DNA from: a virus
Virus record (IMG/VR): IMGVR_UViG_3300012228_000007
Span: 1-27,782 of that record
Strand: one strand, 5' to 3'
Length of the DNA stretch: 27,782 nt
Positions within the stretch are counted from its first letter, which is position 1. Each line of letters starts with the position of its first letter. The notes under the pieces are model-generated. The model had not been told where the DNA came from and ran no database searches. It saw only the letters and a program-made list of their open reading frames with translations. Shown in pieces: positions 1 to 27,782 of this stretch. The position numbers and the translations under genes were made by a program.

Positions 1-123
1 CCCAGGCAGTGGATGATATGCAACTTGGAGACACTATCACCCCTCTCGGAGCATGGAGCGGAGCGACAGCCTATGTACTCGACGATCTTGTTACCCTCAA
101 TGGATCATCCTATCTCTGCATCC
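1..123. repeat. Terminal overlap, copy 1 (circular genome junction)
   Basis: Bases 1-123 are identical to 27660-27782. The tail gene that starts at 26543 stays in frame from 27659 to base 1 and on to its stop at 968. The simplest reading is a circular or circularly permuted genome of 27,659 bp whose assembly was cut with a short overlap. A true 123-bp terminal direct repeat is possible but less likely, since it would lie inside a coding region. Confidence 0.93.
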
Positions 124-968
124 TCGCACACACCAACCACACGCCGCCAAACTCCACCTACTGGCAGCTTGTGGCAAGCAAGGGAGATACAGGAGCAACA
201 GGAAGTACAGGCGCAACAGGCGCAACAGGTGCAACGGGCGCGGCTGGAGAAATACCGGGCACAGGCTGGGTTGCGATTGCGCACACATGGACATATGCAA
301 GCTCAGACGCGCCAGTCTATGCATTCGAGGTAAATGCCGATGTCACGGCAGACGTCAACTACAAACTAGGAAACAAAATCAAATGCACAGTTGGGGGAAC
401 TTCTCGATATGGTTTTATTGTCAAGGTAGGAGCCTATGCGTCTGGTGTAACGCCTGTCTATATCTATTGCGGAACAGACTACACGCTTGCCGCGACCATT
501 TCAGCCCCATACATAAGCAAGTTAAAAAGTCCAGACGGTTTCCCCTTAGATCCCGCGAAATGGACGGTAGTAACAACAGACACAACCCTCAGAACCCAAT
601 CATCCCCTAGTGCCAATACTTGGTATTCCCCTGGATCACTATCAATTGTTGTTCCGATTGGGGCATGGCGTATAAATTATCAAGCAACCATTGGACAGGA
701 TTTTGCAACGACGGGCTACTGCTCTACATACACCTGCTTATCGCGATCGTCTAGTGCATCATCCTCTCCAATCTGTCCAGCGTACTTTTATGTTGGTCTG
801 GTTGCCATTGCAGTGGGCACAGTGGCTAAGTCTGAATGGCTGACACTGGAAGCCAGCAAGATAACGTACTATCCGATCATAATGACAGACGTAGGAAGTG
901 CCGCTTCTCTCCACTTCTTCAATTCCCGCGGAACAATGAGGTTAGAAGCCATATGTGCTTACCTATAA
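1..968 (+). CDS. Tail fibre/receptor-binding protein, C-terminal part (continues from 26543-27659)
   Basis: This is the continuation of the gene starting at 26543. Joined across the junction it encodes 694 residues. The part seen here begins at about residue 373. It holds an aromatic-rich module at about residues 385-430 (W..ATAYVLDDLV, YW near the end) that resembles CBM5/12 chitin-binding-like modules. A collagen-like run of G-x-T triplets (GDTGATGSTGATG...) follows at about residues 433-455, and then a C-terminal domain of about 240 residues that I do not recognise. Collagen-like triplets joining modules are known from phage tail fibres, where they trimerise. Host-surface binding is therefore inferred. 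The window edge cuts the frame, so the first ATG-like codon here is not the true start. Confidence 0.8.
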   Translation, partial: QAVDDMQLGDTITPLGAWSGATAYVLDDLVTLNGSSYLCILAHTNHTPPNSTYWQLVASKGDTGATGSTGATGATGATGAAGEIPGTGWVAIAHTWTYASSDAPVYAFEVNADVTADVNYKLGNKIKCTVGGTSRYGFIVKVGAYASGVTPVYIYCGTDYTLAATISAPYISKLKSPDGFPLDPAKWTVVTTDTTLRTQSSPSANTWYSPGSLSIVVPIGAWRINYQATIGQDFATTGYCSTYTCLSRSSSASSSPICPAYFYVGLVAIAVGTVAKSEWLTLEASKITYYPIIMTDVGSAASLHFFNSRGTMRLEAICAYL

Positions 969-977
969 AGGATCAAC

Positions 978-1115
978 ATGAGCAAAATTGACGAACTACT
1001 TGCGGCAGGCACAACCAATTTTGATTTTTTAGAGCCGCGCCCGCCTGCCGTCTGGTGCAAGCTGGGCGGCACGTTTTTTAGCTTCGTATTTTCGCTGGGC
1101 AATACGAGCAACTAA
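978..1115 (+). pseudogene. Possible truncated phage gene at the edge of the cassette array
   Basis: An ATG follows AAGGATCAAC nine bases after the tail-gene stop. The first 20 or so codons read plausibly as protein (MSKIDELLAAGTTNF...). The frame then runs into DNA that codes on the opposite strand for the 71-residue cassette-type protein, and stops after 45 codons. It may be the remaining 5' end of a late gene interrupted by the array at 1029-3415. A short genuine gene is also possible. I cannot identify the product. Confidence 0.35.
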
Positions 1116-1244
1116 GCGACGATGCTCAATACAATAACTATGCAAACTTGTGTACCTTTGTTCGTTACATCCTTCAAAGGCGCAAATCCCATCATTTGCA
1201 GTTAGACGATCATTTACTTTCCTTCGCTTTATTCCATCTTTCAT
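1029..1244 (-). CDS. Small zinc-ribbon-like protein, distal gene of cassette array
   Basis: Encodes 71 residues from an ATG preceded by AAAGGTG at good spacing. A longer in-frame extension to 1280 would start inside the attC-like site and is not needed. The middle carries C-x4-C, then ten residues, then C-x2-H (CAFEGC...YCIEHR), a likely metal-binding knuckle. The rest is very basic, which suggests nucleic-acid binding. It is the last gene of the array in transcription order. No attC follows it, so it may be a cassette with a lost attC or a resident gene at the boundary. Function unknown. Confidence 0.6.
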   Translation of the reverse strand: MKDGIKRRKVNDRLTANDGICAFEGCNEQRYTSLHSYCIEHRRLVARIAQRKYEAKKRAAQLAPDGRRARL

Positions 1245-1274
1245 TTTTGACACCTTTCTTTTGAGGGCGAAGCC

Positions 1275-1387
1275 GTCCAACGGCTTGCGTTACCCGCCCT
1301 ATGCAGGCAAGTTACTTTCGGATTTCACGACATCAGGCAGGCTCAAAACGCCAGCCTTCAAAGAGTCGGGTTCACGCGGTGTTAGGC
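1275..1387 (-). other. attC-like recombination site 1
   Basis: The site is 113 bp. On the plus strand it begins GTCCAAC (RYYYAAC) and ends GTTAGGC (GTTRRRY), the outer boxes of an integron attC. The inner arms GCGTTACCCG and CGGGTTCACGC pair with extrahelical bases on one side, as attC sites do. The same outer and inner pattern recurs at three further sites at 2030, 2555 and 3081. It lies between the methyltransferase gene and the 1029-1244 gene. Confidence 0.8.
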
Positions 1388-2021
1388 ACGTTATCATCTG
1401 CGAACCTAGCCATTCTGTATATGCGGGCGGGATTGCTTCAACGAGTTCAGCCCTAGTCATCCAACCAATACCCATTGCTTTTTTCGCTTTGGCTATTGGA
1501 GTGACGTTACCTGTGACTGTAATAAATTCTCCATTGGGATGTATTTGATCTCCATTCTTTCCGCCATTGCTTGATCGGGAGTGATGGTTGCATGAAGCAG
1601 GCGACATCATGATCGCAGGGTTGCACATAAATAACCGATGCCTAAAAACTCGTAAACCAAACATCGAGCCACAGAGCATTATGTAATTTGTCATTGGTGC
1701 GTCTTCGACATTCTCGACGATGTAAGGTTTGCCAGTCTCAATCAGGGCATCAATGGTTGGCTGAAGTAGATCGGGATGATTGTTTTGCGACCCGCTCAAC
1801 TTTGTAATTCTTGAATACCTTTGGCATGGCGGGCTTGCATGGATGACATCAAACTCCTGATAATGCTCTGCTAGATATTCGAGTGCGTCTGCATAGTGGA
1901 ACTCAAACGGGTAATGCGGCTGTGGGTCTTTATCAACGCCCACAACTTCAAAGCCCGCACGGGAATAACCCATACCTGCCCCACCAGCACAACAATATAA
2001 ATCGAGCAACTTTGGTTTCAT
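1299..2021 (-). CDS. C5 cytosine DNA methyltransferase (cassette gene)
   Basis: 240 residues. Motif I is at residues 6-24 (LDLYCCAGGAGMGYSRAGF). The catalytic motif IV SPPCQ is at 63-67, with Cys66 as nucleophile, and motif VI ENVED is at 103-107. The enzyme would transfer methyl groups from SAM to C5 of cytosine. It is shorter than typical Dcm/HhaI enzymes, so its target-recognition part is small. I chose the ATG only 8 nt past the core GTTAGGC of attC2 because the conserved fold begins there. There is no clear ribosome site, which is common for cassette genes. The last ~29 codons lie inside attC1, so the C-terminal tail is attC-derived. No restriction partner is visible, so an anti-restriction or regulatory role is likely. 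Confidence 0.9.
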   Translation of the reverse strand: MKPKLLDLYCCAGGAGMGYSRAGFEVVGVDKDPQPHYPFEFHYADALEYLAEHYQEFDVIHASPPCQRYSRITKLSGSQNNHPDLLQPTIDALIETGKPYIVENVEDAPMTNYIMLCGSMFGLRVFRHRLFMCNPAIMMSPASCNHHSRSSNGGKNGDQIHPNGEFITVTGNVTPIAKAKKAMGIGWMTRAELVEAIPPAYTEWLGSQMITCLTPREPDSLKAGVLSLPDVVKSESNLPA

Positions 2022-2029
2022 AAGCAAGT

Positions 2030-2158
2030 GCCTAACGGTTTGCGTTACTGGTTTGTGGGCGGGCTGGGTAACTGCCTGAGAGCAGGATAAACCCGAAGCC
2101 AGAAAAAAACTTGTAAACCGCGCAGACTCCCACAAATCCAGTGCACGCGGTGTTAGAC
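2030..2158 (-). other. attC-like recombination site 2
   Basis: The site is 129 bp, from GCCTAAC to GTTAGAC on the plus strand. Inner arms pair over a long stretch: GCGTTACTGGTTTGTGGG against CCCACAAATCCAGTGCACGC, with unpaired bases at the usual attC positions. The stop codon of the upstream gene (2162-2164) lies 3 nt before the first box, and the next gene starts 8 nt past the other box. That is the packing expected of gene cassettes. Confidence 0.88.
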
Positions 2159-2161
2159 CCG

Positions 2162-2530
2162 CTAAAAGTTTGGTTCGTTTTCTGCGGGTTCAGGCAAACG
2201 CTTCAAGCGATAAACCTGTTGTTGGAGTTCATCGGCGCGTGTTCTGAGTTCGTCGAACTGCTCTTTTGTTACCAGTTCGGGAACATACACGCTAACTGGA
2301 TTCACTCGGCATTGTTCAGCGGTGTGCGTGGCTACTTCTTGGCTTGTGAATGTCACGCAATAAATAGCGGCTTCGCCATAAAACTGCGTGAACTCTGAGA
2401 ATGTAGAAGTTGCAGGAACATCAACGCGCAACATCGGCGTTCCAAGTAATTCGCTTTTTTGAATGAGACCTGCAACAACCTTGTGTCCCATCAATTCCAC
2501 GATACCCCATTGTTGAATTTCGTCTGACAT
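2162..2530 (-). CDS. Conserved phage-type hypothetical protein (cassette gene)
   Basis: 122 residues, starting at an ATG with AAAGGAG six bases upstream. An in-frame upstream start at 2548 lacks such a site. The N-terminus (WGIVELMGHKVVAG) and the middle (GEAAIYCVTFTSQEVA) resemble a small family common in phages and mobile elements whose function I do not know. The C-terminal third is a predicted helix rich in Glu, Arg and Gln (QFDELRTRADELQQQ). It lies between attC3 and attC2. Confidence 0.75.
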   Translation of the reverse strand: MSDEIQQWGIVELMGHKVVAGLIQKSELLGTPMLRVDVPATSTFSEFTQFYGEAAIYCVTFTSQEVATHTAEQCRVNPVSVYVPELVTKEQFDELRTRADELQQQVYRLKRLPEPAENEPNF

Positions 2531-2554
2531 ATCAATCTCCTTTTGCAAGATAGG

Positions 2555-2643
2555 GTCTAACGGCTGGCGTTAGTTGCGCGAGCCTTGATTACTGTCCGAT
2601 TTTGCCTCACGTGGCGAAGCGTCAACTGCACGCCGTGTTAGCC
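2555..2643 (-). other. attC-like recombination site 3
   Basis: The site is 89 bp, bounded by GTCTAAC and GTTAGCC on the plus strand. The second box departs from GTTRRRY at one position. The inner arms GCGTTAGTTG and CAACTGCACGC pair with extrahelical T and GC. The TAA in the GCGTTA arm, read on the minus strand, is the stop of the upstream ASCH gene, the same arrangement as in attC4. Confidence 0.83.
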
Positions 2644-3058
2644 CGCATTCCCATAGGGACAGCGCCCCTTTTGCTGGGACTGGCTCAGGCAAGGCTACAA
2701 TGTTTTCAAGTATCCACATATAGCGACCAATTGCGTAATTGCCAAATGCAAGCTCATGCTCAGATGCAACTACCACACCAATAATTTTCTTCACTTCAAC
2801 AAGATTGCACGTGGCTATGATGCACCCAATTGGAAACGAATGACTTCCCAAATATGTTTCATTGAGTTTCACATAAGTGCCCAGATATGATCTAAATGGC
2901 TCTTTGAAACAAAGGTGCTGCGCTTCTTGTGGAAAACCTTTGGCGGCATGGATAGCAAGCTGACCGCGATAGGTTGTATTCCATGAGCGAGTTTCTATTT
3001 TCTTCGCCCCGATTGCCACCAATGTAGCCCAGGGCTGGGTAAGGGTAAGTGCTTTCAC
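2570..3058 (-). CDS. ASCH-domain protein (cassette gene)
   Basis: 162 residues from a GTG start with AAAAGGAG upstream. The N-terminus (KALTLTQPWATLVAIGAKKIETRSW, then YRGQLAIHAAKG) is the hallmark of ASCH/PUA-like domains. These bind RNA or modified nucleosides, and one bacterial branch (YqfB) hydrolyses N4-acetylcytidine. A beta-rich core follows (IGCIIATCNLVEV). The last ~24 residues are encoded by attC3 and are probably not part of the fold. Its place among DNA-modification cassettes suggests a nucleic-acid role, but the substrate cannot be read from the sequence. Confidence 0.85.
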   Translation of the reverse strand: MKALTLTQPWATLVAIGAKKIETRSWNTTYRGQLAIHAAKGFPQEAQHLCFKEPFRSYLGTYVKLNETYLGSHSFPIGCIIATCNLVEVKKIIGVVVASEHELAFGNYAIGRYMWILENIVALPEPVPAKGALSLWECGLTRRAVDASPREAKSDSNQGSRN

Positions 3059-3080
3059 GGCTCTCCTTTTGCAAGATGCG

Positions 3081-3176
3081 GGCTAACGGCTTGCGTTAGC
3101 CGCTGATGGTGGGGGGATTGGATTCGCCGTCCGATTGCGCCAGCCCACCATCAGTCGGCTGCACGCTTTGTTCGGC
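3081..3176 (-). other. attC-like recombination site 4
   Basis: The site is 96 bp, from GGCTAAC to GTTCGGC on the plus strand. The inner arms GCGTTAGCCGCTGATGGTGGG and CCCACCATCAGTCGGCTGCACGC pair over about 18 positions with the unpaired bases typical of attC. GCGTTA and TGCACGC are shared with sites 2 and 3. The box GTTCGGC resembles the GTTCGGT at the end of the array leader and the GTTCGGA of attC5. Confidence 0.85.
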
Positions 3177-3365
3177 GGCTTTCCATTCTTGCGAACCACA
3201 CACGCACATATAACCATGCAGGCGAGTGTGAACTGCATTAGCGATAGTATGCTGGCGACCACATCGCACACACTCCTCATCACGATTCCAAAACAAATCA
3301 GCAAACGGACGATTTGCAAGATCGGCATTCGCTTTTTGCCATTTAACTTTATTCCAGGGTTTCAT
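3096..3365 (-). CDS. Zinc-ribbon hypothetical protein, first cassette gene
   Basis: 89 residues, ATG preceded by AAAGGAG. Two cysteine pairs (CVRCG and CVCG, about 22 residues apart) form a likely zinc ribbon. The acidic/aromatic N-terminus (PWNKVKWQKANADL) is not recognised. The stop codon lies in the inner arm of attC4, so about the last 25 residues are attC-encoded tail. It is the cassette next to the leader at 3381-3415. Confidence 0.7.
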   Translation of the reverse strand: MKPWNKVKWQKANADLANRPFADLFWNRDEECVRCGRQHTIANAVHTRLHGYMCVCGSQEWKAAEQSVQPTDGGLAQSDGESNPPTISG

Positions 3366-3380
3366 CGTTTCTCCTTTGCC

Positions 3381-3415
3381 ACCGAACTAGTGTTTATGCG
3401 GAATGTACATCAAAA
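3381..3415 (-). other. attI-like leader of cassette array 1 (L1)
   Basis: On the minus strand this 35-bp segment begins TTTTGATGTACATTCCG and ends GTTCGGT, an integron-type core. It matches 30 of 35 positions of a second copy at 14285-14319, which also heads a cassette. It follows the stop codon of the 3424-3810 gene by 8 bp and precedes the first cassette gene. Role as the insertion site is inferred from position and duplication. Confidence 0.65.
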
Positions 3416-3423
3416 TTCTAACC

Positions 3424-3810
3424 TTAATTAAGTTTCGCATGCGCTATCTCCGCTTCGTCAACCAGATCAACCAGCTTATACAAATCTCCAAGAAGCGAAG
3501 GCGGCAGGAACATTGCACTCGTTTCGACAATCTTAAGAAATACCTTCTCCGTCTGAGCAATGATAGGCCATAGTTTTTTCAAAAACAACCGCAGAATTTT
3601 ATTCCGATCATAAAGCTCAACCATGCGGATACGTTCAGCGCGAACATGCTCAATAGCCAATTCAATCGTACTCTCGCCAGTCATATCAAGCAATACCTGC
3701 AAGGTTTGCTGCCCACGCAAGGGACGGAAAGAAAATAAATCCGCACTCACCAGCGCATATTGTTTTCCGTCCTTCACGACTACAAACTCATCTCCATCAT
3801 TCACTGACAT
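3424..3810 (-). CDS. Hypothetical early protein
   Basis: 128 residues from the ATG at MSVNDGDEF, with GGAG ten bases upstream. The start overlaps the end of the SH3-lipoprotein gene by 10 bp, which suggests translational coupling. The N-terminal third looks beta-rich (DEFVVVKDGKQYALVS). The rest is helical, with a basic segment (RNKILRLFLKKLW). No known family is recognised. It is the last gene of the minus-strand operon before the cassette leader. Confidence 0.7.
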   Translation of the reverse strand: MSVNDGDEFVVVKDGKQYALVSADLFSFRPLRGQQTLQVLLDMTGESTIELAIEHVRAERIRMVELYDRNKILRLFLKKLWPIIAQTEKVFLKIVETSAMFLPPSLLGDLYKLVDLVDEAEIAHAKLN

Positions 3811-4139
3811 CTTAGATAATCTCCATTCACCCACTCGGCAGGCTTGACCATCGCCCATCCATGGAACCAATCTGTCACGCGGACACGATCCCCGTTTGAC
3901 AATTGATACAGCACGGCCCAACTCACGGCGGGACCACCACGCACGTTCAAAGACTCCAGCGCCGAGACCTCGCACCATATCACACGCGACGGCTCAACTA
4001 CGTCAGAGTTGATCGCCACCGCCAGAATCGGCGTTGCTTCAGTCGGCTCAGTCGGCGCGGACACCGCGCTCGCCGCGCAAGCCAGGCTACTCAATATCAA
4101 TGGGATAAATAGTAATAGAAAAGTTTTTTCTTTTTTCAA
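3801..4139 (-). CDS. SH3-domain lipoprotein
   Basis: 113 residues from a TTG start with GGAGG seven bases upstream. This start gives a clean signal peptide (two lysines, then a hydrophobic FLLLFIPLILSS) ending in a lipobox-like LSSLAC, so the mature protein would carry a lipid on its Cys. After a Thr/Pro/Glu linker comes a bacterial SH3-like domain (ESLNVRGGPAVSWAVLYQLSNG). An exported, membrane-anchored protein in an early operon could alter the envelope of the lysogen or block superinfection. That role is inferred. It overlaps the preceding gene by 53 bp. Confidence 0.78.
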   Translation of the reverse strand: MKKEKTFLLLFIPLILSSLACAASAVSAPTEPTEATPILAVAINSDVVEPSRVIWCEVSALESLNVRGGPAVSWAVLYQLSNGDRVRVTDWFHGWAMVKPAEWVNGDYLRCQ

Positions 4140-4326
4140 GTCGCGCCTCCAAGACAAGGGATTCAAGCTGGACTTCAACATTTTTCAAGTCGTTATACTC
4201 GAGCATCCATTCCTTTCTTCCAATCTTCGCATGACGATACATCCCGGCGTTGAACGCCTTCGCCTTGCGGACATAAGTCACAGCCGCCAACATCACGCGC
4301 AGAAACTTCATCGGGAGTGTGATCAT
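4087..4326 (-). CDS. Hypothetical small basic protein
   Basis: 79 residues. The ATG overlaps the TGA of the upstream gene (ATGA), indicating coupled translation. Sequence MITLPMKFLRVMLAAV at the start is hydrophobic, followed by a Lys/Arg-rich stretch with aromatic residues (YRHAKIGRKEWMLEY). The end is acidic/hydrophobic. No family recognised. Confidence 0.6.
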   Translation of the reverse strand: MITLPMKFLRVMLAAVTYVRKAKAFNAGMYRHAKIGRKEWMLEYNDLKNVEVQLESLVLEARLEKRKNFSITIYPIDIE

Positions 4327-4634
4327 TTCTTCACCTTCCTTAGATACAATTCTGGACTCTCCCACACTTTGGGCCGCGAACCAGTCACCCGCTTTCGCTT
4401 ACGCTCAGACGGCAGGACTCGCGGCAGGGTCAGTTTCTTGCGCGTCTCAGGGTTCGGCGGGACAATTCCATTCAACGCCAGGTTCCAGGCATAGGTATGA
4501 TACACACCCAACTTGTCACCCACAGCCCGCCAATTGCCCAGGCGTTTTTTAGCCCTCAGCAGCCGCACTTGCGCCTTTTCAATGCGTTCCACATCCAGTG
4601 GATTTACATGCGCCAGGTGCCTGTTATGGGTCAT
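4323..4634 (-). CDS. Putative HTH DNA-binding protein
   Basis: 103 residues from an ATG with AGGAGG upstream. The ATG overlaps the stop of the preceding gene. Residues ~25-60 (RLLRAKKRLGNWRAVGDKLGVYHTYAWNLALNG) look like a helix-turn-helix of the type that counts a repeat unit and then recognises DNA. A very basic C-terminus follows (PSERKRKRVTGSR). It could bind the nearby origin or an operator. Neither target nor family is certain. Confidence 0.65.
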   Translation of the reverse strand: MTHNRHLAHVNPLDVERIEKAQVRLLRAKKRLGNWRAVGDKLGVYHTYAWNLALNGIVPPNPETRKKLTLPRVLPSERKRKRVTGSRPKVWESPELYLRKVKK

Positions 4635-4837
4635 AACAAGACCTCCTGAACGGCATCCGTGACAGGATGACGCTTCAACCAGTCCGTTTTGTTGCGGACA
4701 TCGGCTTCCCACCGCTTAGAAGTCAGTAAATCACCTCGCAATCTGCCCCCATCGAAATATTGTCTTTGCGACTTCATCATCTCATCGACAGCCAAAAGGT
4801 ATTGCTCGAAATGAGCGAGCCGTTCTTCTTTTGTCAT
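4631..4837 (-). CDS. Hypothetical small helical protein
   Basis: 68 residues from an ATG with GGAGG five bases upstream. Its stop overlaps the next start by four bases. The protein is charged and mostly helical (KEERLAHFEQYLLAVDEMMKS). It is the first gene downstream of the origin region and the AT-rich segment at 4849-4868. No family recognised. Confidence 0.65.
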   Translation of the reverse strand: MTKEERLAHFEQYLLAVDEMMKSQRQYFDGGRLRGDLLTSKRWEADVRNKTDWLKRHPVTDAVQEVLL

Positions 4838-4849
4838 TCATACCTCCAT

Positions 4850-5165
4850 GTGTAATATATAAATTTATGGATTAGTAGTAGTAGTAGGGAAAGGTACATC
4901 TCCCGTTTTTCACATTTGTTGCGTAATGAAGAAAGCGAAGATTTTAGAGTGAGGGAGATGTACCTTTTGCCTGTGGATAACTCAGGTACAACCCAGGTAC
5001 ATCTACCCCAAATCAGGTACATCTTTTCAGAAACGAGCCAACCTGTGGATAACTCAGCCACTTGTACCTTTTCAGTGGGAGATGTACCTAATCTATCCAC
5101 ATACTTATCCACAGTTTTAACTCTCCAAATAAGAGAGATGTACATTTTTAGAGGCACTTGTACCT
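4850..5165. other. Replication origin with iterons and DnaA boxes
   Basis: Three perfect DnaA boxes (TTATCCACA) lie at 4972-4980 and 5044-5052 (minus strand) and 5105-5113 (plus strand). A one-mismatch box CTATCCACA lies at 5093-5101. Interspersed is the 9-mer GGTACATCT/AGATGTACC at 4893, 4956, 4996, 5016 and 5080, with variants at 4985, 5062, 5136 and 5156. A 16-bp unit CCTGTGGATAACTCAG occurs twice, 72 bp apart. An AT-rich stretch (4849-4868) and a TAG triplet repeat (4873-4888) flank the left side. This is the usual make-up of an iteron origin with an unwinding element. The iteron-binding protein is not identified. Confidence 0.85.
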
Positions 5166-5578
5166 GGCTTCTGTTTGGACGACATCGGGACCAGCAGGAG
5201 CCTATCCCCTTCGGACTCATACTTCCAGTAGTAGTCCTCGTACGCATCGGGCAGAGATTGGAACTGCTTTACATAGTCCATCCAACCGCTTTCAGACCAA
5301 TACCAGACATTCAGTAGTCGGCGGTCACGCAAGCGACAATCGCAAAGCAGTTGATCTTCGAACTGTTGCCGAAGAATAAGCGGGACATCGGGCGCGTCAC
5401 CATCCATTTGCACCACAGGAACAGGATACACACTCGTAATTGAGCAAGTGACATCCACACTATTCCACCCAATCTCGACCATCGAGCGGCACATTCCCCG
5501 ATTCTTATAGTGCAATTCCCAATTCACACCGCGCAGCCGATACACATCGGCTTTTCTCACGACCTGCCGCCTAGCCAT
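5117..5578 (-). CDS. Hypothetical protein next to the origin
   Basis: 153 residues from the ATG at MARRQVVRKADVYRLRG, with an 8-bp overlap with the upstream gene. The sequence is rich in Trp and Tyr (NVWYWSESGWMDYVKQF, EDYYWKYESEGDRLLL) and has a basic N-terminus. Its 3' end reaches into the iteron region. An origin-binding role is conceivable from position only. I do not recognise a Rep fold. Confidence 0.65.
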   Translation of the reverse strand: MARRQVVRKADVYRLRGVNWELHYKNRGMCRSMVEIGWNSVDVTCSITSVYPVPVVQMDGDAPDVPLILRQQFEDQLLCDCRLRDRRLLNVWYWSESGWMDYVKQFQSLPDAYEDYYWKYESEGDRLLLVPMSSKQKPGTSASKNVHLSYLES

Positions 5579-5801
5579 GGTACACATCCACCAATTCAGC
5601 CAGGGTATCCACCAGCAGTTGACGGCCAGCGTCACGAGCACCTTCCACCGTCTCACAGTCACGCGTGATCTTAACCGTCGAGCCAACCTTCACCAGCGCA
5701 TAGTAGGTTCCACTCGCAGTCATATGACCTGCAATCTGCCATTCAAAGCCATCGTTTTCACCGCTAAGAAGAAAATCATAGAACAAACGCAATTCAGGCA
5801 T
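5571..5801 (-). CDS. Hypothetical small protein
   Basis: 76 residues from an ATG with AAGGAG five bases upstream. It appears to be a compact alpha/beta protein: beta strands around FEWQIAGHM, GTYYALVKVGST and VKITRDCETVEG, then a helix (ARDAGRQLLVDTLAELV). No family recognised. It sits between the zinc-finger gene and the origin-proximal gene. Confidence 0.65.
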   Translation of the reverse strand: MPELRLFYDFLLSGENDGFEWQIAGHMTASGTYYALVKVGSTVKITRDCETVEGARDAGRQLLVDTLAELVDVYHG

Positions 5802-5845
5802 TTTAGCTCCTTCCGGGGTGTGGACATCGCCCACACCCCGCATCA

Positions 5846-5995
5846 CTAAACGGTAACGGCACGTGTCGTAACATTTCCGCCATCCTTGACCATCTTTCGC
5901 CTATGGTCACGATGCCAACTAACTCGATGATCGTCACAACAAAACCGCGACCTCGTGTCGGCGGTTCGCTTGCGCTCACCGCACCACTCGCACAC
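5846..5995 (-). CDS. Small zinc-finger protein
   Basis: 49 residues from a GTG start (MCEWCGERKR...). It carries C-x2-C at residues 2-5 and a CC-x2-H at about residues 21-25 (RFCCDDHRVSWHRDHR). These match small phage and plasmid zinc-finger proteins with a second half of the form RFC..D..HR. The basic character suggests DNA or RNA binding. There is no strong ribosome site, so the start is uncertain. The gene follows the membrane-protein gene directly. A competing frame over the same bases has no such pattern. Confidence 0.55.
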   Translation of the reverse strand: MCEWCGERKRTADTRSRFCCDDHRVSWHRDHRRKMVKDGGNVTTRAVTV

Positions 5996-6021
5996 AATCC
6001 AAAACTTTCTGCGACGACGAC

Positions 6022-7056
6022 CTAATTCTTGTCGTCGTCCAGTTGCGGCAAAGGGGATGGGTGTACCTCCCTGAAAATCTCGTTGCCCTGATCGGCAATA
6101 GTTCCATTCGGCTTTGACATTAAACTGAACTGTTCAGGTTGACGGGTAGCGAGATCGAGATCGGTCTGCCAGAACGAAACCCACACATTGCCATCCTTAT
6201 CAGCAAACTTACCCAAATAACCTCTCGAACCTTTCCACACAACAACGCGACCATTCGCAGCTTGCTTATCCACCACTACGCTCGGATCACCAGGCGCAAA
6301 ACCGCCCGTATATTGATATGGAGGAACGCGCGTAACAAAACCGCGCTCAGGATCAACGGCTACATCATACAGTGGGGCAGAAGACAAACCGTAATTTTCT
6401 TGCAAACGAGCATCCACCCGACCCAATAGATTTTCCATTTCACCTAGGCCGATCTCACCCGTATATTTATCCTTCACATGCGCACGAGCACGAGCAGATG
6501 CGATTGTCGGTTGTGCCTTTTGCAAAGCAATCCTTGTGGCTTTGTTGGACTCTTCGGTTACTTCCTCGTCCAATGCAAGGCGATCAAGTTCCGCCTTCTT
6601 ATCAGGATCATTCAAGGAATACAGCCGATACAATGCAGCGAGAGTCACGATCCAGACCACCAACACCACCAACGAAGAGACCATCACTACATCACGCGCA
6701 AGCCAGGTCATACCGAGCCAGGAGCCAGTAGTCTGCACAAGTAATTCGGGTCCACCAAATTCGAGCAGGCCAGAGACACCAGCAAAAAGACCAATCACCA
6801 CCAGAGAGCAAAAGAAACCAATGGTCGCAAACTTCGTTTGCCTACGACTCTTTGCCTTGGCAGTTGCCATCTCGAAGCCAAGGAACGCGCCTTCGACCAC
6901 ACCAAGCGCAGCAAACTCACGGACAAAGGCAAAAGAGCCGTCAGGTGTCATTAAGTCGATCACATTCCAGGTCGAGAACGCGGTCACAATCAGTAATAGA
7001 ATTTTTACCACATCGAGAACGGTAAATTCTTGATCAAACAGATTATCTTTTTTCAT
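6022..7056 (-). CDS. Membrane protein with four predicted helices
   Basis: 344 residues, ATG with GGGAGG upstream. The N-terminal half holds four hydrophobic segments: residues ~14-30 (VVKILLLIVTAFSTWNV), ~45-60, ~77-97 (FATIGFFCSLVVIGLFAGVS) and ~121-143 (DVVMVSSLVVLVVWIVTLAAL). The C-terminal ~200 residues are soluble. A charged helix (DKKAELDRLALDEEVTEES) is followed by a beta-rich part with GGFAPGDPSVVVDKQ and WKGSRGYLGKF. A role in superinfection exclusion or in anchoring the replication apparatus is possible. I recognise no family. Confidence 0.75.
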   Translation of the reverse strand: MKKDNLFDQEFTVLDVVKILLLIVTAFSTWNVIDLMTPDGSFAFVREFAALGVVEGAFLGFEMATAKAKSRRQTKFATIGFFCSLVVIGLFAGVSGLLEFGGPELLVQTTGSWLGMTWLARDVVMVSSLVVLVVWIVTLAALYRLYSLNDPDKKAELDRLALDEEVTEESNKATRIALQKAQPTIASARARAHVKDKYTGEIGLGEMENLLGRVDARLQENYGLSSAPLYDVAVDPERGFVTRVPPYQYTGGFAPGDPSVVVDKQAANGRVVVWKGSRGYLGKFADKDGNVWVSFWQTDLDLATRQPEQFSLMSKPNGTIADQGNEIFREVHPSPLPQLDDDKN

Positions 7057-7058
7057 TG

Positions 7059-7262
7059 TTATTCCTCCCTCCCAAACAACTGCGGATTATTCTTGCGGTG
7101 CCAATCCGCAAGAAACCTTGTAAAGGCAGGCGTGCCAAGCGGAGGAACACCATCCTTCAAAACAATACGGCCCGTAAGCAGAGGAACTTTCTTTTCCAAA
7201 TCCACAGGCTCACCATTCTGGTCATTCGTCAGAATGACAACTTTCTTGCTCGGTTGAAACAT
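7059..7262 (-). CDS. Hypothetical small protein, first gene of the minus operon
   Basis: 67 residues from an ATG with AAAAGGAG upstream. Contains a short strand (KKVVILTNDQNGEPV), a Pro/Gly-rich middle and a C-terminal helix with Trp (FTRFLADWHRKNN). The next gene follows after 2 bp. No family recognised. The promoter should lie within 7263-7330, where I see no convincing -35/-10 pair. Confidence 0.65.
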   Translation of the reverse strand: MFQPSKKVVILTNDQNGEPVDLEKKVPLLTGRIVLKDGVPPLGTPAFTRFLADWHRKNNPQLFGREE

Positions 7263-7495
7263 CGGAATCTCCTTTTTTTGTTGTACAATATGAAATAGTT
7301 GCCCGCGTCCATGGAGAAACTCGGAATCTCGCCATGCTCGCGGGTGACACCTTGCCGGTCACACAATCGTCAAACCTTTCTCACCTTCCTTTCTCTGGGA
7401 ATTTTACACAGTCGAGCAACTCGCCGCGCCAACGGCGAGAATAAACGGGGGCAAACCGCACCTCCGATCATTACACTTTCACAGGAGCAAATCGG
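7263..7495. other. Divergent intergenic region between early operon and integrase
   Basis: No supported gene. It separates the minus-strand early operon from the plus-strand integrase, so both promoters should be here. A 7-bp hairpin (CTCGCCG, loop CGCCAA, CGGCGAG) lies at about 7424-7443, upstream of the integrase. Confidence 0.5.
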
Positions 7496-8317
7496 ATGGA
7501 CATAGAAAACTTTCTCTCTTCGGCGCACCCATACGCCGAATCCAGCAAGCGCACGTATCGGGATGTGATCAATCGCATCCTCGAGGACAAAGACCCCGCC
7601 GCCATCACGGCAACGGAGTTAATTCAATTATTGAAATCAAGCGGATGGGAGAATGCGCGGCAGTGTCTTGCGCTAGCCGCGATTCAAAAGTATCTCGCGT
7701 GGACTTACGGCCAATCTCACCCCGCACTATCAGCCAAGCTCAAACGCGTTACAGGAAAAATCCAAAGAGCCATCACGAGGGAGGAAAAGGACATCATCCT
7801 CGCCTCGTTCGACACCACCACAACTACCGGCTCGCGCGATCTGGCAATCGCCGCGCTCGCGCTCGATACAGGCTTACGCCTGTCCGAGCTATGCCACATA
7901 AAACAAGCAGACACCGATACAAAACTCGGAGTACTGCAAGTCATTACAAAAGGCGGTCAGTGGGAAATGGCGATCTTCAGCGAAGATACTGCGTCCTACA
8001 TCGAACACTGGAAAAAATTCCGCGCCGATCATTCCCCAAAAGGACATCTTTTTATAAACATCTTCACAGGCGAAGGCCTCACGCCAGGCGGCTTACAATC
8101 CATCATCAAAGTATGGAACAAACGCACAGGCTTAAGTTTCTCAGCCCATGCCTTCAGAAGGGGATTCGCCACCATGGCCACAGAAAACGGAGCAACCGAA
8201 CGGGATCTGATGCTCGGCGGCAGATGGAAATCAAATCAAATGGTAGCGCGCTACACACGTTCCCTAAAACTGGAAAACATGAGAAAATATCTTCCACTTC
8301 GGAAAATCCTACCGTAG
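7496..8317 (+). CDS. int: Tyrosine recombinase (phage integrase)
   Basis: 273 residues, ATG with AGGAG eight bases upstream. The N-terminal ~90 residues form the SAM-like core-binding domain (FLSSAHPYAESSKRTYRDV). The catalytic domain follows with Arg128 (LDTGLRLSEL), Lys152 (TKGGQW), His218-x2-Arg221 (HAFRR), Trp244 in the second His position (GGRWKS) and nucleophile Tyr253 (ARYT). It would insert and excise the phage at a tRNA-Gly gene, since tRNA-derived DNA begins at its stop codon. It lacks the extra helix region and the length (~320 residues) typical of integron IntI enzymes, so it is not the obvious source of the attC-bounded cassettes. Confidence 0.93.
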   Translation: MDIENFLSSAHPYAESSKRTYRDVINRILEDKDPAAITATELIQLLKSSGWENARQCLALAAIQKYLAWTYGQSHPALSAKLKRVTGKIQRAITREEKDIILASFDTTTTTGSRDLAIAALALDTGLRLSELCHIKQADTDTKLGVLQVITKGGQWEMAIFSEDTASYIEHWKKFRADHSPKGHLFINIFTGEGLTPGGLQSIIKVWNKRTGLSFSAHAFRRGFATMATENGATERDLMLGGRWKSNQMVARYTRSLKLENMRKYLPLRKILP

Positions 8318-8370
8318 AACGCTTGCTTCCCAAGCAAGATATCGTGGGTTCGAGTCCCATCACCCGCTCA
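8315..8370 (+). other. attP: 3' part of tRNA-Gly(CCC)
   Basis: The sequence from GTAGAAC on reproduces the 3' half of a tRNA-Gly. The anticodon stem-loop is CTTGC-TTCCCAA-GCAAG (anticodon CCC). The T arm is GTGGG-TTCGAGT-CCCAT and the acceptor strand is CACCCGC. The 5' half is absent, so this is not a functional tRNA gene. Phages that integrate in tRNA genes carry such a fragment next to int and restore the tRNA on insertion. It starts at the last codon of the integrase gene. Confidence 0.9.
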
Positions 8371-8419
8371 AGGTAAGTTGTTAAGGTTCTAGCCAACCTA
8401 ACACTTGCCCCCATCGATG

Positions 8420-8444
8420 AAGTCCCTGTTCATAGCAGGGACTT
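8420..8444. terminator. Bidirectional terminator hairpin
   Basis: A perfect 9-bp stem AAGTCCCTG/CAGGGACTT with a 7-nt loop. On the plus strand it is followed by TCTCTATT and would end the integrase transcript. On the minus strand it closes the regulator and small membrane protein genes. Confidence 0.65.
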
Positions 8445-8447
8445 TCT

Positions 8448-8579
8448 CTATTGATTAAAGAACAACAAACCGATCACCAACAGGGCAATAAACAACCACG
8501 CACTCCACCCAGGGAGAAAACCTTGCCCGCGTGCAGCAGTCAGGGACCAGAACCAGCACTTAACTCTTTGGCGATTCAT
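8448..8579 (-). CDS. Small single-pass membrane protein
   Basis: 43 residues. The ATG lies inside the end of the regulator gene and overlaps it by 20 bp in another frame. The N-terminus is basic and aromatic (MNRQRVKCWFWS). The C-terminus is a clear transmembrane segment (WSAWLFIALLVIGLLFF). The stop lies 3 bp before the terminator hairpin. No strong ribosome site is visible, so it would depend on coupling. Function unknown. Confidence 0.5.
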   Translation of the reverse strand: MNRQRVKCWFWSLTAARGQGFLPGWSAWLFIALLVIGLLFFNQ

Positions 8580-8757
8580 TCTTCACGAACTCATGCAGGG
8601 CAATACGTAAAATATTCGTCGGGTTCAATTTCAAACCGACAACAGAATATTTCTCGAGAATGATCTTTCGTGCTTTTTCCAAAGCCTTTTGATCATCTTC
8701 ATCCAGACGAAGGCTGGTAGGATTTTTTGAAACGGGGGGGAGAATTACTCTGTCCAT
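8560..8757 (-). CDS. Ribbon-helix-helix transcriptional regulator
   Basis: 65 residues. A short N-terminal strand (PTSLRLDEDDQKAL), a helix (KARKIILEKY) and a second helix (TNILRIALHEFVKN) give the CopG/Arc-type ribbon-helix-helix pattern, which binds palindromic operators as dimers. The ATG lies about 7 bases from the -10 box, so the mRNA is probably leaderless. An operator-like sequence fills the space between -35 and -10 of its own promoter. A 14-of-17 match to it sits in the promoter of the gene at 11103. It is therefore the best candidate for a repressor that controls itself and the plus-strand early genes. Confidence 0.72.
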   Translation of the reverse strand: MDRVILPPVSKNPTSLRLDEDDQKALEKARKIILEKYSVVGLKLNPTNILRIALHEFVKNESPKS

Positions 8758-8763
8758 GACAAC

Positions 8764-8792
8764 AGTTTAGTACTATGTAGTCAATCTGTCAA
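8764..8792 (-). promoter_or_regulatory. Sigma70 promoter of the regulator gene (leaderless)
   Basis: On the minus strand: TTGACA (8792-8787), 17-bp spacer, TAAACT (8769-8764). Only GTTGTC separates the -10 box from the ATG, so transcription should begin at or next to the start codon. Confidence 0.75.
8767..8783. promoter_or_regulatory. Operator O1, in regulator promoter
   Basis: On the minus strand this reads TGACTACATAGTACTAA. It matches the perfect palindrome at 11077-11093 at 14 of 17 positions and overlaps the -10 box by three bases, in the same geometry as the other copy. Confidence 0.65.
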
Positions 8793-8807
8793 GAGCCAAA
8801 TTAACAC

Positions 8808-8833
8808 GACAGCCGCCCTTGCGGACGGCTGTC
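8808..8833 (-). terminator. Strong hairpin, possible terminator
   Basis: Stem GACAGCCGCCC/GGACGGCTGTC of 11 pairs (one G-U) around a 4-nt loop that reads GCAA on the minus strand. The minus strand continues GTGTTAATTT, a weak T-tract. It would insulate the regulator promoter from upstream minus-strand transcription. Confidence 0.5.
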
Positions 8834-9031
8834 TAATCACACGACCTGGCTATGCAACTTACGCTTTGATTAAACTCCGTTCCTTGCACTCAACGGACAG
8901 CACACCGAGCCAGCCCCAATGTCAAATAAGGTATTAAGGTAAATGCGGTGCCAAGGTGAGGGGGGCACCCTGAACACCGCAAACACATAACAGCAAATTC
9001 AAAAACAAAAGTCAATAGGCAATCGCCTCAC

Positions 9032-9124
9032 AAAAGCAAACTCAGGCGAAGCTACTGCGACGCCTGAGTCAATAAGCAAGCCGTGGTTACTGCTCTCGTC
9101 TCGCCACGGAAACCTGCTCCTCCA
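9032..9124 (-). ncRNA. Candidate ~90-nt small RNA
   Basis: A strong promoter (TTGACA, 17 bp, TATACT) predicts a start near 9124 on the minus strand. The transcript would hold one stem-loop (CCGTGG/CCACGG, 9109-9081). It would end at a perfect 8-bp stem CTCAGGCG/CGCCTGAG (9068-9041) followed by TTTGCTTTTGT, a standard intrinsic terminator. No reading frame fits between promoter and terminator. Its target is unknown. Confidence 0.6.
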
Positions 9125-9130
9125 AGCCAA

Positions 9131-9159
9131 AGTATACTAATTCAGTCATATACTGTCAA
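9131..9159 (-). promoter_or_regulatory. Strong sigma70 promoter of the candidate small RNA
   Basis: TTGACA (9159-9154), 17-bp spacer, TATACT (9136-9131) on the minus strand. A dyad AGTATA/TATACT spans most of the promoter and could be a regulator site. Confidence 0.72.
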
Positions 9160-9163
9160 GCAA

Positions 9164-9185
9164 ACAGCACGCGCAAGCGTGCTGT
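9164..9185. terminator. Hairpin, possible terminator
   Basis: A perfect 9-bp stem ACAGCACGC/GCGTGCTGT with GCAA loop on the plus strand, followed by GCTGTCTTATT. It sits just upstream of the small-RNA promoter and would insulate it. Confidence 0.45.
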
Positions 9186-9186
9186 G

Positions 9187-9736
9187 CTGTCTTATTACCT
9201 GCATGCGACGTGGATAACATGCGGGCACGCAGAGTTTATCATAACTTGCCGCTACTTCAAATCCTATCATAAGAGACTTACGAGGAAGGCATCACGGCAA
9301 GCCCGTACAGGATACCACAATCAAAGCCCACTCTTGAACGAGCATAAGCCATCGTGCCGCCGTTCGTCACTACAAGCAAATCCCCGGTAGTACATGGGTT
9401 TGCTTTTCGTTCCTCTCTTGCGGACGCTTCGCTCACGAAGGCTTACACGATCAACTCTTGAAAAGACTCTAAAGGCTCTTGTAACATGTTTGCCGTGTGA
9501 CGTTGTGGATTACCACACGCACACCGCAAACATGCAAGCATCCCGCATAAGCCTTCGGGGTCGTGAAGTGCATCACTCAGCCCATCGGCTACTGCTGGTT
9601 CCGCGTAACCACACGCGGACACTCTTATTAAGAGCAGTTCACAAGCTCCCTTCGGGATCTTGTCGGCTCCGTGCGCTCGTGGCGGACGCGATTACGCAGC
9701 CGCCTCGCGCTTAATCAATCTCAATCGCCGCATGGC
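9187..9736 (+). ncRNA. Hairpin-dense block, candidate large structured RNA
   Basis: About 550 bp with many nested stems. Examples are CTTGCCG/CGGCAAG with a long loop (9245-9301) and a 10-pair stem AAGCAAATCC/GGGTTTGCTT (9374-9405). A further one is CATGTTTGC/GCAAACATG enclosing GTGG-ATTA-CCAC (9485-9533), with CCGCGT/ACGCGG and CTCTT/AAGAG nearby. GCGC-GGCGG-GCG stacked around an ATTA loop lies near 9673-9710. Two stems close on TTCG loops when read on the plus strand, which favours that strand. Frames across it have no protein character. Transcription is not shown. Confidence 0.4.
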
Positions 9737-9946
9737 TCAAGGTAAAGGCGTGAGCCGAACAGTACTATCATCTATCCACTCCAACTGATAAACATCAGAT
9801 GAATGAACACGAGGAGGATATAAAGAGTTGAAGTTTTTTACAACATTTTCCAAACTAATAATCAAACATCGTTGTTGATCGCCTTCGACGTATTCAATAC
9901 TGATATTAAGACCATCTTCCAATAGCTCACTTTTTATTATTTTCAT
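9737..9946 (-). CDS. Hypothetical small protein
   Basis: 69 residues from the ATG at MKIIKSELLEDG. Strands (GLNISIEYVEGDQQRCLIIS) alternate with a helix (LENVVKNFNSLY), and the protein ends in a strand pair (VYQLEWIDDSTVRLTPLP). The composition is that of a genuine small alpha/beta protein. An upstream in-frame start exists but adds a Cys/Trp-rich segment without a ribosome site. No family recognised. Confidence 0.6.
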   Translation of the reverse strand: MKIIKSELLEDGLNISIEYVEGDQQRCLIISLENVVKNFNSLYPPRVHSSDVYQLEWIDDSTVRLTPLP

Positions 9947-10327
9947 AATCCACATTCTACACCAAATCTGCAAGGTCAAAAGGACTCTCCGCTACAAATC
10001 AGTAATGATTGATTAAAGTATTCCCCCGCAGTTCAAGACCGTCACATTATGGCTGATTACAGCCAATGTGCCAGAACCGCCCAAGGCGCAAAACAAAAGC
10101 GCAAGCTCTGCCCCTCTCCCCTCCCGAACCCAACCCCTCACCCCGCGTCCGCTTACAGGTCTCGCTTGTCGCTCGCCTTTCAGCGTCCAGCATGGTGTGT
10201 CCACTCGGGATAGGGGAAAGGGGCGTTCACACGCAAACCCCGCGCAGTAGCGCGGGCGTGTGCTTGCGCTTTGTTTTGAATACCCGCCTTGATGGAAAGT
10301 GCATTGAAGTTAAAAGCTGCTTCAGGA
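9947..10327. other. Gene-poor region with long inverted repeat
   Basis: No gene is clearly supported. It contains an imperfect inverted repeat with 16-18 bp arms at 10110-10125 and 10207-10224, and a 7-bp hairpin CCCGCGC-AGTA-GCGCGGG at about 10239-10256. A 34-codon frame on the minus strand starts at an ATGA overlap with the 10328-10537 gene, but its sequence is basic and unremarkable. Confidence 0.4.
10110..10224. repeat. Imperfect long inverted repeat
   Basis: GCCCCTCTCCCCTCCC (10110-10125) faces GGGATAGGGGAAAGGGGC (10207-10224) across 81 bp, with a few mismatches. It could form a large stem in RNA or a cruciform in DNA. No coding role is apparent. Confidence 0.55.
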
Positions 10328-10537
10328 TCATTCCACATCTGGAAACGGTTGACGATATACACGCCCAAGCACAGGATAAACGGCGCCTTCGGCTATTGGC
10401 ATCCATTCCCCCGAATCAAGCAAGGCTTCCTTGAAAATCTTTTCGTTCACCCAAGTAAGGCGAAGAACAGAAACACTACCATCAAAATAAATTTTAACAC
10501 GAACACCAAGCATGTTCTGAATTTCAACAACATCCAT
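10328..10537 (-). CDS. Hypothetical small protein
   Basis: 69 residues from an ATG with AAAAAAGGAG five bases upstream. The sequence is beta-rich (GVRVKIYFDGSVSVLRLTWVN), with a helix in the middle and a Tyr/Pro-rich end. Like the 9737-9946 protein it looks like a small independent domain. No family recognised. Confidence 0.68.
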   Translation of the reverse strand: MDVVEIQNMLGVRVKIYFDGSVSVLRLTWVNEKIFKEALLDSGEWMPIAEGAVYPVLGRVYRQPFPDVE

Positions 10538-11068
10538 AAAAACTCCTTTTTTCACATAATACCACAAAGGCAAGTTCAAGTGCCCGCTCCTGTCCGTCGC
10601 TGTAAGAAGTGCGCGGGTACGCGCCCACCTTCGCTCTGCTGCGGGATGCGCTCACGCCTGGACAAGTGCGCCGCCTCATTCCTCTCTCACGGCGGCAGAA
10701 GATAAGAGCAAGTTCAGGTCCCGCCATAGGCGAAAACTTTTCAAAAAGCAGATGGGCGGGACACCCGCACCCGACTCTAAAAAGAACGCTTCGCAGAGTC
10801 CGTTTTTAATCGGCGGGTACGCCGAAGAACGCTCCACTCGTCGCAGAAAAAATGCAATTGCCGCCAAAACTATTATATGGCTCAGGCAAAAAAAACTTCA
10901 AGGCGCAACCCACATTGCGCCTCGGACTCAGCGGGAATACCGCTGGCCGCCCTTCGGGTTCCGTTTTTTTTCCTTCGCATGGTGCGGAGCACAATTAGGC
11001 GGCAATGCATTTTCGGGCAAAGGCAGGGCAAGTAATCTTTCGTAATGCATTTGTAAGGTTTGCTGCTC
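10538..11068. other. Hairpin-rich non-coding region with terminators on both strands
   Basis: No protein gene is supported. Stems include GTCCCGCC/GGCGGGAC (10717-10759), GACTCT/AGAGTC followed by CGTTTTT (10774-10807), TCGGCG-GGTA-CGCCGA (10809-10824), GGCGCAA/TTGCGCC (10900-10919) and CAGCGG/CCGCTG (10929-10945). Runs of eight T occur on both strands next to the last two. The region separates minus-strand small genes from the plus-strand early operon. Confidence 0.55.
10884..10970. terminator. Paired terminators on opposite strands
   Basis: On the minus strand the stem GGCGCAA/TTGCGCC is followed by TTGAAG and eight T. On the plus strand the stem CAGCGG/CCGCTG and a short TTCG-loop stem are followed by CCG and eight T (10962-10969). 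Together they could block transcription in both directions. Confidence 0.55.
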
Positions 11069-11096
11069 TTGCGTTATTACTACATTGTAGTAAAAT
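11069..11096 (+). promoter_or_regulatory. Promoter of the SLOG gene and early plus operon (leaderless)
   Basis: TTGCGT (11069-11074), 16-bp spacer, TAAAAT (11091-11096). Six bases (CTAAGC) separate the -10 box from the ATG at 11103, the same distance as in the regulator promoter. Confidence 0.65.
11077..11093. promoter_or_regulatory. Operator O2, perfect 17-bp palindrome
   Basis: TTACTACATTGTAGTAA: arms TTACTACA and TGTAGTAA around one central base. It fills the promoter spacer and overlaps the -10 box by three bases. The related site at 8767-8783 is placed identically in the regulator's own promoter. Confidence 0.75.
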
Positions 11097-11102
11097 CTAA
11101 GC

Positions 11103-11627
11103 ATGTCTAAAACATCTGTTTATTTCGGTGGTTCACGTTCTCTCACTGGTCACTGGTCTCCACTCATTGCTCTCGCAGTTGAGCGCGTCATTGCATCTGG
11201 TCAGGCCGTGCATGTTGGTTGTCAGTTCGGCGCAGATCAAGCGGTTATTCAGTGTTGCCCGCCTTCGTCCCTGTTTGTTTTCGCAGTTGCGCCTTCGTTG
11301 GCAAAATGCAACGCTCATGTCTCACATGCCTGGCTTTGTGGCGCAAATCTCACCACATCGGCAGGCGGTTACACAGCATCTATTAAAGCACGCTATCTTC
11401 TGCGCTCTATTGCCGCTTTCCGTGGCTGTTCATCCGCTGTCTTCTTTGCGCCCGGCTCTGGCTCTCTGGCTGTTGCTCGTGAGTGCGTGCGTTCTGGTCT
11501 GCCTGTGTTCGCGTTCGGCACACAGCCCGCCCGCGTGCCGTCCATCTCTGGTCAGTGGGTCGCGTCCTCTTTCGTGGGCTTTTCTTGCTGGCAGTGGTCA
11601 GCACCAAGTCAGCCCGCTTTACTTTAG
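11103..11627 (+). CDS. SLOG/DprA-like nucleotide-binding protein
   Basis: 174 residues. It begins with YFGGSRSL at residues 7-14, then VHVGCQFGADQAV around residue 40. Further on it has a conserved Gly-Tyr-x2-Ser-x3-Arg segment and AVFFAPGSGSLAVARECV near residue 115, followed by GLPVFAFG. This is the Rossmann-like pattern of the SLOG superfamily (DprA, LOG, TIR-linked sensors), which binds nucleotides or their derivatives. In phages and plasmids such proteins are of uncertain role. The gene starts without a ribosome site, in keeping with a leaderless transcript. It heads the plus-strand early operon and is probably controlled by the ribbon-helix-helix protein. Confidence 0.68.
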   Translation: MSKTSVYFGGSRSLTGHWSPLIALAVERVIASGQAVHVGCQFGADQAVIQCCPPSSLFVFAVAPSLAKCNAHVSHAWLCGANLTTSAGGYTASIKARYLLRSIAAFRGCSSAVFFAPGSGSLAVARECVRSGLPVFAFGTQPARVPSISGQWVASSFVGFSCWQWSAPSQPALL

Positions 11628-11670
11628 TCAATCGCGTGCAATTCGGCACGCTCAAATATAAGGAGATCGT

Positions 11671-11820
11671 ATGAAACCAGTAAAACACACAGGCCGCACA
11701 ACAACCGATCAAAAATCGGCATGGGTTGATGGTGCAGTATGTGCATTGTCACTTATTGACCGCACATACTCACTAAGCAATTTGGCGCTAGAAGAACTGC
11801 AAAAATTTTTCGGTATTTAG
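11671..11820 (+). CDS. Hypothetical small protein
   Basis: 49 residues from an ATG with AAGGAG five bases upstream. Contains a short helical segment (SLSNLALEELQKFFGI) after a Lys/Thr-rich start (KPVKHTGRTTTDQ). No family recognised. Confidence 0.6.
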   Translation: MKPVKHTGRTTTDQKSAWVDGAVCALSLIDRTYSLSNLALEELQKFFGI

Positions 11821-11920
11821 TGCCTCGCTTATCTTGCGCTCATGCCAGGGCGCAAGTCAGGAAGGCATTAAGTCATTATCTGCGGGGCATTCCCGCAGTC
11901 AATCAAAAGGAGATTCCGAA
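11821..11920 (+). promoter_or_regulatory. Leader with two hairpins
   Basis: Stems TTGCGC/GCGCAA and a strong CTGCGGG-GCATT-CCCGCAG precede the next ribosome site. There is no T-tract, so mRNA processing or protection is more likely than termination. Confidence 0.4.
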
Positions 11921-12157
11921 ATGCTCGAAACCCCAACCCAAACCCAACCCTTAACCCGCCTTGAAATTGTCGCACTATTCGCGCAGTTGAAAGGCACAAC
12001 CGCAAGCTACAAAGTTGAAACCCGTTACAAGGTCAACGGCCTGTTTTGCTTGCGCCCGATCTCAGGCGAGCCGTACAAGTTTCTATTGCTCACAGCCGAA
12101 GAAATCCGCACCCGCTTTATGCTTCATCCACATTTCGCCCTGGTGACATCATGTTAA
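11921..12157 (+). CDS. Hypothetical early protein
   Basis: 78 residues from an ATG with AAAAGGAG upstream. A Thr/Pro/Gln-rich N-terminus leads to a helix (TRLEIVALFAQLKG) and then a beta-rich part (YKVETRYKVNGLFCLRPI). The next gene overlaps its stop. No family recognised. Confidence 0.65.
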   Translation: MLETPTQTQPLTRLEIVALFAQLKGTTASYKVETRYKVNGLFCLRPISGEPYKFLLLTAEEIRTRFMLHPHFALVTSC

Positions 12158-12306
12158 CACCTCCAACCCCGCCCAACTACGTATTAATCTACTGGCTTGC
12201 AGTCGAGGCCACAGGAAAACACACTGAGGGATTTAAGGCGATGGAGAAGGCTAAAAACGCATACGAGCAAGAGTTAAAAGCCTGGCTTGCAAAGGTGAAG
12301 AAATGA
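12151..12306 (+). CDS. Hypothetical small protein
   Basis: 51 residues. The ATG overlaps the end of the preceding gene by 7 bp and its stop overlaps the next ATG (ATGA). A Pro-rich start (LTPPTPPNYVLIYWLAV) is followed by a charged helix (KAMEKAKNAYEQELKAW). No family recognised. Confidence 0.6.
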   Translation: MLTPPTPPNYVLIYWLAVEATGKHTEGFKAMEKAKNAYEQELKAWLAKVKK

Positions 12307-12611
12307 ACGCGCAAACCAAAGCCGCCCGCGCCACGCGCCCGCTGATCGAATATCCGACCTACTTCGAGCGCGATTATTGCCATGAGTGCATGATTGACCA
12401 CATGGTAGAAAAGACCCGCCAAGGCAAAATCATTTGTCATGGAGAGTCCTATTATTTCCAGGCACAGACCGCCCGCACCCATTACAGCCGCAGACTCGGC
12501 AAGGGTTTTGAGTTGATCCCCATCACAAGCCCCAAACAAATGCCGCTCGAATGGCAGATGCTCGCGGACCTAAAAGAACCCGAATATATAGACATAGATC
12601 AGGATTGGTGA
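12303..12611 (+). CDS. Hypothetical early protein
   Basis: 102 residues, coupled to the preceding gene by an ATGA overlap. It contains CHECMIDHMVE, a Cys/His cluster that could bind a metal but lacks a clear second pair. An acidic C-terminus ends EPEYIDIDQDW. No family recognised. Confidence 0.65.
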   Translation: MNAQTKAARATRPLIEYPTYFERDYCHECMIDHMVEKTRQGKIICHGESYYFQAQTARTHYSRRLGKGFELIPITSPKQMPLEWQMLADLKEPEYIDIDQDW

Positions 12612-12614
12612 GAC

Positions 12615-13136
12615 ATGAATTACAAATACTTCACACCTGGCACAAAAGAAGAAATGAAGGCACAATACCGCGCCTTATGTTTCAAGCACCACCCCGACCA
12701 GGGCGGAGATACTGGCACCATGCAAGAGATTAACGCGGAATGGTCATACATCCAGGCACACGAAGCCTACACAGAAGCACGAACCAGACAGGAGGGCGCG
12801 CACGCGGACGGCAAAAAATCCGCAGGCGATTATCACGATCTCAACGAGGTAGAAGCCACGTTAAGAATAAAGATAGAATTCGCGCTTAATCTCGAGGGCG
12901 TAGAAGTCGAATTAATGGGGTTGTGGGTCTGGTTGACCGGCAATACCAAAGCACACAAGGAAGCCATCAAAGAGAACGGCGGATGGAAATGGTCACAGAA
13001 TAAAACCGCATGGTATTACCCAGGTGTGCCAACCTTCAACCGCAAAAAGACAACCCTCGATGAGATCCGCAGCGCTTACGGGTCCCAGACCTTTAGCAAG
13101 GAAGAAAAGCAAAAGCAAGGAGCGTTAACAGCATGA
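12615..13136 (+). CDS. J-domain-like (DnaJ-type) protein
   Basis: 173 residues. The N-terminus carries a short J-domain (EEMKAQYRALCFKHHPDQGGDTGTMQEIN), with the diagnostic HPD at residues 26-28. J-domains stimulate the ATPase of DnaK. In phages and plasmids they can help assemble or take apart replication complexes. The C-terminal ~100 residues (LNLEGVEVELMGLWVWLTGNT) are specific to this protein and contain a hydrophobic beta-rich stretch and several Trp. Only the middle of a normal J-domain is present, so it may be divergent or shortened. It overlaps the next gene by 4 bp. Confidence 0.75.
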   Translation: MNYKYFTPGTKEEMKAQYRALCFKHHPDQGGDTGTMQEINAEWSYIQAHEAYTEARTRQEGAHADGKKSAGDYHDLNEVEATLRIKIEFALNLEGVEVELMGLWVWLTGNTKAHKEAIKENGGWKWSQNKTAWYYPGVPTFNRKKTTLDEIRSAYGSQTFSKEEKQKQGALTA

Positions 13137-13702
13137 GCGACGAACCACTTAACCCGCTAATAAAAACTCTCGCCATTGAATTAACTATCATCACAGGCGA
13201 GCTATGGTTAACTCGCTTGGATCATAGCGAATGGAACCAACGCCCGCACGCGGACAGCCAAAGCGCTACTCTGTACTTCTATCAGGAATGGAACAAGAAG
13301 AACCGCTTAAGCATAAAAGCCAGCGCACCCGAAGGAATGCGCGAAAAGACAAACGGCGATTCCATATCATGCGACTTGACCCGCACACCGCAAGCCATAG
13401 CGCAGGACATAGCCCACAGACTTTTACCACACGCCCGCACACACCTGCAAGAGTCGAAAGAGTATGATCTGGAAAGGAGAAAAGAAGAAGCAAAGCGCAA
13501 TCTCCGCAAGAATTTATTAATGCGCTATTGCCCGAAAGAATATCAAAACGATAAATTTTGCACCAACGACAGCCCAGGAAGAAACAACTACAAAAAGCGT
13601 ATATATGCAAGTCCAACTTATGACAACCTGATCAACATTGAAATTAATTTGCCGATCAAGGACGCCATAAAACTTCTCAAACAACTTACACAGGGAGATT
13701 AA
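13133..13702 (+). CDS. Hypothetical early protein
   Basis: 189 residues, coupled to the J-domain gene. An alpha/beta N-terminal half (LAIELTIITGELWLTRLDH, then ATLYFYQEWNKKNRLSIKAS) is followed by a long charged helix (KEYDLERRKEEAKRNLRKNLLM) and a strand-helix end. No family recognised. Position suggests a DNA-metabolism role. Confidence 0.65.
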   Translation: MSDEPLNPLIKTLAIELTIITGELWLTRLDHSEWNQRPHADSQSATLYFYQEWNKKNRLSIKASAPEGMREKTNGDSISCDLTRTPQAIAQDIAHRLLPHARTHLQESKEYDLERRKEEAKRNLRKNLLMRYCPKEYQNDKFCTNDSPGRNNYKKRIYASPTYDNLINIEINLPIKDAIKLLKQLTQGD

Positions 13703-13705
13703 CCA

Positions 13706-14044
13706 ATGACCGCCCAACCCCAACCCCCAACCCAAAGCATACACGATATATATACCTTCTACCTGGAAGCCGCACACATTGACCAGCCGCGCACCGTAAC
13801 CATTGACCAGGCCGTAATTAAACCAGTGTTCAACGCCCAACTTAACAAGGAAATCCCGCAAGTTGTAATACACTTCCGAGATGCACGGCGATCACTGAAA
13901 GCCAACAAAACCCAGGTGGCCGCACTATGGGATATCACCGGCACAGATGACCATACCAAATGGTCAGGCCAGCGCGTAACATTGAGCAAAGAGCCAACCA
14001 AGCGCGGCAGCAAGTTTACAATCAAGATCAGCAAGCCTGAGTAA
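13706..14044 (+). CDS. Conserved phage hypothetical protein
   Basis: 112 residues, starting at an ATG three bases past the preceding stop. The C-terminal half (LKANKTQVAALWDITGTDDHTKWSGQRVTL) resembles a domain seen often in phage early operons. In that family, Lys-Thr followed by a short helix and W-x-G marks a small beta-barrel of unknown function. The N-terminus is Pro/Gln-rich. Confidence 0.7.
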   Translation: MTAQPQPPTQSIHDIYTFYLEAAHIDQPRTVTIDQAVIKPVFNAQLNKEIPQVVIHFRDARRSLKANKTQVAALWDITGTDDHTKWSGQRVTLSKEPTKRGSKFTIKISKPE

Positions 14045-14054
14045 TTCGGCTATA

Positions 14055-14077
14055 CCGGGCGCGGATTACGCGCCCGG
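14055..14077 (+). terminator. Strong hairpin after early genes
   Basis: Perfect 9-bp stem CCGGGCGCG/CGCGCCCGG around GATTA. The following TTCATC is a poor T-tract. It lies between the 13706-14044 gene and the next ATG, so it may reduce read-through or protect the upstream mRNA. Confidence 0.55.
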
Positions 14078-14089
14078 TTCATCAACCCC

Positions 14090-14290
14090 ATGAAACACAG
14101 ATTCCGCCCCGATCTTAGCGACTACGAAATTTTAATAATGTCGCTGGTTGACAAACTCAATGAAAATAGTGTATACAAAATGAGCAAGACCGACGCGGTA
14201 AAATTCGCAATCGAGAAGGCAGTTAAAAGCGTTCTGCCTGATGTTGTGATCAAACCAAAACGGAAGAGATACATTAAATTAGAGTTTTGA
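14090..14290 (+). CDS. Small basic helical protein
   Basis: 66 residues. Helices (YEILIMSLVDKLNEN and KTDAVKFAIEKAVKSV) are separated by a short YKMSKT turn and followed by a Lys/Arg-rich tail (KPKRKRYIKLEF). This is reminiscent of a small DNA-binding protein, but the family is not certain. Its stop codon lies inside the leader of cassette site 2. Confidence 0.6.
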   Translation: MKHRFRPDLSDYEILIMSLVDKLNENSVYKMSKTDAVKFAIEKAVKSVLPDVVIKPKRKRYIKLEF

Positions 14291-14319
14291 TGTACATTCC
14301 GTATATACAGTAGTTAGGC
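14285..14319 (+). other. attI-like leader of cassette site 2 (L2)
   Basis: Identical to L1 (3381-3415, minus strand) for the first 17 bases (TTTTGATGTACATTCCG) and at 30 of 35 overall. It ends in GTTAGGC, a textbook integron core box. The TGA of the upstream gene lies within it. The cassette gene starts 9 nt after the core. Confidence 0.68.
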
Positions 14320-14328
14320 AACCATACA

Positions 14329-14805
14329 ATGTTGATTTCAGGCCAGAACTGGTATTCCCTCAAAGATGGCGATCCAATGGCAAGGGCTTTATTCGATAGG
14401 CATTACTCACGATACTTCTATGCCGATGGTCGAAAGCCTAAGTTATTTGTTGGCCCAGGTTCAAAGATGGTTCTGATGACTTCTGATGGTACGGCCTTGT
14501 TTGTATGGCGCAAGTTTATCAGCGGCGATGGTCAGCAAGGCGTTAATTGTGCAATCTTCCGAAACGAAGGCCACATACTTTCGAGTGATCTAATTCTTGA
14601 AGCTGAAATATTGGGTTGGTCAAGATGGCCGAATGAGAGATTGTATACCTATGTCAATCCAAAGGGTATCAAATCAAGTAACCCTGGATACTGTTTTATA
14701 AAAGCTGGTTGGGCGAAGGTCGGTGTAACTAAGGTGAATAAACTAATCATCTTGGCAAAGATGCCTTCTGGTTGCCTAACACAGCATGGAGCGGACGCGA
14801 TATAA
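14329..14805 (+). CDS. Mom-like/GNAT-fold phage protein (cassette gene)
   Basis: 158 residues. The pattern ALFDRHYSR, then FVGPGSKMVLMTSDGTALFVWRKF, then CAIFRNEGHILSSDLILEAE and NPGYCFIKAGWAKVG fits a family of phage proteins related to the GNAT-fold. I associate it with Mom-type DNA modification enzymes, which alter adenines to resist restriction. The family call is from memory of the pattern, not from a search. Start lies 9 nt after the core of L2 with no strong ribosome site, as for the methyltransferase cassette. The last ~10 residues lie inside attC5. Confidence 0.6.
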   Translation: MLISGQNWYSLKDGDPMARALFDRHYSRYFYADGRKPKLFVGPGSKMVLMTSDGTALFVWRKFISGDGQQGVNCAIFRNEGHILSSDLILEAEILGWSRWPNERLYTYVNPKGIKSSNPGYCFIKAGWAKVGVTKVNKLIILAKMPSGCLTQHGADAI

Positions 14806-14832
14806 CTGCGCCGCTCATGCAAACCGTTCGGA
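14774..14832 (+). other. attC site 5 (canonical short form)
   Basis: 59 bp from GCCTAAC to GTTCGGA. The arms GCATGGAGCGG and CCGCTCATGC pair except for one extrahelical G, and a short CGC/GCG pair closes the tip. Length, boxes and the single bulged base match classical attC sites. Confidence 0.88.
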
Positions 14833-14862
14833 GGCATCTTGCCAGCCGAGAGAAAGGTCAAA

Positions 14863-15144
14863 ATGAAACTTGCAAAACAATTTATCAAGGCACAAGGCGG
14901 TTTTACTATGTGGGAAGTTGAACAGCATTATCAGCCGCTCATGTCTCAATGCAAAACGCCAGACGAATTGGGCGTATTGCTTGAAGAATGGCGTAGTGTT
15001 CGTGCCGGCTATGTTTCCCCCTGGATGGAACAGCCGAACAAAAGATGCACTGGCTTGGCGGAAGTCTGCCCGAATTGCAACACTAAATGGCAGTTTCACA
15101 ATCCCCGCGTTTGTTCTCTGCAACCCGCCAAGCCAGTAATCTAA
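14863..15144 (+). CDS. Zinc-ribbon hypothetical protein (cassette gene)
   Basis: 93 residues from an ATG with GAAAGGTC upstream. A helical N-terminal half (KLAKQFIKAQGGFTMWEVEQHY) is followed by a cysteine pair (CPNCNTKWQFHNPRVC) with a nearby Cys, a probable zinc ribbon. Its stop codon is part of ATCTAAC, which fits a first attC box, but no partner box follows. The cassette may have lost the rest of its attC. Confidence 0.65.
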   Translation: MKLAKQFIKAQGGFTMWEVEQHYQPLMSQCKTPDELGVLLEEWRSVRAGYVSPWMEQPNKRCTGLAEVCPNCNTKWQFHNPRVCSLQPAKPVI

Positions 15145-15433
15145 CCAGGCAGAGATTTTATTTTGTAAATTTTTTAAGCCCGCGATGGCGCGGGCTTCGG
15201 CATCGCCGCAAGCGGACGCAGATCGTGGATGCAGTCGGCTTGCTCTCAGGGTTGGCTTTATGTGCGCGCGCTCTAGCTCGAGCGCAAACCTTAATGATTC
15301 GAAACTCTGATTCTATCCCCCTAAAACCAACGCGGCTACATGCCAAGCGGGTTTCTTGCATGTAGCCGCCAGCTGAGAACACCATTTCTGGCGATGCTGG
15401 CCATAACCACCAGAAATGACGATGAGTGATCGA
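15145..15433. other. Non-coding region with strong inverted repeats
   Basis: No gene supported. It contains a 9-bp stem AAGCCCGCG-ATGG-CGCGGGCTT (15177-15198), a 12-bp perfect stem GCGGCTACATGC/GCATGTAGCCGC (15330-15367) and ATTTCTGG/CCAGAAAT (15384-15418). The last two should terminate or stabilise the adenine methyltransferase mRNA from the minus strand. Confidence 0.55.
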
Positions 15434-16150
15434 TTATTCAGATCTCACAACGCCATCTCTAACGATGTTGACGGCTTCGAGCAAGGCATACCGCTCCGTT
15501 GCAGGCATAGACTTTAACCGCGCACGCCAACGCAGTTGTTTTTTCTTGATCCGCTCACGTTCTCGAAAATTCTCGCCCAAGTATTGATAATCATGCAATT
15601 CAAAAGGCTGCGGATAATTCATCCATAAATACTCTGTCGCCGCAAAGCCACCCCGTGTCATGGATTGAAAAGAGATAGAGCGCCAATCTTTCAATTCCCT
15701 CGAATACAAATCAGACAGATAGCCAGAGATCATCACCATACAAGGCAAAGCCTTCAACATCGTAAGCAATTCAAGATGATCCTCGTCGCTTGTCATTTCA
15801 TGTTTATAAATCGGACGGTCACTCACACGAGTTGACCCCAAGTATGGAGGGTCGGCATAGACGAGAACATCCAGCCCATCTTTCTTTTTTGCTTCAACAT
15901 GTCGCAGAAGGCACGATATCGCATCGTCGTTTATAACGGTGACATCAGGTGACAAACCATCATCATGCCACCACATCTCGCACACGTCACCATCGACATC
16001 TATAACGATACTCGATGAAGCAGGACGCTTCAAACGCATCACAGCGCCACCACCCACAAAGGCTTCAATGTAAACGTCATGCGGCGGCATTTGATTTATG
16101 ATCTTCTGATAAACACCCGAACCGTTCTTTCCACCAGGGTAAGTTGCCAT
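15434..16150 (-). CDS. Dam-type N6-adenine DNA methyltransferase
   Basis: 238 residues from an ATG with GGAGG upstream. The start TYPGGKNG, the SAM-binding FVGGGA at residues 31-36 and the catalytic DPPY at 100-103 define a class alpha D12/Dam-type enzyme. It methylates N6 of adenine in a short target. No restriction enzyme is adjacent, so an orphan anti-restriction or regulatory methylase is likely. It is transcribed alone from a strong promoter with its own dyad, away from the late operon. A longer frame upstream lacks homology and a ribosome site. Confidence 0.9.
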   Translation of the reverse strand: MATYPGGKNGSGVYQKIINQMPPHDVYIEAFVGGGAVMRLKRPASSSIVIDVDGDVCEMWWHDDGLSPDVTVINDDAISCLLRHVEAKKKDGLDVLVYADPPYLGSTRVSDRPIYKHEMTSDEDHLELLTMLKALPCMVMISGYLSDLYSRELKDWRSISFQSMTRGGFAATEYLWMNYPQPFELHDYQYLGENFRERERIKKKQLRWRARLKSMPATERYALLEAVNIVRDGVVRSE

Positions 16151-16166
16151 AGCTGCCTCCAATACT

Positions 16167-16195
16167 ATTATCGCCACAATGAGCGATATTGTCAA
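16167..16195 (-). promoter_or_regulatory. Strong promoter of the adenine methyltransferase
   Basis: TTGACA (16195-16190), 17-bp spacer, GATAAT (16172-16167) on the minus strand. The dyad TATCGC-N8-GCGATA (16169-16188) fills the spacer and would allow repression. Confidence 0.8.
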
Positions 16196-16344
16196 GTTTT
16201 GGAGAAAATCTCGCCAACAGGAAGCCCGAGGACGCACGCAGTGAGTCGGGCCCATAGTAGATGCCCCCCGAAAAACGCATGCACCATCGCTGCAAAAAGC
16301 GATGCTTCAGTACCACCAGATAAAGCGATGTGATATCGCATCGC
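16169..16344. promoter_or_regulatory. Cluster of three GCGATA/GCGATG dyads
   Basis: TATCGC-N8-GCGATA (16169-16188), CATCGC-N8-GCGATG (16285-16304) and GCGATG-N8-CATCGC (16325-16344). All three have an 8-bp gap. They look like operators of one dimeric regulator acting between the methyltransferase promoter and the late operon. Confidence 0.55.
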
Positions 16345-16402
16345 CACTTCTGACGATGCAGACTCCTTCCCTATAACAAAAAAATACTGTATCTTGCATC
16401 TA

Positions 16403-16471
16403 GACGTGGACGGCTTTGAATAGCTGTCCACGTTTTGCGTCTCGCCAAAGAGACGCGAAGCCGTCCACGTC
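16403..16471 (+). promoter_or_regulatory. Two-state hairpin element upstream of the late operon
   Basis: A 12-pair stem (ACGTGGACGGCT/AGCTGTCCACGT, 16404-16433, followed by TTTG) competes with a perfect 14-bp stem (GACGTGGACGGCTT/AAGCCGTCCACGTC, 16403-16416 with 16458-16471). The second encloses GCGTCTC/GAGACGC. The two cannot form together. The next gene starts 22 bases later. Confidence 0.6.
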
Positions 16472-16492
16472 CACCGACAAAAGGAGAGCCGA

Positions 16493-16828
16493 ATGCCAAA
16501 ACATTTTATAGTAACCAACAGCAGGGGACTCTACGTTCGTTCACAAACCGACACCACCAACCCATACAACATACTCCGCAAGATGTCCAATGGTGAAGGT
16601 TTTGAAGTTTACGAAATCTACCCAGTCAAAGGTATGACAGGCTTGCAAATATGGGGACGAATATCAGACAACCCAGGCGGAATCACACAGGAATTTACCT
16701 GCTTAAGCATCGGAAATAAAACATATGCAAAAGAGGAAACCGGGACCACTCCGCCCACATCTTCCACATGGGCGCAGGAGATCGACGCCTGGGCACGATT
16801 GAACGGATACCACGGAGTCCACCCATGA
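16493..16828 (+). CDS. SH3-domain protein, first gene of the late operon
   Basis: 111 residues, ATG with AAGGAG upstream. The N-terminal ~75 residues form a bacterial SH3-like domain (GLYVRSQT, ILRKMSNGEGFEVYEI, QIWGRISDNPGG). After a Thr/Pro linker comes a short C-terminal motif (WAQEIDAWARLNGYHG) that resembles peptidoglycan-related tails in cell-wall-binding proteins. It could be the wall-binding part of a lysis system, though no catalytic lysin domain is present. Confidence 0.7.
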   Translation: MPKHFIVTNSRGLYVRSQTDTTNPYNILRKMSNGEGFEVYEIYPVKGMTGLQIWGRISDNPGGITQEFTCLSIGNKTYAKEETGTTPPTSSTWAQEIDAWARLNGYHGVHP

Positions 16829-16911
16829 TGGATGAAGCCGAGAGAATGGATATTTGCGTTCTAGACGCAATCAATAGCCTGCACGACCACAGATGCCGCA
16901 TCCATGAATGA
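16825..16911 (+). CDS. Possible 28-residue coupled peptide
   Basis: A 28-codon frame whose ATG overlaps the upstream TGA and whose TGA overlaps the next gene's start. The sequence MMDEAERMDICVLDAINSL is helical. The tight overlaps support translation. Product unknown. Confidence 0.45.
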   Translation: MMDEAERMDICVLDAINSLHDHRCRIHE

Positions 16912-17485
16912 CAGAGATAAATATTGTTTGGAGGTGCTTGGCTTATTTGCTGATGCGATCACTGATTTGCATGATCCGCGAAATGACGGACATCAAAGGC
17001 GGTGCGTGGAGTTGGCGAAAAGACTTGCATTTAAGCTGGGTATGCCGCATAGAGAGATCGAGTTGATTGGCGCAGCAATGATATTTCACGACATTGGGAA
17101 GGTCGGCATACCAGAGGCGATTTTGTCAAAACCTGTCTTATCTGATTCTGAAAATGATCAGATGCACGGTCATTCAGCCAACGGCGCAAAAGTAATGTCC
17201 GTTTTGCCAATTGAAGGTATGGAAGTGATCGTTGACATTGCGAGACATCATCAGGAAAATTGGGACGGCACAGGCTACCCCGACAAACTGAAAGGCGATG
17301 AAATCTCCATTGGCGGGCAGATCGCAAGAGTAGTTGATTTTTTCGATGCGTTGACCAGTGACAGAGTTTACCGAAAAAAAATAAGCGCAAAGGACGCGAT
17401 CATGCTCATGGAAACAAAGAATGGCACATGGATCTCTCCCAAAGTATTCCATCTGTTCAAGCAAGTTATTAACAATGGACAATGA
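16904..17485 (+). CDS. HD-GYP domain phosphodiesterase
   Basis: 193 residues, almost entirely one HD-GYP domain. Key residues visible: His30, His62-Asp63 (FHDIGK), Lys66, His90, His115-His116 (RHHQENWDGTGYP), the GYP motif at 124-126 and Asp145 (VVDFFDALTSDRVYR). Such enzymes hydrolyse cyclic di-GMP or other cyclic dinucleotides such as cGAMP. All metal-binding positions appear intact, so activity is likely. There is no sensor domain. In a late phage operon it could lower c-di-GMP in the host or remove a defence signal. It overlaps its neighbours on both sides by a few bases. Confidence 0.92.
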   Translation: MNDRDKYCLEVLGLFADAITDLHDPRNDGHQRRCVELAKRLAFKLGMPHREIELIGAAMIFHDIGKVGIPEAILSKPVLSDSENDQMHGHSANGAKVMSVLPIEGMEVIVDIARHHQENWDGTGYPDKLKGDEISIGGQIARVVDFFDALTSDRVYRKKISAKDAIMLMETKNGTWISPKVFHLFKQVINNGQ

Positions 17486-17925
17486 CCGCCACCCTGTACG
17501 ACCTCCTGCTTCGCTCACTGGAAGGCGGTTTATTCACGCTTCTGGGACTCATCATCGCAACCATTGCCAACAGGCGAAAGAGCAATGCGGAGACGGAGAG
17601 AGCGCGCGCAGAAATAGAACGGCTCGAGGAAGAAACCGAGAAACTCCGCATGGAGAACGAACGCAACCGCGCGGAGCAGATCAATACCATGCTCAAGCAG
17701 AACATCGAGCTGCTAAAGGCAAAGGATGAATTGAAGGCGAAACTACACATTGCCAACGAGGAAAAACTTCTCCTCTCCAAAGAACTCTCGGCGCAGCGAA
17801 TAGAAAGCATCGAATACCAAAAGCAGGTCATGCAGTTATCCGACAACCAACGCAAGATCGAGCAAAAGGTTGACACCATCAAGAAACAAACTGACCAGCT
17901 AAAACTACCGGCGCGTGACGTATGA
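17482..17925 (+). CDS. Membrane-anchored coiled-coil protein
   Basis: 147 residues. A single transmembrane segment near the N-terminus (GGLFTLLGLIIATIAN, residues 15-30) is followed by about 100 residues of continuous coiled coil (TERARAEIERLEEETEKLRMENERN...). The start overlaps the HD-GYP stop and the end overlaps TerS. The plan recalls spanin-like or holin-associated proteins, but position before the terminase genes does not prove a lysis role. Confidence 0.7.
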   Translation: MTATLYDLLLRSLEGGLFTLLGLIIATIANRRKSNAETERARAEIERLEEETEKLRMENERNRAEQINTMLKQNIELLKAKDELKAKLHIANEEKLLLSKELSAQRIESIEYQKQVMQLSDNQRKIEQKVDTIKKQTDQLKLPARDV

Positions 17926-18332
17926 CAACGAAGAAGAAGCCGCGCGCCAAGAGCAAACGCAAGCAAGGCGCGCAACCCAACAACAAGAACGCATTACGCC
18001 ATGGCTTTTACGCAAAGTCCTTTACGCTGGAACAGAACAAGCGACTCGACTCACAGACAGTCATTGACGTGGAAGCGGAGATCAACCTGATCCGCGTATC
18101 CCTCGACAAACTCAACCAGGAACTTTCATTCGATGAAATCACACACTCCGACATGCAAGGCAATCAAACAAGAGACCAGCATTATCTTAATCAGTTGAAC
18201 ACACTCGCCGCCATGACTCAAAGCCTGTCAACCCTCGTAAGAACGCATTACCTCATTCGCGGAAAAAGCGGAGATATTCAATCGTCCATCATGCAAGCAC
18301 TTGAAGAACTACGCCTGGAGATGGGACTATGA
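17922..18332 (+). CDS. terS: Terminase small subunit-like protein
   Basis: 136 residues. A very basic N-terminus (KKKPRAKSKRKQG) leads into QPNNKNALRHGFYAKSF, a signature seen at the start of many TerS-like phage proteins. The remainder is helical and would mediate oligomerisation. It overlaps the large subunit gene by 4 bp. It should recognise the packaging site on phage DNA. Confidence 0.78.
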   Translation: MTTKKKPRAKSKRKQGAQPNNKNALRHGFYAKSFTLEQNKRLDSQTVIDVEAEINLIRVSLDKLNQELSFDEITHSDMQGNQTRDQHYLNQLNTLAAMTQSLSTLVRTHYLIRGKSGDIQSSIMQALEELRLEMGL

Positions 18333-19822
18333 GCACGATGGTTCAAACCATAAAGACCATTGCGCGGACATTCGATAACTACACCGCCCGCGCAGGCGGC
18401 ATCAAGATGCGTCGTTATCAGTTGGAGCCAGCAAAAGCGATCCTGAAATCCATCAAAGAGAAGCGCGGGGACACGATCTTGCTGATCATTTCACGCCAGG
18501 CTGGAAAAGATGAACTACTGGCTAATCTTTTATCCTACCTTGTCACCCTCTTTGCACACCGCGAAGTCGGGATAGTAGTAGCAAATCCCACCTACAAGCC
18601 GCAGACAATCAACGCCATCATGCGCCTTGAGAACAGACTCAACGCCAACCTCTTAACAAAATCCATGTGGAAGAAACGCAGCGACTACATGCGCATGATA
18701 GGCATGGCAACAGTATCTTTCCTCTCAGGCGATCAATCCGCAAACGTGGTCGGCGCAGTAGCATCCCTGTTATTGGTGATCAACGAGGCACAGGACATCA
18801 CGCCCGCCAAATATGACAAGGACTTCGCGCCCATGGTCGCCAGCACCAACGCCACACGCCTGATCGTCGGCACCACCTGGAGAAGCCGCCCTCTGCTTGC
18901 ACGCGAAGAGGACGCCGCACGCGAAGCCGAGAAGCGCGACGGAATAAAGCGGGTGTTCGTCTATGACTCGGCCACGGTCCGCAAAATAGTTCCCGCATAC
19001 GGTCAATTCGTGGATAGCGAAATACAAAAACTCGGACGCGAACACCCGCTCATAAAAACTCAGTATTTCTGTGAACGCATTGACGCCCAAGCGGGGATGT
19101 TCAATGCCGCACGCCGCGCACTAATGCAAGGGGACCAGCCCGCGCAGGAGACTCCACAACCAGGCTGTATCTACGCCTTCATCGTGGACGTGGCAGGACA
19201 GGACGAGGCCAGCATGAGTCTGGATGAAGTCGGCGCGACCAATCCAGGCCGCGACCAACTCACCCTCGATATTGTCACCATCGACTTATCCCAACTTGAC
19301 ATTCTGCAAGCCCCCATCTACCACGTAGTAAAGCGCATGGAGTGGACAGGTGAAAATCATATCTCCATCTTCGGCAAGATCAATGCCATGTGGTCAACGT
19401 GGAATCCGCAATACATGGTGATCGACGCCACAGGCGTAGGCGAGGGACTTTGGGCCATGTTCGACAAGTCTCACCCGACCCGCGTTCTGCCTGTGAAATT
19501 TAGCCAGCAGGTCAAGAGCGAGATCGGATACGGATTTCTCGCCATTATCAACACAGGCCGATTCCGTGATTGCTGTCCCTCGCCAGAGGTGGACAAGCAA
19601 TACGCCGCCTGCACTTCCGAAATTCTCATAGGCCCGGCTAAGACAATGCGTTGGTCTGTACCAGACGGCACGCGCGACCAGAACGGCTTGCTCATTCACG
19701 ACGACCATGTTGTTACCGATGCAATGACGGCGATACTGGACAAATTAGAGTGGATGACTACATCCCCAACTCTCATTGTTGAAATGCCAGATGTACTGGA
19801 CGAACTATCGAGGATCAGCTAA
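18329..19822 (+). CDS. terL: Terminase large subunit
   Basis: 497 residues. The N-terminal ATPase has a Walker A-like SRQAGKDE at residues 55-62, in which Asp replaces the usual Thr/Ser after GK. It also has Walker B LLLVINEAQD at 147-156 and a coupling motif GTTWRS at 181-186. The C-terminal RNase H-like nuclease shows acidic residues at Asp287 (IVDVAG), Asp366 (MVIDATG) and Asp464 (HDDHVVTDAM). It cuts and pumps DNA into the prohead through the portal. The variant Walker A deserves a check, but the rest of the fold is intact. Confidence 0.93.
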   Translation: MSTMVQTIKTIARTFDNYTARAGGIKMRRYQLEPAKAILKSIKEKRGDTILLIISRQAGKDELLANLLSYLVTLFAHREVGIVVANPTYKPQTINAIMRLENRLNANLLTKSMWKKRSDYMRMIGMATVSFLSGDQSANVVGAVASLLLVINEAQDITPAKYDKDFAPMVASTNATRLIVGTTWRSRPLLAREEDAAREAEKRDGIKRVFVYDSATVRKIVPAYGQFVDSEIQKLGREHPLIKTQYFCERIDAQAGMFNAARRALMQGDQPAQETPQPGCIYAFIVDVAGQDEASMSLDEVGATNPGRDQLTLDIVTIDLSQLDILQAPIYHVVKRMEWTGENHISIFGKINAMWSTWNPQYMVIDATGVGEGLWAMFDKSHPTRVLPVKFSQQVKSEIGYGFLAIINTGRFRDCCPSPEVDKQYAACTSEILIGPAKTMRWSVPDGTRDQNGLLIHDDHVVTDAMTAILDKLEWMTTSPTLIVEMPDVLDELSRIS

Positions 19823-20214
19823 TGCCCCACGATATTAACTCTGCCAAAAGACGAATCCTCAAGATCACAGACCGCCGCACGAATGAGACTGTTTTTCGTA
19901 CCAAAGGCGGAACAGGCATTCAGTGGGCATCATGCACGCATATAGATAACCCATTCAAACCCGCCAAACCTCCAAGCGATAAACCAGACAAGCCGGGCAA
20001 GCCAGGCAATCCCAAACCGCCAGCCAGCAACGCGATCAAGCAAGTTTATTACATTTCATTCAACAACACGTTTTTTGCGACAATCAACATCGCAAAGAAC
20101 GAACTCACCGCAGATCAAATCATCGCACAAGGCAGAGCGCTTTTCAACATCGGTAAGAGCATGCCCGTATTCGTATCCTTTACCAAACCCTGCAAAGCGG
20201 GAGTCACATACTAA
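19822..20214 (+). CDS. Hypothetical late protein with Pro/Lys linker
   Basis: 130 residues. A basic N-terminal part and a C-terminal part (VYYISFNNTFFATINIAKNELTADQIIAQGRALF) are joined by a repetitive Lys-Pro-Gly linker (KPPSDKPDKPGKPGNPKPP). Start and stop overlap TerL and portal genes by one base each. No family recognised. Confidence 0.68.
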   Translation: MPHDINSAKRRILKITDRRTNETVFRTKGGTGIQWASCTHIDNPFKPAKPPSDKPDKPGKPGNPKPPASNAIKQVYYISFNNTFFATINIAKNELTADQIIAQGRALFNIGKSMPVFVSFTKPCKAGVTY

Positions 20215-21572
20215 TGTCTAAAAAACCCACGATCAAACAACTTCAAGGCGAAATCACTGCGCTCAACGACGCTCTCGAAATGTCTCTCAGTCTTTCGCCT
20301 ATCACAGATAACAACTTCTTCCCGGGCGGAATGTCGGGAGCGTACACAGACCGCAACTCATGGGACAGAAAAAAAATTTTCGCAGAGTCTCTCCGCGCAT
20401 GGCGCGTCAATCCCATCGCCCGCCGCATTGTCCGACTCATACGATCCTTTATTCTCGGCAAGGGATTATCCATAAGTTGTGACGATCCAGAGACGGAAAA
20501 GTTTTTGCTTGAGTGGTGGAAAGACCCGCTCAACAAATTCAAGAAGAATATCAAACGATGGGTGGACGAGAACACACGCACAGGTAATCTATTCTTTTTA
20601 TACACAGTTCAAACCAACGGCATGACCAATATCCGCGCCGTGCCAGCAGAACAGATAGAGGACATTGTCACCAAAGAGAACGACATCGAGCAGGAAACTA
20701 AATACGCCAAAGACTCCACAGGCGAGGACTTTTACGATGCCTACAACAAGAACAGCGAGCAGACTACCTTCATGCTTCACTTTGCGAGCAACCAACCCGT
20801 AGGTTCTGTGTGGGGCGAAGGAGACCTACCTCCCTTGCTTGTATGGATTGGACGTTTCTCCGCGTGGCTCGAAGATCGAGTCAGACTCAATCACTTTCGC
20901 AGTGTCTTTATGTACGTGGTACGCGGACAGTTCACAAGCGAAGCCGCCAAGAAAGCTCGGCAGGCAGAGTTAAACAGAACCCCACCGCAGCCAGGATCGA
21001 TCCTCGTAACCGACGCATCCGACGACTGGGGCATTCTATCCGCCAACCTCGACGCATTCGATGCATCCATGGACGGCATGGCGATCAAGAAGATGATAGC
21101 GGCAGGCGTGGGGTTTCCTCTCCACTATCTCGCAGAGCCAGAAGGATCAACGCAGACAACAGCAGAAGCGGCAGGAACACCGACCTTCCGCACTCTCGAA
21201 GAAACCCAGGATGAGTTATTCGACATGCTAATTGAAATGGCACGTGTCGCGGTTGAAGTCAGAGCGCGCTCTGACTCAAACGTAAAGCCTGATGCAGTCA
21301 TCACCATTGCGGGACCAGACATCACAGAGCGCGATAACGCTACGCTCGCACTCGCACTCGGACGCGCGTACCCCAACCTCGCAGACTTATTCGACCGCGA
21401 CGGCATAGACGCCAAAGAATTCATGCGGCTTGTGTATAAGACATTCGCCGAAGTCTGGAAAGGCAAAGCGCCGAAGATCAAGAAAAAACCGCTAGTAAAA
21501 CCAGCGGATCAATCATCCACAATAGCCGATCCTGTGACAGAGCCAACAGATCCGAAAGAGGAGAATAAATAA
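20214..21572 (+). CDS. Portal protein
   Basis: 452 residues. The order after TerL, the length and the features are those of SPP1/HK97-type portals. These features are a helical N-terminus with WRVNPIARRIVRLIRSF, a basic clip/stem region, GDLPPLLVWIGRFSAWLEDRV and a long C-terminal helix with FRTLEETQDELFDMLIEMARV. The portal forms the dodecameric ring at one vertex through which DNA enters. The C-terminus is Lys/Pro/Thr-rich. It overlaps the protease-capsid gene by one base. Confidence 0.88.
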   Translation: MSKKPTIKQLQGEITALNDALEMSLSLSPITDNNFFPGGMSGAYTDRNSWDRKKIFAESLRAWRVNPIARRIVRLIRSFILGKGLSISCDDPETEKFLLEWWKDPLNKFKKNIKRWVDENTRTGNLFFLYTVQTNGMTNIRAVPAEQIEDIVTKENDIEQETKYAKDSTGEDFYDAYNKNSEQTTFMLHFASNQPVGSVWGEGDLPPLLVWIGRFSAWLEDRVRLNHFRSVFMYVVRGQFTSEAAKKARQAELNRTPPQPGSILVTDASDDWGILSANLDAFDASMDGMAIKKMIAAGVGFPLHYLAEPEGSTQTTAEAAGTPTFRTLEETQDELFDMLIEMARVAVEVRARSDSNVKPDAVITIAGPDITERDNATLALALGRAYPNLADLFDRDGIDAKEFMRLVYKTFAEVWKGKAPKIKKKPLVKPADQSSTIADPVTEPTDPKEENK

Positions 21573-23821
21573 TGCCTAACAAAATAATGCCAACATTACG
21601 CTCGATGCCAGTCCATGAAACTCTTGAACTACCATCACGCGCCGAGATGTTGCCAAAGATCGAAAGCGGCGAGATTGACCATCTGGATTTTCACGCGCGA
21701 GTCTACCGCCAGGACACCAAAAACCACAACCCCTACGTGTTCCAGGATAAAGATATAGAACAATTCGCAAACAGCTTCGAAGGACAACCCTTCCTGCGCA
21801 ATCACGACACCTACGACATCGACGCCCGCGACGGCACGATCATCGACTCCACCCTCGAAGGCTCGAGCTTCAAACAAACCGTACGCCTCACCACACGGCG
21901 CGGAATGACAGACTTCATCGAAGGCAAGATCGATCGCTTCTCCATCGGCTGGTACTACGATGATGTATTGTGCTCAATATGCAATCTCTCATGGTTTTCC
22001 TATGAATGCACGCACAGCCCAGGGCACACCTATAAAGTCGGCGAGAGCAAGACAGAAAAGATGTGTCAATTGATTTTCGTCAATCCAAAAGGCAAAGAGA
22101 CCAGCGCAGTTAATGCACCCGCCGTCGAAGGCACAGGCATTGACGAATTACAGGAATACAAGCTGTCTATAGCAGGAACTGTGCCCAAACTAAAAGTAAT
22201 CGGAGATCCAAGGCTAAAGCCGCAGGACTCCGCTACCCACGCGCACCGCGCGTCAAATAAATCGCAGACCAAAGGAGGTCTCACAATGGCACACAAGAAA
22301 AAGAACGTACAGATCGAGAACGAAGAAACAGGCGAACTTAGAACGATTGAGATCGTCGAGGTTGAGCCTTCTTTGCAAGAAGATCAACTGAATGCCAACC
22401 GTCAAGCCGCCGCCGAATTACTCGGCGAGACAGAACGTATGCAAGCGATGGACGCACAACTCCAGGAAAGCCACGACATTCTCGTGGCAACTTGCGAACA
22501 CCTGCTCACCACAGGACTCGCAAGTTCCAAACTCCCCCCCATCGTACAGACACGCCTCCGCGCACAATTCACAGGCAAGGCATTCAAAGCCGCTGAATTG
22601 CAGTCGGCAATCACAGCCGCGCGCGATGAAGTCGCCACGCTTACCAGCGCGGACAACATCCAAGGACCGGGACGAATCGGCGGAATGTATAACGTAGCAG
22701 ACGACTTCGCCCTCGCAGTTGCGGATATGTTCGGGCTACCACGCGAGCCAGGAAAGGAAAATCGCAAGGTTCGCCCACTACAAGGCATTCGAGACGCATA
22801 TCTCCAAGCCACAGGTGACGATTATTTCATGGGCGGATACCACCCTGAATTCGCCCTTGTAAGCGCCAACTTTCCCGGCATCGTGGCCAATGTCCAGAAC
22901 AAAATACTCGTCGATGCCTGGGAAGACTTTGACGAATCCTACGGTTGGTGGAAGAAAATCGTCACCGAGGAACACTTCACCAACCTGAAAACTGCAACGT
23001 GGGTACGAACAGGCACAATCTCCACATTACCAACAGTGGCAGAGCGCGGAGAATACACCGAACTCCCCATCGGCGACATCAAGGAAACATCCGAGTGGGG
23101 CAAGTACGGCGGATACATTCCTTTGACTATCGAGGCGATCATCAACGATGACCTTCGAGCATTCAAACGTATGCCGAGAGAACTTGCACTCGCAGGTATG
23201 CGGCTAATCTCAGAATTAGTCGCAGCCATCTTCACACAAGCCAGCGGCGCAGGTCCCACCATGACAGACGGCGGAGCATTGTTCAACTCCACCGCGCAGA
23301 CCACAGCAGGCGGACACGTCAATCTCCTGACCACAGCGCTCGGCACCGACTACACCGCATGGAAGGCGGTAGCGCTTGCCATGTACAAAAAGAAAATGAT
23401 GGTCAAGAATGCCGCTGGGTACTACGGTCTCGGCAAACCACAGGCGTTAAAGCCAAGCATTTGCCTGGTTCCTCCAGACCTGATCGACGCAGCAGAGGCT
23501 TTATTCATCCCACGCTGGGAAGCCAATGCACAGAACGTACCGGCCACGCAGTCCGTTCGATGGGGCGGACGTGTTCTACCACTTGCATGCCCTGAATTCA
23601 CAGACACAACCGATTGGGCGGCAATTATCGACCCCAAACTCCGCCCAGGCATCATGCTCGGAGAAATCTTCGGTCTGAAACCTCAGCTTTTCTCGGCTTC
23701 TTCCGAAATCGACCCCGCCATGTTTGCCAATGACGAGAGCCGAGTCAAAGCCCGCCAGTTAGTGACAGTCGGAGTGGCTGATGATCTGCCACTCCATAAG
23801 TCCAACGTTTCAGGCGGATAA
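21572..23821 (+). CDS. Prohead protease-major capsid protein fusion
   Basis: 749 residues. Residues ~35-200 look like a prohead serine protease: His78 in LRNHD, Ser124 in RFSIGW and the end motif ETSAVNAPAVEGT. An unusual insertion with three Cys and two His (C134, C137, C146, H148, H152) could bind zinc. Residues ~240-340 are helical and scaffold-like. The rest is a HK97/Mu-type major capsid protein (STLPTVAERGEYTELPIGD, GKYGGYIPLTIEAIINDDLRAF). A strong ribosome site and ATG lie inside, in frame, at residue 239. The protein may therefore be made both whole and as the scaffold-capsid part alone. Confidence 0.88.
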   Translation: MPNKIMPTLRSMPVHETLELPSRAEMLPKIESGEIDHLDFHARVYRQDTKNHNPYVFQDKDIEQFANSFEGQPFLRNHDTYDIDARDGTIIDSTLEGSSFKQTVRLTTRRGMTDFIEGKIDRFSIGWYYDDVLCSICNLSWFSYECTHSPGHTYKVGESKTEKMCQLIFVNPKGKETSAVNAPAVEGTGIDELQEYKLSIAGTVPKLKVIGDPRLKPQDSATHAHRASNKSQTKGGLTMAHKKKNVQIENEETGELRTIEIVEVEPSLQEDQLNANRQAAAELLGETERMQAMDAQLQESHDILVATCEHLLTTGLASSKLPPIVQTRLRAQFTGKAFKAAELQSAITAARDEVATLTSADNIQGPGRIGGMYNVADDFALAVADMFGLPREPGKENRKVRPLQGIRDAYLQATGDDYFMGGYHPEFALVSANFPGIVANVQNKILVDAWEDFDESYGWWKKIVTEEHFTNLKTATWVRTGTISTLPTVAERGEYTELPIGDIKETSEWGKYGGYIPLTIEAIINDDLRAFKRMPRELALAGMRLISELVAAIFTQASGAGPTMTDGGALFNSTAQTTAGGHVNLLTTALGTDYTAWKAVALAMYKKKMMVKNAAGYYGLGKPQALKPSICLVPPDLIDAAEALFIPRWEANAQNVPATQSVRWGGRVLPLACPEFTDTTDWAAIIDPKLRPGIMLGEIFGLKPQLFSASSEIDPAMFANDESRVKARQLVTVGVADDLPLHKSNVSGG
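22271..22288 (+). promoter_or_regulatory. Internal ribosome site and start for scaffold-capsid protein
   Basis: AAAGGAGG followed by TCTCACA and ATG (22286-22288), in frame with the fusion gene at residue 239 (MAHKKKNVQ). It is the strongest ribosome site in the local region. Initiation here would give a 511-residue protein lacking the protease. Confidence 0.8.
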
Positions 23822-23843
23822 GAGAAACGATCAGTTGAATTGA

Positions 23844-23869
23844 CTCCCGCACGCGCGAGCGTGTGGGAG
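23844..23869 (+). other. Hairpin after capsid gene
   Basis: 11-pair stem CTCCCGCACGC/GCGTGTGGGAG (one G-U) around a GCGA tetraloop, with no T-tract. It lies between the capsid gene and the next ribosome site. Likely an mRNA processing or stabilising element, or a weak terminator that sets gene dosage. Confidence 0.6.
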
Positions 23870-23897
23870 ATTTAGAAAACCTAAGGAGACCATACCA

Positions 23898-24422
23898 ATG
23901 GGTTACGCACACAATACGCATATGAGTCAGTACATCCCGCCCACTGCCATGCACTTTGTCACAGGCACGTGGACGGACGCGGCAGGCGCAGTCGCAGGCA
24001 CAATTGCGAAACATAAAGCCGCAGGCGCACAAACAGCCGTTGTCAACGTTCCGATCCAAATCCCAAGCAACAGCGGCGTGGATGTGGCAGGACTTCCAAA
24101 CAGAGGAAGCCTGCTCAAGTCAATTGAACTGGATTATGAACTTCTGCTTGCAGTCGCAACCAGCGTCACGGCCACCCTTCGGCTGGTGAAACGCGGAGCA
24201 GACGGCGCAGTCGCAGTCGTCAGCACACCGGCAATCACCCAGGACCTGACCGCAGCAACCGACGCGGCAGATGAAGATCAGCATAAGTTGACAGTCACGC
24301 TAACCAATCCCGCATACATCGAGAACGATGAGTATTATCTATGCACGTTCGCCTTTATCTGCGGTGGAACTGTCACAATTGACGTGTTGGGCGCAGTTGC
24401 CAATTACACGTTTAGGGCATAG
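23898..24422 (+). CDS. Late structural paralogue 1 (decoration or minor capsid protein)
   Basis: 174 residues, ATG with AAGGAG upstream. Begins GYAHNTHMSQYIPPT and contains GTWTDAAGAVAGTIAKHKA and a beta-rich C-terminus (HKLTVTLTNPAYIENDEYYLC). It is clearly homologous to the following gene along its whole length. Position straight after the capsid gene suggests a decoration or head-stabilising protein. A homologue of known function is not recognised. Confidence 0.75.
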   Translation: MGYAHNTHMSQYIPPTAMHFVTGTWTDAAGAVAGTIAKHKAAGAQTAVVNVPIQIPSNSGVDVAGLPNRGSLLKSIELDYELLLAVATSVTATLRLVKRGADGAVAVVSTPAITQDLTAATDAADEDQHKLTVTLTNPAYIENDEYYLCTFAFICGGTVTIDVLGAVANYTFRA

Positions 24423-24430
24423 GAGCAACC

Positions 24431-24943
24431 ATGACATCCATTCGTGATACCCACATGTCACAGTACATTCCTCCAACCCTGTTTCATTGCATCACAGGCA
24501 CTTGGACACAAGCCGCAGGCGCAGTCGCAGGCACAATTGCGAAACATGTCGCTGCCACCGATGAAGCATCGGTAGTCACCATCCCGATCATGTTGCCATC
24601 CAACAGCCAGGGATTACAAGGTGCATATCTGAAATCAATCGAGATTGACTATGAAATTCTGATAGCCGCTTGTGATGCGGTTGATGCAGTCGTCAACAAA
24701 GTCACACGCGGAGCAGACGGCGCAGTCGCAGTCGTAGCGGCACAAGCATTCACCTACGACACAGGCCACGACGTAGACACCGAGAGATACGACGTAGACC
24801 AGCACAAGATGACCATCACAATAACTACACCGTTCTGGCTGGACAATGACGTATATGTACTCCTAGAACTCACATTCGATAAAGCGGCAACCACCACAGT
24901 TGACCTGCTCGGCGCAGTCGCAAACTTCGACCTGGAAATATAA
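24431..24943 (+). CDS. Late structural paralogue 2 (decoration or minor capsid protein)
   Basis: 170 residues, ATG eight bases after the previous stop. Shares HMSQYIPPT, AAGAVAGTIAKH, RGADGAVAVV and DQHKLT/DQHKMT blocks with its neighbour, so the two arose by tandem duplication. The loops between strands differ, which would let the pair occupy different positions in the capsid. Confidence 0.75.
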   Translation: MTSIRDTHMSQYIPPTLFHCITGTWTQAAGAVAGTIAKHVAATDEASVVTIPIMLPSNSQGLQGAYLKSIEIDYEILIAACDAVDAVVNKVTRGADGAVAVVAAQAFTYDTGHDVDTERYDVDQHKMTITITTPFWLDNDVYVLLELTFDKAATTTVDLLGAVANFDLEI

Positions 24944-24952
24944 GGAGAAACC

Positions 24953-25252
24953 ATGACAGCATCTCTCCAACAAGCCAAACGCTACGCCACGCTCAAGAAA
25001 ACGAAAGTAATCGAAGCGCCAGGCGGATACAAAGTACAAGAGGATGGTTCAATAACTTTTGTGCTTGAATCAGGTCCTAAATTGAACATGACCGAGAAGG
25101 AATTAAACAAAGCCATCTCGGAAATGGAAACCGCCCGCAAGATCGAGAGCAAAGCCATCGACATTCTGAACACCACAGAAGAGAAAGCCGAAGACGAGAA
25201 AGCGAATAATAAAATCCGAGCGGGAAGCCGCTCCAAGAAAGGAGATAAATAA
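24953..25252 (+). CDS. Hypothetical late protein
   Basis: 99 residues, ATG with AAGGAG upstream. A short beta part (GGYKVQEDGSITFVLESGP) is followed by a helix rich in Glu/Lys (MTEKELNKAISEMETARKI) and a Lys-rich tail. It overlaps the next gene by one base. Could be a small head-tail joining or scaffold-like protein. Not recognised. Confidence 0.65.
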   Translation: MTASLQQAKRYATLKKTKVIEAPGGYKVQEDGSITFVLESGPKLNMTEKELNKAISEMETARKIESKAIDILNTTEEKAEDEKANNKIRAGSRSKKGDK

Positions 25253-25449
25253 TGCCCCCCATCTATAAGAGCAAGGTCTTTTGGACACTCGTCGCGGGCG
25301 TTCTCGCGTTCGTGGCAAAGTTCTTCTACCCCGAGTTCCCGTTCTCAGAGGTCGAGATACTCGCCGCCATCGTGTTCGTCCTGAACATGTTCAAGATATA
25401 TCCAGAACTCCGCGCACGAGGACTCATGCCCTACCCAACGGAGGGATGA
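25252..25449 (+). CDS. Holin-like small membrane protein
   Basis: 65 residues with two hydrophobic segments, VFWTLVAGVLAFVAKFF (residues 9-25) and EVEILAAIVFVLNMFKIY (33-50), separated by a short turn. A charged C-terminus follows. This is the plan of class II holins. Pore formation in the inner membrane is inferred from this and from the late position. Confidence 0.65.
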   Translation: MPPIYKSKVFWTLVAGVLAFVAKFFYPEFPFSEVEILAAIVFVLNMFKIYPELRARGLMPYPTEG

Positions 25450-25451
25450 CC

Positions 25452-25640
25452 ATGCCATCCACAACCATTAAGTTTTTCGATTACAAACATCTTCCACCAA
25501 AGCTGCAAGAAGTCTGCAAGCCAATTGTCGAACTTGCAAAACTAATGGAAGAAACGCTGCCAGACGGACCCGAAAAATCCGCTGGTATGCGAAAACTTCT
25601 CGAAGCTAAAGATTGCTTCGTCCGTTCAATGTTGGAGTAG
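25452..25640 (+). CDS. acb2: Acb2-like anti-CBASS cyclic-nucleotide sponge
   Basis: 62 residues. The start is the ATG at 25452 (GGAGG seven bases upstream), not the overlapping ATG at 25446. The pattern FDYKHLPPKLQ, then VELAKLMEETLPDGPEKSAG and MRKLLEAKDCFVRSMLE fits the Acb2/Vs.4 family of phage helical hairpins. In that family a Pro turn, ..EKS.. and LEEA are conserved. Acb2 hexamers bind cyclic di- and trinucleotides and block CBASS and Pycsar-like signalling. It sits between two holin-like genes, a common place for acb2. Recognition is by pattern only. Confidence 0.72.
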   Translation: MPSTTIKFFDYKHLPPKLQEVCKPIVELAKLMEETLPDGPEKSAGMRKLLEAKDCFVRSMLE

Positions 25641-25643
25641 ACC

Positions 25644-25775
25644 ATGCCAATCTTTTACATTCTCTCCGCCGTTTTCTTCGCAATTGGCGCACTTGTACCC
25701 ATCCATAAATCATCCGCCCTGAACTGGACAGATGCAGGATTGTGCTTCTTCGTGGTCGCCTTTGCGCTTGTGTAA
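25644..25775 (+). CDS. Tiny two-helix membrane protein
   Basis: 43 residues, ATG with TTGGAG upstream, four bases after the Acb2-like gene. Two hydrophobic segments (IFYILSAVFFAIGALVPI and AGLCFFVVAFALV) with a short polar turn. It resembles small phage membrane proteins near holins. It may act with the 25252-25449 protein. Confidence 0.65.
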   Translation: MPIFYILSAVFFAIGALVPIHKSSALNWTDAGLCFFVVAFALV

Positions 25776-25780
25776 TAAAG

Positions 25781-25809
25781 AGAGTGGACACGCTTTGCGC
25801 GTCCACTCT
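25781..25809 (+). terminator. Hairpin after the capsid/holin gene set
   Basis: Stem AGAGTGGAC/GTCCACTCT (9 bp) with an inner CGC/GCG. No T-tract follows. A second small hairpin TGTTATG-CCA-CATAACA lies near 25820-25836. The pair may separate the head genes from the tail genes. Confidence 0.5.
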
Positions 25810-25891
25810 ACACCTGCTTGTTATGCCACATAACAGCCCTTATTTCCGTCCATTTTCCCGTTCGTGAGTATTTCCAAAATGAGGCCTTAAA

Positions 25892-26542
25892 ATGACCAAA
25901 TCCCTAACCACTCTGATAGCCAACGTCCAAGCCTTACTCCTCGATGATGGCACGCGCTTTTCAACCGCCACAGTCACCGCAGCCGTAAGGTCGGCGCTCA
26001 AGGAGATCAACCAACGCGCGCCGGTAAACGCGGGCACGTTAATTGATACCGTCGCGGATCAAAAGGACTACGAACTCACAGACTCTATAGATGCGGCGGA
26101 CGCAATCAGCATTATAGACATTCTCGAATGGGACAGCAGCGGAGACGACCACACCTCCCTCGTCTATGACGAATACAACGAGGACGAGCGTTTGTTCTTT
26201 CGCTTGCGCTCCGCGCAACCAGCAAGCGGATTTATCCTCGCGCGTTTTACCATTCCCTACACCGTAAGCGGACTCGACTCCGCGACAGAGAGCACCATCC
26301 CTGCATTCTATGATGACATCCTGATAGACGGCGCATGTTTCTATTCATGCCAGATCCGCAGTGTCGGACGCATCGAGCCGATCAACTTAAACAAGGACGT
26401 TACAAAAAGCCTGCTGGATGCGAAGATATATTTCCGCCAGGCATTTGACATCGGACTTACACTCATGGCAAAGAAGAAACCGCAAGTATCAGAACCAAGC
26501 ACAGCGGCATGGAACGACCAATATCACGCCTGGGATCAATAA
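25892..26542 (+). CDS. Head-tail connector (adaptor) protein
   Basis: 216 residues, ATG with GAGG upstream. An N-terminal helix pair (LTTLIANVQALLLDDGTRFSTATVTAAVRSALKEINQ) is the pattern of gp6/gp15-type head completion proteins. A beta insert and a C-terminal helix with DILIDGACFYSCQ follow. It should bind below the portal and prepare the head for the tail. It ends exactly where the tail gene begins. Confidence 0.7.
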   Translation: MTKSLTTLIANVQALLLDDGTRFSTATVTAAVRSALKEINQRAPVNAGTLIDTVADQKDYELTDSIDAADAISIIDILEWDSSGDDHTSLVYDEYNEDERLFFRLRSAQPASGFILARFTIPYTVSGLDSATESTIPAFYDDILIDGACFYSCQIRSVGRIEPINLNKDVTKSLLDAKIYFRQAFDIGLTLMAKKKPQVSEPSTAAWNDQYHAWDQ

Positions 26543-27782
26543 ATGCCAAGAACTATCGATGCGACACTCGAAAATGCGCTCGCAACCCAAAACTACGAAC
26601 CATATTTTCGCGCCTACCTATACATGGCATTTACGGATGCAGACCCATCCTTCACAATAACAATCGTCACAAAATACAAACTCACATCCGATACACTGGA
26701 ACTGGAAGGCGTGTTCGACTCCGCCACAGACGACTACGATCAATTAGGGTTTGTTCTTCTGCGGCGTGGAGTAACAATCAGTGGCGCAAACTACACACTT
26801 GACACCAGTAGATTTTCAATCGTTGAAGCCTTTAAGGACGGCAGCTACATAAGAATCAAGGCGGAACTACTGCCCGGCAACAAAATTTCCGTCGCAGGTG
26901 ATGACACCTATCAGGTGGTACTCGATAACTTCTGTACCGAGATCGGATTCTTTCTAACCCAAAAAGACGCAGGATCCTACTGGAACAATCAATTTCTCCC
27001 CAACGGAAAAAATCTGACACTCAACAGCGCAAGACAGATAAAGAGTCTGCTTAAACAAAAGATGTTTATAAGTTACACAGACGAAAGCGACGGCAACCTT
27101 TTATTCTTTGCCGCAGTCAACCGCGTCAGCGCGTCCAACATAGAATACACGATCACCACTCCAAAAATGCTCGAGGTCGAGGATAAAAGCCCATTGTTTG
27201 ACTTCAAGGGTCTTTTATGGCGCAACGAGAGCGGAACCGTCTCTCAACCTACAGGAGCAAACACAGTCTTCCCATTATACAATCTTGGCTTCATAAAAAC
27301 AGGCGATGTCGTTCCAACAGATGCAACCTATCTGACCGCCAAAGTAAAACCAACACCAAGAAAAATAAAACCCATCATCGTTCCCATGAATTTAACCTAT
27401 CTCACAGGAGATAAGGTTAAGATCATAACAAGCTCGTTCTCACTCATCAACGCATTTGGCTACCTGCAAGTCACTGAATATCTGGACACCAACAAAGACC
27501 TCTCCTGGGGACTCGAACTCTCACTATGGGACTACATCAGCAACACCGAAGGCGGCACACTACCGGGCACAATCGAAAGAGTCGCAGCCTACACTCCGCT
27601 TGTTTCTTTAGGCTTCGACGGAAACCTCACACCAGCGATAAACAACCTGCAAGCGTTGGCCCAGGCAGTGGATGATATGCAACTTGGAGACACTATCACC
27701 CCTCTCGGAGCATGGAGCGGAGCGACAGCCTATGTACTCGACGATCTTGTTACCCTCAATGGATCATCCTATCTCTGCATCC
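26543..27782 (+). CDS. Tail hub/fibre protein, N-terminal part (continues at 1-968)
   Basis: The ATG follows the connector stop without a gap. The frame stays open to the window end and continues at base 1 (27660 equals base 1), giving 694 residues. The first ~370 residues form a beta-rich domain (FRAYLYMAFTDADPSFTITIVTKY, FDFKGLLWRNESGTVSQ, LTYLTGDKVKIITSS). This may attach the protein to the virion. The C-terminal binding modules are described under 1-968. One long protein in this place fits a short-tailed virion or an adaptor to another phage's tail. Confidence 0.82.
   Translation, partial: MPRTIDATLENALATQNYEPYFRAYLYMAFTDADPSFTITIVTKYKLTSDTLELEGVFDSATDDYDQLGFVLLRRGVTISGANYTLDTSRFSIVEAFKDGSYIRIKAELLPGNKISVAGDDTYQVVLDNFCTEIGFFLTQKDAGSYWNNQFLPNGKNLTLNSARQIKSLLKQKMFISYTDESDGNLLFFAAVNRVSASNIEYTITTPKMLEVEDKSPLFDFKGLLWRNESGTVSQPTGANTVFPLYNLGFIKTGDVVPTDATYLTAKVKPTPRKIKPIIVPMNLTYLTGDKVKIITSSFSLINAFGYLQVTEYLDTNKDLSWGLELSLWDYISNTEGGTLPGTIERVAAYTPLVSLGFDGNLTPAINNLQALAQAVDDMQLGDTITPLGAWSGATAYVLDDLVTLNGSSYLCI
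27660..27782. repeat. Terminal overlap, copy 2
   Basis: Identical to bases 1-123. See copy 1. The overlap should be removed when the circle is closed. Confidence 0.93.

Follow-up and report, generated by a model that had tools for sequence, protein, structure and literature searches.

Does a run of minus-strand genes near one end of a phage genome constitute an integron cassette array and, if so, which enzyme placed the cassettes there? An earlier note on this DNA had proposed an integron-type array inside a phage genome, and both halves of that proposal held. The stretch analyzed here in full (the window, a single 27,782-base virus record from IMG/VR) contains matches to an attC model, together with a 123-bp direct terminal repeat and genes encoding terminase, portal, head and head-protease proteins. 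Relatives of the terminase number 30 in IMG/VR, and the sole match among isolated phages is that of a Bacillus phage, at 28% identity. Two tandem paralogous structural genes (71% DNA identity over 161 nt) occupy positions 23898-24943, and Rfam has no family matching the window. Coordinates are summarized in Table 1.

Table 1. Arrays, attI-like sites, p66 and recombinase gene of the window (attC scores from the covariance model; the bar in a sequence marks the crossover).
Feature	Position	Strand	Product or sequence	attC (bits)	Further detail
attI-like site, array A	3385-3411	-	GATGTACATTCCGCATAAACACTAG|TT		Crossover between G3387 and T3386
Cassette A1	3087-3386	-	89-aa Cys-rich protein (3096-3365)	3081-3176 (62.7)	
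Cassette A2	2561-3086	-	ASCH-domain protein (2570-3058, GTG start)	2555-2643 (54.2)	Pfam ASCH, 25.7 bits; start/own R'' flank match 12 nt
Cassette A3	2036-2560	-	122-aa protein (2162-2530)	2030-2158 (55.2)	PHROG 29525 (function unknown); start/own R'' flank match 9 nt
Cassette A4	1281-2035	-	C5 cytosine DNA methyltransferase (1299-2021)	1275-1387 (56.3)	Pfam DNA_methylase; PHROG 363
Array A end	1029-1280	-	71-aa ORF (1029-1244)	none	
Tyrosine recombinase	7496-8317	+	Xer/phage-integrase type		PF00589; PHROG 1 integrase
p66	14090-14290	+	66-aa small basic two-helix protein		Stop codon overlaps the array B attI by 2 bp
attI-like site, array B	14289-14315	+	GATGTACATTCCGTATATACAGTAG|TT		
Cassette B1	14314-14826	+	158-aa protein (14329-14805)	14774-14832 (56.0)	PHROG 24928 (function unknown); start/own R'' flank match 12 nt
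Cassette B2	14827-15150	+	93-aa protein (14863-15144)	15033-15150 (degenerate)	

Four attC-like intervals had been proposed in the minus-strand array (array A), with an attC covariance model as the means of checking them. Such a model, trained on other phages' sites alone (19 sites aligned, loops shortened) and run with default filters, recovered all four with exactly the proposed ends (54-63 bits; E<=6e-11 over 475 kb). With filters off, the same model found two of the four as cores and the other two as fragments only, since the loops of such long-loop sites exceed those of the model. Paired attC columns covaried (0.414 versus 0.115 when shuffled and 0.07-0.12 when slid, counted on a structure with one pair off by one column). 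The five model-detected sites of the window have the R'', L'', L' and R' boxes of attC, its fold and its unpaired bases in the L'' arm. As had been described, stop codons in array A lie inside an attC or at most 4 nt away, and start codons lie 9-31 nt beyond the core box. Consensus outer boxes had been claimed throughout; the model matches all four sites, but the R'' box of 3081-3176 is non-consensus (GCCGAAC) and agrees with the first bases of the cassette it belongs to (G|TTCGGTGGC). The C5 methyltransferase and ASCH cargo was confirmed by Pfam. Of five genes assigned to the array, four are cassettes with an attC, but the fifth (1029-1244) has none of its own: the covariance model gave no match downstream of it, and no homologue was found among the loci compared. 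It is therefore either a truncated cassette or remnant, or a resident gene.

A second array (array B) lies on the plus strand at 14314-15150. Its last attC gave no match with the covariance model and, as read from the sequence, retains R'' and the inner arms while the R' box is gone. A true cassette takes its first bases from the R' half of the attC that belongs to it, and these bases therefore match the R'' flank read backwards. Such a match was found in six of six window cassettes (6, 12, 9, 9, 12 and 6 nt); cassette A1, for example, starts with GTTCGGTGGC and has GTTCGGCGGC as its own R'' flank. For 23 cassettes from several phages, own pairs matched over a mean of 8.4 nt compared to 3.8 nt for other pairs, a difference reached in 0 of 20000 permutations, with a few pairs mis-assigned (one L046 site was omitted) and the resulting bias directed against the result. 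The own-R'' match is the mark of a cassette that was once circular. With no intI nearby, four attC sites in array A, and one good and one degenerate site in array B, both arrays qualify as CALINs (at least two attC, no intI nearby). They are also partly decayed, since the last gene of array A lacks an attC and the last attC of array B lacks its R' box. Such decayed ends would fit arrays that are pieces of a chromosomal integron caught by phage mosaicism and now carried as passive cargo with no cassette traffic. The off-target or illegitimate recombination that Qi et al. (2023; PMC9892861) proposed for phage CALINs would be in line with such a relic.

The sites at which the two arrays begin argue otherwise. 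A 40-nt inverted repeat, 88% identical between its copies (3382-3421 and 14279-14318), ends in each case with TAG|TT, at which a cassette starts, and each array sits at the 3' end of a same-strand run of phage genes. The attI-like motif of 26 bp, RTGTACAYTCYGYNYAAnnnMTAG|TT, was derived from 19 sites with 12 invariant columns, and its information content is 1.55 bits per position inside versus 0.44 and 0.29 outside, a conservation that was partly forced by the search patterns. As in an attI, the site is conserved, ends in G|TT and is joined there to the first cassette. The motif heads cassette arrays in ~16 other IMG/VR contigs, and two copies are present in a 60-kb contig from a different kind of phage. 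Passive chromosomal pieces would hardly be expected to leave so compact an element (26 bp, no intI remnant) twice in the window phage and twice in that contig.

A pattern for the attC right arm found 105 stretches in IMG/VR (286 model matches among the 80 loci listed); with CALINs published in 2023 (PMC9892861), the earlier description of cassette structure as very rare in phages was too strong. Eight distinct attI copies lie ahead of arrays in this set. They were found via attC matches and a matrix without the TGTA box, which makes them the least biased copies, and all eight have RTG[TA]A. One copy (L198) does not stand directly ahead of detected attC sites. A relaxed attI pattern yielded four further sites (L256, L257, L260 and L261) and two chance matches without attC; L260 and L261 were accepted by reading the sequence, the attC model having given no match there. 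Nine loci (L033-L035, L037, L038, L110, L111, L258 and L259) were set aside as chance pattern matches with no attC. Elsewhere in the window, positions 4856-5175 contain about ten TGTAC repeats (AGATGTACCT type, on both strands) with TTATCCACA-like boxes, and this cluster, probably the origin of replication, has a repeat similar to the GATGTACA box of attI.

The 19 shared sites also bear on whether the cassettes could have entered through the action of a host IntI on non-classical secondary sites (attG), with no dedicated attI involved. Insertion at attG is an accepted route by which cassettes enter genomes (cited in PMC12901181 and PMC11389934), and no recognisable attI precedes the arrays of L016 and L008. 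In contrast to attG sites, which have been described as divergent, the sites found here have a 26-bp motif in common, the core of which is also found beside host intI. We therefore regard attG insertion as very improbable.

Array B is preceded by the small gene p66, which permits comparison at a shared position. Homologues of p66 (35-82% identical) have their ends at -13 to +2 bp relative to attI in nine other phage records (L004, L017, L036, L186, L204, L257, L260, L261 and L044), and the gene is also found just ahead of attI in L268. The attI site is better conserved than the p66 protein. The predicted structure of p66 consists of two helices (pLDDT 84) with no fold match in the PDB; a guess by eye that it might be a ribbon-helix-helix protein was dropped on these grounds. 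Proteins 77-87% identical to that of the window occur in L004, L016, L017 and L036, and the arrays behind them are unrelated. In L004, L017 and L036 the p66 homologue is followed by the attI motif and then by cassettes unlike those of the window. Related phages thus have entirely different cassettes at one and the same p66-attI junction. A comparison of this kind had been suggested in the earlier note, and at the syntenic array B locus, where it was made, different cassettes were found rather than the same genes in the same order beside decayed or absent sites. This turnover is difficult to reconcile with cargo that no longer moves and, taken together with the compact and repeated attI, it leads us to consider a relic origin unlikely.

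What, then, moves the cassettes? The window encodes a tyrosine recombinase, and either it or another phage enzyme might have done so. As a candidate IntI this recombinase was rejected, there being no TIGR02249 match in the window. It adjoins a tRNA-like 3' end (GTGGGTTCGAGTCCC) at 8339-8358, directly behind the integrase gene, which is likely to be the attP core; a full tRNA gene was not found there. Moreover, 13 of 17 attI-bearing phage records contain no PF00589 tyrosine recombinase at all, and IntI (TIGR02249) was found in 0 of the 17, window included, although absence is not proof because most phage records are fragments. Neither in the window nor in the 16 other attI-bearing records does an intI adjoin attI, as it would in a complete integron. 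Movement by a phage enzyme is accordingly an explanation to which we attach very little weight. Three viral contigs (L168, L188 and L212) contain a full IntI together with attC. These are possibly complete phage-borne integrons, and the integrase can therefore travel with phage-type DNA.

The probable hosts could themselves supply an integrase. Almost every terminase relative found in bacterial genomes is from Chloroflexota, with the closest in Anaerolineales (57% identity at best). Hosts are thus predicted to be Chloroflexota, most likely Anaerolineales, an assignment drawn from terminase similarity. An integron integrase scoring above the curated cut-off was found in 103 of 301 Anaerolineales genomes compared to 0 of 14 controls. 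When the phage attI matrix was applied to 33 intI loci, on the divergent side upstream of the gene, 11 scored above their shuffles (p<0.05). The highest-scoring host sites, at 18-20 bits, are those of L082, L091, L081 and L109; their distance from intI is 133-193 bp, and what follows them resembles the start of a cassette. Likeness to the phage site extends to the core only, the upstream box being different. With the same matrix, the attI of Shewanella given by Qi et al. (PMC9892861) scored 0.2 bits. The attC model trained on phages also matched host arrays, with scores up to 64.5 bits.

One cassette ties the window to a host integron. In an Anaerolineales genome (G263), a gene located 530 bp from intI is 80% identical to the C5 methyltransferase of cassette A4; it forms cassette 2 of a chromosomal integron there, starts nearly identically (GTTAGGCACTTnCTTATGAAACCAAAG) and lies between two attC sites scoring 58.8 and 51.4 bits. 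DNA similarity between the two cassettes runs from the preceding attC into their own attC, and another phage (L008) has a related methyltransferase cassette. Host homologues of the ASCH protein are just 26-49% identical, and the attC model found no site near the best of them (L151). This host link, the attI sites and the second array, all overlooked in the earlier note, are the more surprising parts of the locus.

The strict attI 26-mer had 0 matches in 84,980 bacterial and archaeal genomes, and the relaxed motif had four exact copies in the 301 Anaerolineales genomes. One of the four is on L268, a phage-like contig in a bacterial genome bin that combines the attI motif with p66 and five attC. 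The other three are in seemingly chromosomal regions (L267, L269 and L270), and in L267 the sequence ahead of attI reads like the C-terminus of p66. Since such motifs occur in Anaerolineales genomes as well, the boundary between phage and chromosomal attI is not sharp. One Anaerolineales chromosome (G180; L133-L135) has three copies of a single attI region, one of them beside an intact intI; a prophage origin for the extra copies was rejected, as the regions are ordinary chromosome, one with an intI remnant. In G240 (L136), an attI-like site and intI are on different contigs.

Since the arrays are present without an enzyme to move them, the host's enzyme is probably used to collect host genes. 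Based on the sequence comparisons above, we think it probable that the window represents an integron platform without an integrase, the stand-alone attI sites of which are loaded in trans by host IntI. Each of the two attI, at the 3' end of a phage operon, would receive cassettes at G|TT. We infer that the chromosomal integron integrase of the host binds phage attI and acts in trans during infection or lysogeny, such that circular cassettes excised from host arrays (via attC, as a folded bottom strand) would recombine into the phage site, and that host IntI might later shuffle or remove them. Transcription would occur by read-through from the upstream phage operon, and cassettes of benefit to the phage would be kept, such as DNA methyltransferases acting against host restriction. 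Methyltransferase cassettes do recur, C5 enzymes in the window and in L008 and N6/N4 enzymes in L046, which would suggest an anti-restriction role as Qi et al. (PMC9892861) proposed. Many other viruses appear to collect cassettes likewise. Host IntI might bind phage attI poorly, because the inverted repeat of some host sites is absent and a TGTACA box is present instead. We offer more tentatively, and with some doubt, the view that phages of Anaerolineales evolved a dedicated capture platform (attI, often with p66) for taking genes from the host integron by means of the host's integrase, in which the TGTACA box and p66 would tune or trigger that reaction to the advantage of the phage.

Integrons are usually viewed as a bacterium's own adaptive device. 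If phages bring docking sites and use the host integrase, the same machine could also provide viruses with genes of their hosts, methyltransferases among them, and cassettes would be moved between bacteria in a phylum seldom studied for this. Phage-integron exchange, known so far from scattered cases, would become a recurrent system that has defined sites and can be tested.

Several known systems invite comparison. Qi et al. (2023) reported 17 CALINs in phages, and IntI1 recombined five of the six attC sites from phages that they tested (PMC9892861). Those CALINs resemble the arrays described here in their same-direction cassettes with attC, lack of intI and DNA methyltransferase cargo. In contrast to them, the present arrays are headed by a phage-type attI which is conserved and found again in many phages, and a link to a host integron can be drawn for one cassette. 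The Shewanella cryptic prophage M16-3 contains a CALIN headed by a Shewanella attI that differs by 1 nt from that of S. oneidensis MR-1 (PMC9892861); there too, an array without intI in phage-type DNA starts with attI. However, the attI of M16-3 is the host's own, and the same prophage also has a complete integron, whereas the attI of the window is short, unlike host attI upstream of the core, and recurrent in different phages. A literature search that took in few subscription papers and no preprints found no description of a recurrent, intI-less phage-type attI common to different phages.

Chromosomal integrons of Anaerolineales have the same attC type as the window, a similar attI core (TTCCGYATAAnnnATAG|TTRGGC) and one cassette in common with it, but the phage lacks intI and its promoter. 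Some host attI have the inverted repeat TTATRCGGA...TCCGYATAA, in which the TTATRCGGA arm is replaced by the TGTACA box in phage attI. Similar to attI1 and delta-attI1 (minimal AAACAAAGTTRRRY; PMC12901181), the phage site has an L-type AAAC box a few bases ahead of G|TTRRRY; its spacer (AAACACTAG|TT or AAAACATAG|TT) and upstream element differ from those of attI1. Phage cassette arrays were already known (PMC9892861), and the recurrent stand-alone phage-type attI appears to be the part added here.
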